Notes: generated by a model from the sequence alone, not told the origin. Counted from the first letter of the stretch, positions 1 through 64,000 are shown. The stretch: DNA of 64,000 bases from Candidatus Acidulodesulfobacterium acidiphilum (GCA_008534395.1 SHMQ01000007.1:23164-87163), one strand, 5' to 3'. Numbers and translations are program-made.

Positions 1-819
1 AAATCTTCGAACGTCAAAAATAAAGACGGCGAAAACAAATGTATTCTTCTGATTCACGGCGCCGGCGGAAATCATCTTTCGATGCTTTCTATTTTTAACT
101 ATATAAAAAAAAACTTCGGCAAGACTTTTAATATTTTAGTCCCCGATTTACCGTTTCATTTTAGATCTTTACCTGTTGACGTCGATTCTAACGATGATAA
201 TAAGCTAAATTTTGTAATGCCTGAAAACGACGGCATTTCTTTTTACGCAAAATCTATAAATTCAGTAGTCGAAGAACTTGTGGAAAAGGGCGCCAAAATA
301 ACCTTAATAGGTCATTCGATGGGAGCGCAGGTATGTTTAAAATATGCGGCTTTATTTCCGGAAAATACCGAAAAAATTATGCTGATAGCGGGATGCCACG
401 ATACGGGCATCAGCGACAGTTTCATCAGAAGCTTAGAAAATTCTTTCGACAGGACTATTATGCTTTTTTTAAAAGATGCTCTCGGTTCAAGGGATAAAAA
501 TATTTTAAAAAAAGCATTAGCCGATATAAAAAGAACTCCTGATACGGCAGTCGTTAACGACTTTAAATATTCTCAAGATTACGGTAAAATCCGAAACTAT
601 AAAAAAGACGTAAAATTTATTAACGAGAATTTTAAAAAAATACTTTTTTATTTTGTTTACTCTGAAAAAGACTTAATAATAAAACAAAAATGTATTCAAG
701 ATTTATCCAAAAAAATTATAAACTCCGTTATCAATAACATTCCGGCAAAAAATCATATAGATTTTTTATACGGAAATTATAGCATGGAAAAAGAAATCGA
801 TAAATTTTTATTGACATGA
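1..819 (+). CDS. alpha/beta hydrolase, 5'-truncated by the window edge
   Basis: The frame is open from base 1 through the first ATG at 82. The residues before that ATG include LIHGAGGN, the oxyanion-hole HGxG motif of alpha/beta hydrolases, so the true start lies outside the window and the ATG at 82 is internal. The nucleophile elbow GHSMG follows at about residue 77 of the ATG-initiated part. A late His (KNHIDFLYG) is a plausible third catalytic residue, and the Asp in SEKDLI could be the acid. The substrate cannot be deduced. The gene ends about 130 bases before aspS, with a palindromic repeat between them. An esterase, lipase or thioesterase-like role is family-level inference. Confidence 0.75.
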   Translation, partial: KSSNVKNKDGENKCILLIHGAGGNHLSMLSIFNYIKKNFGKTFNILVPDLPFHFRSLPVDVDSNDDNKLNFVMPENDGISFYAKSINSVVEELVEKGAKITLIGHSMGAQVCLKYAALFPENTEKIMLIAGCHDTGISDSFIRSLENSFDRTIMLFLKDALGSRDKNILKKALADIKRTPDTAVVNDFKYSQDYGKIRNYKKDVKFINENFKKILFYFVYSEKDLIIKQKCIQDLSKKIINSVINNIPAKNHIDFLYGNYSMEKEIDKFLLT

Positions 820-880
820 ACGGCATTAAAATTATAAACTTAAAAATTGAACAAAAAAAATCCTGCCGTTTTATAAAAAC

Positions 881-929
881 GCAGTACCGGAATTGAATTC
901 CGGTACTGCCACAAAATGGTTACAAAATG
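881..929 (+). repeat. REP-like 29-nt palindrome plus conserved flank (copy 1)
   Basis: Bases 881-909 form a near-perfect palindrome with 14-nt arms starting GCAGTACCGGAATT. It is followed by the flank CACAAAATGGTTACAAA. The same design (29-nt palindrome, then CACAAAATGGTTAYAAA) recurs at 14705, and a weaker version at 63873. Such families are often mobilised by REP-associated Y1 transposases, but none is encoded here. It sits just upstream of aspS. Confidence 0.7.
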
Positions 930-950
930 ATTGGAGAGATAAGGTTAATA

Positions 951-2723
951 ATGCGGACATTATGCGAAGATATTAAAGAATCGGATATAGGCAAAGAGTT
1001 TACGTTTAAAGGATGGGTAATGCACTACCGCGACCACGGCGGTTTGATTTTTATAGATTTGAGGGATTATTCGGGAATACTGCAGATAGTCTTCGACGAA
1101 AACATTGAAGGCGGGTCTTTTAAGACCGCAAAAAAGCTTAGGAACGAATATGTTATTGCCGTAAGCGGAACGGTAAGAAAAAGACCGGAAGGAACCGAAA
1201 ACGATACTTTAAAAACCGGCAGTTTGGAACTTGCGGCTAAAACAGTCGAAATTCTTAATACCTGCGAAGTTTTGCCTTTCCAGATAGACGAAGAATCGGA
1301 AGTCAATGAGTTTACCAGGCTCAAATACAGATATTTAGATTTAAGAAGCAAAAGATTAAAAGATAATTTAATTTTTAGGTCTAAATTTACGCATCTCGTA
1401 AGAGAATTTCTTGACGGAAAAGGTTTTTTCGATATAGAAACGCCTTTTTTGACGAAAAGCACGCCTGAAGGTTCAAGGGATTTTCTTGTCCCTTCCAGAT
1501 TAAACAACGGCAGGTTTTTTGCCCTTCCACAGTCGCCGCAATTATTCAAGCAGATTTTGATGGTCGGCGGATTTGAACGGTATTATCAAATAGTAAGATG
1601 TTTCAGGGACGAAGATTTAAGGGCAGACAGACAACCCGAATTCACCCAGTTGGATATGGAAATGTCTTTTGTAGAAAACAAGGACGTTATTTCAATCGCC
1701 GAAGAACTGTTCGTCATGCTTTTCGAAAAACTTTTAAACGTTAAAATAGAACGTCCGTTTAAAGTTATAGATTACGACGAGGCGATGGACAAATACGGAA
1801 GCGATAAACCCGATACAAGATTTGAATTGATTATTCGGAGCTTAACGGATGTTTTTGAAAACTCCGCCATGAACGTTTTTAAAGAAAATATTAAAAACGG
1901 CGGCGTTATTAAAGCGGTTTGCCTGCCTGACGGCGCTAATCTTCTTTCCAGAAAAGATATAGACGAACTTCTAAACACCGCAAAAGATTTCGGGGCTAAA
2001 GGTCTTGCATGGACGAAAGTTTCCGAAAATAATGCTTTAGAAGGAGGGATTTCTAAATTTATATCCGACGAAGAGAGAAGTAATCTCATTAAGGTAACCG
2101 GAGCTAAAAACGGCGATATAATATTTTATCAGTCGGATTCAAAAAAAACTGCGGAAAACGTACTTGGAAGACTGAGACTGCATCTGGCTAAAAAATATAA
2201 TCTTATAAATAAAGACAGGTTGGATCTTTTATGGGTCGTCAATTTTCCTTTATTCGAATACTCCGAAGAGGAAAAAAAGATAGTTGCCGTTCATCATCCT
2301 TTTACTTCTCCGGCAGTTAAAGATATCGAAAAACTTGAAACAGACCCTTTATCCGTTAAATCGGACAGTTACGATCTCGTGCTTAACGGAGAAGAAATAG
2401 GCGGCGGAAGTATCAGGATACATAATTCTAAACTGCAGGAAACTATTTTTAAAATTCTTTCTATATCGCCGGAAGACGCTAAAATAAAATTCGGCTTTCT
2501 TTTAGATGCTCTGAGTTTCGGCGCTCCGCCTCACGGAGGCATTGCTTTTGGATTGGACAGAATATTAATGATACTGAGAAATGAAGAATCTATAAGGGAC
2601 GTAATAGCTTTTCCGAAAACGCAGAAAGCATACTGCCCTCTTACGGACGCTCCTTCCGGCGTTAATACGATTCAGCTTAGAGAATTAGGAATAAAATTAA
2701 ACGAAAATATAACGAAAATATAA
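951..2723 (+). CDS. aspS: aspartate--tRNA ligase
   Basis: Class IIb aminoacyl-tRNA synthetase that charges tRNA-Asp in the cytoplasm. An N-terminal OB-fold anticodon-binding domain (GWVMHYRDHGGLIFIDLRD) is followed by the catalytic core with motif 2 (FRDEDLRADRQPEF, typical of bacterial AspRS), a GAD-type insertion domain in the middle, and motif 3 (GIAFGLDRILM) near the end. I chose the ATG at 951, giving 590 residues starting MRTLCEDIKE, because it aligns with the usual AspRS N-terminus and has GGAGAG upstream. An ATG at 927 would add eight residues but lies inside the palindromic-repeat flank. Whether the enzyme is discriminating or also charges tRNA-Asn cannot be judged here. Confidence 0.97.
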   Translation: MRTLCEDIKESDIGKEFTFKGWVMHYRDHGGLIFIDLRDYSGILQIVFDENIEGGSFKTAKKLRNEYVIAVSGTVRKRPEGTENDTLKTGSLELAAKTVEILNTCEVLPFQIDEESEVNEFTRLKYRYLDLRSKRLKDNLIFRSKFTHLVREFLDGKGFFDIETPFLTKSTPEGSRDFLVPSRLNNGRFFALPQSPQLFKQILMVGGFERYYQIVRCFRDEDLRADRQPEFTQLDMEMSFVENKDVISIAEELFVMLFEKLLNVKIERPFKVIDYDEAMDKYGSDKPDTRFELIIRSLTDVFENSAMNVFKENIKNGGVIKAVCLPDGANLLSRKDIDELLNTAKDFGAKGLAWTKVSENNALEGGISKFISDEERSNLIKVTGAKNGDIIFYQSDSKKTAENVLGRLRLHLAKKYNLINKDRLDLLWVVNFPLFEYSEEEKKIVAVHHPFTSPAVKDIEKLETDPLSVKSDSYDLVLNGEEIGGGSIRIHNSKLQETIFKILSISPEDAKIKFGFLLDALSFGAPPHGGIAFGLDRILMILRNEESIRDVIAFPKTQKAYCPLTDAPSGVNTIQLRELGIKLNENITKI

Positions 2724-2751
2724 AAATAGAAAAAAACAGGGGGGCATTAAA

Positions 2752-4245
2752 TTGGAAAAAAAATCTGGTTTTCCTCATCCGTACTTTGAATCTCATCCAA
2801 ATTGGAAATGGTTTATACTTTCAACGGTTCTGGTAGGCGCAACAATGTCTGCTTTAGACGTGAGCATAGTCAACGTCGCTATGCCGACTATGGAAAAAGG
2901 CTTTCAAGTAAATATGGCGGTTATAGAATGGGTTGCAATGGCTTATATGCTGACTCTTACAGTTTTTTTACCTTTATTTGGAAGACTCGCCGATATGTTC
3001 GGAAGAACAAAGATGTATAATACCGGTTTCGTTGTTTTTACAGTCGGTTCGGCGCTTTGCGGCATTGCGCCTAATGCAAATTTTATTATTTTTTCCCGTG
3101 TTCTTCAGGCGGTAGGAGCAGGACTTCTTCAGGCTAATTCCGTTGCGATAATAACTCAGGCTTTTCCTTCTAACGAACTAGGCAAGGCTATAGGGCTTCA
3201 GGGTTCCGTTCAGGCTATCGCAATGTCTATAGGCCCTTTTGTAGGCGGTATGATTATTGCGGCTATAGGATGGCGCTGGATATTTTACGTTAACGTGCCG
3301 ATTGGAATCGCAGGAACGTTTATGGCTTTATTTATCCTGCCGTCAAGCAAAGCTAATATGAAGAAAAAAGAAAAAATAGATTACTTTGGAATTTCTTTTT
3401 TTGCGGCAGGACTTGCCTTCCTAGTTCTGGCAGTCAATGAAGGAACAAAATTAGGCTGGTCTTCGCCTATTATAATTACTTATTTTGTTATTGCCGCAGT
3501 TTTTCTGCCTCTTTTCGTTTATACGGAAATTAAAGTGGAACATCCGATGATAGATTTAAAACTCTTTAAAAAATGGGGATTTTCTGCAGGAAACGTTACG
3601 GGTATGCTATCTTATTACGTCTTATTTGCCGTCCTCTTCCTTATGCCTTTTTATCTTGAAAATTTACTTCACTATAATGCGGCGGCAACAGGCTCTCTTT
3701 TAACGCCTATTCCTCTTTCTATGGCTATTATAGCGCCTTTTGCTGGAGCTATATCGGACAAGGTAGGTTCAAGAATTATGACTACGCTCGGCATGTTCGT
3801 ATGCGCCATAGCTACTCTTCTATTGTCGTTTTTGGGCAATTCCGTAAATATTTATATGCTTATTTTCGATTTTATCATTTTAGGTGTCGGAATGGGTATA
3901 TTTACTCCGCCTAACAATAGCGCAATTATGCTTTCCGCTCCTCCGGAAAGACTTGGAGTCGCAGGTGGAATTCTTAACATGATGAGGGCATTAGGTTTAA
4001 TATTCGGGGTTGCCATTTCAGGACTTATAGTTTCCTCGACAAAACATAGCTATGCCAAAGCTCACGGTTTTGCATTGCTTAAAGATATACCGGAAAAAAT
4101 CGCCAATATTGGTTTCTTGCACGGCCTTACAATCGTTATGTTTATGCTACTCGGCATTAACGTATTTGCGACCATAATGTCCGTAGCTAAGAAAAACGTA
4201 AAGATAACAAAAATCGAAGGCGCTGAACCCATAGACTTAATGTAA
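2752..4245 (+). CDS. MFS exporter, DHA2 (EmrB/QacA-like) family
   Basis: A 497-residue polytopic inner-membrane protein of about 14 hydrophobic segments. Family marks are ALDVSIVNVAMPTM in the first helix, GRLADMFGRTKMY (MFS motif A) after helix 2, and GPFVGGMIIAAIGWRWIFYVNVPIG (an antiporter motif C-like region). DHA2 members export drugs or other amphipathic compounds using the proton gradient. The start is TTG with a strong AGGGGGG ribosome site and no better upstream choice. It lies 28 nt after aspS, and no EmrA-type adaptor or regulator is adjacent. A perfect hairpin at 4298-4340 lies just beyond its stop and could end its transcript. The substrate is unknown. Confidence 0.88.
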   Translation: MEKKSGFPHPYFESHPNWKWFILSTVLVGATMSALDVSIVNVAMPTMEKGFQVNMAVIEWVAMAYMLTLTVFLPLFGRLADMFGRTKMYNTGFVVFTVGSALCGIAPNANFIIFSRVLQAVGAGLLQANSVAIITQAFPSNELGKAIGLQGSVQAIAMSIGPFVGGMIIAAIGWRWIFYVNVPIGIAGTFMALFILPSSKANMKKKEKIDYFGISFFAAGLAFLVLAVNEGTKLGWSSPIIITYFVIAAVFLPLFVYTEIKVEHPMIDLKLFKKWGFSAGNVTGMLSYYVLFAVLFLMPFYLENLLHYNAAATGSLLTPIPLSMAIIAPFAGAISDKVGSRIMTTLGMFVCAIATLLLSFLGNSVNIYMLIFDFIILGVGMGIFTPPNNSAIMLSAPPERLGVAGGILNMMRALGLIFGVAISGLIVSSTKHSYAKAHGFALLKDIPEKIANIGFLHGLTIVMFMLLGINVFATIMSVAKKNVKITKIEGAEPIDLM

Positions 4246-4278
4246 TATTAATGCAATAATATTTATAAAATAAATTTC

Positions 4279-6063
4279 ATGAGAATTTTTAGTAAAAGAA
4301 ATAAACTCGCCGTCAAAAATAATGACGGCGAGTTTATTTCCGGCGTAGAATATATAATAAAAAGAACCTTAAACAACGGCATAAGCAATATATTCTTAGA
4401 AGACAATATTGCAAAGGCAATGCCCGAAATTCCGGCAGTTTCTCCTTTAAACGTCGAATATAATCTGGATTTTTTATGGACGGAGGTTTATTCTCTTTCC
4501 GTAACTAACCGCAGGACTTCGGTTTTTGCTTATGATATTTCATTTTTAAACTATGCGCATTTAGAAGAATATTTTATTAAAAATGAAGCGTTAACAGGCG
4601 GCACGGTACTGTTTCTTTTTAAAAAACAGGGGTTAAAAAAATTTTCTTTTGATTTCAAAAGCGTTTTTCCAGTTTATAATTATTATAAAGTTTCGAATTT
4701 TATCGATTATATTCCGTATTATTTTGAACTGTCGGAAAAACTAAAACTCCCCGTTATTATTTATCTTAACGATTCCGTAATGAACGAATATATTCTCGAA
4801 GAAAAAAAAGAATATACCGAAAGAACGGCATCAATGCCCGATTTTACACTAAAAAATCTTACGGATGCATATTATAAAAGTACCGGTGAAGAAAAAGGGC
4901 TTATTCAAAATATACAATCCTTTAAAAATACAGGAAAACATATAGATTTTTTTAAAAAAATCTCTGAAAGTTCAGGCGAAAATAACCTTATCTTTACAGA
5001 TGCAAAAAATTTTCACCGCATAATAGAAAATAAAAAATTCTCTGAAAATTCCAATATTATTTTGTTTTATCTGCTTAATCCAATTAACTATTTTGAATTA
5101 AATGAAATTATAAAAGATAATTGCGGCGGTTTTTATAAGAATATATATATATTCGACTCATACTCGCTGTTAAATTTTAAGCTTATAAATATAATTGAAA
5201 ATAACAAAAACATAATTAAATATGAAAATTTATCGGTTGTAGAGTATAAAAACGATAGCGGCATCGAGTTGGGTTTTTGTTCCGACGATTTCGAGATTAA
5301 AGACTCAAAAATACCTAAATCTTTTTGTGTCGGATGCAATCTATTTTCTTTTTTATCGTATCTTGAAAAAAAAATAGGCAATTCGGAAAACGATGTTTTA
5401 ATCGGAGATACAGGATGCTTTTCTTTATTGCAATCCAGCGCTTTAAAATTTTCTTTTAACAATATAGCAACAAACGATAATCCTGTTTTTTTCATCTCTA
5501 CGATGAATTCGAAAGATTTAAATAAAAATTTTTATGTTTTTATTACTTATTTAAAATTTTACGAAAATATAGATAAATTTTTTAAAATTTATAACGTAGC
5601 AAAAACTAACGGCAGAATAATATTTGTTGTGTATAAATCTATATTCGATTATGATTTTAATGCGGAAAACTTAATTTTAAATCCTGCCTTAAAAACTTTT
5701 AAAAAAAATATTATAAAAAAGAGCACTCGATTTAAAGATTTAAATATAGCTCCCGATAGTATGCAGTTAATATTTATAGATAACGATTGTTTCAATAATG
5801 CAAAATCAGGACGAGATTTGAATTATAAATCGTATCTTATTATAAACAATAACGTTTGCAAAAAATTTGACTGCAGGTTATGCTACCAGAAAACAAAATG
5901 TCCGGCTATAAAAATAGATATAAATAAAGATATATTTGTAGAACCTGAAATTTGTAATTTTTGCAAATTATGTATTGATATTTGTCCGCATAATGCTATT
6001 AAATCTAAAAAACGTAAAAAAATTAAAGTAAAAAAATCTTTAGAAAGTAAAATTAATTTATAA
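4279..6063 (+). CDS. divergent indolepyruvate:ferredoxin oxidoreductase alpha-like protein (IorA-like)
   Basis: 594 residues laid out like IorA. The N-terminal pyrimidine-binding-like region (FISGVEYIIKRTL, PAVSPLNVEY) begins near residue 18. A TPP-region mark CVGCNLFSFL followed by LIGDTGCFSLL occurs near residues 350-380. A C-terminal ferredoxin segment has CxxxxCxxC...CPAI and CNFCKLCIDICP, a canonical CxxCxxCxxxCP cluster motif. The second half of the TPP-binding domain is badly eroded: no equivalent of the GDSTFxHSG / DNxxTAMTG stretch is visible, so 2-oxoacid oxidation is doubtful. The iorB-like gene follows after 7 nt. Base composition is very A/T-rich. The first 16 codons contain a perfect 18-bp hairpin. 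It may be a specialised or degenerate relative of the 2-oxoacid oxidoreductases. Confidence 0.6.
   Translation: MRIFSKRNKLAVKNNDGEFISGVEYIIKRTLNNGISNIFLEDNIAKAMPEIPAVSPLNVEYNLDFLWTEVYSLSVTNRRTSVFAYDISFLNYAHLEEYFIKNEALTGGTVLFLFKKQGLKKFSFDFKSVFPVYNYYKVSNFIDYIPYYFELSEKLKLPVIIYLNDSVMNEYILEEKKEYTERTASMPDFTLKNLTDAYYKSTGEEKGLIQNIQSFKNTGKHIDFFKKISESSGENNLIFTDAKNFHRIIENKKFSENSNIILFYLLNPINYFELNEIIKDNCGGFYKNIYIFDSYSLLNFKLINIIENNKNIIKYENLSVVEYKNDSGIELGFCSDDFEIKDSKIPKSFCVGCNLFSFLSYLEKKIGNSENDVLIGDTGCFSLLQSSALKFSFNNIATNDNPVFFISTMNSKDLNKNFYVFITYLKFYENIDKFFKIYNVAKTNGRIIFVVYKSIFDYDFNAENLILNPALKTFKKNIIKKSTRFKDLNIAPDSMQLIFIDNDCFNNAKSGRDLNYKSYLIINNNVCKKFDCRLCYQKTKCPAIKIDINKDIFVEPEICNFCKLCIDICPHNAIKSKKRKKIKVKKSLESKINL
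4298..4340 (+). terminator. perfect 18-bp hairpin at the start of the iorA-like gene
   Basis: Arms 4298-4315 and 4323-4340 are exact reverse complements around a 7-nt A/T loop; each arm carries the core CTCGCCGTCA or its complement. It starts 53 nt after the MFS stop codon and 19 nt after the iorA-like ATG, so it lies inside codons 7-21. It may terminate the MFS transcript or limit expression of the iorA-like gene. There is no long pure T-run on either side. Confidence 0.55.
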
Positions 6064-6070
6064 AACTTTT

Positions 6071-6667
6071 ATGGAAAACATTAATTACAATCTTATACTT
6101 AACGGAGCGGACTTTAAAGAAATAAATTACCTGAGTAAATTTCTTTATTACTCTTTAAAAAATGAAAACTTCAACGTGTCTTTGCTCATCAAACCTACGT
6201 CTAATATATCCAATTACAGCATGACATATGCGGTTATAAAGGTGGGTAAATTTGAATCGATAAGCTGCCTGAATAATATCGATGCGGTTATAAGCTTAGA
6301 TTTTCAATCCTTGTTAAACTATTATACTTTTATCGGAAAAAATACGCTTTTAATTTCGGATTATTCCTCGTTTAACGTTTGCGATTTCTGGCTGACAGAC
6401 AACGAATCGACTATGCAAAAATTAAAAGAAAAAACGGAAAATATTTATAAAATACCGCTTAAAAACATAGTAGACCAAGATTCCATGGGTAAAAACAGGG
6501 TAAGTTCCTATATTGCCCTTATAGGAGCATTTATATCTAAAAGCAGTCTTTTAGATCTTGATTCAGTTTTGAGACAGACGGCTTTGTTTTCCGAAAACGA
6601 CGCTTTAAAGAAAAATATGATTCAAACTATTCTAAAAGGTTACGATTATGTAGCCGAAAATCAATAA
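6071..6667 (+). CDS. divergent indolepyruvate oxidoreductase beta-like protein (IorB-like)
   Basis: 198 residues, directly after the iorA-like gene, presumably translated from the same mRNA and forming a complex with its product. The fold resembles the pyruvate/2-oxoacid ferredoxin oxidoreductase gamma domain: an N-terminal beta-alpha start (NLILNGADFKEI), a central segment NIDAVISLDFQSLLNYY matching the usual aD-xx-E region, and a C-terminal SSYIALIGAFISKSSLLD like the N-x-x-LGAL segment of IorB. The GxGGQG nucleotide loop expected at the start is replaced by NGADFKE, so cofactor handling has probably changed. The call rests mainly on its position and this weak pattern. Confidence 0.5.
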   Translation: MENINYNLILNGADFKEINYLSKFLYYSLKNENFNVSLLIKPTSNISNYSMTYAVIKVGKFESISCLNNIDAVISLDFQSLLNYYTFIGKNTLLISDYSSFNVCDFWLTDNESTMQKLKEKTENIYKIPLKNIVDQDSMGKNRVSSYIALIGAFISKSSLLDLDSVLRQTALFSENDALKKNMIQTILKGYDYVAENQ

Positions 6668-6675
6668 AATTAAGA

Positions 6676-7155
6676 TTAAACGGAAATGCTTTCGTTTGAA
6701 GCAGTTTCTTTATAACATAAACCGCATAAACCGTAAAATTCTAATCCATAATTATTAATATAATATTTTTCTTTAAAATTTTCTTTTATCTTTGTTTCAA
6801 AAAATCCTTTAAAATCCGATTCGTCTATTTTAACGTCTATTATTCTGCCGCATTTTTCGCATATAGCATGACCGTGCAAAGAAATATCTCCGTCATAATG
6901 CACCGAATTCTGCAGGGTTCTTATTTCTTTAACTTCATGTATAGACGACAAAAGAGAAAGATTTTTATAAACTGTATTTAACGAAATCATCGGATATGCT
7001 TTTCTAATTTTATCGTAAACGTCTACCGCAGATGGATGACTTTTTGATTCCGAAACTATTTTAATAATTTCAAGCCTTTGAGGGGTTAGACTGTACCCCA
7101 TTTTTTTTATTTTAGAAACTATATCATTTAACCGTATATTAACTTGCTGTTTCAT
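6676..7155 (-). CDS. Fur-family regulator, PerR-like
   Basis: 159-residue metal-dependent repressor. The N-terminal winged helix (YSLTPQRLEIIKIV ... SLNTVYKNLSLL) is the Fur-family DNA-binding domain. The dimer/metal domain holds HGHAICEKCGRIIDV and a second CxxC in GLCGLCYKE, giving the Cys4 zinc site usual in PerR and many Fur proteins. The PerR type (peroxide sensing by iron-catalysed His oxidation) is favoured because of the HGHAIC motif and the short C-terminus, but Fur or Zur cannot be excluded. It converges with the iorAB-like pair. A dyad in its own promoter suggests autoregulation. Confidence 0.85.
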   Translation of the reverse strand: MKQQVNIRLNDIVSKIKKMGYSLTPQRLEIIKIVSESKSHPSAVDVYDKIRKAYPMISLNTVYKNLSLLSSIHEVKEIRTLQNSVHYDGDISLHGHAICEKCGRIIDVKIDESDFKGFFETKIKENFKEKYYINNYGLEFYGLCGLCYKETASNESISV

Positions 7156-7173
7156 TTTAAATCTCCAAAAATT

Positions 7174-7200
7174 ATTATATAGTATTAATTATTATATAAT
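7174..7200 (-). promoter_or_regulatory. candidate PerR/Fur-type operator
   Basis: Inverted repeat ATTATATA ... TATATAAT spanning 27 nt, 18 nt upstream of the regulator's start codon. It is A/T-rich and resembles the 15-mer PerR/Fur boxes (TTATAATNATTATAA style). In such A/T-rich DNA the match could partly be chance. Confidence 0.4.
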
Positions 7201-7212
7201 ATAAAAAAAATG

Positions 7213-10203
7213 TCAAACGTTTTCAGGTTTTATTTTAAAATCTTTAATGCTGTCGTAAAAAGCTTCCAATCTCGTAACGTAACCGGCATCGGCATTATGC
7301 TCGTCTATTTCTATTTCAAGATAAGGTTTATGTTTCATATATTCAGCAAAGAAGTTTTTTATGAAAGAGTCGGGGCCGCATGCATAATTAGTAATATAAA
7401 CTGCATTCAATTTCGGATTATCCATGACTATTTTAGCTGCCGACAAAATTTTATGTCCCGAATGCCAGAACATGTTGTCGTGTTCTTCATAAATAGAAAC
7501 GCCCTCTATATCTAAAAAATCCATAGGCATGACTGTTTTGCCGAGAGAAGCAATTTTATTGGATATCGAAAGATTAATTCCTTCGTCCTGAGTATTATAA
7601 GTCCTTCCTATAAGCACCGTAATATCATCATAACTTTCTAATACTTCCTTGCCTTTTGTTTTTAATCTTTCATAAAATAGTTTCTGCTTATTAAGCGCTT
7701 TATCGAAAGCGGTAATAATTTTATTTTTAGATATACTGAATTTTTTAAGATTTTTTAAAAAATGGTCGATCGTCAAGTCATAATCATGTTTAACGCCGAA
7801 CAATCTTACTTCCGGCGAAATAACATGTATTTTGTTAAGCTCTATCAACGATCTGGCTATAAACGGCACTCCCTGTATATAAGGACACTGAAATGTATTT
7901 TCTTGAAAATCATGATTTTTTTCCCTGTTAACTAATGCCGGCAAAAAAACCGCTTCTATTTTTTTTTCTATCAGATTCTTTACGTGACCAGCTACTAATT
8001 TTACAGGAAAACACGTATCGGTAACGGAAAGCATATTAGATGAATTTATTATATTTCTATTTGTTTCCGTAGATAAAATAACGTTAAAACCTAAACTACT
8101 AAAAAATTCGTTATAAAATGGAAAAAGATCGTAGGTTTCGAGGCAGAAAGGAATACCAATGCGCGGTTTAGAATAATCGGATTCATTAGAGTCGGAATAT
8201 CCTTCTAACAAGAGTTCCTTTCTATACTTAAAAAAATTATCTCCTTTTTTCGTTTTGGCTTTATCTACTTCAAATATGTCGCATCTTGCTCCGTAATAAT
8301 GTGCAGGTTCATTTTCAACAACTACTTTATTAACGTCGCATAAATTTGAACATTTTAAACATTCAAAAGATTCCTGCGTATATTTCCTGTTTCTTAAATC
8401 GAAACCGACAAACTTAGACTCGGAATTATTGGTAAAAGCTATTAACGCGCTACCTATAGCTCCCGTTACTTCATTATGCCGCGGAACTATAATTTTTTTT
8501 CCGAGAAGCGTTTCAAAAGCGCTTACTACTGCTTTATTTAAAGCTACGCCTCCTTGAAAAAGTATATGTTTACCCACAGGTTTTCCAAGAACTACTTTAT
8601 TTAAATAATTTTCGACTATTGAATAAGCTAATCCCGCTATAAGCTGGTCTTTATTTGCCCCTTTCTGCTGATGCGAAACAAGGTCGGATTCCATAAATAC
8701 GGTGCATCTGTCGCCGAGATTGCAAGAACTTTCGGCGTTAAAGGCTTTATCCGAAAATTCTTTTATAATATCGATATTAAGTTTTAAAGCCTGTTCTTCA
8801 AGGAATGAACCGGTGCCTGCCGCGCATGCTTTATTCATTTCAAAATCCACTACTACGCCGTCTTGAATCCTGATATATTTTGAATCCTGTCCGCCTATTT
8901 CAAAAACTGTATCGACGTCTTTGTCTATAAATATAGACGCCGCGGCCTGTGCCGTTATTTCATTTTTTACGATGTCGGCGCCTACGTAATCGGCTATTAA
9001 ATAGCGTCCGGAGCCGGTCGTACACACCCCTTTTACCGTAACTTCTATATTGAAATTTTGTAATTCAAGATAAATTTCGTAAAGAGTGTCTCTTACTATT
9101 TCAATTGGTTTGCCGTTTGTTTTTTTGTATTTTTTAACTAACAGATTTTTATTTTCGTCTAATAAAACTACGTTGGTTGAAACGGAACCGGTATCTATGC
9201 CTATATAAACCGGAATATTGAGACCGGAAAGAGATTTAAGGGAAGTTAAACTATCCATTTCCGCATTATTAAACTTTTCATCCGCAAATTGCATGGATTT
9301 CAATCTTTCCCTATATCTGCCGGAAGATTTGTCTTTTTCTATAAATTCCCTTAGAGGTTCCAAGCCGTTAAATTTAAAATCTTTTTCGTCACGCGAAATT
9401 ATAGCTATGCCTATAGCCGGCATAACGGTATGATGCTCCGGTATTATAAGTTCGCCTTCTTTAAGCCCGAGAATATCTTTAAAGGCTCTTATCATACCTT
9501 TATTAAATGCAACTCCGCCTTGAAATATAACCGGTTTTTCAAACTTTTTACCTTTTGCTACGGTTCCTATAAAAGTTCTTGCGACCGCATAACATAATCC
9601 TGCAACAATATCTGATATAGGCGTAGAAACCTGCTGAAGATGTATCATATCCGACTTTGCGAAAACCGTGCATCTTCCCGCAATCTTAGCCGGATTTTTA
9701 GACTCAAGCGCCATATTGCCGAATTCGTTTTCTATGCTTATATGAAGTCTTTCCGCCTGTTGGTCTAGAAAAGAACCGGTGCCAGCCGCGCATAAATCGT
9801 TTAAGCCGAAGTCTTCCAAAAATATTCGACCGGTTTCTTCGTTTTTCCTTAGCATTAAAAATTTGGAGTCCTGCCCACCGATTTCTATTACGGTTTTAAC
9901 ATTCGGATAAAAATATTTTACTGCTTCCGTCTGCGCTACTAATTCATTTATGTTAGGAATACCTAAAACTTCGCCTAACGTCCGCGAACCGGAACCGGTA
10001 GCCCCTATTCCGGCAAAAAGGTTTTCAGGATATTCTTCGAATATTTTTTTTAAAACGTCATAAGCCGTTTTTATTGATTCGCCGTTAGACCTTATGTAGT
10101 CTTTCTTTATAAGATTAAGTTTATCGTCTAAAATTGCAAATTTAACTGTAGTAGAACCTATATCTATCCCAAGATAAAGCTTTTCCTTCATATTCTTTTC
10201 CAC
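7213..10203 (-). CDS. two-headed 2-hydroxyacyl-CoA dehydratase-type activase (BcrA/BadF/HgdC + DUF2229)
   Basis: 996 residues. Two tandem ASKHA ATPase domains are visible. The first starts LGIDIGSTTVKFAILD, with the cluster-cysteine motifs LCAAGTGSFL and GRCTVFAKSD. The second starts IGIDTGSVSTNVVLLD, with ACAAGTGSFL and DRCTVFMESD. In HgdC-type activators such Cys pairs from two subunits hold one [4Fe-4S] cluster, so this protein could build it internally. A CLKCSNLCD motif leads into a C-terminal DUF2229/HgdB-like region (IGIPFCLETYDLFPF, CPYIQGVPF, ACGPDSF). Family members use ATP to drive low-potential electron transfer. No dehydratase A/B subunits are nearby. It overlaps the moaD-moaE fusion by 16 nt, so the genes are probably co-transcribed. 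Confidence 0.85.
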   Translation of the reverse strand: MEKNMKEKLYLGIDIGSTTVKFAILDDKLNLIKKDYIRSNGESIKTAYDVLKKIFEEYPENLFAGIGATGSGSRTLGEVLGIPNINELVAQTEAVKYFYPNVKTVIEIGGQDSKFLMLRKNEETGRIFLEDFGLNDLCAAGTGSFLDQQAERLHISIENEFGNMALESKNPAKIAGRCTVFAKSDMIHLQQVSTPISDIVAGLCYAVARTFIGTVAKGKKFEKPVIFQGGVAFNKGMIRAFKDILGLKEGELIIPEHHTVMPAIGIAIISRDEKDFKFNGLEPLREFIEKDKSSGRYRERLKSMQFADEKFNNAEMDSLTSLKSLSGLNIPVYIGIDTGSVSTNVVLLDENKNLLVKKYKKTNGKPIEIVRDTLYEIYLELQNFNIEVTVKGVCTTGSGRYLIADYVGADIVKNEITAQAAASIFIDKDVDTVFEIGGQDSKYIRIQDGVVVDFEMNKACAAGTGSFLEEQALKLNIDIIKEFSDKAFNAESSCNLGDRCTVFMESDLVSHQQKGANKDQLIAGLAYSIVENYLNKVVLGKPVGKHILFQGGVALNKAVVSAFETLLGKKIIVPRHNEVTGAIGSALIAFTNNSESKFVGFDLRNRKYTQESFECLKCSNLCDVNKVVVENEPAHYYGARCDIFEVDKAKTKKGDNFFKYRKELLLEGYSDSNESDYSKPRIGIPFCLETYDLFPFYNEFFSSLGFNVILSTETNRNIINSSNMLSVTDTCFPVKLVAGHVKNLIEKKIEAVFLPALVNREKNHDFQENTFQCPYIQGVPFIARSLIELNKIHVISPEVRLFGVKHDYDLTIDHFLKNLKKFSISKNKIITAFDKALNKQKLFYERLKTKGKEVLESYDDITVLIGRTYNTQDEGINLSISNKIASLGKTVMPMDFLDIEGVSIYEEHDNMFWHSGHKILSAAKIVMDNPKLNAVYITNYACGPDSFIKNFFAEYMKHKPYLEIEIDEHNADAGYVTRLEAFYDSIKDFKIKPENV

Positions 10204-10874
10204 TTACCGCCTTCTTCGAATATTTCTTTTTTCCATATAGGAACAGTCTCTTTTATTGCGTCTATTAAAAATTTTGAAGCCAGATAAGAATCTTCCCTGT
10301 GCGGACTTGAAACGCCAATGGAGATGGATATTTCTCCAATTTCCATTTTTCCGGTTCTATGTACTATGCAAACTTTTAATATATTATATTTGTTAAACGC
10401 TTCTTTTATCAACTTTTTGATTTCTTTAACCGCCATTTCTTCATAAGCTTCATAGTAAAGATACTCTACCGGTTTTCCGTCTTCATTATCTCTTACCGTT
10501 CCGTTAAATAAAAGCACGGAACCAGAGGAAGAATCGGAAACAAAATCAAGAACTTCATTGCAGTTTATTCTTTCAGCCGTTATTTTAATATTAAAAGCGG
10601 CATCCGCAATAGAATAAAAAGAGGAAACTCCGCCGCTTACCGGCATAATAACCGTGATTTCGTCTCCTTCCGACAATTTTTTTCCGGCGTCGGCATATTC
10701 CTGATTAACGGCATACTTAGATACTTTAAGAATATTTTTTATGTCGGGATAACTTGTTTCCATTATTGAAATAATATCTTTTACCGATGAACCTTCTTTT
10801 ACGGTAAAATCTAATAAATTTTTCCCTATTAATTCTTTTAAAGCGGCAAATAATCTTACTTTTATATTTATCAT
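10188..10874 (-). CDS. MoaD-MoaE fusion, molybdopterin synthase
   Basis: 228 residues. Residues 1-82 are a ubiquitin-like MoaD ending VIMPVSGG, whose diglycine (81-82) normally becomes the C-terminal thiocarboxylate that donates sulfur. Residues 90-228 are MoaE, with LLFNGTVRDNEDG, YLYYEAYEEMA, HRTGKMEIGE, SSPHREDSY and the conserved end PIWKKEIFEEGGKW. Molybdopterin synthase converts cPMP to molybdopterin. In the fusion the diglycine is internal, so it would need cleavage, or a separate MoaD would be needed, as discussed for mycobacterial MoaX. It lies 24 nt downstream of moaB and overlaps the activase gene. Confidence 0.92.
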   Translation of the reverse strand: MINIKVRLFAALKELIGKNLLDFTVKEGSSVKDIISIMETSYPDIKNILKVSKYAVNQEYADAGKKLSEGDEITVIMPVSGGVSSFYSIADAAFNIKITAERINCNEVLDFVSDSSSGSVLLFNGTVRDNEDGKPVEYLYYEAYEEMAVKEIKKLIKEAFNKYNILKVCIVHRTGKMEIGEISISIGVSSPHREDSYLASKFLIDAIKETVPIWKKEIFEEGGKWKRI

Positions 10875-10898
10875 ATATATTATTTTAAGGTTGTTATT

Positions 10899-11426
10899 TT
10901 AAGAAAGGTGTTTTGAAATTTCATAATAAAGATGTCCCATTTCTTTAAGGATTATATTATTCATAGCAAGCGTTACGGCATTAATAGAACCGGGAACGGA
11001 AAAAATTACCTTTCCGTTGTATATCCCTGCGGAAGCGCGGGACATTATTGCGGAGGTACCTATTTCGTTATAGCTTAAACTCCTGAACAGCTCCCCAAAA
11101 CCGTATAATTCTTTATCGTATATATTTTTTAATGTTTCGTAAGTTATGTCTTTGTAAGAAACGCCGGTTCCGCCGTTTATAATAACAGAATCGATTTTCG
11201 GCTTATGTTCCGCACCGCAAACCTTGACGATTAAGCTCTCAAGTAAATCTTCGTCGTCTTTTATTAAAGCGTAGCCCGATACTTCATGTCCTGCCGACGC
11301 AAGCGCTTTTTTTATATAATCTCCGCTTTCGTCTTCGCTTTCTTTTCTTGAGTCGCTCAGCGTTATAATATAAACGTTAAGCGGCTTGTTAGCGTTAATA
11401 TTTTTTTTATGCTCGATATGCCCCAT
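10899..11426 (-). CDS. moaB: MoaB/MogA-type molybdopterin adenylyltransferase
   Basis: 175 residues of the MoCF-biosynthesis fold. Characteristic parts are YIITLSDSR near the start, SVIINGGTGVSYKD (the GGTG motif that contacts molybdopterin), FRSLSYNEIGTSAIMSRASAGI and the late FSVPGS. It would adenylylate molybdopterin before molybdenum insertion. It is the first gene of a small minus-strand group with the MoaD-MoaE fusion, so the window supplies the later steps of molybdenum cofactor synthesis. Whether it functions as MoaB or MogA cannot be settled from sequence alone. Confidence 0.88.
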   Translation of the reverse strand: MGHIEHKKNINANKPLNVYIITLSDSRKESEDESGDYIKKALASAGHEVSGYALIKDDEDLLESLIVKVCGAEHKPKIDSVIINGGTGVSYKDITYETLKNIYDKELYGFGELFRSLSYNEIGTSAIMSRASAGIYNGKVIFSVPGSINAVTLAMNNIILKEMGHLYYEISKHLS

Positions 11427-11499
11427 ATTACATAAATTTTAAACTAATAAGCGAAAAATGTCAATTTTCTTATACCTGTTATACCTGCATTAAAAAAAA

Positions 11500-11570
11500 G
11501 TCAGATTAATTTCATGCAACATCTTTTATCGTTAATTGTTTCTTTTCGTGTGAATAAAATAAAATCTGAC
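11500..11570. repeat. hairpin repeat with conserved loop (copy 1)
   Basis: Outer arms GTCAGATT and AATCTGAC close a 71-nt element whose loop contains TTTTATCGTTAATTGTTT, preceded by ACAT. The same loop and outer arms occur at 44685-44761. A-rich DNA on the left and T-rich DNA on the right make it a plausible bidirectional terminator between groEL and moaB. The inner left arm has decayed compared with the copy at 44685. Confidence 0.7.
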
Positions 11571-11601
11571 ACTTTTTTCTTTATTTTTTTATATAAAACA
11601 A

Positions 11602-11642
11602 AAGTGCCGAAAATACTTAAGTTTAAAATATTTTCGGCACTT
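11602..11642 (-). terminator. groEL terminator
   Basis: A perfect 14-bp stem (AAGTGCCGAAAATA and its complement) with a 13-nt loop, followed on the minus strand by TTTTGTTTT. It sits 46 nt beyond the groEL stop codon. Confidence 0.85.
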
Positions 11643-11687
11643 GTTTGTTTATTTAAACAGCAATTTATTTATTCTAAGCGGCATCAA

Positions 11688-13343
<1,656 letters not shown>

Positions 13344-13380
13344 TTAAATTTGAATTTAAATTATTAAATTTTAAAATTTC

Positions 13381-13671
13381 TTATTTTTCTACTATAGCCA
13401 AGATGTCGTCTTCTTTCATAATAAGATATTCCTTATCGTCAATTTTTACGTCGTTTCCTGAATATTTTGCAAATAAAACGATATCGCCTACTTTAACGTC
13501 CATCGGGATTTTTTTCCCGTCTTCTAAAATTCTGCCGTTTCCCGCAGCGACGACTTTGCCCTGCATAGGCTTTTCTTTCGCAGAATCAGGAATAAATAAT
13601 CCTCCCTTAGTTTTTTCTTCTTCCTGAAGTCTTTCTACTAAGACTCTGTCTTGCAATGGTTTAACTTTCAT
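13381..13671 (-). CDS. groS: co-chaperonin GroES (Hsp10)
   Basis: 96 residues with the standard GroES layout: [12 protein letters not shown] at the start, then the mobile loop [19 protein letters not shown] that binds GroEL, the roof region near [11 protein letters not shown], and the C-terminal VDDKEYLI-like segment ending ILAIVEK. It caps the GroEL ring. It is the first gene of the groSL operon with an AGGAG-type ribosome site, and it sits directly behind a CIRCE operator. Confidence 0.98.
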
Positions 13672-13725
13672 AAACTTCTTCTCCTTATTTAAATTTAATT
13701 TAATTCATAAACAAAATTAAAATTT

Positions 13726-13752
13726 TTAGCACTTATTAGCTTTGAGTGCTAA
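13726..13752 (-). promoter_or_regulatory. CIRCE operator (HrcA box)
   Basis: TTAGCACTT - 9 nt - GAGTGCTAA on the plus strand matches the CIRCE consensus (TTAGCACTC-N9-GAGTGCTAA) with one mismatch. It lies between the groES promoter and start codon, where HrcA binding would repress the operon. No hrcA gene is in the window. Confidence 0.92.
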
Positions 13753-13759
13753 CCTTTTT

Positions 13760-13788
13760 AATATACACTTATGCTTTTAAAAAAACAA
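13760..13788 (-). promoter_or_regulatory. groSL sigma-70-type promoter
   Basis: On the minus strand, TTGTTT (13788-13783), a 17-nt spacer and TATATT (13765-13760). The CIRCE operator begins 7 nt downstream of the -10 box, the usual arrangement for HrcA-controlled chaperone operons. Confidence 0.65.
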
Positions 13789-13949
13789 TATCATAAATCT
13801 TTAACTATTTTGTAATTAATTTAAGATATTTTATATTGACAGATAAATAATCGATATTTTCTTTATATTTTTCGATTATTTGTAATTTTATTACGTTTTA
13901 CTTATATTTTCAATTTTATTTTTTTATTTTATCGTCAATTTAAAAGTGA

Positions 13950-13955
13950 TATAAT
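13950..13955 (+). promoter_or_regulatory. -10 box 8 nt before the ABC ATPase start (probable leaderless mRNA)
   Basis: A consensus TATAAT ends 8 nt before the ATG at 13964, so transcription would start at or almost at the start codon. No Shine-Dalgarno sequence is visible. The -35 region is only weakly recognisable. Confidence 0.4.
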
Positions 13956-13963
13956 TGAATTAA

Positions 13964-14686
13964 ATGGAAAAATATATTCTCGAAATAAACGGCTTAACAA
14001 AAAACTTTAATCGCTTAAAGGTCTTAAGCGAAGTTAGTTTTAAAATTAAATACGGTGATTTTTTTGGATTAATAGGTCCCAACGGCGCAGGAAAATCCAC
14101 TCTTTTAAAAATTTTATACGGAATAGTAATTCCTGATTCCGGAAATATTTCTATTAACGGATTGGATTTTTTATATAATTATAAAAAAATTAAATATTCT
14201 TTAGGAATAGTCCCGCAGGAAGATAATTTAGACGAAGATCTGTCCGTTAACGATAATCTGACCGTATATTCAAAATATTTCGGAATTACCGGCGTCGAAT
14301 CTCGCAGGCGCGCAAACGAACTTCTAAATTTTTTCGATATGGGCGAAAAAAAATATTTTAAAGTTTCGGAACTTTCCGGCGGATTAAAAAGACGGCTTAT
14401 GATTGCCAGAGCATTAATCAACAATCCGTCCTTAATTATATTAGACGAGCCTACAAGCGGATTAGATCCCGAATACAGGCAAAATATATGGGAAAAACTT
14501 AAGGCATTAAATAGGAACGGGGTTACTATTCTTATGTCCACGCATTATATGGAAGAAGCGGAACGGCTTTTTAAAAACATTATAATATTAAATCACGGCA
14601 ATATCGTTTTTAACGGCGCTATTAGCGAAATTACCCTTAATAAAAAATCTTTGGAAGAAATTTTTCTTGACATCACAAAAACATAA
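13964..14686 (+). CDS. ABC transporter ATP-binding protein (ABC-2 exporter type)
   Basis: 240 residues with a complete nucleotide-binding domain: Walker A GPNGAGKST near residue 38, Q-loop VPQEDNLD, signature LSGGLKRR, Walker B LIILDEPTSGLD and H-loop STHYMEE. This is the DrrA/NodI-like subfamily that powers ABC-2 membrane proteins, and the permease follows 64 nt downstream. The substrate is unknown; related pairs export drugs, polysaccharides or lipids. A REP-like palindrome has been inserted between the two genes. Confidence 0.93.
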   Translation: MEKYILEINGLTKNFNRLKVLSEVSFKIKYGDFFGLIGPNGAGKSTLLKILYGIVIPDSGNISINGLDFLYNYKKIKYSLGIVPQEDNLDEDLSVNDNLTVYSKYFGITGVESRRRANELLNFFDMGEKKYFKVSELSGGLKRRLMIARALINNPSLIILDEPTSGLDPEYRQNIWEKLKALNRNGVTILMSTHYMEEAERLFKNIIILNHGNIVFNGAISEITLNKKSLEEIFLDITKT

Positions 14687-14704
14687 ATTCATCATTAACA
14701 AACA

Positions 14705-14752
14705 GCAGGGACAGAATTTAACTCTGTCCCTGCCACAAAATGGTTATAAATG
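14705..14752 (+). repeat. REP-like 29-nt palindrome plus flank (copy 2)
   Basis: A palindrome at 14705-14733 with arms GCAGGGACAGA and TCTGTCCCTGC is followed by CACAAAATGGTTATAAATGG. The flank is nearly identical to that of copy 1 at 881, while the palindrome core differs. The ATG of the downstream permease (14750) lies in this flank. Confidence 0.7.
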
Positions 14753-15547
14753 GAACTTTTAAAAAAAGTAAACAAAACAAATTCAAATTTAAGCAAAAGT
14801 TTATTTACCGTTTTTTACCGTAACTATTTAGTATGGCTAAAATATTACAAACCCGGCATAATAGGAGATATTCTTGAGCCGCTTTTATATCTTGCCGCTT
14901 TAGGATTTGGAATAGGCAGATTTATCCATAATATAAACGGAATATCTTACGTTAAATATATAGTTCCGGGAATAATTGCCTCTTCTTCAATGTATGCGGC
15001 GGCATTCGAATCGACTTTCGGCGCATATACGAGAATGGTTACGAACGGGATTTATCAGGCAATTTTACTTACCCCCATAGGCATAGAAGACATAGTTTCC
15101 GGCGAGATTCTTTGGGGAACGGCAAAAGCTTTTATGAGCGGAACCGCCGTATTGATAATCGGAGCGGTTTTCGGGTGGATAATATCGCCTGCGGCTCTTA
15201 TTATCCCTATTGTCATCGTTCTAAACGGGATATTGTTTTCTTCGTTATCGCTGTTAATAACATCATTTTCGCCGTCGTACGACTTTTTTTCCTATTATTT
15301 TACTATAGCAATATCTACTATGTTTTTATTCTCCGGCGTATTTTATCCTGTTTCTTCCCTACCTTATTTAATCAGATATTTCGTTTATATTATGCCTCTA
15401 TATTACACCGTAAGTATAATGAGAATGCTTGACGAAGGCAAAATTAATCCGGTTTTGTTATTTTCCTATTTGTCGATAATTATATTATTTGCGCTTATAT
15501 TTTTTTATGCATCGGTTTATTTTATAAAAAAAAGAGTTATAAAATAA
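14750..15547 (+). CDS. ABC-2 type transporter permease (NodJ/DrrB-like)
   Basis: 265 residues with six hydrophobic segments typical of ABC2_membrane proteins. A cytoplasmic N-terminus (VFYRNYLVWLKYYKPGIIGDILEPLLYL) leads into helix 1. The middle has YVKYIVPGIIASSSMYAAAFE, and the SGVFYPVSSLPYLIRYFVYIMPLYYTV stretch is the family signature. It should dimerise and pair with the ATPase encoded upstream as an exporter. The start codon lies within the REP-flank sequence and no clear ribosome site is visible, so translation may depend on coupling or on a repeat-derived start. Confidence 0.9.
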   Translation: MELLKKVNKTNSNLSKSLFTVFYRNYLVWLKYYKPGIIGDILEPLLYLAALGFGIGRFIHNINGISYVKYIVPGIIASSSMYAAAFESTFGAYTRMVTNGIYQAILLTPIGIEDIVSGEILWGTAKAFMSGTAVLIIGAVFGWIISPAALIIPIVIVLNGILFSSLSLLITSFSPSYDFFSYYFTIAISTMFLFSGVFYPVSSLPYLIRYFVYIMPLYYTVSIMRMLDEGKINPVLLFSYLSIIILFALIFFYASVYFIKKRVIK

Positions 15548-15550
15548 ATT

Positions 15551-16096
15551 TTAAAGTTTCGGCAGGGTTATGCCGACCTGAGACTGGTATTTGCCTTTTT
15601 TGTCTTTATAGGAAACCCTAGGCTCTTCGCCTTCAAAAAAAAGAACCTGGGCAATACCTTCATTGGCGTAAATTTTAGCGGGAAGCGGGGTGGTATTAGA
15701 TATTTCCAAGGTAACGTATCCTTCCCATTCCGGTTCAAACGGTGTAACGTTAACTACTATACCGCATCTGGCATATGTAGATTTGCCGAGGCATATGGTG
15801 ACCACGTTTCTTGGTATTTTAAAATATTCAACCGATCTGCCGAGCGCAAAAGAATTAGGCGGAACTATGCAGACGTCCGATACTAGGTCTATAAAAGACT
15901 TCGAATCGAAGTTTTTAGGATCGACTACCGTATTATTGATATTAGTAAATATTTTAAATTCGTTTGATATACGCAAATCATAACCGAAGGAAGAAACGCC
16001 GTAAGATATAACTCCGTTTCTTACTTGTGAACTTTCAAAAGGGCTTATCATCCCTTCTTTAGCTTTTTCTTCGATCCATTTGTCGTTTTTAATCAT
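15551..16096 (-). CDS. dcd: dCTP deaminase
   Basis: 181 residues. It turns dCTP into dUTP (or directly dUMP in bifunctional members) for dTTP synthesis. Motifs are [60 protein letters not shown] (catalytic Ser, Arg and Glu region) and [13 protein letters not shown] near the C-terminus. Length is near the family norm. It converges with the ABC permease, whose stop is only 3 nt away. Confidence 0.95.
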
Positions 16097-16132
16097 ATAT
16101 TAAAATATTTTTTATAAATTATTAATGTTAAT

Positions 16133-16816
16133 TTATAAATTAAAGTTTAAAATAAAATCGGTTATTTCGTCCGGATCATCCATGATTTTAATTATATCAA
16201 AATCTTTTGAGGAAATATAAGATTTTTTTAAAGTATTGCTTTTAATCCAGTCTATTAATCCTTTCCAATAGTCAGAGCCGTATAAAATTACCGGAAAAGG
16301 TTTTGTTTTACCGGTCTGAATCAATTCTACGGTTTCAAAAAGTTCGTCTAAAGTTCCGAAACCTCCGGGCATCATAATATATGCGGAAGCATATCTTACA
16401 AGCATAACTTTTCTTACGAAAAAATATTTAAACTCTAAAGTTACGTCGGCAAATTTGTTAAGGGTCTGCTCATGCGGAAGTTTAATATTTAATCCTACCG
16501 AACTCACGTTTAAACCGTGCTGTTCCTTGGCTTCCCTGCATCCCCTGTTTGCGGCTTCCATTACTCCCGGACCTCCGCCTGAAATTATGGAAAAACCCTT
16601 TAAAGCTAATTTATGAGCCAATTCTTTAGTTTGTAAATATACTTCTTCATTTTCCTTTACTCTTGCACTTCCGTATATAGTTACAGCCGGACATACCGAC
16701 GGCAATATATCGAACCCGTCCACAAATTCCCCTATAATCCTAAAAAGCCGCCATGGTTCCGTATGGTCAAACGAATTTAGTTCGTATCTTTTTATATCTT
16801 CTTTTTTAATAGGCAT
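16133..16816 (-). CDS. LOG-family nucleotide-monophosphate phosphoribohydrolase-like protein
   Basis: 227-residue Rossmann-fold protein with the two LOG marks: SGGGPGVMEAANRGCREA near residue 80 and MMPGGFGTLDELFETVELIQTGK near residue 150. LOG enzymes cleave the N-glycosidic bond of nucleoside monophosphates (cytokinin-type or housekeeping AMP/CMP). The SGGGPG...PGGFGT pair carries the substrate Arg/Glu network. The N-terminal extension (about 40 residues, with EPWRLFRIIGEFVDGFD) fits the longer TIGR00730-type bacterial members. The exact substrate is not predictable. Confidence 0.9.
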   Translation of the reverse strand: MPIKKEDIKRYELNSFDHTEPWRLFRIIGEFVDGFDILPSVCPAVTIYGSARVKENEEVYLQTKELAHKLALKGFSIISGGGPGVMEAANRGCREAKEQHGLNVSSVGLNIKLPHEQTLNKFADVTLEFKYFFVRKVMLVRYASAYIMMPGGFGTLDELFETVELIQTGKTKPFPVILYGSDYWKGLIDWIKSNTLKKSYISSKDFDIIKIMDDPDEITDFILNFNL

Positions 16817-16841
16817 AATTTATTTTAAAAAATTTTAAAGG

Positions 16842-16903
16842 AAAAGCAGAGGTAAAACATTTAAATATTAATTTATAAATTTAACGGTTTCCCCTCTGCT
16901 TTT
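16842..16903 (-). terminator. possible terminator after the ferredoxin gene
   Basis: Arms AAAAGCAGAGG (16842-16852) and its complement (16893-16903) flank a loop of about 40 nt, 32 nt beyond the ferredoxin stop on the minus strand, with T-rich DNA following. The long loop makes it weaker than a classic terminator. Confidence 0.5.
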
Positions 16904-16934
16904 AAATAAGATTAAATTTGATTGGTTTTATACA

Positions 16935-18586
<1,652 letters not shown>

Positions 18587-18704
18587 ATTGCAACGTCCCC
18601 TAAAAGTTAATTAAATTCAATTATTAGATTAATTTTTAAAAAATCTTAAACATTATACCACTTTTTTTATGTTTTAAAAATATTTTCTTTTATTTTTTTA
18701 TAGC

Positions 18705-20159
18705 CTATAAAGCGTTTATTTCTTTAATCGTTTGATTTATAAGGTAATCCGTCAACTTTTCGTCTTTACTCTCTGCGTAAATTCTTAGAACAGGTTCCGT
18801 TCCGGAAGGGCGTATCAGCAGCCATGATCCGTCGTTATATTCAAATTTAAATCCGTCCTTAAAATTAAGATTAGTAATTTTATTCTTAAAAGGCAGGCTG
18901 AAATCTTCCGCTTTAAGTTTTTCAATAAGAATTAGTTTTTTCGTATCGTTTATTTTGATATCGACGCGTTTATATATATACGGATAATTTTCTCCAAAAA
19001 TATCGTTTAATAGTTCGTTTAAGTTCTTTTGCTTAACAACCATAATTTTTAAAAGCATCAATGCATTAAATATACCGTCTCTTTCCGGCAAATGCGAAGC
19101 GATTCCTATGCCGCCCGACTCTTCTCCGCCTATAAATACGTCGCTGCCGTCTTTTATCATAAGCTCGGCTATATTTTTAAAACCTATAGGCGTTTCATAC
19201 AGCTTAATTCCGTTTTTACCGCAAATATCGCCGATAGATTTAGATACCGAAACGGTCTTGACTACGCTTCCGGAAAAACCTTCTTCTATAAGATAATTTA
19301 AAATTATAGTAAAAATTTTATGCGAATCGATAAAATTTCCCCTGTCGTCCACCGCCCCAATTCTGTCTGCATCCCCATCCGTAGCGAAACCAACCGCAAA
19401 TTTATTTTTATTCCCCCTTTTTTTTACGGAAAATTTTAATTTATTAAGATTGGCGTCTATAGGCTCTGGGTTTAAACCGGGAAAAGCGGGATTAACGATA
19501 TTATTGACGGAGGAATGGCTAACGGAAAAATCTTTTAATATAAGGGACAAGTAACCTATTCCGGCACCGTACATAGGGTCTATCACTACGTATAACGATT
19601 TTAAAAAATCCTTATCTGAATTAGACAATACTCTATTGACACCAGTTAAATCAATTATCCTTTTAATATAATCTTTTTTAAAATCCGCATATTGAAAATT
19701 ATAAATATTTTTTTTAAATTTATTATATTCTTTGCCGTATTTCTTTCCGTCTTCATTTGCTATTTTTTCAATTTTTTTAACTTCGGATTGAAGCATAGAA
19801 GCGCCGAAACGGCTTTTAAATTTCAAACCGTTAAACATAAACGGATTATGGCTGGCGGTAATCATTATACCGGCGTCATATCCTTTATTCTTTACAAAAT
19901 AAGATAAAACCGGGGACGGACAAAAATTATCGCTTAACGTCGCATCTATCCCGACGGACTCAAGCGATTCTGCCGACTTCAAGGCAAATTCTTTAGACAA
20001 AAAACGTGTATCGTATCCTATTGCCACCTTCTTGGAAGAATTTGATTTTAAATACTCTCCAAGCGCACAACTGATACGGCCGACATGCTCAAATGTAAAA
20101 TTATCGCCTATTACTCCTCTATATCCGTCGGTACCAAAATTTATTAATATATTATTCAC
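18705..20159 (-). CDS. phosphohexomutase (phosphoglucomutase/phosphomannomutase family)
   Basis: 484 residues of the alpha-D-phosphohexomutase superfamily: substrate-entry FGTDGYRG, the phosphoserine loop MITASHNP (active Ser near residue 103), metal loop ATDGDADRIG, sugar loop FIGGEESGG and phosphate-binding RPSGTEPVLRIYAES. The order of the four domains is normal. Specificity (glucose, mannose or glucosamine phosphate) is not decided by these motifs; GGEESGG occurs in glucose/mannose enzymes. It lies 13 nt downstream of tRNA-Arg(CCG) on the same strand and may share its transcript. Confidence 0.93.
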   Translation of the reverse strand: MNNILINFGTDGYRGVIGDNFTFEHVGRISCALGEYLKSNSSKKVAIGYDTRFLSKEFALKSAESLESVGIDATLSDNFCPSPVLSYFVKNKGYDAGIMITASHNPFMFNGLKFKSRFGASMLQSEVKKIEKIANEDGKKYGKEYNKFKKNIYNFQYADFKKDYIKRIIDLTGVNRVLSNSDKDFLKSLYVVIDPMYGAGIGYLSLILKDFSVSHSSVNNIVNPAFPGLNPEPIDANLNKLKFSVKKRGNKNKFAVGFATDGDADRIGAVDDRGNFIDSHKIFTIILNYLIEEGFSGSVVKTVSVSKSIGDICGKNGIKLYETPIGFKNIAELMIKDGSDVFIGGEESGGIGIASHLPERDGIFNALMLLKIMVVKQKNLNELLNDIFGENYPYIYKRVDIKINDTKKLILIEKLKAEDFSLPFKNKITNLNFKDGFKFEYNDGSWLLIRPSGTEPVLRIYAESKDEKLTDYLINQTIKEINAL

Positions 20160-20172
20160 AAGCCACCGTATG

Positions 20173-20249
20173 TGGTGTGTCCGGCGGGATTCGAACCCGC
20201 TGCCTCAGGAGTCGGAGTCCTGCACTCTGTCCAGATGAGCTACGGACAC
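20173..20249 (-). tRNA. tRNA-Arg (anticodon CCG)
   Basis: A 77-nt cloverleaf on the minus strand. The acceptor stem GTGTCCG pairs with CGGACAC, the anticodon loop CTCCGAC gives CCG (codon CGG), the T-loop is TTCGAAT, and the 3' CCA is encoded. It is directly upstream of the phosphohexomutase gene. Confidence 0.96.
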
Positions 20250-20288
20250 TAAATAAATTAGCATTGCTTAATAGAAAATTAAAATTTT

Positions 20289-20310
20289 ACATATATTATA
20301 TAATATATGT
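20289..20310 (+). promoter_or_regulatory. perfect 22-bp palindrome holding a -10 box, abutting a start codon
   Basis: A 22-nt perfect dyad (arms ACATATATTAT and ATAATATATGT) ends immediately before the ATG at 20311. It contains TATAAT at 20299-20304, six nt before the ATG, so the mRNA may be leaderless and the dyad may be an operator. It is pure A/T except for one base pair per arm. Confidence 0.4.
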
Positions 20311-21012
20311 ATGGGGAAAAAAAATAAAAAAAATATACTATTGTATTTATTGAATTCTAACGCTACAAAACTGGCTTATATCGTCGAACAAAATATAGAA
20401 GGAATTTTAAACGAGGTCATCACAAATAATTACAAAATACATGACAGCGGTATAAAGGATTTTTTTTTCAATATAAGTAAGAATGAATTTGATATTATAT
20501 GCGAAGAAATTAACACTTTATCGCTAAAAATATTGGAAAAAGACGAAATAATATTTTTCAAACCGGTATTTAAGAAAAAAAAGATTAAGCAATTAAATAT
20601 AATATACAAAACACTGCGTATAATAAAATTTACGGAAAACATGAAAAATATTTACAATAATTTAGAATTAATAAAATTAAATATAAACGAATTATATAAA
20701 TATCCCGTGCTTAAAGTTCAAACTTATATACCGGAGTTATGTCTTTACCTGAGCGCTTTTTTTAAGGAAAATATAGATACTTTTTTTATGGAGATAAACC
20801 ATGGAGATATAAAAGAAAGAAAGAAAATATTAATGGAGAAGCTACATAAAATAATATCGCTTGGAAACAAAATAATTAACGAATTCTATATATATATTAT
20901 ATCTGACGAAAAAAGCGATATTCAAAACGGAGGTCATGTAATTTATCATTCCAATATAATATCGATAATACAGATAATATCTATTAACTGCGTGGAATTT
21001 AACCTTTTATAA
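20311..21012 (+). CDS. hypothetical helical protein, faintly PhoU-like
   Basis: 233 residues, not recognised with confidence. The sequence is rich in Ile, Lys and Asn, predicted all-helical, with no signal peptide or membrane helix. Two stretches have the rhythm of PhoU repeats: an acidic helix near residues 60-75 (EFDIICEEINTLSLKIL) followed by YKTLRIIKFTENMKNIYNNL, and a second set ending IISIIQIISINCVEFNLL. The metal-binding E/DxxxD motifs of PhoU are not preserved. It stands alone between a tRNA and an MFS gene, has no ribosome site, and has a palindromic promoter. A divergent PhoU-like regulator is a guess. Confidence 0.5.
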   Translation: MGKKNKKNILLYLLNSNATKLAYIVEQNIEGILNEVITNNYKIHDSGIKDFFFNISKNEFDIICEEINTLSLKILEKDEIIFFKPVFKKKKIKQLNIIYKTLRIIKFTENMKNIYNNLELIKLNINELYKYPVLKVQTYIPELCLYLSAFFKENIDTFFMEINHGDIKERKKILMEKLHKIISLGNKIINEFYIYIISDEKSDIQNGGHVIYHSNIISIIQIISINCVEFNLL

Positions 21013-21072
21013 TTTTCTAATTTTTCAATTATTTTATTAAAATGATTTTTTTAATTAAGTCTTATAAAATTA

Positions 21073-21101
21073 ATGACTATTAAGTCACTATATGGTAAAA
21101 T
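21073..21101 (+). promoter_or_regulatory. MFS promoter with overlapping TGACT/AGTCA operator
   Basis: ATGACT (21073-21078), a 17-nt spacer and TAAAAT (21096-21101), with the -10 box ending 7 nt before the ATG at 21109. A perfect inverted repeat TGACT-N4-AGTCA (21074-21087) overlaps the -35 box, where a repressor of the exporter gene could bind. Confidence 0.5.
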
Positions 21102-21108
21102 TTAATTT

Positions 21109-22641
21109 ATGTACTCTAAAGAATATAAAAATTTGATTTTATTGTTACTCGTAGCGTTTTTCTTTATGGTTATGCTCGACATGAGTATAGTAACTATAGC
21201 TATACCGAAAATTATGTCAAGCTTAGGCGTAAATCTTGAAGACGTCGACTGGGTAATGATAGCTTATAACGTGGCTACGGCAATAATAATTATGCCTATA
21301 ACATTCATAATAAGAAAAATAGGGTTAAAGATACCTATTGTCCTTAGCATAATATTTTTTACTATTTCTTCCGTGGCTTGCGGTTTTGCCACCTCTATAA
21401 ATATGCTGATAACATTCCGTGTCATACAGGGGCTTTCGGGCGGAGGTATTGCGCCTCTTGGATTAGCGCTTATGGGCAAGGTTTTTGAACCGCATGAAAG
21501 AGGAAGGGCGATGGGAATATGGGGTATCGGAGCAATGGCGGCTCCGGCTATCGGTCCTACCTTAGGCGGCTGGATTACCGACCATCTTACATGGAGGTGG
21601 GTATTTTTCGTGAATGCTCCTATTGCGGTAATAACTCTTATAGGGATACTCATAATTATGGAAGATGACCATAAAGGAATTAATTTTAAAGCAAATTTTG
21701 ATTTTTTAGGTTTTGCTTTTTTTGCGATAGCTATAGCATTCATGCTCGTAGCTTTTAATGAAGGACAGAATAAAGGATGGGATTCAAGCTACATTCATAT
21801 CTGCGAAATTTTAAGCGCCGCAGGGTTTTTTATGTTCTTTTTATTTGAACCGTTTATTTCTCGTCCATTAATAGATTTTAAAATATTTAAAAATTATAAT
21901 TTTACTTTAATAACGTCTATTAATGCAGTAAGGGCTATAGCCTTGTTCGGCTCGTTGTTTATTATGCCCGTCTTTTTGGAAAACATTATGGATTACACGC
22001 CTTATATGACCGGTCTTATTATGATGCCGTCGGCGATAGCCGTTGCATTATCGGCTCCCGTTTTCGGTAAAATGGCAGATAAATGGGGCCCAAAATATTT
22101 TATTGTTTTCGGTATGCTGACGACGGCTATCTCCCTCTTTTTATATTGGAATCTTTCAACGCAGTCAAGCCTCTACGATATAATATATCCTTCAATTATA
22201 AGAGGCATAGGGCTTGGCATGCTATATTCGCCCATTATGAGCGCAGGATTAAATTCGGTCAAAAAAGACCAGATACCTGAAGCTTCCGGTCTGCTGCCTA
22301 TAACCATGAGACTTGCTTCCGGCTTCGGCATCGCTTATTTTGCAAACTATCTGGCTACAAAAAAGGTTTATTATCTTACAAGATACGGCGATAAAATAAA
22401 CTACAAAAACAATACTTTTATTAAAATGAAATCGACGTTTGGCAGTAATGGGCTTTTTAAGGCTAATACCGCAGTCATAGCTAATTCGGCAAAAATTAAT
22501 CCGGGCATGGGTTTTATAGACTCCGTAGTTAAAATGTTTGCGACCGTCCAATCTTACGACGACGTATTTGTCGTTGCGGGAGTCATATGCCTTATAGGAA
22601 TAATACCGGCTCTTATGTTAAAAAATAAGATACATCGTTAA
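21109..22641 (+). CDS. MFS exporter, DHA2 (EmrB/QacA-like) family
   Basis: 510 residues with about 14 membrane segments. The first helix has MLDMSIVTIAIPKIM. A degenerate motif A follows helix 2, and GAMAAPAIGPTLGGWITDHLTWRWVFFVNAPI is the motif C region with the WRW-FFVN mark of DHA2 proteins. It would be a proton-driven exporter of unknown substrate. It is related to, but clearly different from, the MFS gene at 2752. It has its own promoter with a small palindromic operator and appears to be monocistronic. The pilus-like operon ends on the opposite strand 5 nt after its stop. Confidence 0.88.
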   Translation: MYSKEYKNLILLLLVAFFFMVMLDMSIVTIAIPKIMSSLGVNLEDVDWVMIAYNVATAIIIMPITFIIRKIGLKIPIVLSIIFFTISSVACGFATSINMLITFRVIQGLSGGGIAPLGLALMGKVFEPHERGRAMGIWGIGAMAAPAIGPTLGGWITDHLTWRWVFFVNAPIAVITLIGILIIMEDDHKGINFKANFDFLGFAFFAIAIAFMLVAFNEGQNKGWDSSYIHICEILSAAGFFMFFLFEPFISRPLIDFKIFKNYNFTLITSINAVRAIALFGSLFIMPVFLENIMDYTPYMTGLIMMPSAIAVALSAPVFGKMADKWGPKYFIVFGMLTTAISLFLYWNLSTQSSLYDIIYPSIIRGIGLGMLYSPIMSAGLNSVKKDQIPEASGLLPITMRLASGFGIAYFANYLATKKVYYLTRYGDKINYKNNTFIKMKSTFGSNGLFKANTAVIANSAKINPGMGFIDSVVKMFATVQSYDDVFVVAGVICLIGIIPALMLKNKIHR

Positions 22642-22646
22642 TATCG

Positions 22647-23258
22647 TTAATCATTTAAATATTTATATAAAATTTTCCCTTTACGCGTATAAATTATTTT
22701 TGAAGGCTCGACTTTTAAAATAAAAATACCGCCTATATTTTCTCCCGTATGAATATAATGTTTTTTACCGTTTATTGCTACCAAAGCAGTATTGCCGCCC
22801 GTAAATATTAAAACCACTGTCCGTTTATTTTTGCCTGAAAATCCTTTAAATTTCAAATTTTTAACGACGTTGCTTAAATTTCCGCCTTTATTAAAACCGC
22901 TATTTGCGTTAATGAGATACGGCGCCGGTTTTGCAACGTAGTCCGCGACTACATTTTTTTGTGACTTTGAGTGCAAAATAAAAAGTCTGCTGTAATTTTC
23001 GTATTTTTTATTCGGAATACTAAAAATATCTTTAAGCGGTTTTTTAGATAATTCCGTAGATTCAGCTTTCAGGTCTGTATATTTACCTTTAACGCTTAAA
23101 TTGAGCTTAGTAATTTTTTTATTTTTACAAGACGTATTATGCAAAATATTTATTTTTTTATTATTTCCCGATTTTAGTCTGCTTAACGTCGATAGCACCG
23201 TTATAAATATAAAAAATGCAAAAATAATAACCGCAAATTTTTTAACTTTAGATTTCAT
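22647..23258 (-). CDS. GspC/PilP-like pilus-assembly protein
   Basis: 203 residues and the last gene of the nine-gene secretin operon. One N-terminal membrane helix (about residues 8-25, VIIFAFFIFITVLSTL) is followed by a Lys/Asn-rich linker. The C-terminal small beta domain (residues 130-200) runs TVVLIFTGGNTALVAINGKKHYIHTG and GGIFILKVEPSKIIYTRKGK. The pattern of an interaction domain that senses ligand or partner (IN-GKxYxxG...V..I....I.L...GK) is that of the GspC homology region and of PilP, which connect the inner-membrane platform to the secretin. The call depends on this pattern and on gene order. Confidence 0.6.
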   Translation of the reverse strand: MKSKVKKFAVIIFAFFIFITVLSTLSRLKSGNNKKINILHNTSCKNKKITKLNLSVKGKYTDLKAESTELSKKPLKDIFSIPNKKYENYSRLFILHSKSQKNVVADYVAKPAPYLINANSGFNKGGNLSNVVKNLKFKGFSGKNKRTVVLIFTGGNTALVAINGKKHYIHTGENIGGIFILKVEPSKIIYTRKGKILYKYLND

Positions 23259-23286
23259 CAGCCCCTCTTTTTATTAAAATTTATTT

Positions 23287-23790
23287 TTATTTAAAACCAA
23301 TAAGTTCGGCGTTTATAATTGCATCTATTTTTCTTCCGGATTTAATATTAATTTTTTTTATTTCGAATGGAAACGATTTAAGCGTCTTTATTAAAGAAAA
23401 TAAGGCATCGATGTCCGAAAAATTACTTAATGCCACCGTAAAGTTAGTTATTTTTAAATAAACATCTTGAACATTTTTCCTATTTTCCGTCTTTTGGATG
23501 CTAATTCCGATATTAAATCCGTTTTCTTTTAAATATCTCGCATAAGATAAAAAAGACACCATATAACTATAAAATTCATGTTTTCCAGCCGTAAATTTAA
23601 TAGTTTTAATCTTATTATCTTTCTTAATATTAATTTTTAACTGTCTGATAGTATTTTTTTCGTAAGTATATGATTTATTTAATTTATAAAAATAGCTTAT
23701 AGAAGGTATTAACCCATAAAACAATATACAAGCCGAGGTTAAAGATAATAAAATTAATATTATCGACCTTTTGTTCTTAATTTTTTTCAT
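23287..23790 (-). CDS. PilO/GspM-like pilus-assembly protein
   Basis: 167 residues. A short basic N-terminus, one membrane helix (residues 9-27, SIILILLSLTSACILFYGL), a helical stretch, then a ferredoxin-like periplasmic domain (residues 70-165) with alternating strands (KTIKFTAGKHEFYSYMVSF, VYLKITNFTVALSNF, FEIKKINIKSG). Size and topology match PilO/GspM, which pair with the PilN/GspL partner encoded just upstream. Direct sequence similarity is weak, as is usual in these families. Confidence 0.6.
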   Translation of the reverse strand: MKKIKNKRSIILILLSLTSACILFYGLIPSISYFYKLNKSYTYEKNTIRQLKINIKKDNKIKTIKFTAGKHEFYSYMVSFLSYARYLKENGFNIGISIQKTENRKNVQDVYLKITNFTVALSNFSDIDALFSLIKTLKSFPFEIKKINIKSGRKIDAIINAELIGFK

Positions 23791-23839
23791 TTTGTATTAT
23801 TTTTTAATTTGTCGTATTTTGAATATTAGTTTGTTTAAT

Positions 23840-25033
23840 TTATTTTTTTAGTAATCCTAAAAATTTCATTGAAGGTTTTCCAGATTTGTCGAAAAAATAT
23901 TTAACGCTTAAAGTTTTTTTTCCGTCCAACTTTTTTGATAGCGCATTATAATTATGCGAGAATATCCTATAACCGTCGGTACCAAATACGGTTGCATTAA
24001 AAATATATCCTGCTCCCGATTTTATAATATTGATTTTTTTTATTTTGACGCTTTTCGGTAAAATCGCAAAAAATTTTTTTAAATAATTCGCAATATTAAC
24101 TTTAGGGAAATCCTCGTTAAATAAAATTTTACTTTTATCTTTATCTATTTTTAAAGATAAAACGGAAATTTTTTTGTTCATTTCTCTTATTTTTTGCACT
24201 TCGTAAAATGTTTTTTTTCGGTAAGATACAACCAGCACTTCCATTAAAAATATAGCAAATATTAAAACTGCGATATAAATATTTTTTGCCCTATTTTTTT
24301 TATCTTCTATTTTTTTAAATTTTATTTCTATATCTTCAAAATGAGGGGTATTTTTGTTTATGCTTTTAAAATATTCAAAAAAATCTTTAGCCGTAAAATT
24401 TAATATTTCTACATTTCCGAAAAAATTTTTAAAATCGGCGCAATCGCATTCGGCAATTATCTGCTCTATTTTAATGCCAATATTTTCGGAATCTATTCTG
24501 GTTTTCAAAATATTAAGATTATCCATTAACATATCCGCCTTAAAACTTAAAACCGGCATTATGCTAAAACCGTTTGAAACTAAAATCATTTTATATACGT
24601 CGTCGGTTTTTTCTATAAATAGAAAATCTTTTTTAAGATTAATGCCGTTAAATTTTTCTTTTAAAAACTCTATCACCAAAAAATCGTATGGAATAACTAT
24701 ATCTATTCCTTTAAATAACGAATAATATTTTTTAATATTTAAAGGCAGGGTATGATAAAATCCGCATCCTCCATTTATACCATCCGCAAAAAAATAAGAT
24801 TCGTTCTTATAAGATTTTCCTACGTAACGGCTTAAATAAAATTTTTTACCGTCTTTTAATCTTTTTTCCGGTATAATCGAAAAATTTATATTTTTAGATA
24901 TTATCGAAACTGCATGTTCTATTTCAAAATCGGCTGCATAATCGTCGATACGTTCATGCGAAAAAAATGATTTATCGCCGTCAAAATACTGATATATATC
25001 GTATTCTTCAATATAAATAAAATTTTTATACAT
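23840..25033 (-). CDS. GspL/PilM-PilN-like inner-membrane platform protein
   Basis: 397 residues in three parts: a cytoplasmic region of about 250 residues resembling a degenerate actin-like domain (DIVIPYDFLVIEFL, DFLFIEKTDDVYKMILVSNG), one membrane helix at 252-270 (IYIAVLIFAIFLMEVLVV), then a coiled-coil and ferredoxin-like periplasmic domain. This is the GspL layout, or a PilM-PilN fusion. The cytoplasmic part would dock the ATPase and the periplasmic part the PilO/GspM-like protein encoded next. The gene is A/T-rich, with no clear ribosome site. The role follows from topology plus operon context. Confidence 0.65.
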   Translation of the reverse strand: MYKNFIYIEEYDIYQYFDGDKSFFSHERIDDYAADFEIEHAVSIISKNINFSIIPEKRLKDGKKFYLSRYVGKSYKNESYFFADGINGGCGFYHTLPLNIKKYYSLFKGIDIVIPYDFLVIEFLKEKFNGINLKKDFLFIEKTDDVYKMILVSNGFSIMPVLSFKADMLMDNLNILKTRIDSENIGIKIEQIIAECDCADFKNFFGNVEILNFTAKDFFEYFKSINKNTPHFEDIEIKFKKIEDKKNRAKNIYIAVLIFAIFLMEVLVVSYRKKTFYEVQKIREMNKKISVLSLKIDKDKSKILFNEDFPKVNIANYLKKFFAILPKSVKIKKINIIKSGAGYIFNATVFGTDGYRIFSHNYNALSKKLDGKKTLSVKYFFDKSGKPSMKFLGLLKK

Positions 25034-25047
25034 AATTTTTTTTAAGT

Positions 25048-26010
25048 TTAATTTAATTTTATAAGGTCTGGAAGATAATTTGCAGGTATTTTTATCTCAT
25101 ATCCTGCGGGTTCTACTTGAACGTAATTCATTCCGCCTTCCCAATAAGAATACCTTACGTTCCCGTAAACTTCAGGAAGATATTTACTCTGAAACGCTCC
25201 TCCTACCCAGTAATTTTCGGTATAGGTAACGCCGGAATTATTTGTATATGCAGAACCTCCGCCGCATCCGGAATAAGGATCGTTGGCATAGCTCAATATA
25301 GCGCTATTTCCGTCAATAGCTTCAACTATAAAATATAACTTCAATTCGCCGTCTGCCCAGTCTCTTGACCATCCGTCACGATTATAACGACTCATAGTTT
25401 GCGTAACATAACAAATTGCGCCTGTAATATAAAAACTCTTTCCTATGTACTGTTCATAAATGCCGCCGTCTCCATTGCTTAAGGCTATAGGGTCTATATA
25501 AATTATTTCGTTTCCGTTAACTAACGAACTTCCGGGAATATCGTGCCTTATTTCTTTATAAAAATTATAATAGTCGTTAGGTTCGCCGCTTTGCGAAGGA
25601 GTAACGGCAAGAGTATAACTGATTTCCTGAGCGGTACCATTATTAACGGCATTATTAACGCTTAAACATATTTTAGTATCGTCTTCCGTTTTTATACTTC
25701 CGTATATGCAATTCGAATTTGGATTGCCTCCGACAAAATTTATGCCTATGCCTTTAGCTATGTACCCTGCAGATTGAAGAGAACTTATGCTACTGAATTT
25801 ACTATTATTATTAACATAGGTACTTTCGGCATTTATCAAAGTATTTGCCAGAACAGATACGTTTTGCGCTCTATTTTCGCATACAATACCCTGAAGCGCA
25901 GGTATGCTTAACGCAGTCATTATCGACAAAACTATCATTGAAACAATAATTCCTGCAAGCGAAAATCCTTTATTATTATTTTCTAAAATTTTAGCAAAAT
26001 TAATATTCAT
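25048..26010 (-). CDS. type IV pilin-like protein (large, Glu5 replaced)
   Basis: 320 residues. A 15-residue leader ends NNNKG, followed by FSLAGIIVSMIVLSIMTALS, so a prepilin peptidase would cut G15/F16. The conserved Glu at mature position 5 is Gly here, as in some minor or tip pilins. A helical stem (RAQNVSVLANTLINAESTYV) and a domain with Cys pairs follow. The C-terminal half (about residues 165-320) is rich in Tyr, Gly and Trp (RYNRDGWSRDWADGEL) and may be an adhesin-like extension. GGAGGTG precedes the start. Its globular domain is related to that of the neighbour at 26024. Confidence 0.75.
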   Translation of the reverse strand: MNINFAKILENNNKGFSLAGIIVSMIVLSIMTALSIPALQGIVCENRAQNVSVLANTLINAESTYVNNNSKFSSISSLQSAGYIAKGIGINFVGGNPNSNCIYGSIKTEDDTKICLSVNNAVNNGTAQEISYTLAVTPSQSGEPNDYYNFYKEIRHDIPGSSLVNGNEIIYIDPIALSNGDGGIYEQYIGKSFYITGAICYVTQTMSRYNRDGWSRDWADGELKLYFIVEAIDGNSAILSYANDPYSGCGGGSAYTNNSGVTYTENYWVGGAFQSKYLPEVYGNVRYSYWEGGMNYVQVEPAGYEIKIPANYLPDLIKLN

Positions 26011-26023
26011 AACACCTCCATTT

Positions 26024-26692
26024 TTAAAAAAGACTTAAGACAGATGCAAAAAAGTTTGTTATTGTCTGCGTTACTTTTGTTAATAAATTGCTCTGCGTCC
26101 CTACGGTATTGGTATAATTAATACCTCCGTTGGCGTTAGGACTTACGTTTACCGATGAAACCGGTGAAGACGCGCCAGTATTAGAGTTAGAGGCAGAAGC
26201 AGAATGAAAAGAGGGCGCTGCGTCGTTTAAACTAAAAGTTACTACGCCTAAGCCGTTAATATCGGAAACCTGCCCCGTCTTACCCGTTATGCCTTTGCTT
26301 ATTTCTTTAGCGACTATATCTTCATTGGCCAAATTTAAAGGAATATAAATTTCGATTGATTCGTTTTGTAAATTAATGCATATATTTGTCGTGCTTTTAA
26401 AGAGTAATTTTTCTAAACATGAATCTCCTTGAAAATTATAAACTTTCATCGGACTTAAATACGCCGGCTTATTGTTTTCCAAACTCGTGATATCCGTAAA
26501 AGTTCCCGTGTTTTGAAAATAAGCATGTTCTGCCTTTATTAATAAATCTGTAATATTGACGATATTTTGCGCTTCCATATTATATATTTGACCCTTAGGC
26601 ATACCGGACATTCCGAAAGAAAATTTTGGCAATAAAAATAAGTAAAAAACAAACATTATATTTAAAATAATGTAATAGCCGTAACGTTTCAT
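26024..26692 (-). CDS. secreted pilin-domain protein lacking a prepilin signal
   Basis: From the ATG at 26692: 222 residues. The N-terminus is a basic start plus hydrophobic core (IILNIMFVFYLFLLPKFSFG), a Sec-type signal peptide rather than a G/F-x4-E prepilin site. The following AQNIVNITDLLIKAEHAYFQNTGTF matches the stem of the pilin encoded next (AQNVSVLANTLINAESTYV), so it is a pilin globular domain without the assembly helix. A Ser/Asn-rich linker and a short hydrophobic C-terminus (TNFFASVLSLF) follow. An upstream TTG (26737) would add 15 residues and gives no better signal. It could be a soluble pilus-associated protein. Confidence 0.55.
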   Translation of the reverse strand: MKRYGYYIILNIMFVFYLFLLPKFSFGMSGMPKGQIYNMEAQNIVNITDLLIKAEHAYFQNTGTFTDITSLENNKPAYLSPMKVYNFQGDSCLEKLLFKSTTNICINLQNESIEIYIPLNLANEDIVAKEISKGITGKTGQVSDINGLGVVTFSLNDAAPSFHSASASNSNTGASSPVSSVNVSPNANGGINYTNTVGTQSNLLTKVTQTITNFFASVLSLF

Positions 26693-26771
26693 ATAAATAA
26701 CCTTTAATAGCTTTTTTAAGGATTTAATTAATTTCAATTTAATTTTCGCTGTTTTAACGATTGTTAACTTG

Positions 26772-27425
26772 TTAATTAAATGTAAAGGTCAGGCTTCCCT
26801 GAAAATTTGAATTATTTGCCGAAGCTGCATTACCGTTGAACAGATCCGTCAAGCAATTTTGACCGTTACCTATGTTAAAGACGGGACTGCCCTCGGTATC
26901 TACGCCGGATATTGAGTTTTCTAAAGAATTGCATATGTTTAAAGCCTGGGCATTCGTCATCTGCGGAGCGTTTATGCCGATGACGTAAATATACTGTCCC
27001 GGATTTGAATCGGTAGAAATTTGATATGCGGAAACAAAACCCGCATTAGGCGGTATAACGTTATTGCCGTTAACCGTCCATGAAGAAGGGAGCAGGTTGT
27101 CTTCCTGCATAGCATATGGAAGAGAAACGCCGGCAGGGGGAATTATACTCCCGCCGTTTACCTGCATATAAGAATTTACGGCCGATTCTAATTTAGTAAC
27201 CGATTGAACCGTTGCAGTAACATTGGAAGAACCTATTAATCCGTTATAAACCATTAATCCCCCTGCCGAAAGTATTCCGACTACTATCATTGCGACTATA
27301 ATTTCCATAAGGGTAAAACCGTTCCCGTTTTTATAAATTTTTAGTGAGTGAAAATCCAACTTGTCATTAATTTTTTTGCTTTTTTTGCTTTTAATTTTAA
27401 TTTCTTTCTTTTTTAGCGCAATCAT
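26772..27425 (-). CDS. major-type pilin with an unusually long leader
   Basis: 217 residues. The prepilin site is NGNG/FTLMEIIVAMIVVG, with Glu at mature position 5. The leader is 36 residues long and very Lys-rich; it is supported by the strong GGAGG ribosome site before the ATG at 27425. Long leaders are a mark of type IVb-like pilins. The mature part has a stem ending VTKLESAVNSYMQVNGG and a C-terminal domain with two Cys (NICNSL, QNCLTDL) that could form the usual D-loop disulfide, as in PilS-type type IVb pilins. It is the best candidate for the main subunit of the fibre. Confidence 0.85.
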   Translation of the reverse strand: MIALKKKEIKIKSKKSKKINDKLDFHSLKIYKNGNGFTLMEIIVAMIVVGILSAGGLMVYNGLIGSSNVTATVQSVTKLESAVNSYMQVNGGSIIPPAGVSLPYAMQEDNLLPSSWTVNGNNVIPPNAGFVSAYQISTDSNPGQYIYVIGINAPQMTNAQALNICNSLENSISGVDTEGSPVFNIGNGQNCLTDLFNGNAASANNSNFQGSLTFTFN

Positions 27426-27484
27426 AATTTTCCTCCGGATAAATTTAATTTTTTTGTTTTTTAGTTTTAAATTTATTTATAATT

Positions 27485-28762
27485 TTAGTAATTAGCCGAC
27501 AAACCCACCATTCCCTGAATAAGAGGTAAAAATAAAGAAAAAAACATTAATAGCAAAAAAAGTACTACGCCTATCATTGCAAGCAAAAACAATCCTTTAG
27601 TAAATATTTTCATATATCTGTCCGCTTTTTCTTTAAATTCCTTAGAAAGATTCAAAACCGTTTCGGATAAAAACCCTCCTATTTCGCCGTACCTTATAGA
27701 CTCTATGGCATCCTCCGGCAAAAAATCGGCTTTATGCAAAGAATCAAACAACGTATTGCCTTTAATTAAATCTTGATAAACTGATTTAAATTTATTTCTA
27801 AAATATACTTTAGAACTGTTTTTTCCAAAATAATCGAATACTGCGTTAACCGTCACGCCCGAAGATATCATTAAAGAAAATTGATAAAAAATCCAGTTTA
27901 AATAAGAGTAATTTAAAATATTTTTTAACTGAGGTATGTTTTGCAAAAAGGAAAACGCTTTAGTTTTTATTCCGGATAAATCCGACAAAAAAGCGGCGAA
28001 AATAAGAACGGCGAAAAATATTATATAGATAAAAATATTTTTTAACCGCCCGAACAATTTTAACGTATAAACCGTAGACAAGGGAATATTCGGAAACTGC
28101 TTAAAGAATAACGAAAAAGTCGGAACGACGTAATAAAGAAAAACCGAAAAAGCTATAAACAGCAGTAAAAATAAAAATAAAGGATAAGCTAAGGTTCCTA
28201 TAATATTTTTTTTATAAATATTTTTAGTTTCGAAATATTCGGATATTTTTAAAAAAGATTCCGAATAATCGCCGGTAGATTCCGCTAAATCTATTAAGGA
28301 AAGTGCTATTTCTTCAAAATTATTCCTCGCAAACGCTTCTTTAACGCTTTCCCCTTTATCCAACAAATAAATGCAGTTTTTTATCAATTTTTTACGATTT
28401 TTTATCTTTGAAAGCTTATGGCTGTAATATAGGCGCTTTAATAAATATAGCAAATCATATTTTTTTGAAGATTCAGGCGTTGGTATATCTTTGTCCATAT
28501 AACTAAAAGATTTGCCGACCGAACCGGTAGATTTGACGAGATGATGCAGTTCATTAAAAAACACCGCAAGCTCGGCGTCTTTCATTCCTCCGTTGCCGGT
28601 AGGGTTTATTGCATCTAAAAAAATATTGGGTAAAACAAATGACGGCATATAGCCTTCTTCTAAAATAAGCGTTTCCGCATCCGATAAATTTTGCGCCTTA
28701 ATATTTCTTATCAGACTTTTACCTTCAGGGGTATAAAATTTGACTAAATAATTTTTTAACAT
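27485..28762 (-). CDS. GspF/PilC-like platform protein
   Basis: 425-residue polytopic inner-membrane protein of the T2SS/T4P platform family. Two repeats of the GspF domain are present (about residues 60-220 and 280-420), with helices LAYPLFLFLLLFIAFSVFLYYVVPTF, IFIYIIFFAVLIFAAFL and LFLLAMIGVVLFLLLMFFSLFLPLIQGM. The motif PEDAIESIRYGEIGGFLSETVLNLS matches the conserved F-domain segment. It would anchor the ATPase and extract pilins. The gene ends 59 nt before the major pilin gene and starts 4 nt after the ATPase gene. Confidence 0.88.
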   Translation of the reverse strand: MLKNYLVKFYTPEGKSLIRNIKAQNLSDAETLILEEGYMPSFVLPNIFLDAINPTGNGGMKDAELAVFFNELHHLVKSTGSVGKSFSYMDKDIPTPESSKKYDLLYLLKRLYYSHKLSKIKNRKKLIKNCIYLLDKGESVKEAFARNNFEEIALSLIDLAESTGDYSESFLKISEYFETKNIYKKNIIGTLAYPLFLFLLLFIAFSVFLYYVVPTFSLFFKQFPNIPLSTVYTLKLFGRLKNIFIYIIFFAVLIFAAFLSDLSGIKTKAFSFLQNIPQLKNILNYSYLNWIFYQFSLMISSGVTVNAVFDYFGKNSSKVYFRNKFKSVYQDLIKGNTLFDSLHKADFLPEDAIESIRYGEIGGFLSETVLNLSKEFKEKADRYMKIFTKGLFLLAMIGVVLFLLLMFFSLFLPLIQGMVGLSANY

Positions 28763-28766
28763 AAAT

Positions 28767-30488
28767 CTACCTCGACAAACTAAAATAAGCTTGGGGATCT
28801 ATATCGCCTGCAAGCAATTTTTCAAATGCCTGCGTTTTTAAAGATTTAAATCCCGATAAATTTATTAAAACGGATTCTAAGTAAGACTGATTAAACAATA
28901 AATTTAAGTCTTTATATATTTCCTCTTTTGCAGATTCATTAAACTCGGCAATTTCAATAAGCGGCTTTCTTTTATCGTATCCCGTTCCGCCGCAACTGTC
29001 GCAGTTTTTTTCTCCTCTCACAAAAACGGCATCGAGAAATTTTACCTCTTTAAAATCTGAAGTCGTATCGATAAATCTTGCTATGTTATTTTTACTTTTT
29101 ATATTCATTTCATAACCTGTTTCTGGGGTAAATCGTAAGTCCTGCATCAGGGCTTTTTTGTAAATAGAAGGTAACTCTTCGAAATATATCTTTTTTTTGC
29201 ATTCTGGACATAAAGGATTATACAGCCTCTGCGCCGTTACGAATCTTAATACCGAAAATAACTGAACGACATCTATATTTAAAGATTTAAATCTTCCGAA
29301 TATCGACAGAGACGAATTAGCGTGAAGCGTAGTCATGACGAGATGACCCGTTTCTGCAGCCATCAGCGCATGTTTTGCGGTAATTTCGTCCCTTATTTCG
29401 CCTATCATCATTATATCCGGCTCGCTTCTCAACATAACCCTGACGGCTTCAGGATATCCAAAATCTTCAGATATATTCATTTGCGTTATATTCGATTCGC
29501 GTAATTCTATTTCTACCGGATCTTCTATAGTCAAAATCGTACCTTTTTTCTGGGACAGCAGTTTAAGCATTGCATAAAATGTAGTAGTTTTTCCGGAACC
29601 GGTCGGTCCGGTAGCTATAATAAGTCCGTTTGGGTGTATATAAGATTTTTTTAGCAATTCGGCATTTTCTTCCGTAAAACCTATCGATTCAAAATCGAAT
29701 ACTTTATTCAAACCATGAATTCTAAGGACTGCTTCAAAAAGCATGGTTTCTTTGTCGAGCTTCGATGAAATGGGTAAAAATGCAACTCTAATGCTAACTT
29801 TTAACCCTTTATAAAAATTTGAAACAAAAATAAATTTTGCGTCTAATCCCTCGCCTTTTTTTAAAGTAATTCTGCAATTTGCGGCTATAATATTTATTAT
29901 CCTCTGTCCCGACTCCAAGCTTAGAACTCTTATGTTTTCCTGATAAATTTCTCCGTCCATAATAATCATGTAAAAATTTTCCGTTCTTTTTATCCTTAAA
30001 TTAGGTGATCCTTTTAATAACGCTATTTCAATTGCCTCGTTTAAAATTTCTTTTTCGGAGAACTCTTTATTGCTAATAAATATCTTACTGAGCGCTTCGT
30101 AAATTTTTCTTTTCGTAGAAATAGCTATTTTATAAGATTTAAGACGTTCGTCAAAAGCTATCTTTCCCGACAAAGATGATGTAATTTCATTGCAAACTAT
30201 ATAGCTGATCCCGTCTTTTTTTGCTATTACGGCTGGAATATCATATAGCAGGGCAAAGCCGAAATATTCATTTTCCTTTTTATCTATATAAAACGAATTT
30301 AAATCGCCGAAAAATTCTCTTCCTGAACTGTCTGCCGCATAAAGCGCTATATCGGCATCTGTAACATAGCCACAATCCGTTAATATTTCACCCAGTCTTT
30401 TTTTGCCGATAGACTGCATGAATAGTGCATCTTTAAGCTGTTCTTCAGTAAACTTTCTTTTCGATATAAAATATTCGCCGATTTTCAT
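28767..30488 (-). CDS. type IV pilus/type II secretion assembly ATPase (GspE/PilB-like)
   Basis: 573 residues from the ATG at 30488 (a TTG at 30503 would add five). The N-terminal GspE_N-like domain (LKDALFMQSIGKKRLGEIL) is followed by the hexameric ATPase core: Walker A GPTGSGKTTTFY, Asp box TILTIEDPVEIE, Walker B MLRSEPDIMMIGEIRD and His box GHLVMTTLHANSS. A zinc-binding tetracysteine motif follows (CPECKKK ... CDSCGGTGY), as in GspE/PilB but not in retraction ATPases. It powers fibre growth. No PilT-type retraction ATPase is in the window. Confidence 0.93.
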   Translation of the reverse strand: MKIGEYFISKRKFTEEQLKDALFMQSIGKKRLGEILTDCGYVTDADIALYAADSSGREFFGDLNSFYIDKKENEYFGFALLYDIPAVIAKKDGISYIVCNEITSSLSGKIAFDERLKSYKIAISTKRKIYEALSKIFISNKEFSEKEILNEAIEIALLKGSPNLRIKRTENFYMIIMDGEIYQENIRVLSLESGQRIINIIAANCRITLKKGEGLDAKFIFVSNFYKGLKVSIRVAFLPISSKLDKETMLFEAVLRIHGLNKVFDFESIGFTEENAELLKKSYIHPNGLIIATGPTGSGKTTTFYAMLKLLSQKKGTILTIEDPVEIELRESNITQMNISEDFGYPEAVRVMLRSEPDIMMIGEIRDEITAKHALMAAETGHLVMTTLHANSSLSIFGRFKSLNIDVVQLFSVLRFVTAQRLYNPLCPECKKKIYFEELPSIYKKALMQDLRFTPETGYEMNIKSKNNIARFIDTTSDFKEVKFLDAVFVRGEKNCDSCGGTGYDKRKPLIEIAEFNESAKEEIYKDLNLLFNQSYLESVLINLSGFKSLKTQAFEKLLAGDIDPQAYFSLSR

Positions 30489-30659
30489 ATGACTAAAAAA
30501 CAAATAAATTTATTATTGATTTATTTTGATATCTTTATTGTTTGTTTATAAATCTTTATGCTCTATATATACGTATATACATAAACATCTATAATAAACA
30601 CGAATGAAAATTTTTATTTTATACTCATTTTCTGCTGCAAATTTTTTGTAAATTCAGCT

Positions 30660-32393
30660 TTATCTGATTATTTTCGGCGTAAGCATTATAAGCAGGTCTT
30701 CTTTTTCATCGGTATCGTTTACAGACTTGAAAAAATTGCCAAACAGAGGTATTTTAGAAAATATAGGAATTCCGTACGTATTTTTAACTTTATCAGTCGT
30801 AAGTATTCCTCCTACAAGTATCGTCGAACCCGACTTTACGTTTACGGTGTCGGAAAAGCTTTTCGATTCTATTACAGGATTACTGAAACTTTCCTCCCCG
30901 ATTGCAAAAGACTGATAGCCTGTAATAGAATTATCTATTAGGCTTAACGTAACGGAAACGGAATTATTTTTAAAATTTATATGAGGAGTAAAAGATATCG
31001 AAAGCCCCGTTTGAACCTGAGATATAACAGGATAAGTTTCCGTCTGCGACAAACTTAGCGACATCGTCTGAATACTCGAAACATAAGGGGTTATAGTGCC
31101 GGAAGATATAAGCCTCGTCTGCCCATCCATTAAAACAAGCCTTGGCTGAGAGATAACGTCGACTGCCCCCTGAGTCCTCAAAGCGTTTAAAATTGCGCTG
31201 TTGCTTCCAGAACCCTTAAAACCTATATACGGCGCATTAGAAATATTGTTTGAAGACGCAAGCTGAGCCGAAACCGACAATGAATCCGCCCCAAAAACAT
31301 TAGACTTAAAAGCCTGATTAAATAATAAATTCCAGTTTATTCCCGCCTGAAATCCTTTATTTAAATTTACGTCTATTACCTCAACTTTTAAAAACACCTG
31401 TTTTGAAAGAAACTTATTTATTCTTTTTATATAAGCCGCAACTTCATTGACATTTGAAACTCTGTCTTTTACCCATATCAATCCGTCTTTCGGATTAATA
31501 AAATATTTTCCGTTTTTAGTTAACATTTCTTTTATATTTCTGGAAATTATAGAATATAGACTGTCCGATTCCGACAATGTAAGCGAAAGCGAACCGGAAG
31601 GATTGCCCGAATAACCGCCGCCGTTTCCATAATTACCGTTTACGCCGGAGTTTATTAAACCGGAAGACAAAGAATCAGAAGAACCTGAACCGGATGATTC
31701 GGTATTTCCTCCTGTAATACCCGTCCCGCCTCCTTCCGGTATTTCTTGAGTATTTCCGTTATTAATGCTAGAATTAACGCCTCCTCCTTCTATACCGCTC
31801 ATGCCGACTGTCGAAGAAAAAGTTGATAATAGATCCGATACCGGAATATGGAAGGTTTTTTCTTCTACGGCATAAACATAAAGCATTTTATTTTTATAAC
31901 TGTAAGCAAAACCGTTAGAAACCAAAAGTCCGTTTAAAACTTTATACAACGGAATATCTTTATAATATGCTTCGTTCTTCAATTTATCAGGAAAACCCCT
32001 GTAAATTACAAAAGGAACGCCCGTTTCATGAGATAAAGTCATTAATGCGGATTTTACGCTTCCGTTTCCGGAAAGTGAAATTCTTTGCCTCAAAAAATAA
32101 GGCATATTCATATTCATTTTAGTTAAACTTTTTTTGCAGATTGCTCCGTTAATTTCTTCACAACCTCTATTTTTACGAACATTTACAGATAGACGATCCT
32201 CCTTTTTCCCATCGAAATTAATATGTACTATTCCGGCTTTTTTAATTTTTATCCCGTATTTCTTAAGTAATTCGTTAAAACTGTTTTGATTCTTATTATA
32301 AGCTGCGCATACTTTAACCGAAAAAATCATACCGATACTTGCAACTGCAGTAATAAATATAAACGCCGATAATTTTTTGTTTTTAATTTTCAT
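30660..32393 (-). CDS. secretin (MshL/PilQ/GspD-like)
   Basis: 577 residues, first gene of the pilus-like operon. Signal peptide to about residue 30. An STN/secretin N-like region (FVIYRGFPDKLKNEAYYKDIPLYKVLNGLL) is followed by a Gly/Ser/Asn-rich linker (about 195-265). The C-terminal secretin domain has VDVISQPRLVLMDGQTRLISSG and ends with the family signature YGIPIFSKIPLFGNFFKS, then LLIMLTPKII. It forms the outer-membrane ring. There is no lipobox. It is shorter than GspD, with fewer N-domains, resembling MSHA or type IVb secretins. Its promoter carries five 11-nt-spaced repeats also found before comM. Confidence 0.92.
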   Translation of the reverse strand: MKIKNKKLSAFIFITAVASIGMIFSVKVCAAYNKNQNSFNELLKKYGIKIKKAGIVHINFDGKKEDRLSVNVRKNRGCEEINGAICKKSLTKMNMNMPYFLRQRISLSGNGSVKSALMTLSHETGVPFVIYRGFPDKLKNEAYYKDIPLYKVLNGLLVSNGFAYSYKNKMLYVYAVEEKTFHIPVSDLLSTFSSTVGMSGIEGGGVNSSINNGNTQEIPEGGGTGITGGNTESSGSGSSDSLSSGLINSGVNGNYGNGGGYSGNPSGSLSLTLSESDSLYSIISRNIKEMLTKNGKYFINPKDGLIWVKDRVSNVNEVAAYIKRINKFLSKQVFLKVEVIDVNLNKGFQAGINWNLLFNQAFKSNVFGADSLSVSAQLASSNNISNAPYIGFKGSGSNSAILNALRTQGAVDVISQPRLVLMDGQTRLISSGTITPYVSSIQTMSLSLSQTETYPVISQVQTGLSISFTPHINFKNNSVSVTLSLIDNSITGYQSFAIGEESFSNPVIESKSFSDTVNVKSGSTILVGGILTTDKVKNTYGIPIFSKIPLFGNFFKSVNDTDEKEDLLIMLTPKIIR

Positions 32394-32437
32394 AATTTTT
32401 TTATTTTTAATTAAGTTAATTTTTTAAATATAATTCA

Positions 32438-32513
32438 ATTATATTTTTTTAATGTTTCCACATTATGACAATTTTGTTACATTTACATTAAATTTTTGTT
32501 AAATTTATGTTAC
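32438..32513 (-). promoter_or_regulatory. secretin promoter with 11-nt phased pho-box-like repeats
   Basis: On the minus strand five pentamers, GTAAC, TTAAC, TTAAT, GTAAC and GTCAT, are separated by exactly 6 nt each (32513 to 32465). TATAAT (32443-32438) begins 26 nt after the first base of the last pentamer, and the start codon is about 45 nt further. The comM promoter has the same repeats, the same 26-nt distance and a shared GAAACA between array and -10. An 11-nt period and TGTCAT/TGTAAC units are typical of PhoB-family boxes. Confidence 0.7.
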
Positions 32514-32821
32514 ATATCGGGCAAGATTATAGTAAAAATCTTTATTGAAAGGTTTTTATAGTGAATCGCGGACTAAAAAAACGAAATATATATACAAAAA
32601 TTCATGATGATATTTTAGAAAATTTTAAATGACTATAATCAAACAACTAAATAAAAATAGAATCAATGGATAAACCTTGGCCGACGACGCTTAATATTCA
32701 CAAGCTCCGTTTAATACATGCTTTCGACACAACGTACTTTAAAAAACGCATTTCGATAATTGACAGAAATAGGTATAAATGGTATTATTTATATATATTA
32801 AAGATAATACTATCCAATTAT
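32514..32821. other. intergenic stretch, one possible 23-codon frame
   Basis: About 300 A/T-rich bases before tRNA-Arg(UCU). The only coding-like item is a GTG-started frame at 32561-32632 (+), VNRGLKKRNIYTKIHDD then seven more residues, preceded by GAAAGG at good spacing. It may be a small peptide or a gene remnant. Nothing else is recognisable. Confidence 0.3.
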
Positions 32822-32898
32822 GCGTTCATAGCTCAGATGGATAGAGCAACAGCCTTCTAAGCTGTGGGTCGCAGGTTCGAATCCTGCTGGACGCACCA
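32822..32898 (+). tRNA. tRNA-Arg (anticodon TCT)
   Basis: A 77-nt cloverleaf. Acceptor GCGTTCA pairs with TGGACGC, the anticodon loop CTTCTAA gives TCT (codon AGA), the T-loop is TTCGAAT, and CCA is encoded. An imperfect inverted repeat (AAGGGTTTTAA / TTAAAACCTT) follows within 40 nt and may help end the transcript. Confidence 0.96.
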
Positions 32899-33197
32899 TT
32901 AAATCAAGGGTTTTAATATCGTTTTTAAAACCTTCTCGCGTCAAAGAAATGTAAAGTTTCGGGAAATATATACATAGCTTATATTTAAAAATTCTTCCTT
33001 TGTAAACATTTTAAAACTCTTAAAATAAGAAATTATTTTAAAAATATAACATATTTATATTTTAAAATTTTCTTGATATAATTTAAAAAAAATGATATCT
33101 TTAATAGCGCTTCAATGTTAGTTTATATAAAAATATAATATCGTTATATTTTTATATCTAATAATTAAACAATATAAATATAATTTATTTAAAATCT
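32899..33197. other. non-coding spacer between tRNA-Arg and the TDT transporter gene
   Basis: About 300 A/T-rich bases. Besides the hairpin-like sequence right after the tRNA, there is a TATAAT at 33179-33184, 13 nt before the transporter ATG, which may be its -10 box. No other structure was recognised. Confidence 0.4.
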
Positions 33198-34376
33198 ATG
33201 AAAAAAGATATTAAAAAAAACGGCTCGTTTGTCAACAATTTGCGCCCGTTGAAACAAATGAACAAACCGAGCGACCTTATAAGACAATTCACCCCAAACT
33301 GGTTTACTATGAATATGGGTACTGGAATTTTGTCTCTTATGCTGGGAGCTTTCCCGTTTTATGTGCCGGGTCTCTTAATGGTAGCTAAAACTTTATGGGT
33401 TATAAATATTTTTCTTTTTGTAATCTTTAGCGTTTTATTTATAGGCAGATTTGTTTTTTATTTTAAATCGGCGGTAAAGTTGTTCGGCCACCCGATTCAA
33501 TCCATGTTTCTTGGAGCTATTCCTATGGGATTGGTAACTATTATAAACGGTTTTTTAAATTTCGCAGGCCCGAAAATGGTCAATCTTGCTTTCTATTTAT
33601 GGTGGATAGACGTAATAATAAGCGTTATTGTAGGTATTCTTGTGCCTTTCTATATGTTCACTAACCATACCCACAGCATTGAAGACATGACTGCCGTATG
33701 GCTATTGCCTATAGTACCCGCCGAAGTTGCGGCTTCTTCGGGAGGTTTTCTTGCTCCGCATTTAGCGGCGGCGGCGGCAAGAGTAGTAGTAGTTACCGGC
33801 TATGCTTTATGGGCATTCTCGGTTCCTTTAGCTTTCGGCGTTCTCGTTATACTGTTTTTGCGTCTTGCCTGGCACAAATTGCCGCATAAAGATATGGCGG
33901 TTTCTACCTGGTTGACGCTGGGTCCGATAGGCACGGGAAGTTTAGGACTTCTTCTCCTGGGAAGCGATGCACCGCGTGCATTTATCGGCACTAAACTTTT
34001 TATTTACGCTAAAACGGCTGCAGCATTCGGTCCTATAGGCGGGCTGGTTATATGGGGATTCGGTTTCTGGTGGCTTATTATTGCATTATTATTAACTATA
34101 AGATATGTAAAAGAAGGAATGCCTTTTAATATGGGCTGGTGGGGATTTACCTTCCCGCTGGGTGTTTACACTGCAGCTACGATTATATTCTATAGGATTA
34201 CCGGTATTGAATTTTTCAGGATTACTGGGGCTATATTCGTCATAATGCTTGCTGGATTCTGGACGTTAGTTACGTCGAGAACGCTTCATGGCATGTGGCA
34301 CGGCTATCTTTTTAAAGCTCCGTGCCTGTCGACAGAAACTGGTTTGCCGGACGAATCTAAAGAATGCCCTGTTTAA
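33198..34376 (+). CDS. TDT-family transporter (TehA/Mae1/Ssu1-like)
   Basis: 392 residues with ten hydrophobic segments in the TDT pattern. It opens with IRQFTPNWFTMNMGTGILSLML, the family signature (FxPxWFxxxMGTGI). Later marks are VPFYMFTNHTHSIEDMTAVWLLPIVPAEVAASSGG and the WWGFTFPLGVYTAATI helix. Members carry C4-dicarboxylates, malate, tellurite or, in Ssu1, sulfite. The WLLPIVPAEVAA and WW.FTFP segments occur in the sulfite/dicarboxylate branch, but the substrate is uncertain. It is monocistronic and converges with the nitroreductase gene 20 nt away. Confidence 0.85.
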   Translation: MKKDIKKNGSFVNNLRPLKQMNKPSDLIRQFTPNWFTMNMGTGILSLMLGAFPFYVPGLLMVAKTLWVINIFLFVIFSVLFIGRFVFYFKSAVKLFGHPIQSMFLGAIPMGLVTIINGFLNFAGPKMVNLAFYLWWIDVIISVIVGILVPFYMFTNHTHSIEDMTAVWLLPIVPAEVAASSGGFLAPHLAAAAARVVVVTGYALWAFSVPLAFGVLVILFLRLAWHKLPHKDMAVSTWLTLGPIGTGSLGLLLLGSDAPRAFIGTKLFIYAKTAAAFGPIGGLVIWGFGFWWLIIALLLTIRYVKEGMPFNMGWWGFTFPLGVYTAATIIFYRITGIEFFRITGAIFVIMLAGFWTLVTSRTLHGMWHGYLFKAPCLSTETGLPDESKECPV

Positions 34377-34396
34377 TTCAATATCTTAATCTTGCA

Positions 34397-34999
34397 TTAT
34401 AATACAACCGTAATAACTTCTTCGACATTCATCCTCGACGATTTAGACTTTCTTTCGACCGGTTTTCCGACAGGAATCAATGCAACGAGATTGTCGGGGC
34501 TTTTAATACCGAGTATGTTTTCTATTTCAGGTTTGGCGATTAGGGGTCCCGTCATCCAGCATGCCCCAAGTCCTTCGTTGTGAACTACAAGCAAAATGTG
34601 GGCTATAAAGCTGGATACGCCCTGAAGTCCCGGATTTACTATAAATTTTCTGGCGAAATTCCTGTCTTTATTTTTATCGTTATTTTCAAGTATTTTATCA
34701 ATACTGCCGGTATACGGCTTCTCCACGACTGCAAGTACGACCGGCGCTTCGTTAAAAAATGCATAAACGTCCGGCGCATCTTTGCCCGTTACGTTTTTAT
34801 ATACGGTTTCCACTTCGCTTCTCATTTTATTAAGAATATCTTTGTTTTTAATTATATATGTAAACCAGTTTTGAGCGTTTCCCCCGCTTGGCGAATTTAT
34901 AGAAATTTCCATAATTTTTTTTATCAGATTCAAATCAACGTCTTCAGACTCGAATTTTCTTATGCTCTTTCTGGTTTTAACTGCTTCTATTAAGTCCAA
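34397..34999 (-). CDS. nitroreductase-family flavoprotein
   Basis: 200 residues. The FMN-binding nitroreductase fold starts with the usual TRKSIRKFESEDV (Arg residues to the FMN phosphate), then ISINSPSGGNAQNWFTYII, followed by NEGLGACWMTGPLIAKPEIENILGI and a closing ALIPVGKPVE, all family marks. It would act as an FMN-dependent NAD(P)H oxidoreductase dimer in the cytoplasm; the natural substrate is not predictable. It has its own AGGAG ribosome site, with no operon partners. Confidence 0.93.
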   Translation of the reverse strand: MDLIEAVKTRKSIRKFESEDVDLNLIKKIMEISINSPSGGNAQNWFTYIIKNKDILNKMRSEVETVYKNVTGKDAPDVYAFFNEAPVVLAVVEKPYTGSIDKILENNDKNKDRNFARKFIVNPGLQGVSSFIAHILLVVHNEGLGACWMTGPLIAKPEIENILGIKSPDNLVALIPVGKPVERKSKSSRMNVEEVITVVL

Positions 35000-35092
35000 T
35001 TTACGTCTCCTTTTTGCAAAACATTTATTTATATGCTTATTTCGTTTAAAGCTCCGAAATTATCGTAATATTATATAACAAAAACGATTTAA

Positions 35093-37378
35093 TTAAAACG
35101 GCTGATTCAATCCGAAATAATATCTGACCCCGTATTCAGAGCCGACTCTGTCGCCGAACGCTTTTGCGGCGTAAAAACTAAACATTTCGGGATATATCCC
35201 GAAAAAGTAAGTTTTGAAGTGCAAACCGAGTCCCGCAAAACTATATATAACGCCTTTATGAATAACCGAAGGAACGGTATCGTCAAGCTTGCCTGCGCCG
35301 CCTATTACGTTTCCGGTCACGGCGGTTATATCAATAAGGTTATCTAATAGATTCAAGTTTAATCCCCGGTATATATTTCTTTCATAATCTGCTTCGGCAA
35401 TTACGGCATCGTTACCGATAAAGGGTTCGCTTGCAGGTATACCCATAATGCCGTTAATTCCGCCCAGATAATAATCAAGAGCTTCGGGAACGTTTCCGTC
35501 GGCAAAAACGCCTATGCCTCTTACGGATATTATGTTATCCGCATTTATTTTAAAATTTCTTACATACTGCAGCATAAACTGACTAAAGGAAAAAGGCGAA
35601 AATATATTTGAATTGGCTATATTATAAGTAAAGTTAAACGATGAACCGTATTGAGGATTAATATTATAATCTACCGAATTATATCCATAGCCGACTGTAA
35701 ATTCCGTCAGTCTTTTAGAATTTTGATAAATTACAGAATCGCCCGATGCAGAGGGGCTTATCTGCATAAAATTTATCGAACCGAAAATCGACTGCCTGTA
35801 TGTCTGGGCGACAGGAAAAAAATTTCCAAGCTGATGAGACAAACCTATGCTTATGCCTCTTCCGTAATATGTTTTAAATATATTAAATAAAATGCCGTTT
35901 CTATAACCGTGTTTTTTCGTCAGGGTAAAATTTAGATAGCCTTCAGAACGTCCGCTATCAGGACTTATATTACCGCCTGTACTGCTTAGGAAAAGTTTAT
36001 AATAGTCGTTTTTCTTTTTACTTAAAATTTTTTTTTCAATCTTTTCTTTGTTTATAATATTTAAATCGTTATTGTAATAATATACTCCGTTTTTAAACCC
36101 GTGCGTGCGCGGAAAACCTGTAAAATATATATAATACAAAGGAAATATAGGATAATTTATAACCGTATTTACTCCCTGAATAAAATTAAATTTTTTAACG
36201 ATATTTTTTATATTCGGATTGCTATTTATATATTTTTTCAAAAACGTTTTGAATTCTAAATCAGTATATTTTTTTAATTCTTGCGAATACAGGTAGTACT
36301 TGTAACTGCTCATACCAATGCTTATTTCGTTTATAAATTTTTTATAATTAACCGTGTTTAAATATATTAATCCTTTTATAATATTTAATTTTTGATATAT
36401 ATAAAAATTTGGAAAAATATTGCCGAATCTCGTGCTTATTAAAATAGTTTTTGAATATAAAGGCGGTTTTAGCCATAAACTCCGCCTTAAATGAACGTAA
36501 ACTATATTTATTTTTTTTAATTTCAACATATTGTATTTATCCAATAATAACGCCGCCTTGTCTATTTTTTTATTTGACCGTCCAAAATTGTACGGGTAAG
36601 GCTGAAAAAAAAATATAGATAAACCTGTTTTTACGTTAGAAATTCTGCTTTTTATAAATTTTTTTGCGAATATTAAAGAAATAAAATTAGTTCTCTTCCC
36701 GATAAAAAAGTTTTTTTTATAAATTTTGCCGTTAAAAAACGCTTTATATCCGGCTTTTATTTTAAGATTAACTTTAAAATTAATATCGGTTTGGGGATTA
36801 AATTTTTTGCCTGAGGAAATATATGGATAAAACGGAGCATTAATTACTGTTTCTTGTTTAAAATGCCCGAAGTTGCCGATTGCCTGAGGAATTTTCGTCT
36901 TAAAAACAATTTTAACTTTATAAGATTTGTATAATTTATGTATTGTCGAACTATAAGATAAACTCTTTATGCTTATATATCCCCTATTAAAATCGTAAGG
37001 GTAAAGCTGATGAAAATCAAAATCTTTTATATTCTTAGGTTTTTTATAAAAGATGTTCGGATAAAACATAATATAAAAATTACGATAAATTTTTATATAT
37101 ATGCCTCTGAAATTTTTATATTTATCGCCGATTTTTTTTATTTTACGATATTTTTCTTCATATTTTTTTTTAAAATTATACCGGATATAATTAATTATTT
37201 CACTGCCGGATATAGTTTCGGTTTTCGGATTAAAAACAGCATTTATTTTAACGGTCTGCATAGGAAATTTGTCGCCGTAAATATGAATTATTCCCGCATA
37301 TGCGCCGTTAGTGACGCATAACAAACAAAAAACTGCTATCGCAAAACTTAACGTTAAAACTTTTACAAAGTTTTTCAT
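35093..37378 (-). CDS. surface-antigen (Omp85-like) beta-barrel with M1-peptidase-like N-terminal region
   Basis: About 761 residues from the ATG at 37378, which begins a clear signal peptide (VLTLSFAIAVFCLLCVTNGAYA). Residues 30-440 resemble the front of M1-type aminopeptidase-like proteins (VNAVFNPKTETISGSEIINYI; KTKIPQAIGNFG; PFYPYISSG), but no HExxH zinc motif exists, so it should not be a peptidase. From about residue 450 the protein is a bacterial surface antigen (D15) barrel: repeated amphipathic strands, SIFGSINFMQISPSASGD, YYLGGINGIMGIP, and an end at YGVRYYFGLNQPF with a terminal Phe. It is a candidate outer-membrane translocon or anchor. An upstream TTG at 37393 would add five residues. 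Confidence 0.75.
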   Translation of the reverse strand: MKNFVKVLTLSFAIAVFCLLCVTNGAYAGIIHIYGDKFPMQTVKINAVFNPKTETISGSEIINYIRYNFKKKYEEKYRKIKKIGDKYKNFRGIYIKIYRNFYIMFYPNIFYKKPKNIKDFDFHQLYPYDFNRGYISIKSLSYSSTIHKLYKSYKVKIVFKTKIPQAIGNFGHFKQETVINAPFYPYISSGKKFNPQTDINFKVNLKIKAGYKAFFNGKIYKKNFFIGKRTNFISLIFAKKFIKSRISNVKTGLSIFFFQPYPYNFGRSNKKIDKAALLLDKYNMLKLKKINIVYVHLRRSLWLKPPLYSKTILISTRFGNIFPNFYIYQKLNIIKGLIYLNTVNYKKFINEISIGMSSYKYYLYSQELKKYTDLEFKTFLKKYINSNPNIKNIVKKFNFIQGVNTVINYPIFPLYYIYFTGFPRTHGFKNGVYYYNNDLNIINKEKIEKKILSKKKNDYYKLFLSSTGGNISPDSGRSEGYLNFTLTKKHGYRNGILFNIFKTYYGRGISIGLSHQLGNFFPVAQTYRQSIFGSINFMQISPSASGDSVIYQNSKRLTEFTVGYGYNSVDYNINPQYGSSFNFTYNIANSNIFSPFSFSQFMLQYVRNFKINADNIISVRGIGVFADGNVPEALDYYLGGINGIMGIPASEPFIGNDAVIAEADYERNIYRGLNLNLLDNLIDITAVTGNVIGGAGKLDDTVPSVIHKGVIYSFAGLGLHFKTYFFGIYPEMFSFYAAKAFGDRVGSEYGVRYYFGLNQPF

Positions 37379-37477
37379 TGATTTAAATAGCAAATTTATA
37401 ATATAATCATAAAAAACATTAAAGCTATACTATTTTAATTTTACCTTAAATAGTTTAAAAATAAAGCGTTAAATATT

Positions 37478-37960
37478 ATGGGCGTTACATTCAAACTCGC
37501 TGAAATTAACGGCGTAACACTTAAAAGAATCGAAAAATATATAGACGAACGGGGTTGGCTTGCGGAACTTTACAGGAGCGACGAATTAGACGAATCCGTT
37601 TTCCCTCAGATGTCTTATGTATCTTTAACAATGCCTAGAGTGCAAAGAGGACCTCACGAACACGTATATCAAACCGACTATTTTTGCTTTATAGGCCCTT
37701 CCGATTTTAAAATTATATTGTGGGACAACAGAAAAGATTCCCCTACATACATGAATAAAATGATACTGTTTCTCGGTGAAAATAAGCCTTCGGCACTGAC
37801 GGTGCCTCCTGGCGTAGTTCACGCATATAAAAACATAGGCGGAAAAAACGGTCTCGTTATTAATGCCGCCAATAAATTATTCGCCGGAAAAAATAAAAAA
37901 GAGCCGGTTGACGAAATCAGATATGAATCCGACCCCAAAACTATATTTATTTTCGATTAG
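37478..37960 (+). CDS. RmlC-like sugar epimerase (dTDP-4-dehydrorhamnose 3,5-epimerase family)
   Basis: 160-residue cupin. The pattern RIEKYIDERGWLAELYR, the His site RGPHEHVYQTDYFCF, IILWDNRKDSPTYMNK and LTVPPGVVHAYKNI follow the RmlC fold. In canonical enzymes the His of RGxH is the base. It is shorter than RmlC (about 180 residues) and no other dTDP-sugar gene is near, so the true substrate may differ. It stands alone between the surface-antigen gene and comM. Confidence 0.75.
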   Translation: MGVTFKLAEINGVTLKRIEKYIDERGWLAELYRSDELDESVFPQMSYVSLTMPRVQRGPHEHVYQTDYFCFIGPSDFKIILWDNRKDSPTYMNKMILFLGENKPSALTVPPGVVHAYKNIGGKNGLVINAANKLFAGKNKKEPVDEIRYESDPKTIFIFD

Positions 37961-37982
37961 ATAAATATAATTTGGATAATCT

Positions 37983-39641
37983 TTACGCTTTTATAAGTTT
38001 TGTATTCCTGTAATTTAATGCTTCCAACACGGAATCTGCATCTACTTCTTCTTTCATGTCGAGGTCGGCTATAGTCCTTGAAACGCGCAATATTCTATAA
38101 TAGCCCCTTGAAGAAATATTTAATCTTTTTACGGCTTTTTGTGCAAGATTAAGGGCTTCATTCGTTATGTTAAAATATTTTTCTATATCTGTGCTTTTTG
38201 CCGACGAGTTAAACCTGATGCAGCTATCTTTATATCTGCTAATCTGAATATTTCTAGTTTTTTCGACTAATTTTTTAATATCGTCGGAATCTGGCAAATC
38301 GGCTTTAACGGTTAATTCGTCTAAATCCGCAGGATAAACCTCTATAAATATGTCGAATCTGTCGAGAATAGGTCCCGATATTTTAGTATAAAACTTATAA
38401 ATGTCGGCGCTTGAACATTTACACTCATGTTTTGCGTCTCCGTAATAGCCGCAAGGACAAGGGTTCATTGCGGCGACAAGCATAAAATTGCTGGGCAGAA
38501 TTATAGAAAAACGGCTTCTGGATAAATTAATATACTTATCTTCCATAGGCTGCCTTAATCCATCTATAGTTTTTCTGTTAAGTTCGGAAAATTCGTCTAT
38601 AAAAAGAACGCCGTTATGCGCAAGGCTTATATCGCCGGGCAGAGGATTAGAACCGCCCCCTCCGCCTATTAATCCCGCAAGAGATACAGTATGATGCACG
38701 ACAATAAAAGGTCTTCTTAATATAAGTCCGTTTTCCTCGCCGCAATTTTTTTTATTTTTATTTGAAAAACTGTATATATTGGACGTCTCTAAAGATTCTT
38801 CAAGCGATAAGTCTGGTTGTATCCATGCTATACTATGCGCCAGCATAGTTTTTCCGCTTCCCGGAGGTCCGACCATTAATATGTTATGGTGACCTGCTAT
38901 AGCGGTTAAAACGGCTCTTTTAGCAAACTCCTGCCCCTTTATTTCGGCAAAATCGACATACTGCCCCCGCTCTTTTTTTACGGCGTTTGCATTTTCGATA
39001 ACATTTTTAAAGTAAAGATTTTCTTCATTCTCGTTAACGTCATATTTGCCGTTTTCTTTATTTTCGTAATTTATATTTATCTTATTATTAAAATAAACTT
39101 GGGATTCTTTTTCTTCTATTGAATAATAATCTTTTCCTCCCGAAATAAACATACATAATTCTTTTAAACTGCCGAATGCCGCAAAATCGACTCCAAGAAA
39201 TTTTGCCGCATTTATGTTTTCATACGGAATAATTAACTTTTTATTTATTTTTTTAGCAAGTATTCCAAGCGCAATTATGCCGTTAATTTTTTTTATTTTT
39301 CCGTTTAAAGACAGCTCTCCGGCAATTATATAATCGTTAAGGTTTAAGGCGCATTTAAGGAGTCCTGCGGAAATTAAAATGCCTATTGCAAGCGGCAGGT
39401 CGAATATCGGACCTTCTTTCCTTATATCGGCAGGGGCTAGATTTATAGTTATTTTTTTAACCGGATATTCAAAACCGGAATTTTTTATCGCGGCTCTTAC
39501 TCTGTCCTTGGCCTCTTTGGTGGAAACATCGGGTAACCCTACTATCATAATGCCCGGTATGCCGCCCGATATAAAAACTTCTACGTTTACCCGAACTGCA
39601 TCTATTCCGATGAAAGTCGCACTGTTTAAAGCAGTTATCAT
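37983..39641 (-). CDS. comM: ComM/YifB-like AAA+ (Mg-chelatase-like) protein
   Basis: 552 residues. N-terminal YifB domain (NSATFIGIDAVRVNVEVFISGGIPGIMIVGLPD; a Lon-like fold), then the AAA+ module with Walker A MVGPPGSGKTMLAHS and Walker B GVLFIDEFSELNR, the Cys segment NPCPCGYYGDAKHECKC, sensor DRFDIFIEV and the C-terminal Mg-chelatase domain (SSRGYYRILRVSRTIADLD). ComM is a helicase that promotes branch migration of transforming DNA in natural competence. The linker between domains (about 185-230) is longer than usual. Its promoter shares an 11-nt repeat array with the secretin operon. Confidence 0.92.
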   Translation of the reverse strand: MITALNSATFIGIDAVRVNVEVFISGGIPGIMIVGLPDVSTKEAKDRVRAAIKNSGFEYPVKKITINLAPADIRKEGPIFDLPLAIGILISAGLLKCALNLNDYIIAGELSLNGKIKKINGIIALGILAKKINKKLIIPYENINAAKFLGVDFAAFGSLKELCMFISGGKDYYSIEEKESQVYFNNKININYENKENGKYDVNENEENLYFKNVIENANAVKKERGQYVDFAEIKGQEFAKRAVLTAIAGHHNILMVGPPGSGKTMLAHSIAWIQPDLSLEESLETSNIYSFSNKNKKNCGEENGLILRRPFIVVHHTVSLAGLIGGGGGSNPLPGDISLAHNGVLFIDEFSELNRKTIDGLRQPMEDKYINLSRSRFSIILPSNFMLVAAMNPCPCGYYGDAKHECKCSSADIYKFYTKISGPILDRFDIFIEVYPADLDELTVKADLPDSDDIKKLVEKTRNIQISRYKDSCIRFNSSAKSTDIEKYFNITNEALNLAQKAVKRLNISSRGYYRILRVSRTIADLDMKEEVDADSVLEALNYRNTKLIKA

Positions 39642-39692
39642 AATACCTAAACCTCTTCTAATTTAATAAATAATTAAAATCCGTTATTATTT

Positions 39693-39768
39693 ATTATAAA
39701 AAGAAATTGTTTCAGGATTATGACAAATATGTTACGATTGCGTTAAATTTTTGTTACGATTGCGTTAC
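39693..39768 (-). promoter_or_regulatory. comM promoter with 11-nt phased pho-box-like repeats
   Basis: On the minus strand five pentamers, GTAAC, GTAAC, TTAAC, GTAAC and GTCAT, each separated by 6 nt (39768 to 39720). Two spacers are the same GCAATC. TATAAT (39698-39693) starts 26 nt after the first base of GTCAT, and the comM ATG is 51 nt beyond it. Array, spacing and the GAAACA between are shared with the secretin promoter at 32438-32513. Confidence 0.72.
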
Positions 39769-39774
39769 AATATC

Positions 39775-40182
39775 TTATAATCTCCAGCCTTTATCTATTG
39801 CAAGCCTGCTTATTTCTGATAACACGTCCGCAACGTTTTTTAAATCTTTTAAAATGGTCGAAGAAATAATATAATCAAAAACATCTTCGTAGAATTCTTT
39901 AAAATCCCCTATTATATTCATTGAACCTTCAAAATCGGTTCCGGGCAGAAAAAGATAAACAAAATCGTTTTTAACCGATACAACGTCGGAGTCTCTCAGC
40001 ACGCCGCTTAATGTTTTTATAAAATCGCCATTGTATTTTTTTATATTTAAAATAACGATAGATACATAATCTATAGCCGTTAAATCTTCCGCAAGCCTGA
40101 GCTCTCTCCGTATCCTTTTCATATTGCAGACCGAATGATCGAAAACCGGTTCAAAATATTCAAACGGGAAAAATTTAGCCAT
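39775..40182 (-). CDS. hypothetical protein, possible GGDEF-domain remnant
   Basis: 135 residues. The pattern VSIVILNIKKYNGDF, LSGVLRDSDVVSVKNDFVYLFLPGTDFEGSMNIIGDF follows the diguanylate-cyclase fold (core strand, LRDSD, the hairpin and LPGT). The GGDEF signature itself is replaced by VKNDF, so no c-di-GMP synthesis is expected. It could be a degenerate or regulatory stand-alone domain. The comM promoter begins 7 nt after its stop. Confidence 0.5.
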   Translation of the reverse strand: MAKFFPFEYFEPVFDHSVCNMKRIRRELRLAEDLTAIDYVSIVILNIKKYNGDFIKTLSGVLRDSDVVSVKNDFVYLFLPGTDFEGSMNIIGDFKEFYEDVFDYIISSTILKDLKNVADVLSEISRLAIDKGWRL

Positions 40183-40301
40183 GACAGCCTCCGATATTAT
40201 TTTTATTTATTATACATATCGCCGGTAATAACAAATTATTATTGTATATATATAAATTACAAATATAAATTTAGAATATATGAGAATATGTAAATATTAT
40301 A

Positions 40302-41663
40302 TCAGAAAAAATAAGCTAAGAGTGTTTTTTCGGAAACGCCGCCGCCTTCTATTCTCCAGACCGGCTTTTCCACGACCAAAGCCGATAATGCTATTTTCTT
40401 TTTGTTTTCTTCTCCGAAACCGGCAAACCACTGGTATAAACCTGTTGGATGATTTCCCGATATAGTTCCTGTTTTTCCTCCTGTAACAACGCCTGGAAGC
40501 ATATAACTGCCGTTATAGCTATAGAAATCAGAATGCGCTATACCGTTAGTTACCGTTGCTATCATCATCTGTTTTAAAACATAAGCGGTTTTTAAAGTAA
40601 CTGGATAACCTATAACTTTGATACCCTTATGCTTATAAATAATTTTGCCCGTTGTCGACATAATTTCCTTTATTATATAAGGTTCGATTAATCTCCCGCC
40701 GTTTATCGCCACACCCGCAACCATAGCCGCCTGGATAGGCGTTATCCTAACGTTTTCAAAACCGGCGCCGGTAAGCTCCAACTGGTAAAATTTTTTTGGT
40801 ATATATGCTTTACTTTCCTGTAAATTTAATATAAAAGGTATTTTTTTGTTGAAATTAAATTTATCGAAATAACGGAACAGCAGTTTTCTTCCTACATAAT
40901 ATCCTGCAATTTTTCCGAAAGCTACGTCGCATGATTTAGCAAACGCCTCTTTAAAAGATATATCGTTAGAACCGGTTCCTATATTTTGCTCCCAGTTTGT
41001 TTTATCGGTTCCGTAAAGCGTGCCGTTAAAACAGATATTAAATCCCGGATAAAAACCTTTGGATTCGATAGCCGCAGTAGCCGTAATTATTTTAGCGATT
41101 GATCCGGGGGGGTATGCTATGAGCGGCGAAATCTCGGCAGATTTCTTTTTATTATGGGCATATAAAGCAAAGCCCAATACTGCGCCAGTTTCCGGATTCA
41201 CTGCCGCAAGTACTCCGTAAGGCACTGCATATTCCTTAAATACTTTTTCGGCTTCTTCCTGAACGGATGGAACTACTGTATATACTACGGTATAATTGCC
41301 TATTTTTTGAATATATCGTCCGTTTTTAATAGTTTTAAAAACCGGATTATGATACTTAAAATACCTCTTAAGAGATTTGAGCGAATTTACTTCGTCCGAA
41401 CTAAAACCGTTAAATCCTCGTTTTTTTAAAACGGCGGAAGCCTTAATAAATTTTATAGGTCTTATGCCGGTTCCAAGCACAGGTTTGTTCTTTGATAAGA
41501 AAAAATGCCTGCCGTAATAATAAAACTTAACGAAACCGTATAAAAAAACGCCTGCAAGAACTAACAATGATATATACTTGGCAAAATAAACAAACCTATT
41601 TTTCTTATTTTTTCTTTTATTAAGCGTCTTCTGATATGATTTCCAGTCTTTTATTCTTTCCAT
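40302..41663 (-). CDS. penicillin-binding protein, transpeptidase domain only
   Basis: 453 residues: an N-terminal basic segment and one membrane helix (about residues 26-46), a short linker, then the class B-type transpeptidase domain. The active-site Ser/Lys is in YPPGSIAKIITATAAIE (SxxK), the second motif is AFAKSCDVAFGK (SxN replaced by SCD), and VTGGKTGTISG is the KTG box. The usual PBP dimerisation region is missing or very short. It would crosslink peptidoglycan in the periplasm. The partners (FtsI-like or elongation PBP) are not identifiable. It is closely followed by tldD upstream (15 nt). Confidence 0.85.
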   Translation of the reverse strand: MERIKDWKSYQKTLNKRKNKKNRFVYFAKYISLLVLAGVFLYGFVKFYYYGRHFFLSKNKPVLGTGIRPIKFIKASAVLKKRGFNGFSSDEVNSLKSLKRYFKYHNPVFKTIKNGRYIQKIGNYTVVYTVVPSVQEEAEKVFKEYAVPYGVLAAVNPETGAVLGFALYAHNKKKSAEISPLIAYPPGSIAKIITATAAIESKGFYPGFNICFNGTLYGTDKTNWEQNIGTGSNDISFKEAFAKSCDVAFGKIAGYYVGRKLLFRYFDKFNFNKKIPFILNLQESKAYIPKKFYQLELTGAGFENVRITPIQAAMVAGVAINGGRLIEPYIIKEIMSTTGKIIYKHKGIKVIGYPVTLKTAYVLKQMMIATVTNGIAHSDFYSYNGSYMLPGVVTGGKTGTISGNHPTGLYQWFAGFGEENKKKIALSALVVEKPVWRIEGGGVSEKTLLAYFF

Positions 41664-41678
41664 CCTTTATTGCTTTAT

Positions 41679-43106
41679 TTATTTTGAATTTTTACCGCCG
41701 ACTATAATGGACGGAATTCTTAACGTAGGTTGAGCATCTGCTACTGGAGCGCCCTGACCGTCTTTTCCGCATGTTCCTATGCCGAAACCCAAATCGTTTC
41801 CAACCATATCTATATTTTTAAGTATATCGGGGCCGTTGCCTATTAGTGTCGCGCCGCTGACGGCTTCCTGAACTATACCTTTTTTAATTATATATCCCTC
41901 CATAACGTCGAATACAAAATCTCCGGTAACTGTATTAACCTGTCCGCCTCCCATTTTTTTAACAAATAATCCGTCCTCTGCGCTCCTTATAATATCTTCA
42001 GGATTAGTTTCGCCGGGCGCAATCATCGTATTAGACATCCTGACTATCGGAATATGTTCGTAAGACTGCCTTCTTCCGTTGCCCGTTAATTCATAGCCGT
42101 ATTTAACGTAAGATAATCTGTCGGACATATATTTTTTTAAAACTCCGTCTTGGACTAGAATATTCTTTCTTGAACAAGTCCCTTCGTCGTCAAATCTGTA
42201 AAAACCTCTTTTTCCGACCAACGAAGAGTCGTCTATTACGGTTATAAGATTTGACGCTACCTGTTCGCCTATCTTGTCGGAATATACGCTTAAACCGTTT
42301 CCCGCAATATCCGCTTCCAAACCGTGACCTATTGCTTCATGTATCATTGTTCCGCCTGCCTCGCTCGACAGTACTACCGTCATAGGTCCTGAAGGCGCAA
42401 AAGGAGCCGAAAGCTGCGACAAGGCTCTGTCTAAAGCTTTTTTTGCTATACTCTCAGGATCGTTTGCGTCAAAAAATTCAAAACCGGTAAATCCGCCAGC
42501 AGATTCATAACCGACCTCGGTTTTCTTACCGTCCGAAACTACTATATTGACTAAAAAAGCTAAATTTTCCCTGTAATCTTTAACTAAATCGCCTTCGGAA
42601 TTAACTATTAATACGTCCTGCTTATAATCTGAATAAGTAACGTTGACTTGTACTACTTTTTTATCGTAATTCCAAGAGTAGTCCACGACAGGAGAAACTT
42701 TCATCAACTTTTCGTCTATAGAAACCCCGGTAACGTCTTTTATTATATTAAAATCTATTTTCGGCTTTTTTTCGTTAAAATTTAAAAATAAGTTGCTCGA
42801 ATCTTCACTCCTTTCGTTTCCTTCATTATTTTTTATATCGCTTAAAGCCGCTTTTTTTAACTGAGAAGCGATATTTAATAAATTCGATTCTTCAATATTA
42901 TTAGTATATGCGTAATAGGTTTTTTTATTTGATATTAACCTTATACCGGCACCCAGAATCAAACCTTTAATTGCTTTTTCAAGCCTTTTGCTTTCATTGG
43001 ATAAAACCGTTGAAACTTTACTTTCTATAAAGATGTCTATAAAATCATCAGAGCCTATGCGCGCATTATCTATAACGGCTTTAAAATTAATATCTTCTAT
43101 GTTCAT
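41679..43106 (-). CDS. tldD: TldD metalloprotease-like protein
   Basis: 475 residues of the TldD/PmbA family. The zinc site is TMIHEAIGHGLEADIAGNGLSVYS (HExxxH). Other parts are FDDEGTCSRKNILVQDGVLKKY, MSNTMIAPGE and GGGQVNTVTGDFVFDVMEGYII. The TldD/TldE pair acts on small peptides such as microcin precursors and antitoxins. No tldE/pmbA is in the window, so it must be elsewhere. It is upstream of the PBP gene with 15 nt between. Length and motifs are typical. Confidence 0.95.
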   Translation of the reverse strand: MNIEDINFKAVIDNARIGSDDFIDIFIESKVSTVLSNESKRLEKAIKGLILGAGIRLISNKKTYYAYTNNIEESNLLNIASQLKKAALSDIKNNEGNERSEDSSNLFLNFNEKKPKIDFNIIKDVTGVSIDEKLMKVSPVVDYSWNYDKKVVQVNVTYSDYKQDVLIVNSEGDLVKDYRENLAFLVNIVVSDGKKTEVGYESAGGFTGFEFFDANDPESIAKKALDRALSQLSAPFAPSGPMTVVLSSEAGGTMIHEAIGHGLEADIAGNGLSVYSDKIGEQVASNLITVIDDSSLVGKRGFYRFDDEGTCSRKNILVQDGVLKKYMSDRLSYVKYGYELTGNGRRQSYEHIPIVRMSNTMIAPGETNPEDIIRSAEDGLFVKKMGGGQVNTVTGDFVFDVMEGYIIKKGIVQEAVSGATLIGNGPDILKNIDMVGNDLGFGIGTCGKDGQGAPVADAQPTLRIPSIIVGGKNSK

Positions 43107-43210
43107 TTTTATCCCCTGATAATATTATATTTTTATAGTTATATAATAGCAGAAAATACCTTATTCGACAAGGAAAAACATAAAACATGCGTCATTTAAA
43201 TAACGCAAAT

Positions 43211-43439
43211 TTGCCGATAGAAATTTATTTTTCTGGATGAGCCGTCTAAATACCGACGGCTTTAAACCGCACCTGCTTACGCAGGAATGACTTTGTGGAT
43301 ATTTAACTTTGCACCCAACGGGTGTCATTCCCGCATCTTTTGCCTGCGTTTATCAAAGCATGTCTTTGATGCAGGCAAAAGATGCGGGAATCCAGTGTTA
43401 TTAAAACATTGCAATATTTTTAATAATTTCTATCGGCAA
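43211..43439. mobile_element. MITE-like element, about 230 bp, with terminal inverted repeats
   Basis: Exact 15-bp terminal inverted repeats TTGCCGATAGAAATT (43211-43225) and its complement (43425-43439) enclose a non-coding stretch. Inside lie a small hairpin CCTGCTTACGCAGG, TGACACCC-type repeat DNA, and a perfect 21-bp hairpin (arms 43327-43347 and 43371-43391, core CCCGCATCTTTTGCCTGC) with a second inner stem ATCAAAG/CTTTGAT. GC content is visibly above the surroundings. No transposase is present. It occupies most of the 388-bp gap before alr. Confidence 0.65.
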
Positions 43440-43459
43440 TTTTGGGAATAACGTATAAA

Positions 43460-43488
43460 TTGACTTTAGGCAAAATTTTACTTAAAAT
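43460..43488 (+). promoter_or_regulatory. alr promoter (leaderless mRNA expected)
   Basis: TTGACT (43460-43465), a 17-nt spacer and TAAAAT (43483-43488). The alr ATG follows after only 6 nt, so transcription should begin at or next to the start codon. No ribosome-binding site is visible. Confidence 0.7.
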
Positions 43489-43494
43489 AAATCT

Positions 43495-44664
43495 ATGGAA
43501 GATACCTATTTATATATAAATCTTAATAACCTCGTAAATAATCTTAACTTTATTAAAAACAGAACATCTTTAAAAGACAAAAAGATTATCGCCGTAATCA
43601 AATCTAATGCATACGGACACGGGCTTTTACCGATAGCCGAATCGCTTTTCAAAAACGGGATAGATTTTTTCGGAATTATAGAAATTGAAGAAGCCGAAAA
43701 TATCTTAAAAAAAATACCGTCAGCAAAACTTCTTATGCTGAAAGGAATTAATTTGGAAAATTTAGAAGCGGCAAGCGCTTTAAATTTAAGCATAGGAGTA
43801 TATAGCTTGGATTATCTAAAAGAATTATTAGATAAAATGAAATCTTCCAAAATAAATAAAACTTTAAATTTGCATTTAAAATTCGATTCGGGAATGAGCA
43901 GGCTTGGACTTGTCGAAACGGAGATGGAAGAGGCTGCGCGCATTATTGGCGACAACAAGAAATATTTCAACCTCGAAGGCTTGTTCAGCCATTTATCTTA
44001 TGGAAACAACTTAGAATACACTAATTATCAAATAAATAATTTTAAAAAAATAATTTCGGTTATGGCAAAATATAAAATAACCCCTCAATACATACACATA
44101 AGCGCCAGTTCGTCTATTTTAAACGGCAGTTTGTTAGACGACTGCTCAAATGCGGTCAGGCCGGGAATTTTACTTTACGGATTTAATCCGAATAAAGAAA
44201 CTAAATATGGCATAAATAATAATAAAAACAGTATAAATAATCAGGAAACAGACTCTGAATTTAAACTTGAACAGTTAATGACTTTAAAATCTAAAATTTT
44301 ACAAATTAAAAATATTAAAAAAGGCAGTTTCGTATCCTACAATAATACGTTCAGAGCTGACCGCGATATGACTATAGGAATAGTTTCCGCAGGTTACGAC
44401 AACGGTATACCCAGACTGCTGTCTAACAAAGGAAGGTTTTTAATAAACGGCGGTTTTGCGCCTATAATAGGTATTGTTACGATGAATATGACGATAGTAG
44501 ACGTTTCCGAGATAAAAAACATCAAAGCCGGCGATGAAGTTATAATCACGGGCAAAGATGGTTTAAACGAAATTAAAATAGAAGAAATAGCCTCTCTATC
44601 CGAAACTATTCCTTATGAGATATGCCTTAATTTTGGTAAATCCAACAAAAAAATTTACGTTTGA
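43495..44664 (+). CDS. alr: alanine racemase
   Basis: 389 residues. PLP-dependent conversion of L-Ala to D-Ala for peptidoglycan. The PLP Lys lies in AVIKSNAYGHGL, the family's signature, followed by FDSGMSRLGL and FSHLSYGNN. The second half carries SVVSAGYDNGIPRL-type residues (IVSAGYDNGIPR) and the catalytic-Tyr region near RFLINGGFAPIIGIVTMNM. A run of about 25 residues rich in Asn, Lys and Ile (around residues 236-260) is an insertion relative to most racemases. The promoter predicts a leaderless transcript. It converges with nfu across a hairpin repeat. Confidence 0.95.
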   Translation: MEDTYLYINLNNLVNNLNFIKNRTSLKDKKIIAVIKSNAYGHGLLPIAESLFKNGIDFFGIIEIEEAENILKKIPSAKLLMLKGINLENLEAASALNLSIGVYSLDYLKELLDKMKSSKINKTLNLHLKFDSGMSRLGLVETEMEEAARIIGDNKKYFNLEGLFSHLSYGNNLEYTNYQINNFKKIISVMAKYKITPQYIHISASSSILNGSLLDDCSNAVRPGILLYGFNPNKETKYGINNNKNSINNQETDSEFKLEQLMTLKSKILQIKNIKKGSFVSYNNTFRADRDMTIGIVSAGYDNGIPRLLSNKGRFLINGGFAPIIGIVTMNMTIVDVSEIKNIKAGDEVIITGKDGLNEIKIEEIASLSETIPYEICLNFGKSNKKIYV

Positions 44665-44684
44665 AATTGATAAAAAATAAAAAA

Positions 44685-44761
44685 GGCGTCAGATTTTATT
44701 TTACGCAACATATTTTATCGTTAATTGTTTTTTTCATATGCGTAAAATAAAATCTGACGCC
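44685..44761. terminator. hairpin repeat with 23-bp perfect stem (copy 2), bidirectional terminator
   Basis: Arms 44685-44707 and 44739-44761 are exact reverse complements (outer end GGCGTCAGATTTTATTTTAC), with a 31-nt loop containing TTTTATCGTTAATTGTTT. A-tracts precede and T-tracts follow, so it would stop both alr (+) and nfu (-) transcripts. The loop is shared with the element at 11500-11570. Confidence 0.88.
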
Positions 44762-44773
44762 TTTTTTCTATAT

Positions 44774-45004
44774 TTAAACTGCATTAACTTCTTTAACTTC
44801 CGGAATGCGTTCCTTAAGAAGGCGTTCAATTCCACCTTTTAAGGTCATTATAGATCCCATGCAGTGAGCGCATGCTCCTTTAAGTCTTACATCGACGGTT
44901 CCGTCGTCATGTATATTAACCAACTCAACATCTCCTCCGTCATACTGCAGTGAAGGCCTTATTTCGTCTATTACCTTTGATACTTCAGCTTTATCTAATG
45001 CCAT
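44774..45004 (-). CDS. NifU-like C-terminal domain protein (Nfu-type iron-sulfur scaffold)
   Basis: 76 residues, essentially one Nfu domain: VIDEIRPSLQYDGGDVELVNI, VDVRLKGACAHCMGSIMTLKGGIERLL and a C-terminal KEVNAV. The CxxC of GACAHCMGS carries or hands over an Fe-S cluster. It would support the many cluster enzymes in this organism. It has a strong AGGGAGG ribosome site. The gene ends the long housekeeping run, with the hairpin repeat just downstream. Confidence 0.93.
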   Translation of the reverse strand: MALDKAEVSKVIDEIRPSLQYDGGDVELVNIHDDGTVDVRLKGACAHCMGSIMTLKGGIERLLKERIPEVKEVNAV

Positions 45005-45091
45005 ATATCCTCCCTTTATTTATTTTTTTTCGCTTTAACCGGCATGCTTAAAATGCGGCGATATAAAGCTTATTCTATAAATATTATACAT

Positions 45092-45577
45092 CTATATGTA
45101 TTTAATGTCAATTATTTCAAACTCTTTAACGCCGTTTGGAACGTTAATTTTAGCTTCGTCGCCGATACATTTGCCTATTAAAGCCTTAGCTATAGGCGAG
45201 CTGATAGAAATCTTGCCTTCTTTAATATTGGACTCGGCATCCCCCACTATCTTATAAGATACCTCTTTGTCGGTATTTAGGTCAAGCAGGGTAACGGTAG
45301 CGCCGAACACTATCTTTTCTTCGCATATTTTAGATACGTCTATAATCTGCGCCCTTGCAATCTGGTCTTCAATCTCCATAATCTTGCCGTTTATAAAACC
45401 CTGTTTGTCCTTTGCATACTGGTATTCGGCATTTTCGGAAAGATCCCCGTGCGCCCTTGCCTCTTCTATAGCTTTTATATTTGCCGGTCTTTCTACGGAT
45501 TTGAGTCTTTTCAGCTCTTTAACTAAATTTTCATGCCCCTCTTTAGTTATATAAAAAGCTTTTTCGTTGGTTGCCAA
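45092..45577 (-). CDS. greA: transcription elongation factor GreA
   Basis: 161 residues from a TTG start. The N-terminal coiled coil (FYITKEGHENLVKELKRLK ... EARAHGDLSENAEYQYAKDKQGFINGKI) carries the conserved acidic tip, HGDLSENAEY. The C-terminal FKBP-like half includes GATVTLLDLNTDKEVSYKIVGDAESN and ISSPIAKALIGK. GreA rescues arrested RNA polymerase by stimulating cleavage of the transcript. A GTG at 45586 lies inside the ribosome site GGGAGGTGAT. The TTG at 45577 sits 8 nt beyond GGAGG, so it is the likely start. Confidence 0.96.
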   Translation of the reverse strand: MATNEKAFYITKEGHENLVKELKRLKSVERPANIKAIEEARAHGDLSENAEYQYAKDKQGFINGKIMEIEDQIARAQIIDVSKICEEKIVFGATVTLLDLNTDKEVSYKIVGDAESNIKEGKISISSPIAKALIGKCIGDEAKINVPNGVKEFEIIDIKYI

Positions 45578-45611
45578 AATTATCACCTCCCGGATAAATT
45601 GTAATATTTAT

Positions 45612-48600
45612 TTATATACCTTTATAATAATCCTGTAAAGCTTTAACGGAGATATTATTTTCCTTAAGAGCTTTAATAGCCATGCACGCAGCTTCCGCCC
45701 CGCGTATAGTCGTATAATACGGCAGGGAAAACTCTATTGCGCTTCTTCTTATAACATAAGAATCTTCCAAAGATTTTTGCCCCCGCGGCGTATTAATTAT
45801 CATTGATATTTCCTTATTTTTAAGCGCGTCTATGATATGGGGGCGCCCTTCTTTCACTTTGTTTATTTTTACGTTTTTAATGCCTACTCCTTCTAAATAT
45901 TCGGATGTTCCTTTCGTCGCAAGTATATTAAGTCCCGCTTCGGTTAAAGATATGCCCAGTTCTTTTAAATATTTTTTGTCTTCGTCTTTTACGCTTATAA
46001 GAACGTTTCCGGCAAGAGGCAGGTTCTGTCCGGCGGCTATCTGCGACTTTGCATAAGCCATTCCGAAACTTGAATCTATTCCCATAACTTCTCCCGTAGA
46101 TCTCATTTCTGGGCCAAGCATAGGATCGACGTTGGAAAATTTAGAAAAAGGAAATACGGCTTCCTTTACGCAGTAATAATTAATATCGAAAGACCTGCCT
46201 AGATTAAAACTTTTAAGTTTTTCTCCGAGCATAATTCTTGTTGCTAATTTTGCTATCTGTACTCCGGTAGCCTTGCCTATAAACGGAACCGTTCTCGATG
46301 CCCTTGGATTTACTTCTATAATGTATATTTTTTCGTTTTTTACCGCAAATTGAATATTAATAAGCCCGTTCACGTAAAATTCCCTGCAAATAGTTTCGGT
46401 AATATCTTTAATTTTTTCGATAGATTTATTATCTAAAGAAAAAGATGGAAGCGAACATGCGCTGTCTCCCGAATGAACTCCCGCCTCTTCAATGTGTTCC
46501 ATTATTCCCGCTATATAAACCGATTCTCCGTCGCTTAAAGCATCTACGTCTATTTCTATGGCATCTTCTAAAAATTTGTCTATAAGTATCGGAAAAGAAA
46601 TATCCTGCTTAAATATCTTTTTTATATATTCCGAAAGCCCTTCCTCTCCGTAAATAACCTCCATCGCTCTTCCGCCAAGAACGTAAGAAGGCCTCAGGAG
46701 AACCGGAAAACCGATAGATATTGCTTTGTCGAATATTTCTTCGCCGCTGAATGCCATAGAACTTTCAGGCTGTAATAAATTTAATTTATTTATTATATTT
46801 TTAAATTTTTCCCTATCTTCCGCTATGTCTATATATTTATAAGGCGTCCCAAGAATTTTTATGCCTTGGGAATCAAATTTCTTTGCTAATTTAAGGGGCG
46901 TCTGTCCTCCGAATTGAAGTATAACAGGAGGATTGTTTTCGGCATCGCATACAGCTTCGGCATCTTCAAAAGTTAAAGGCTCGAAATATAGCCTCGAAGA
47001 AGTATCGTAATCGGTGGAAACAGTTTCCGGATTGCAGTTCAGCATTATAGAGGAAATTTTTTTCTCCTTTAGCGCGAGAGAGCAGTGAACGCAACAATAG
47101 TCGAATTCTATGCCCTGTCCTATTCTGTTAGGACCGCTTCCCAAGATAACGACCTTTTCGTTATCAATCGGCTCTACCTCATTAAACTTATCAAATGAAG
47201 AATACATATAAGGCGTAGCGGCTTCAAATTCAGCAGCGCATGTATCGACCTTTTTAAAGACTCTTTTTATGCCCGCATCTTTTAAAGCTCCATAAACCGC
47301 ATTTTTGGTTTCTTCGATAATTGAAACAGCCTTGAGGTCTTTTTTTAAATATTCTTCCGGTAAAATATGTTTTCCGTCTTTTTTTCTTGCAATTAATTTA
47401 GCTATAATCCTGTTTGAAAAACCCATCTCTTTAGATTCTTTAATAAGGTCAATATTTTTTAAAGGCTCTTCGGCAAAAAACAGCTTTCTTTCATGTTCTA
47501 TTATTGATTCAATCTGGGCAAGGAACCACATATCTATTTTAGAAAATTCATTAATTTCTTTAGCCGAAAATCCTGCCCTTAACGCGTCCGCTATCAAAAA
47601 AAGTCTTCGAAAATCGTTATTTTTTATTAACAATTTAATTTCTTCTTTAACGACTTCCATATCCTGTTTTTCGTTTATTAAATCGTAAGAAAGATCTAAG
47701 CCGTAAAGCGATTCTATGCCGTAATATCCGTTTTCTAAAGACCTTGCCGCTTTTTGCAGGGATTCGGCAAAGGTTCTTCCTATGGCCATTACTTCGCCTA
47801 CGGATTTCATATGAGTAGTCAGCGTGCTGTCGGTTTGAGGAAATTTTTCAAAAGTAAAACGAGGTATTTTAGTTACTACATAGTCTATAGAAGGTTCAAA
47901 ACATGCAAGCGTTTTTTTAGTTATATCGTTGGTAATTTCGTCTAAAGTATATCCGACTGCAAGTTTTGCCGCAATTTTTGCAATCGCAAAACCTGTGGCT
48001 TTAGAGGCAAGACTTGAGCTTCTCGATACCCTTGGATTCATTTCTATGACGTAAACGTTTTCGGAATCTGGGTCTAAGGCAAACTGAATATTTGATCCGC
48101 CGGTTTCTACGCCTATTTCGCTCATTATCTTTATAGAATAATCCCTGATTTTCTGAAGATCTCCGTCGCTTAAAGTTTGAACCGGAGCGATAGTTATGGA
48201 ATCGCCGGTATGAATTCCCATAGGGTCAAGATTTTCTATAGAGCATATTATAATGGTATTCTTATTTTTATCGGTCATCACTTCAAGCTCTACTTCCTTA
48301 AATCCTATTGCGGATTTTTCTATCAATATTTCGCTTATCGGACTTAAATTCAAACCGTTTGCGGCTATTTCCCCAAACTCATATATGTTATAAGCTATTC
48401 CGCCGCCGCTTCCGCCGAGAGTAAAAGAAGGCCTTATAATTACGGGAAACCCTATAGTTTTTTGAACTTCATACGCTTCGTCCATATTCCTGGCGAAACC
48501 GCCCTGTAAAACAGGCACCCCGATTTTTTCCATGCTTTTCTTAAAATATTCCCTGTCTTCCGCTTTTTTTATAGCATCTATGTTAGCGCCCAGGATATTT

Positions 48601-48938
48601 AACCCGTATTTTTGTACGACTCCCGCATCAAAAAGTTCCAGAGTTAAATTGAGCGCGGTCTGCCCTCCAAGCGTGGGCAATATACTGTCAGGTCTTTCTT
48701 TTTCGATAATTTTTTCGACAAAATCCTTAGTTAGCGGCTCTATATAAGTTTTATATGCGTTGTCGGGATCGGTCATTATGGTTGCAGGATTTGAATTTAC
48801 CAATATTACTTCGTATCCCTCCTCGGTAAGAGCTTTAGCTCCCTGCGTACCGGAATAGTCAAACTCGGCGGCCTGTCCTATTACAATGGGTCCCGAACCT
48901 ATTATTAGAATTCTTTTAATATCCGTTCTTTTAGGCAT
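45612..48938 (-). CDS. carB: carbamoyl-phosphate synthase, large subunit
   Basis: 1108 residues, slightly long but complete. Two homologous ATP-grasp halves: the first begins [22 protein letters not shown] with [18 protein letters not shown], and the second begins [21 protein letters not shown] with [18 protein letters not shown]. The MGS-type regulatory domain follows from about residue 960. It makes carbamoyl phosphate from glutamine-derived ammonia, bicarbonate and 2 ATP, feeding pyrB in the same run and arginine synthesis. Between carA and carB lies a radical SAM gene, which is unusual. Confidence 0.98.
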
Positions 48939-49015
48939 GTGATTATTTTTTTAAGTTTTATTATATAGTTAATATTTATATATTTTTATATTTAATCTAT
49001 TATTTATTGATCGAA

Positions 49016-49082
49016 TGGCCGCTTACTTTTAATGCGAGATTATTGAACTTTATTAAACTCCGTACGCTATCGCTCGCAATGA
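49016..49082 (-). repeat. GTCATTGCGAGCG-type interspersed repeat at the end of the radical SAM gene
   Basis: The minus strand reads CATTGCGAGCGATAGCG, then a spacer, then AATCTCGCATTAAAAGTAAGC, like the CATTGCGAGC...CAATCTCGC repeats scattered in many genomes. It runs into the end of the radical SAM gene and supplies its last codons (SHCER). Confidence 0.55.
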
Positions 49083-50050
49083 CTTAAGTCGGCTAAATCT
49101 TCGTCGAAAAATTTATCGTTTTGAAAAAAGCCCGTTAAATTATTGCCGATTAACGATTCGACCGCAGCCGAATATTCCTCGTTAGTAATCGGCATAGATA
49201 TATTATCGTCGTACTTGGCTTTATAAGCCGGAAAATACTGACTCATAATACTTACGGGAACATCTATACTAAGCTTTTCGGCTATAAATTTAAAAGAATC
49301 CTCGTAACCGCTTATTCCATTCGGCAAAACAAGATGCCTTATCAGAAGTCCCGATACCGCAATACCGTTTTTTTTATTTATTCTTAGCTCTTTAACCTGT
49401 TCATACATTATTTTTAAAGCCTTTCTGTTTACTTCTACATAATTAGATATTCCTGAGTATTTTAAAGCATATCCGTCATCGGAATATTTAATGTCCGGAA
49501 GATATATATCTATTAAATTATCCAGCAAATCTAACAGTCTTTCGTCTTCATAACCGGAACTGTTATAAACTATCGGTATATTAAGCCCGATTTTTTTAGC
49601 CAAAAAAATAGATTCGGCGACAAAAGGCATATAATGCGCAGAAGTTACGAGGTTAATATTGTTAGCCCCTTTTTCCTGCAGCTTAACCATTTTTTCCGCA
49701 AATTCGGCCGTGCTATGATATACTCCTGCGCCGTACCTGCTTATAGGATAATTCTGGCAAAACTTGCATTTTAACGGACAGCCGCTAAAAAAAACCGTTC
49801 CGGAACCTGTTTTTCCGGATATAGGAGGTTCTTCTCCAAAATGAAGATTTATGCTGGCTATTTTAAGAACATCTTCTCCGCCGCACAAACCTTTTTCGCC
49901 TTTTAACCTTTTTGCTCCGCACCGTCTCGGACACAATCCGCAATTTTCGGCTAAATCGTAAAGCGCATCTATTTTTGCGATAAAATCTGCGTTAGAAATA
50001 TTAAGATACGAAGGCTTAAACAAATTAAAACCGTCCCTTATCTTAAACAT
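49067..50050 (-). CDS. radical SAM protein, PflX-like (COG1313 type)
   Basis: 327 residues. It starts with a CGLCPRRCGAKRLKGEKGLCG Cys-rich region typical of the COG1313 (PflX-like) proteins, then the radical SAM cluster motif FFSGCPLKCKFCQNYPIS (CxxxCxxC) near residue 93. The remainder is TIM-barrel-like: INLVTSAHYMPF, PIVYNSSGYED, DIYLPDIKYSD and RHLVLPNG. It would use SAM and an Fe-S cluster for a radical reaction or to activate a glycyl-radical-type partner; the partner is unknown. It overlaps carA by 13 nt. The last residues, SHCER, come from an interspersed repeat, so the natural C-terminus has been altered. Confidence 0.8.
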   Translation of the reverse strand: MFKIRDGFNLFKPSYLNISNADFIAKIDALYDLAENCGLCPRRCGAKRLKGEKGLCGGEDVLKIASINLHFGEEPPISGKTGSGTVFFSGCPLKCKFCQNYPISRYGAGVYHSTAEFAEKMVKLQEKGANNINLVTSAHYMPFVAESIFLAKKIGLNIPIVYNSSGYEDERLLDLLDNLIDIYLPDIKYSDDGYALKYSGISNYVEVNRKALKIMYEQVKELRINKKNGIAVSGLLIRHLVLPNGISGYEDSFKFIAEKLSIDVPVSIMSQYFPAYKAKYDDNISMPITNEEYSAAVESLIGNNLTGFFQNDKFFDEDLADLSHCER

Positions 50051-51138
50051 ATCGCTTTAAATTCGGAAAACAGATACCGCGAATCTCTAGGACCGGGAGA
50101 ACTTTCCGGATGATATTGAACGGAAAACGCCTTTAATTTTTCGTTCTTAATGCCTTCGACGGTATTGTCGTTCAAATTTATATGCGTCAAAACGGTATTC
50201 TTATCGGCTGATTTACCTTGAAAATCTACGCAAAAACCATGATTCTGGGAAGTAATTTCTACCTTGCCGTTTTTTAAATTTTTAACGGGTTGATTTATTC
50301 CGTGATGTCCAAATTTTAACTTATAAGTTTTAAAACCTAAAGACCTAGATAAAAGCTGATGTCCGAGGCATATTCCAAAAATAGGCTTTTCGCCCAGCAA
50401 ACCCTTAATAGTTTCAACTTCTTCGGTCATAGTCTGAGGATCGCCGGGACCGTTCGACAGAAGAATTCCATCCGGCTCTGTATTTAATATTTCTTTTTTA
50501 GAAAAATTGTGAGGTACTACGGTAACATCGGCTTTTATATGATTTAAACATCTAATAGTATTAAATTTAACTCCGTAATCAATAACCGTAACCCTGAATT
50601 CTGGAAAGTCCGTTTTATTTTCGTAAGCTTTTTTGCATGAAACGCTTGAGACTAAATTTAAACCTTCCATTTTAGGTAAAGAACTTAATTTCTTTTTAAT
50701 ATAATCGATACCTGCTTCTTTTGGAGCTATATATAAGTTCGACTGTCCTCCGTCTCTTATAGAAATAGTCAAATGCCTCGTATCTATTCCGGATACAACC
50801 GGATAACCGTACGAATTTATAAATTCGGATAAACTTTTGACTGCGCCGTAATGCGAATAGTTATTAACGTAATTTTTTGTTACCAAGCCGGAAATCCACA
50901 CCTTGTCGGACTCAAAATCAAACTCGTTTATTCCGTAATTGCCTATCATAGGATAAGTCATAACTACTACCTGTCCGTTATAAGACGGGTCCGTAACCAA
51001 TTCCTGGTAACCGTTCATAGCTGTATTAAAAACGGCTTCGCCGCCGGATTCCAGAGGTTTTCCCTCAAAGAATCCTTCGTAAAAATCTCCGTTTTCAAAC
51101 ATCAATACGGCTTTTTCTTTTTTAAAACTATTATCCAT
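50038..51138 (-). CDS. carA: carbamoyl-phosphate synthase, small subunit
   Basis: 366 residues. The N-terminal CarA domain (GGEAVFNTAMNGYQELVTDPSYNGQVVVMTYPMIGNYG) is followed by the class I glutamine amidotransferase domain with nucleophile GICLGHQLLSRS (Cys), HHGINQP and the late catalytic VQYHPESSPGP (His and Glu). It hydrolyses glutamine and passes ammonia to CarB through a tunnel. It is the fourth pyrimidine gene of the run after pyrR, pyrB and pyrC. The stop codon lies within the start of the radical SAM gene. Confidence 0.98.
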   Translation of the reverse strand: MDNSFKKEKAVLMFENGDFYEGFFEGKPLESGGEAVFNTAMNGYQELVTDPSYNGQVVVMTYPMIGNYGINEFDFESDKVWISGLVTKNYVNNYSHYGAVKSLSEFINSYGYPVVSGIDTRHLTISIRDGGQSNLYIAPKEAGIDYIKKKLSSLPKMEGLNLVSSVSCKKAYENKTDFPEFRVTVIDYGVKFNTIRCLNHIKADVTVVPHNFSKKEILNTEPDGILLSNGPGDPQTMTEEVETIKGLLGEKPIFGICLGHQLLSRSLGFKTYKLKFGHHGINQPVKNLKNGKVEITSQNHGFCVDFQGKSADKNTVLTHINLNDNTVEGIKNEKLKAFSVQYHPESSPGPRDSRYLFSEFKAICLR

Positions 51139-51162
51139 ATTTATTAATATTTTTATTTAATT

Positions 51163-52443
51163 TTATTTTAAAACTTTACCGCCTGCTATAACAAAAGAAG
51201 ATTTGCCTTTAAACTTTTCTCCTATAAAAGGCGAATTTTTACTTAAAGATTTAATTTCTCTTTCGGTAAACTGCCACTTTTTATTTAAATCGACTACCGT
51301 AATATCTCCTATATAACCGTTAGAAATCGAACCCCTTCCCGTTAAATTTAAAATTTTAGCAGGATTTAAAGACATAAGCTCCGCAATTCTTATTAAAGAA
51401 ATTTTGTTATCGTGAAAAAGCCTTAAGGTTAACGGCAATGAAGTTTCTAAACCTATAATTCCAAAAGGAGCGGCATCCAAAGTGTCGTCCTTTTCGTCTT
51501 TACTGTGAGGAGCATGATCCGTAGCTATAACGTCTATAGTTCCGTCCTGTATAGCTTCTGTTACGGCTCTTTTATCCATTTCAGTCCTTAAAGGAGGATT
51601 CATTTTTGCGTTAGTATTATAATCGAGCAAAGATTCTTCGGTAAGAGAAAAATAATGGGGACAGGTTTCGCAAGTAACTTTTGCCCCTGTTTTTTTTGCC
51701 TGTCTTATAATGTTTACGGAACCCGCCGTAGAAACATGCGCAACGTGAAGTTTTACGCCGTAATATCCGGCAAGAATAACGTCTCTTGCGGTGCCTATAT
51801 CTTCGGCGATACTAGGCATGCCGATAACGCCGAGCCGCTCCGACATAACCCCTTCGTTTATTACGCCTTTGCCGCGCAATTTTATATCTTCGCTGTGCGA
51901 TATAACGGGTAAATTAAAAGTATCGGCATATAATAACGCCCTGCTCATAAGTGCCGAATCCTCTACCGGATTGCCGTCGTCGCTAAGCGCTATCGCCCCG
52001 GCATCTTTAAGTTTTCCTATATCGGCGAGCGAAGCGCCTTTAAGCCCTTTAGAAATAGCGCCTATAGGAAATAAATTTATTAAATCTAAATTTTTTGCCT
52101 TGCCTATTAAAAAACTTGTTACCTCTTCCGAATCGTTTGCCGGATTTGTGTTCGGCATACAGCATATAGAGGTAAATCCTCCGGATATTGCCGCCTCCAT
52201 TCCCGATTTTATCGTTTCTTTATATTCGTAGCCGGGTTCCCTTAAATGAACGTGCATATCTATTAAACCGGGAAAAACTATTAAACCGTCGGCGGATATG
52301 GTTTTAACTCCGCCCTTAGCGCCTGTCGGCTTTTTAACCGGCAAATCTTTTATTATTCCGTTTTCTATATAGATATCTCTTTTGACTTCGGTTTTAGTCA
52401 AAGGGTCGATAACTATGCCGTTTTTTATTAAAAGTTTATCCAT
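51163..52443 (-). CDS. pyrC: dihydroorotase
   Basis: 426 residues of the class I, metal-dependent type. FPGLIDMHVHLREPGYEYKETIKSG holds the HxH metal-binding start and the substrate-binding REPG. Later marks are TICCMPNTNP-like (SICCMPNTNPAND), VSTAGSVNIIRQAK, CETCPHYFSLTEE and DVIATDHAPHSKDEKD (catalytic Asp). It closes carbamoyl-aspartate into dihydroorotate. It overlaps pyrB by 8 nt, so translation is probably coupled. Confidence 0.97.
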   Translation of the reverse strand: MDKLLIKNGIVIDPLTKTEVKRDIYIENGIIKDLPVKKPTGAKGGVKTISADGLIVFPGLIDMHVHLREPGYEYKETIKSGMEAAISGGFTSICCMPNTNPANDSEEVTSFLIGKAKNLDLINLFPIGAISKGLKGASLADIGKLKDAGAIALSDDGNPVEDSALMSRALLYADTFNLPVISHSEDIKLRGKGVINEGVMSERLGVIGMPSIAEDIGTARDVILAGYYGVKLHVAHVSTAGSVNIIRQAKKTGAKVTCETCPHYFSLTEESLLDYNTNAKMNPPLRTEMDKRAVTEAIQDGTIDVIATDHAPHSKDEKDDTLDAAPFGIIGLETSLPLTLRLFHDNKISLIRIAELMSLNPAKILNLTGRGSISNGYIGDITVVDLNKKWQFTEREIKSLSKNSPFIGEKFKGKSSFVIAGGKVLK

Positions 52444-53374
52444 TAAGTTTCTGATATCCTATTAAAATATAAAGACATGCCATTCTTACGGCGACTCCGT
52501 TTTCAACTTGTTTAAATATATGGGTTTTATTTTCGTTTATTATACTGCCGGAAATTTCCACGTCTCTGTTTACAGGTCCGGGGTGAAGCACCATAACTTT
52601 TTTATCGGCCTTCGACAAAAGCTCAGGCGTCAACCTGAAAAAATTTCTGTATTCTTCTATCGACGGTATAAAATAATAACCTGCTCTTTCTTTCTGTATT
52701 CTCAGCATTATTATTACGTCGGCATTTTTAACCGCTTCTTCCATACTTTTCGAAATAAATACTTTGCCGCCGCCGTATTCCGCCATCCTCGGCAAAAGAG
52801 AATGCGGAGCATAAAGATAAATTTCGGCGCCTAACTTTGAAAATCCGTAAATATCCGACCGTGCGACTCTTGAGTGATAAATATCTCCGATTATAGCCAC
52901 TTTAAGAGACTTAAAATCTTTTTTTGCTTCCGCAACCGTCATAATATCCAAAAGACACTGCGTGGGATGCTCGTTTATGCCGTCTCCGGCATTTACGACG
53001 GAAGCTTTTGTAATCTTAGATATAAAATGCGCCGCTCCGGATTCTGAATGCCTGATAACAAAAGCATCCGGCTTCATGGCCTCAAGATTAAGCAGAGTAT
53101 CTTTAAGACTTTCTCCTTTCACGACGGAACTCTGCGAAACTGCAATGCTTAAAGAATCCGCGCTTAGTCTTTTTTGCGCTATCTCAAAAGACGACCTTGT
53201 TCTGGTGGACGGTTCGTAAAAAATATTTACTACGGTTTTTCCCCTTAACGTAGGAACTTTTTTTATGTCTTTTAGAGAAATTTTTTTAAATTCTTTTGCG
53301 GTTTCGACAAAATAATTAATATCGGATGCCGATAGGTCTTTGATAGTAATGAGGTCTTTTTTTTGAAAGCTCAT
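52436..53374 (-). CDS. pyrB: aspartate carbamoyltransferase, catalytic subunit
   Basis: 312 residues. Carbamoyl phosphate binds at FYEPSTRTRSSFE (STRTR motif). Other marks are GDGINEHPTQCLLDIMT and VMVLHPGPVNRDVEIS (aspartate and phosphate contacts). It makes carbamoyl-aspartate, the first committed step of pyrimidine synthesis. No pyrI regulatory chain follows; pyrR directly upstream suggests control at the mRNA level instead. It overlaps pyrR by 4 nt (ATGA) and pyrC by 8 nt. Confidence 0.97.
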   Translation of the reverse strand: MSFQKKDLITIKDLSASDINYFVETAKEFKKISLKDIKKVPTLRGKTVVNIFYEPSTRTRSSFEIAQKRLSADSLSIAVSQSSVVKGESLKDTLLNLEAMKPDAFVIRHSESGAAHFISKITKASVVNAGDGINEHPTQCLLDIMTVAEAKKDFKSLKVAIIGDIYHSRVARSDIYGFSKLGAEIYLYAPHSLLPRMAEYGGGKVFISKSMEEAVKNADVIIMLRIQKERAGYYFIPSIEEYRNFFRLTPELLSKADKKVMVLHPGPVNRDVEISGSIINENKTHIFKQVENGVAVRMACLYILIGYQKLNG

Positions 53375-53898
53375 ATTTTTTCGACAAATTTTTTATCGCT
53401 TATACTTGTAATATTTACGTTAATTATTTCATTTTTTTCCGCTTTTATTTTCCTGCCTATAAAATCTGGACAAACAGGCAATTCTCTTCCTTCTTTATCG
53501 ATAAAAGCCGCAAGTTTAATCTTGGCCGGTCTTCCGAAATCGAATATTTCGTCTATGGAAGCCCTGACGGTTCTTCCGCTGCTTATAACGTCGTCGACGA
53601 GTAAAATTTCCCTGCCGTTGATATCGAAAGGAAGATCCGTGGAATCGCCGGATTTTTTAACGGCAAACGGGTCGTCCCGATAAAGCGTCATATCTATATA
53701 GCCGATTTTACAGTCTATGCCGAACCTGTCTAAGACTGCTTTTTTTATCAAATCGGCCAAAACGATTCCGCCGTTTTTTATGCCTATTATTCCGATATTG
53801 CTAAAGTCTAAACCAGAACTTATTATTTTATTTATAAAATCATTAAGAATTAAGTCTGTTTCTTTATCGTCAAAAACTATAACTCCGCTTTTCGACAT
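53371..53898 (-). CDS. pyrR: PyrR bifunctional regulator/uracil phosphoribosyltransferase
   Basis: 175 residues from the ATG at 53898, which has TTAGGG 8 nt upstream (a GTG at 53907 would add three). The PRPP-binding loop ILLVDDVISSGRTVRAS and the GIKNGGIVLADLIKKAV region are those of PyrR. PyrR binds UMP and a pyr mRNA hairpin to cause attenuation, and has weak UPRTase activity. It is placed between lepB and pyrB, the usual head of a PyrR-controlled pyr operon. I did not find a convincing PyrR-binding hairpin in the short space upstream. Confidence 0.95.
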   Translation of the reverse strand: MSKSGVIVFDDKETDLILNDFINKIISSGLDFSNIGIIGIKNGGIVLADLIKKAVLDRFGIDCKIGYIDMTLYRDDPFAVKKSGDSTDLPFDINGREILLVDDVISSGRTVRASIDEIFDFGRPAKIKLAAFIDKEGRELPVCPDFIGRKIKAEKNEIINVNITSISDKKFVEKI

Positions 53899-53903
53899 TA
53901 AAT

Positions 53904-54557
53904 TCACCCTAAATTTTTAATTGGACATTCGGGAATTGTCTTAAAAAAACGATGCCAGTATATTTCGAAATGATTTTTAGGATTCCATGAAAAATATATG
54001 ATAAAAGCCTGACCTATTACGTCTTTATATGGAACAAAACCCCAATATCTCGAATCGAAACTGTTATCCCTGTTATCGCCCATAACAAAAAGTTCATTTT
54101 TTGGAACCGTAATAGGGCCATAATTATCCCTTGGCGAATCGTAAGCCGGTAAAATCTTATTGGATGTCCATTTAGCATACTTGCAATTATAAATACGATT
54201 ATTAATGTATACTTTATTGTTTATTATTTGAATCTTATCGCCCGGCGTACCTATAACTCTTTTAATAAAATCTATACCTGGATGAAGGTTATATTTTTTT
54301 GCATAAGGAAATTTAAATACTATTACCTGACCGGTTTTAGGATGCGAAACGGGAATTATATCGCCGGTAAAAGGAATATGGATTCCGTATATAAACTTAT
54401 TGACCAAAATATGGTCACCCGGTATAAGGGTGGGTTCCATAGAACCCGAAGGTATTTTAAAAGCCTGTACGACGAAAGTTCTAAATAGTAAAGCTATAAT
54501 TATCGCTATTATTATAGCTTTAAAGTAATCCCATAATGTATGTTTTTTATCGCTCAT
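53904..54557 (-). CDS. lepB: signal peptidase I
   Basis: 217 residues. An N-terminal membrane helix (AIIIAIIIALLFRTFVVQAF) leads into the serine box FKIPSGSMEPTLIPGDHILVNKF (catalytic Ser), the lysine box IKRVIGTPGDKI and GDNRDNSFDSRYWG near the end. It removes Sec and Tat signal peptides, needed for the secretin, the surface-antigen protein and the pilus-associated proteins here. Single-spanning and relatively short, like many Gram-positive-type enzymes. It overlaps the GTG alternative of pyrR. Confidence 0.97.
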   Translation of the reverse strand: MSDKKHTLWDYFKAIIIAIIIALLFRTFVVQAFKIPSGSMEPTLIPGDHILVNKFIYGIHIPFTGDIIPVSHPKTGQVIVFKFPYAKKYNLHPGIDFIKRVIGTPGDKIQIINNKVYINNRIYNCKYAKWTSNKILPAYDSPRDNYGPITVPKNELFVMGDNRDNSFDSRYWGFVPYKDVIGQAFIIYFSWNPKNHFEIYWHRFFKTIPECPIKNLG

Positions 54558-54625
54558 ATAAAATATTTTAATTTTATAAATTATAGCAGTTTTTTTTAAT
54601 AATGTCTAATATTGCAACATTGTCA

Positions 54626-56431
54626 TCAGACTTTCAATATAGAGAGGAATGCCTCCTGTGGAATTTCGACCGAACCGATATTTTTCATTTTTTTCTTTCC
54701 TTCTTTCTGTTTCTCTAAAAGTTTTCTCTTTCTTGTAATATCGCCGCCGTAACATTTGGCTAGCACGTTCTTGCGTAAAGCCTTTATCTCTTCCCTGGCT
54801 ATAATTTTAGAACCTATTTGCGCCTGAAGAACAACTTCGAACATCTGCCTCGGTATTAAAGTCCTCAGTTTTTCTACTATATTTCTGCCCCTTGCATAGG
54901 CTTTGTCCCTGTGCACTATAACCGATAAGGCATCTATCGGGTCTTTATTTACCAATATCTCAAGTTTTATCATATCTGCCGGCCTGTATCCGCTGAATTC
55001 GTAATCGAAAGAAGCATACCCTTTAGAAAGAGATTTTAGCTGGTCGTAAAAATCGAGAACTATCTCCGACAGAGGCAATTCATAAACTAACTGGACTCTG
55101 GTTTTCGTAATATATTTTAATTCTACCTGTCTTCCTCTTTTTTCTACGCAAAGGTTTATTATTTTCCCGAGATATTCGGAAGGAACATAAATATTTGCCT
55201 TAATAAAAGGTTCCTCTATATGTTCGACCTCCTGCATTGAAATATCTTCGGAAGGCGGAAATTTCATGGGATTAAGAGCAGTTTTAACTTCTCCTTTCAT
55301 TGTTATTATATTATAAAGAACGGTCGGCGACGTAGATATAAGACTTAAACCGTATTCGCGCTCAAGTCTTTCGACTATAATTTCCATATGTAAAAGTCCA
55401 AGAAATCCGCATCTAAAACCGAAACCTAAAGCAAGCGAACTTTCGGGCTCGAATGAAAAAGAAGGATCGTTTAATTTTAATTTTTCTATAGAATCCTTAA
55501 GCTCGGTATAATCGTCGGAATCTATAGGATAGATGCCTGCAAACACCATAGGTTTAGGTTCTTTAAAATCCGGCAAAGGTTCTTTTGTAGGATTATTTTT
55601 AAGGGTTATAGTATCGCCAATTTTAAATCTTCCCGAATCTTTTATATTAGCTATTATAAATCCTACTTCTCCGGCGCTTAAAGCATTAAGCTCTTTCATG
55701 AAAGGGCTGTAAACGCCTACTTTTTGCACTTCATATGAAATTTTGGAGTGCATAAGCAGTATGATATCGCCTGGAACGACGGTTCCGTCGAATACCCTTA
55801 TTAGCGCTATAACGCCCTGATATGAATCAAACCATGAGTCGAAAATGAGCGCCTTTAGAGGTGCGTTCGGGTCTCCGCTTGGATGGGGTATTTTGTCTAT
55901 AACCGCTTCTAATATCTCTTTAATTCCTATGCCTTCCTTAGCGCTTGCCAAAATTGCGTCTCCGGCTTCCAAACCAACTACTTCTTCAATTTCTTTCTTA
56001 GTTTTTTCTGGGTCGGCGCTGGGCAGGTCTATTTTATTTATTACCGGAACTACGGTTAAGTTCATATCCGAAGCAATATAAACGTTTGCTAAAGTCTGCG
56101 CTTCAACTCCCTGCGTAGCATCGACTACCAAAAGAGCTCCTTCGCAAGCAGCTAAAGACTTAGACACTTCATAAGAAAAATCTACGTGTCCCGGAGTGTC
56201 GATCAGATTAAGCGTATAATCGACCCCGCCGTAATTATATGTAAGCCTCACGGTCTGAGCCTTTATAGTAATGCCTCTTTCCCGCTCAAGTTCCATGTTA
56301 TCTAAAAACTGCGAAACTTTTTCCCTTTCGGTAATTGCTCCGGTAAAATCTAAAAACCTGTCCGCAAGCGTGGACTTTCCATGGTCGATATGGGCTATTA
56401 TTGAAAAATTTCTTATTTTTTTTATGTCCAT
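54626..56431 (-). CDS. lepA: translation factor LepA (EF4)
   Basis: 601 residues, full length. The GTPase domain has [19 protein letters not shown] (P-loop), [15 protein letters not shown] (switch 1), [15 protein letters not shown] and [12 protein letters not shown]. The signature [15 protein letters not shown] follows, and the unique C-terminal domain ends [20 protein letters not shown]. It helps ribosomes that pause or back-translocate. It lies immediately downstream of rnpB and upstream of lepB, the classic lepA-lepB pairing. Confidence 0.98.
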
Positions 56432-56460
56432 TCGATTTTATAAATTTTATAATATTACGG

Positions 56461-56800
56461 CCGTAAGCAAAATCGTAAGCCGGGTTCTGTATATGCCGGT
56501 CATTTCTCTATGCGAACAACCCGAAGACCGTATAAGACGAGCAGCCTTGGTCTTCCTATTTGTTCTTGCTCCTAACGGGGCTTGCCATAGACATTATTTG
56601 CATAATGTCCAAGTGAGCTCTTACCTCGCTATTTCACCCTTACCTCTTTACCGTTACGGTAATTAAGAGGCGGTATATTTTCTGTTGCGCTTTCCTTAAA
56701 GTTGCCTTCACCGGTTTAAAACGGCGTTATGCTCTTTGGAGCCCGGACTTTCCTCAAAAAACAAAAAGTTTTTTGCGACCGACCGCTTTTGCTTACGACC
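56461..56800 (-). ncRNA. rnpB: RNase P RNA (bacterial type A-like)
   Basis: On the minus strand the 5' part carries GAGGAAAGTCCGGGCTCC, the universal CR-I region, and the 3' part carries AGAACCCGGCTTACGA. The ends pair (CGTAAGCAAAA with TTTTGCTTACG) to form P1. A GTAAGAGCTCACTTGG-like stretch in the middle matches the P10/P11 region. Approximate length is 340 nt; ends are good to within a few bases. It processes tRNA 5' ends and sits between the rnhA-like gene and lepA. Confidence 0.96.
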
Positions 56801-56811
56801 GACAAATCATT

Positions 56812-57264
56812 TTAACAGCTTGATGTTTGTTCGTCAATATCTAACTTTTCTACATTATAATCTATAGCCGAATTTGCTAACTTATCGGCTTTAAAATTAA
56901 GCGTTCTCAGGATATGTTTAAATGAGTAAACGGCGTTTAAATTTGCAATTATTTTTTTTGCTTTATTGTAAAGAGGTAAGATATTTGGACTTTTTACCGA
57001 ATAAACCCCGTTTATCTGATTTACTAAAAGCTGCGAATCGGATAAAAAATTAATATTAAATCTTTCATTCGTATTTGTAAGTTCGACAAGGTATTCCAAG
57101 GCTATAATAAGCGCTTTATACTCTGCTTCGTTATTCGTTAAAATACCGAGATACTGTTTAAGAGAAATAGTTTTTTTATTATCTTCGTCTATAATGAAAA
57201 TTCCAGCCCCTGATTTTCCGGGGTTTCCTCGTGACGCTCCGTCGGTGTAAACCGTTAAATTCAT
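56812..57264 (-). CDS. ribonuclease H-like protein (RNase HI family)
   Basis: 150 residues. The RNase H fold starts VYTDGASRGNPGKSGAGIFI (first catalytic Asp), then NNEAEYKALIIALEYLVE (Glu), NFLSDSQLLVNQINGVY (Asp) and FKADKLANSAID (final Asp). It is the shorter, RnhA/YpdQ-like group that degrades RNA in RNA-DNA hybrids. It overlaps the zinc-ribbon gene by 4 nt and is followed by rnpB after 11 nt. It may alternatively be a divergent RNase HI paralogue if a canonical enzyme exists elsewhere. Confidence 0.9.
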   Translation of the reverse strand: MNLTVYTDGASRGNPGKSGAGIFIIDEDNKKTISLKQYLGILTNNEAEYKALIIALEYLVELTNTNERFNINFLSDSQLLVNQINGVYSVKSPNILPLYNKAKKIIANLNAVYSFKHILRTLNFKADKLANSAIDYNVEKLDIDEQTSSC

Positions 57265-58043
57265 ACTCTTGTTTTGCCGGTTTTTTTAGATGTTTTTTGA
57301 GAAGGCAAAGATGCTTCCGCAACAGTTTCCTGCGGAACGCTTTCAATGTAAAGAATTCTTGAACAGATTGGACACTGCATAAAAACATTTTCCGATATAA
57401 GCTCGTTAAACTGCTGAGGGGGCAGCATTCTGTAGCATCCGGTACAGGCTCCGGACTGCAGTACCGGAGCAATAGCCGGAAATCCTTTTCTTATTTTTAT
57501 AGTTTCATATATGTCTAAGTAGCTTTTTTTGATTTTGCTCTTTGCGACATCTCTTCTGTTTAAAAAATCCTCTTTTGATAACTCAAATTCTTTCTCTATA
57601 TTTTTTAATTCGGCATCTTTTGAAGATAAACTAACCTGCAGGTCTTCTGCCTCTTTTTTTATTAAATTCATTTTATCGTTCAAAGCCGTTTGATTTTCCG
57701 CCAACATAATTAATTCCCCTTCGGCTTTCTTTTTTAAAGCTTCGGTATCTTTTATGGATTTTTGAAGCGCGTTATATTCTTTATTAGTTTTTATAAGTTT
57801 TTGCGTATCTTTCATTTTATTAAGCTTGTCGTCGAAAGTTTGAATTTCTACCTCGGTTCCTGATATTTTTTTATTTAACTCCGTTAAATCTTCATTTAAT
57901 TTTTCATGCTCCGATTTTTTTAAATTAATTCCGTTCTGCAACTCTTCAATTTCATTATTAATTTTCTTAAGCGATTCCTCAAACTTTAAAAGTTCCAAAT
58001 CAATATTCTGAATATCCAATATAAAAGAAATTTGTTCGTTCAA
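57261..58043 (-). CDS. coiled-coil C4-type zinc-ribbon protein (CT398/DUF164-like)
   Basis: 260 residues. Residues 1-175 form a long antiparallel coiled coil with heptads of Leu, Ile and Glu/Lys. Residues 195-240 hold the zinc ribbon SGACTGCYRMLPPQQFNELI ... MQCPICSRILYIE (two CxxC pairs). This architecture is the CT398 family, seen in many bacteria, often beside the Nif3-like gene as it is here. Proposed roles involve nucleic acid or flagellar/type III partners and are not settled. A Lys/Ser-rich tail follows. Confidence 0.88.
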   Translation of the reverse strand: MNEQISFILDIQNIDLELLKFEESLKKINNEIEELQNGINLKKSEHEKLNEDLTELNKKISGTEVEIQTFDDKLNKMKDTQKLIKTNKEYNALQKSIKDTEALKKKAEGELIMLAENQTALNDKMNLIKKEAEDLQVSLSSKDAELKNIEKEFELSKEDFLNRRDVAKSKIKKSYLDIYETIKIRKGFPAIAPVLQSGACTGCYRMLPPQQFNELISENVFMQCPICSRILYIESVPQETVAEASLPSQKTSKKTGKTRV

Positions 58044-58068
58044 AGTTTATCCTCCTTATGTTTATATA

Positions 58069-59181
58069 TTATTTAAATTTATTAAAAGGGCTGTTTTCGT
58101 CGTTATTCTCAAAAACCGGAATATTAGAATTAAACTCTTTTTCTATTATATCTTTCGTTATTTCGGTAAAATATTTTTCGGTATCGAAATGGGACATTTC
58201 AATCAAGGATATTCCGCTCAAATTTGCCCTGATTGCCGTACTATGTTTTAATTCTGAAGATATCAGAAGATCGCAGCCCGCTTTTATAGCATTGTCTATA
58301 AAAGAAAATCCGCTTCCGGATACTACGGCTATTTTTTTTATTTTTTTATTTAATTTACCGCAATAATTTATAAAAACGGGCGAAAAAATGCTATGAATAT
58401 TTTCCAAAATTTTACCCAGCGTCGCCGCGTTTTTTAAATTACCGACTGCACCCATTCCCGTTTCTTTTCCTCCGAAATCGTATAACGGAAAAATATCGAA
58501 AGCGGCCTCTTCGTAAGGATGGACTTTCTTCATTTCTTCTATCGCCTGCTTTATAAATCTTTCTTCTATCAATATTTCTACTTTAGATTCGTCGACGAAA
58601 GAAGTTTTTCCGGATTCCCCTATAAACGGGTCTGAGCCGGATAAAGGCTTAAAGGAGCCTTTACCTTTAGTTTCAAAAGAGCAATTTTCATAGTTTCCTA
58701 TTTTTGGATTTCCGTATTTAAAAAGAGCTTCTCTAACCGCTCTTACATAACCTTTGGGAATAAAAACCGATAATTTATAAAGATTTCTTTTCCCGGATAC
58801 AAGGGGCATAATTTCCTTTGCCGACAGCTTGTTTATAATATAACGGCTCATAGAATATGCGGAGGAATCGAAATTAGTATGCATAGCATAAACGCAGATT
58901 TTATTATTTATTAGAACTTCCGAAAATCTGCCCGACGGAGAGTTTAAGTCTATAAAGGGTAGAGGATGAAAAAAGAGCGGGTGGTGAATTAATATAAGGT
59001 TAGAATTGGTTTTAAGCGATAAATCTAAGGACTTTTTAGAAATGTCTAACGATGTTACTATGCCTGTTACCGGCGAATTGGATAATTTTACCTGATAACC
59101 CGAATTATCCCAATCTTCCTGCAAATCTGGCGGTATCAGGTTTTCTAATTTATCTACTACATCTTTTATAAATAATGACAT
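58069..59181 (-). CDS. Nif3-like dinuclear metal-centre protein (DUF34)
   Basis: 370 residues from the ATG at 59181 (start MSLFIKDVVDKLENL). A longer frame begins inside the adjacent tRNA and is false. Family marks are LILIHHPLFFHPLPF (metal-binding His), YAMHTNFDSS, a middle insertion of about 120 residues (YqfO-like) with VHPYEEAAFDIFPL, and the C-terminal SGSGFSFIDNAIKAGCDLLISSELKHSTAI. These proteins bind two metal ions and are linked to GTP cyclohydrolase-like or NIF3 functions; the exact role is debated. It lies directly after a tRNA gene in the same direction. Confidence 0.93.
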   Translation of the reverse strand: MSLFIKDVVDKLENLIPPDLQEDWDNSGYQVKLSNSPVTGIVTSLDISKKSLDLSLKTNSNLILIHHPLFFHPLPFIDLNSPSGRFSEVLINNKICVYAMHTNFDSSAYSMSRYIINKLSAKEIMPLVSGKRNLYKLSVFIPKGYVRAVREALFKYGNPKIGNYENCSFETKGKGSFKPLSGSDPFIGESGKTSFVDESKVEILIEERFIKQAIEEMKKVHPYEEAAFDIFPLYDFGGKETGMGAVGNLKNAATLGKILENIHSIFSPVFINYCGKLNKKIKKIAVVSGSGFSFIDNAIKAGCDLLISSELKHSTAIRANLSGISLIEMSHFDTEKYFTEITKDIIEKEFNSNIPVFENNDENSPFNKFK

Positions 59182-59189
59182 TTTTAAAA

Positions 59190-59265
59190 TGGTGGGCCCA
59201 CCCGGGTTCGAACCAGGGACCAACCGGTTATGAGCCGGCCGCTCTACCAGCTGAGCTATAGGCCC
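59190..59265 (-). tRNA. tRNA with CAT anticodon (Met elongator or Ile2)
   Basis: A 76-nt cloverleaf on the minus strand. Acceptor GGGCCTA pairs with TGGGCCC (one G-T wobble), the anticodon loop CTCATAA gives CAT, the T-loop is TTCGAAC, and CCA is encoded. The acceptor start GGGCC is not the initiator type (initiators have an unpaired first base). The GGGCCTATAGCTCAG start suits tRNA-Ile2 (lysidine-modified) as well as elongator Met. It sits 8 nt after rpoD. Confidence 0.9.
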
Positions 59266-59273
59266 TAAATCCA

Positions 59274-61211
59274 CTACTTTACAAATGTTTTAAGCCTTTT
59301 AGAACGGCTCGGATGTCTGAGCTTTCTAAGGGCTTTTGCTTCTATCTGCCTTATTCTTTCTCTTGTAACTCCAAACTCTTGCCCTACTTCTTCTAAGGTA
59401 TGGTCGGATTTAATTCCTATTCCAAACCTCATGCGTAAAACTTTTTCTTCTCTTTCGGTAAGAGAAGAAAGAACTTTTCCCGTCTGCTCTTCAAGGTCGG
59501 AATTTATTGCCGCTTCCAAAGGCAAAACGGTAGTTTTATCTTCAATAAAATCGCCGAGATGCGTATCTTCTTCTTCGCCTATGGGAGTTTCGAGAGAAAT
59601 AGGCTCTTTTGCAATCTTTAAAACCTTTCTTACTTTATCTATAGGCAAATCCATTCTTTCGGCAATTTCTTCCGGAACAGGCTCTCTTCCAATCTCCTGG
59701 ACCAAAGCTCTTGAAGTCCTGATTAATTTATTAATGGTTTCTATCATATGAACCGGTATCCTTATAGTCCTTGCCTGATCGGCAATCGCTCTGGTAATAG
59801 CCTGTCTTATCCACCAAGTAGCGTATGTAGAAAACTTATAGCCTCTTTGATACTGGAATTTTTCGACCGCTTTCATAAGACCTATATTGCCTTCTTGAAT
59901 AAGGTCTAAAAATTGAAGCCCTCTATTGGAATATTTTTTTGCTATAGAAACCACGAGCCTCAAATTAGCTTCTACTAATTCGGTTTTTGCCGCTTTAGAC
60001 TTCTCTTCGCCTATTTTTATAGCTTCGACTATTTTTTTAAGTTCGTTTTTGGATACGCCTACCTCTTTCTCGGAAACTGCAATCTTTGTCTTATACTCGT
60101 TTATGAGCTTATTAATGCTTTCTTGGCGTTTATGCTCCTGAGATTTAGACTGTTCTCCGATTTCGTTTTTCTTACTATAAGCGGATTCAAGCTCTTTAAT
60201 ACTTTCTTCGAATTCCAATATTTTGATATTATGATTTTTAAGCCTCATTATAACTTTATCGGATATTTTCTTTTTGAGTCTTAAATCTTTAATGTAACCG
60301 AGTATTTTTTTCTTTGATTCCGCCGTTAGATTTTTATGCCCTACCCAAGAAATAGATTTTGAAGAATTATCTGAATCTATATCTTCTATATTATCTTCAT
60401 CGGATTCTGTTTCGTCCGAACCTTCTTCTCTTAAAGAAATTTTATTTTTCTTTGATTTTTTAGAAACATTTTCGGTCTTAGATTTATCTTCCTTATATTT
60501 TACTTCTTTTTTTATTTTTTCAATAATAGATAAAAATCTGCTTTCCGCTTTTTCTATATCCTTCTCGCTTGGAAAGTCGACGTCGTCGAAATCGGAAACT
60601 ATGCCCGTAATATTTAAATCGCCGTTTTTTAATTTATCTCCTATCGATATAACCCAGCGGATTAAAATATCGGAATTTAAAACGGATGAGAAAATTTCTT
60701 CTTCCCCCTCCTCAATGCTTTTCGCAATTTCTATTTCTCTTTCACGAGTAAGCAAAGCTACCGACCCCATCTCTTTTAAATACATCCTTACGGGATCGTT
60801 AGTTTTAAGGGATAAATCTTCTTCATCTTCCAATTCGTCGCTAAAAATTTCGTCGTCGGCGAACTTAGAAGAAGACTTGCCGAAAATAGAAGAAGCGTCT
60901 CTGCCGATTTCTATATCTTTCTCTCCCAGCATGCTTATTAAATCGTCTATCTGATCGGAAGAAACTATATCCTGAGGTAAAATATCGTTAAATTCGTCGT
61001 AGCTTAATCTGCCACCGGAACGTTCTTTGGCTTTCTCTATGCTTTTATTTAAAATTAACGTTTCTATTTCTTTTTCCTTTTTCTGTTTTTTTAAAGTATC
61101 CGACGGTTTTTGTTCTTTAACGGTATTATTTTTATCGGCTTTATTATTTGCCTCTGTCTTATTTGCCTTATTTTTATTATTTTTTTTATTTTCTATATTT
61201 TTTTTAGTCAT
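59274..61211 (-). CDS. rpoD: primary RNA polymerase sigma factor RpoD
   Basis: 645 residues. A Lys/Asn-rich N-terminal tail and region 1.1 (residues 1-105), region 1.2 ([31 protein letters not shown]), a long non-conserved region, then region 2 ([64 protein letters not shown]), region 3 and region 4 ([32 protein letters not shown]). Regions 2 and 4 match housekeeping sigma-70 perfectly, consistent with TTGACA/TATAAT-like promoters found here. It follows dnaG after 6 nt, the classic rpsU-dnaG-rpoD cluster. Confidence 0.98.
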
Positions 61212-61217
61212 ATTGTA

Positions 61218-63077
61218 TCAATACCCGCAAATTTTTTTTTGAAACTCTTTAGAGATATATTTCAACCTGTTTAATTCCTGAAATTTGATTACTTTACCTT
61301 TTTCGTCTAAATTACCGCTTTTAATTGCCTCTAATATATCTCTGCATATTTTATCTATATTATTAACTTTTAACTTCATAAGAAGTTTCTTAAAATCTTC
61401 TCTATTTCCGCTATTTTCCGACATCAAACCTGAATAATAAATCCTTTTCCATTTATCGGCGTTAACGGTTCCCGAAATTATTTCTTCTACCGCACCTTTA
61501 ATTATTTCTTGACTTGCGCCTTTTTTAACGGCATTTTGAATTTCTTTAATAATATATACGGCATCTTTATCGGAAAATTCAGATATTATATCATCGCTTA
61601 TATACTCTGTCAATACCAAATTGCAAAATATCTTGCTTACGATAATATCTTCAATGCCCATATCCTCTTTTATTGAAATTTCGTAGGCAGTATCTAAACT
61701 ATAATCCGTGTTTCCGGTTCCAATCCAGCTTTTATTCGATTCAATATACCTTCTTATTACGTTTTCGTTTAAACCGAGTTTATTTGCAAGTATATTTACG
61801 TAATGCGAAAATATAATATTATTACCGATTTTTTTAAAGTAAGGTACGACGTCTTTTATGACGGATATCTTGCTTTTTAATCTGCTTTCCTCGTTATTTT
61901 TAATTATACCGCTTTTTTTGTTTTTTTCAACATAATAGTCTATCGCAAATTCTACCGGAGGTTTTTTGCTTTCGTTAATTAATTTTATAAGGTTTTCGCT
62001 TCCGAATTTTCGCACGTAAGTATCAGGATCTTCTCCGCCGCTAAGACAGGCGGCGTAAATATTCTTATCGGAGCTGTCCATGAACTCCCTGAATAATTCC
62101 ATTCCTCTATTGATTGCATTTATTCCGGCTTTATCACCGTCATAAAGCAAAACAATTTCATCGCACAATCTCGATAAACTTGAAATATGGTTTTTTGAAA
62201 GAGCGGTGCCCATAGTAGCTACGATATTTTTAATACCGTTTGCGTAAAGCGTTATCATATCGAAATAACCTTCTACTACTATAACGGCATTTTCTTTTTT
62301 AATAAAAGGAAGGGCTTTGTCTAAACCGTAAAGGGTATTATTTTTTACGAAAATTTCGGAATTATTTGTGTTAATGTATTTTGGAAAGTTATTAGATAAC
62401 TGATCTCGTTCCCGCGTGATAATTCTGGAAGCCAGCGCTATCGGCTCGCCTGTTCTGTCCATTATGGGAATAATTAATTTATTGACGAATCTGTCGGCAT
62501 AAACCTTATTGTAATCGTCTTTTTTAACCAAAAGCCCCATATCCGCCGCAATATCAAGATCTGCTTTAACGCTTTTAAGCAGTGCGGTTAAGCCGTTTCC
62601 AAAACCTGCATATCCTAATTTAAAATCCTTTGCAACATCTACGTTTATACCTCTTTCGTTAAGATAATTCATTATATGCCGGCTGTTAGAAATATAGACG
62701 AAAAGATTTTCGTAATAAAAATTAACTGCAAGATTTATTATTTTTTTAACCGGATTTTCCGCTTGGGAGGAGCTGTCGGTTTTGCGAAATTTTGTATATT
62801 CGACGGGAATATTATATTTATTTTTAAGATAATCGACGATGTCGGAAAAAGAATCTCCCCTAATTTCTTTAAGGAAAGTTATAACGTTGCCTCCCTTGCC
62901 GCACCCGAAACAGTAGTATAATCCTTTTGTCTCGTTAACGCTGAAAGAAGGCGTCTTCTCTGAGTGAAACGGGCATAAGCCCGTATAATTCCTACCTGTT
63001 TTTTTTAGTTTAACGAAGCCTGATATTTCTTCTACGATATTAACGTAAGACAATACGGTTTCTATATTTTTATCCAT
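61218..63077 (-). CDS. dnaG: DNA primase
   Basis: 619 residues. N-terminal zinc-binding domain GLCPFHSEKTPSFSV ... YYCFGCGKGGN (C, H, C, C ligands), then the catalytic core with LGYAGFGNGL, the TOPRIM domain VVVEGYFDMITLYANGIKN and LLYDGDKAGINAINRG. The C-terminal 170 residues are the DnaB-interaction type domain and are weakly conserved. It makes RNA primers for replication. It is between cvpA and rpoD in the macromolecular-synthesis cluster. Length and order of motifs are normal. Confidence 0.98.
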   Translation of the reverse strand: MDKNIETVLSYVNIVEEISGFVKLKKTGRNYTGLCPFHSEKTPSFSVNETKGLYYCFGCGKGGNVITFLKEIRGDSFSDIVDYLKNKYNIPVEYTKFRKTDSSSQAENPVKKIINLAVNFYYENLFVYISNSRHIMNYLNERGINVDVAKDFKLGYAGFGNGLTALLKSVKADLDIAADMGLLVKKDDYNKVYADRFVNKLIIPIMDRTGEPIALASRIITRERDQLSNNFPKYINTNNSEIFVKNNTLYGLDKALPFIKKENAVIVVEGYFDMITLYANGIKNIVATMGTALSKNHISSLSRLCDEIVLLYDGDKAGINAINRGMELFREFMDSSDKNIYAACLSGGEDPDTYVRKFGSENLIKLINESKKPPVEFAIDYYVEKNKKSGIIKNNEESRLKSKISVIKDVVPYFKKIGNNIIFSHYVNILANKLGLNENVIRRYIESNKSWIGTGNTDYSLDTAYEISIKEDMGIEDIIVSKIFCNLVLTEYISDDIISEFSDKDAVYIIKEIQNAVKKGASQEIIKGAVEEIISGTVNADKWKRIYYSGLMSENSGNREDFKKLLMKLKVNNIDKICRDILEAIKSGNLDEKGKVIKFQELNRLKYISKEFQKKICGY

Positions 63078-63134
63078 AACTTCTTAATTATACAATATAT
63101 AAACCTAAAACAATTTAATACGGCGATTGAAAAT

Positions 63135-63625
63135 TTAATAGAATCTGTTCAGATACGGGGATAAAAATTTGCCGGTTTTTAAAAAATAAGGGATAAAGCT
63201 TTTCGATTTATAACTATTTAAAGTTTTAGCGGTTATTGGAATGGAAAAAAGAAAATATAAAATTAAACTCAGCAATAAAAAAGTTTTAATTCCGGCAAAA
63301 AAAAACCGCCCATTCTGTTGTAAAATCCTAATTTTACTAAATCTATAATTTTTGTAAGTGTGAACGATATTAATGCAAAAATTATTAAGATTAATAAAAA
63401 AACAGCCGCAAAAACCGCTATTTTTCCATATTCTTGGTTGTTAAACCGCTGCGCGATATTGCTTAAATAATAAGAATCGTAATATTTTGAAGTTACGTAA
63501 GACGCTCCGTAATACGCAAAAAAAACCCCGAGTATAGATATAGCCTCTTTTATAAAACCTCTAAAAAAACCTCTTATCATAATAATGATAAAAAAGACCA
63601 AAAAGGCTATATCCAAATAACTCAT
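63135..63625 (-). pseudogene. CvpA-family membrane protein, frameshifted at a 9-A tract
   Basis: The intact part (start 63625) reads CvpA-like: SYLDIAFLVFFIIIMIRGFFRGFIKEAISILGVFFAYYGASY, helices 1-3, then YNRMGGFF, where it breaks off to a false end (LPELKLFYC, stop at 63269). In the next frame the family pattern goes on exactly from the break: FAGIKTFLLLSLILYFLFSIPITAK ... YLNRFY, stop at 63135. One extra T (A on the plus strand) in the run at 63297-63305 would restore about 163 residues. CvpA proteins are small inner-membrane proteins needed for colicin V export and envelope homeostasis. It may be a sequencing error, real inactivation, or a slippery tract. Confidence 0.85.
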
Positions 63626-63644
63626 AGATTTTATCAGTAAATTA

Positions 63645-63839
63645 TTAATAATTGAAATAATTTTTTTTGGAATTTCTTTTTCTGGAAGCTGCCGCTTTTT
63701 TCTTTCTTTTCACGCTCGGTTTTTCGTAATGCTCTCTTTTTCTGATTTCAGAAAGAATGCCTGCTCTTTCGCAAGATTTTTTGAATCTTCTCAAAGCATT
63801 TTCGAACGATTCGTTTTCTTTAATTTTTACGATTGACAA
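63645..63839 (-). CDS. rpsU: 30S ribosomal protein bS21
   Basis: 64 residues: [52 protein letters not shown], the standard bS21 sequence with an Arg/Lys-rich C-terminus. It helps 30S subunits start translation. The start is TTG at 63839 with AGGAGG about 13 nt upstream, which is longer than ideal. It heads the rpsU-cvpA-dnaG-rpoD group. Confidence 0.97.
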
Positions 63840-63872
63840 AACCTAATTTCGCCTCCTTTTTTTTTTAATATT

Positions 63873-63920
63873 AAGGTATCGGAATTCAATTCCGGTACCT
63901 TCACAACTTTATTACAACTT
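63873..63920 (-). repeat. REP-like 29-nt palindrome plus flank (copy 3)
   Basis: Bases 63873-63901 have arms AAGGTATCGGAATT and AATTCCGGTACCTT (one mismatch), followed by CACAACTTTATTACAAC, which resembles the CACAAAATGGTTACAAA flank of copy 1. The core AATTCCGGTAC is identical to copy 1. It lies upstream of rpsU, possibly near its promoter. Confidence 0.6.
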
Positions 63921-64000
63921 TGCCCTTATATAGTATCTTACATTTTTTATTAATTTGCAACTATTTTTGTTTGCGGTTATTTTTTTCGTCGAGACCGGAT

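Follow-up and report, generated by a model that had tools for sequence, protein, structure and literature searches.

Six-unit arrays resembling extended PHO boxes precede a pilus-type secretin operon and comM in Candidatus Acidulodesulfobacterium acidiphilum and its congeners

Results and discussion

The 64,000-nt stretch analysed here (the window; GCA_008534395.1, SHMQ01000007.1:23164-87163, positions counted from its first letter) carries a secretin operon and comM, both on the minus strand. The operon opens with a secretin closest to MshL of MSHA-type pili (30660..32393; PF00263, 2e-34; TIGR02519 MshL, 1e-46, below the cut-off), followed by a PilB/GspE-type ATPase whose N-terminus bears a weak MshE-type c-di-GMP motif (28767..30503; PF00437, 4e-62; NF053729, 35.9 bits with a cut-off of 38), a PilC/GspF/ComGB-type platform protein (27485..28762; PF00482, 8e-30; closest NCBIfam model ComGB) and a prepilin with an N-methylation motif (26772..27425; PF07963). 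Further along lie a protein with no family match that resembles 112 aa of a prepilin-like gene in a relative (26024..26737), a pilin-like protein with a prepilin-type N-terminus by eye and no Pfam match (25048..26010), and a 397-aa protein (23840..25033) for which a low-confidence structure model (mean pLDDT 55) gives a fold hint towards PilM/GspL-like inner-membrane proteins (Foldseek, PilM, 4e-5). The final two proteins have no family match and are placed by position, as a putative PilO-like small membrane protein (23287..23790) and a possibly PilP-like one (22647..23258). An MshL/PilQ secretin, an MshE/PilB ATPase, a PilC platform, prepilins and a PilM-like protein are all recognised by family or fold, none of them above equivalog cut-offs, and we think a machine like an MSHA or type IV pilus more likely than a type II secretion system. 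This composition resembles that of MSHA-type and type IVa pilus operons; unlike in those, however, no protein here exceeds an MSHA or PilB/PilC equivalog cut-off, and the promoter is of the putative Pho type described below. The second gene, comM (37983..39641), encodes a YifB-family Mg-chelatase-like AAA ATPase, a branch-migration helicase (TIGR00368, 522 bits, above the cut-off, and a Pfam match).

Upstream of both lie two 52-mers on the minus strand, GTAACATAAATTTAACAAAAATTTAATGTAAATGTAACAAAATTGTCATAAT and GTAACGCAATCGTAACAAAAATTTAACGCAATCGTAACATATTTGTCATAAT, which on direct reading of the sequence are identical without gaps at 41 of 52 positions (79%). The original prediction had described these two arrays correctly: the degree of identity, the five pentamers recurring exactly every 11 nt, the TATAAT 26 nt from GTCAT at both promoters, and the distances of 69 and 76 nt from the respective start codons (ATG at 32393 and 39641) were all reproduced. 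It had also set GAAACA apart as a separate element, a point that we revise: GAAACA sits 11 nt past GTCAT, in phase with the other repeats, and is therefore a sixth, degenerate unit, so that the geometry becomes six units, 10 nt and TATAAT. The secretin-operon promoter (32438..32513, minus strand; 53.5 bits) consists of units GTAAC, TTAAC, TTAAT, GTAAC, GTCAT and GAAAC, the last of these at 32454..32458, with the -10 TATAAT at 32438-32443. The comM promoter (39693..39768, minus strand; 64.5 bits) consists of GTAAC, GTAAC, TTAAC, GTAAC, GTCAT and GAAAC (39709..39713), with TATAAT at 39693-39698. A search for the strict pattern GTNAC x3 found no match, as the units mix GTNAC and TTAAC. Rfam offered no RNA explanation at the arrays, its matches (RNase P and tRNAs) lying elsewhere.

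The comM and secretin genes were searched in metagenome bins of the same genus and their upstream DNA was compared. These genomes are AT-rich and seem to stem from acid-mine sites, which may point to the Acidulodesulfobacterales group (a subject of PMC6776010). The array was found without indels and in the same register at 16 comM and 14 secretin promoters of congeners, with TATAAT in 30/30, although some of the comM promoters have a degenerate unit 1. Column conservation averaged 0.90 in the pentamers of the comM promoters vs 0.55–0.66 in their 45-nt flanks, and 0.94 vs 0.65–0.79 at the secretin promoters, and selection appears to act on the operator itself. The proposal of one shared promoter architecture before the secretin operon and comM is thereby borne out at 30 orthologous promoters, and a scan of the genome and its relatives came out positive for the box as well as for the spacing.

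Across the whole genome, an array model returned ten sites of 44–66 bits (class D), while sites at phosphate genes (class P) scored ~11–26 bits and the background remained below ~15. A pattern scan of the same genome gave 80 matches at ≤2 mismatches, compared with 25 for a reversed control, and its zero-mismatch matches were arrays, apart from one simple tandem repeat. Two candidate operators were set aside: C18:1497, a simple 11-nt tandem repeat, and C4:70028, an inverted repeat with no gene downstream on that strand. That the arrays might be chance products or low-complexity AT repeats is hardly credible. The region is indeed AT-rich (window G+C 0.35), but no five-unit array arose in any of 40 windows simulated with a first-order Markov model, whereas the real sequence has two, each with its TATAAT at 26 nt; the score gap across the genome is clean, and the fixed spacing kept at 30 promoters already refutes this explanation.

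Class P sites have four units and precede pstS, whose promoter lies at C39:2468-2521, a phosphate:H+ symporter gene and genes for PLC/acid-phosphatase-like phosphoesterases, as well as CHAD-Ppx-Ppx-PPK1 and a TonB-dependent receptor region. Class D sites have six. Their targets in this genome, as gathered by pattern and model searches and in selected stretches (a procedure which may miss weaker or shorter boxes), are the secretin operon, comM, a type IV secretion operon (TraC/VirB4, TrbL/VirB6-like, VirB10/TrbI, VirD4/TraD-like and transglycosylase genes), an operon with an HNH-like protein, a RAYT transposase and small proteins. The same gene families recur behind class D sites in the relatives: besides the secretin operon and comM, these are an operon for VirB/TraC-type secretion and a weakly HNH-matching protein with a TPR protein after it (11 loci each), a ~100-aa protein (10 loci), coiled-coil proteins (8 loci), RAYT-type transposases (5 loci) and a 77-aa membrane protein (3 loci), with further prepilins behind sites in two genomes. 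The two classes share the distance from the last unit to the -10 and the block GTNACAAAAATTTAAC, and several class D sites have the same promoter end as class P, GTAACATTnATTTGATA. A model built on class D only (R1, the six-unit class) retrieves class P sites above noise, and the four-unit model (R2) does the same for class D.

PHO boxes are made of 11-nt direct repeat units, two per box, with seven well conserved and four less conserved nucleotides per unit (PMC4415409), and in E. coli they usually replace the -35 region (PMC4971064). Both features are seen in the arrays, where six head-to-tail 11-nt units with GTAAC, TTAAC and GTCAT cores, of the TGTCAT/TGTAAC-like kind, stand in place of the -35 element at a fixed N10 from TATAAT. 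The E. coli phoA promoter has the same geometry (last GTCAC, then N10, then TATAGT), and a phased 11-nt series is present at E. coli pstS. Furthermore, arrays with identical -10 geometry lie before this organism's own pstS, phosphate symporter, phosphoesterase and CHAD-Ppx/polyphosphate kinase genes, which marks the arrays as probable PHO boxes. Extended PHO boxes are the best explanation of both arrays, in keeping with the PhoB/OmpR-type box and the link to phosphate suggested in the original prediction. The likeness to the PhoB–sigma70 promoters of E. coli phoA and pstS has its limits, as those have two to four units and these six, the units here are of the GTAAC and TTAAC kinds with a single GTCAT/TTCAT among them, and the targets are pilus, type IV secretion and comM genes. 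Complex Pho operators of Streptomyces likewise contain several direct-repeat units and fall into classes differing in unit number (PMC4415409); here, however, the class with six units keeps one register and one gene theme throughout the genus.

The genome encodes only two OmpR-family response regulators, one on contig C15 (RR-a), in agreement with the earlier expectation of a regulator encoded elsewhere, and one on contig C1 (RR-b). The best model for RR-a is PhoB (TIGR02154, 248 bits, below the equivalog cut-off of 296), and its recognition helix reads VDVHIRRLR. Its gene lies upstream of a tamB-like gene with no kinase gene beside it; a kinase on contig C6 has PnpS (260 bits, cut-off 400) and PhoR (214 bits, cut-off 334) as its two best models, both below cut-off. 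RR-a was not found in 6/16 congeners, although class P and class D sites are kept there. This absence would count against PhoB, but we regard it as uninformative, because in these six draft genomes the adjacent tamB-like gene is either cut by a contig break (three, where the cause looks technical) or missing too (three).

Since the scores of class D are set off from those of class P, class D may have a regulator of its own. The ArsR-like RR-b might then bind it, with pilus and comM answering acid or envelope stress instead of phosphate, a reading that we consider unlikely. As one of just two candidates in the genome, present in 13/16 genomes, RR-b would suit two separable architectures, and the kinase encoded next to it belongs to the ArsS family above the curated cut-off, which recalls ArsRS of Campylobacterota. 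Its own operon, however, carries a conserved box of another type at 10/13 loci, with three units only (TTTAC-N6-TTTAT-N6-TTAAC-N10-TATAAT), and such sites are absent from the matches of the class D model. None of the 30 units of this box begins with G, whereas 36/52 class P units (Fisher, 5e-11) and 207/384 class D units (6e-10) do, values which overstate the difference since the genomes are related and the units not independent; the conserved box of the pair thus lacks the G-type units of the class D arrays. RR-b had also been a candidate for class P and was dropped on account of the same different box, although the position of its gene, which several relatives have amid clustered class P sites, still speaks against PhoB. 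By this exclusion, class P and class D would most simply be PhoB sites, and the PhoB-like RR-a is probably the regulator of the class D promoters.

What the class D genes have in common bears on two further readings. Phosphate control of the secretin operon would also fit a type II-like secretion machine exporting phosphatases or phospholipases, with comM as a passenger; Hxc of Pseudomonas aeruginosa is the comparison case, and PLC/acid-phosphatase-like enzymes do occur in class P operons. Yet the secretin is nearer MshL than GspD (2e-32), the ATPase has the MshE-type motif, ComGB is the nearest model for the platform protein, a low-confidence match links the 397-aa protein to PilM, and the remaining class D genes are DNA-related. 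We therefore think such an exporter improbable, and retain the pilus-like machine.

The other reading, advanced in the original prediction, is a regulon for natural transformation. ComM, a branch-migration helicase, acts in that process (PMC11612176), and it shares its box with a secretin, an ATPase, a ComGB-like platform and prepilins. It is, however, the only classical competence-linked class D target besides the pilus machine: no dprA, comEA or other com gene was recognised behind the ten class D sites of this genome, and most of the other targets (type IV secretion, HNH-like, RAYT and unknown proteins) are not competence genes. ComEC (PF03772) gave no match in this genome, a 70-contig draft rated 100% complete, with the control matching in 10/14 genomes. 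A competence regulon in the strict sense accordingly seems rather doubtful, even more so than the exporter. With comM standing beside type IV secretion, HNH-like and RAYT proteins, a wider programme of pilus and DNA traffic fits the class D genes better than transformation does.

We suggest the following sequence of events. When phosphate is scarce, the unlinked PhoR-like kinase (C6) would phosphorylate the orphan PhoB-like response regulator (C15). Six head-to-tail 11-nt half-sites leave room for three regulator dimers, and the regulator may bind the units in tandem, recruit sigma70 RNA polymerase and turn on the pilus operon and comM, with the last unit, 10 nt ahead of TATAAT, standing in for a -35 element. 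Class D would then be a second, genus-wide class of Pho promoters next to the four-unit class P, which precedes genes of phosphate uptake and storage. The sequences themselves show the arrays and their conservation, the two classes with their target genes, and a PhoB-like and a PhoR-like protein; PhoB as the binder, low phosphate as the signal, and attachment and DNA traffic as the purpose are what we infer.

Conclusions

Taken as a whole, the proposal is a tentative one, to which we give somewhat less than even weight: a distinct, genus-conserved six-unit branch of the Pho response may induce pilus, type IV secretion, ComM, HNH-like and RAYT genes at scarce phosphate, and so connect a lack of phosphorus with the horizontal exchange or scavenging of DNA, without ComEC. 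In the literature searched, from which subscription journals were mostly absent, no report was found of a six-unit Pho branch for pili, type IV secretion and a recombination helicase. While PHO boxes as such are textbook knowledge, a strictly conserved six-unit class serving these functions would, if true, tie phosphate starvation to DNA exchange. The class D and class P sites define a regulon ready for use in work on an uncultured genus, and with it comes a testable idea, namely that DNA exchange, or the use of DNA as a phosphorus source, may be under the control of phosphate hunger.

A third class of 11-nt operators

The operon of the ArsR-like regulator (RR-b, the second of two OmpR-family response regulators) carries a conserved three-unit box, TTTAC-N6-TTTAT-N6-TTAAC-N10-TATAAT, located near positions 178-220 of stretch L215 and also upstream of RR-b in L212, L213, L217, L218 and L219. 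Downstream of it lies either a Spy/CpxP-like gene or the regulator gene itself. This box makes up a third operator class built on 11-nt units, and its distance to the -10 matches that of the other classes.

A six-unit array lacking the usual -10 spacing is found at C1:70913 (L031:4914-4973), between ssb on the plus strand and pilVWX/pilY1-like genes on the minus strand; in the ssb direction it is followed by a TTGCCA-N17-TATCAT promoter. The 11-nt unit TTTATCGGACA, which forms a simple tandem repeat around L008:1497-1545 (contig C18), is probably unrelated to the operators.

Genomic neighbourhoods and duplicated arrays

Genes for a restriction endonuclease of the TdeIII type and for a DNA methylase (L276:2994-5582, contig C11) are located immediately 3' of the type IV secretion operon. 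In five genomes, a class D (six-unit) PHO-type promoter precedes a gene for a REP-associated tyrosine transposase (RAYT; L044:64-867 on contig C68, and also L155, L191, L193 and L194).

One relative (G005) has two copies of comM, each with a full array (L052, contig C69; L071, C125). A coiled-coil gene together with its array is present twice in the organism's own genome, at C14:2867 (L037) and C19:19200 (L038); the two arrays are identical and their flanks differ; array and gene together constitute a duplicated or mobile unit.
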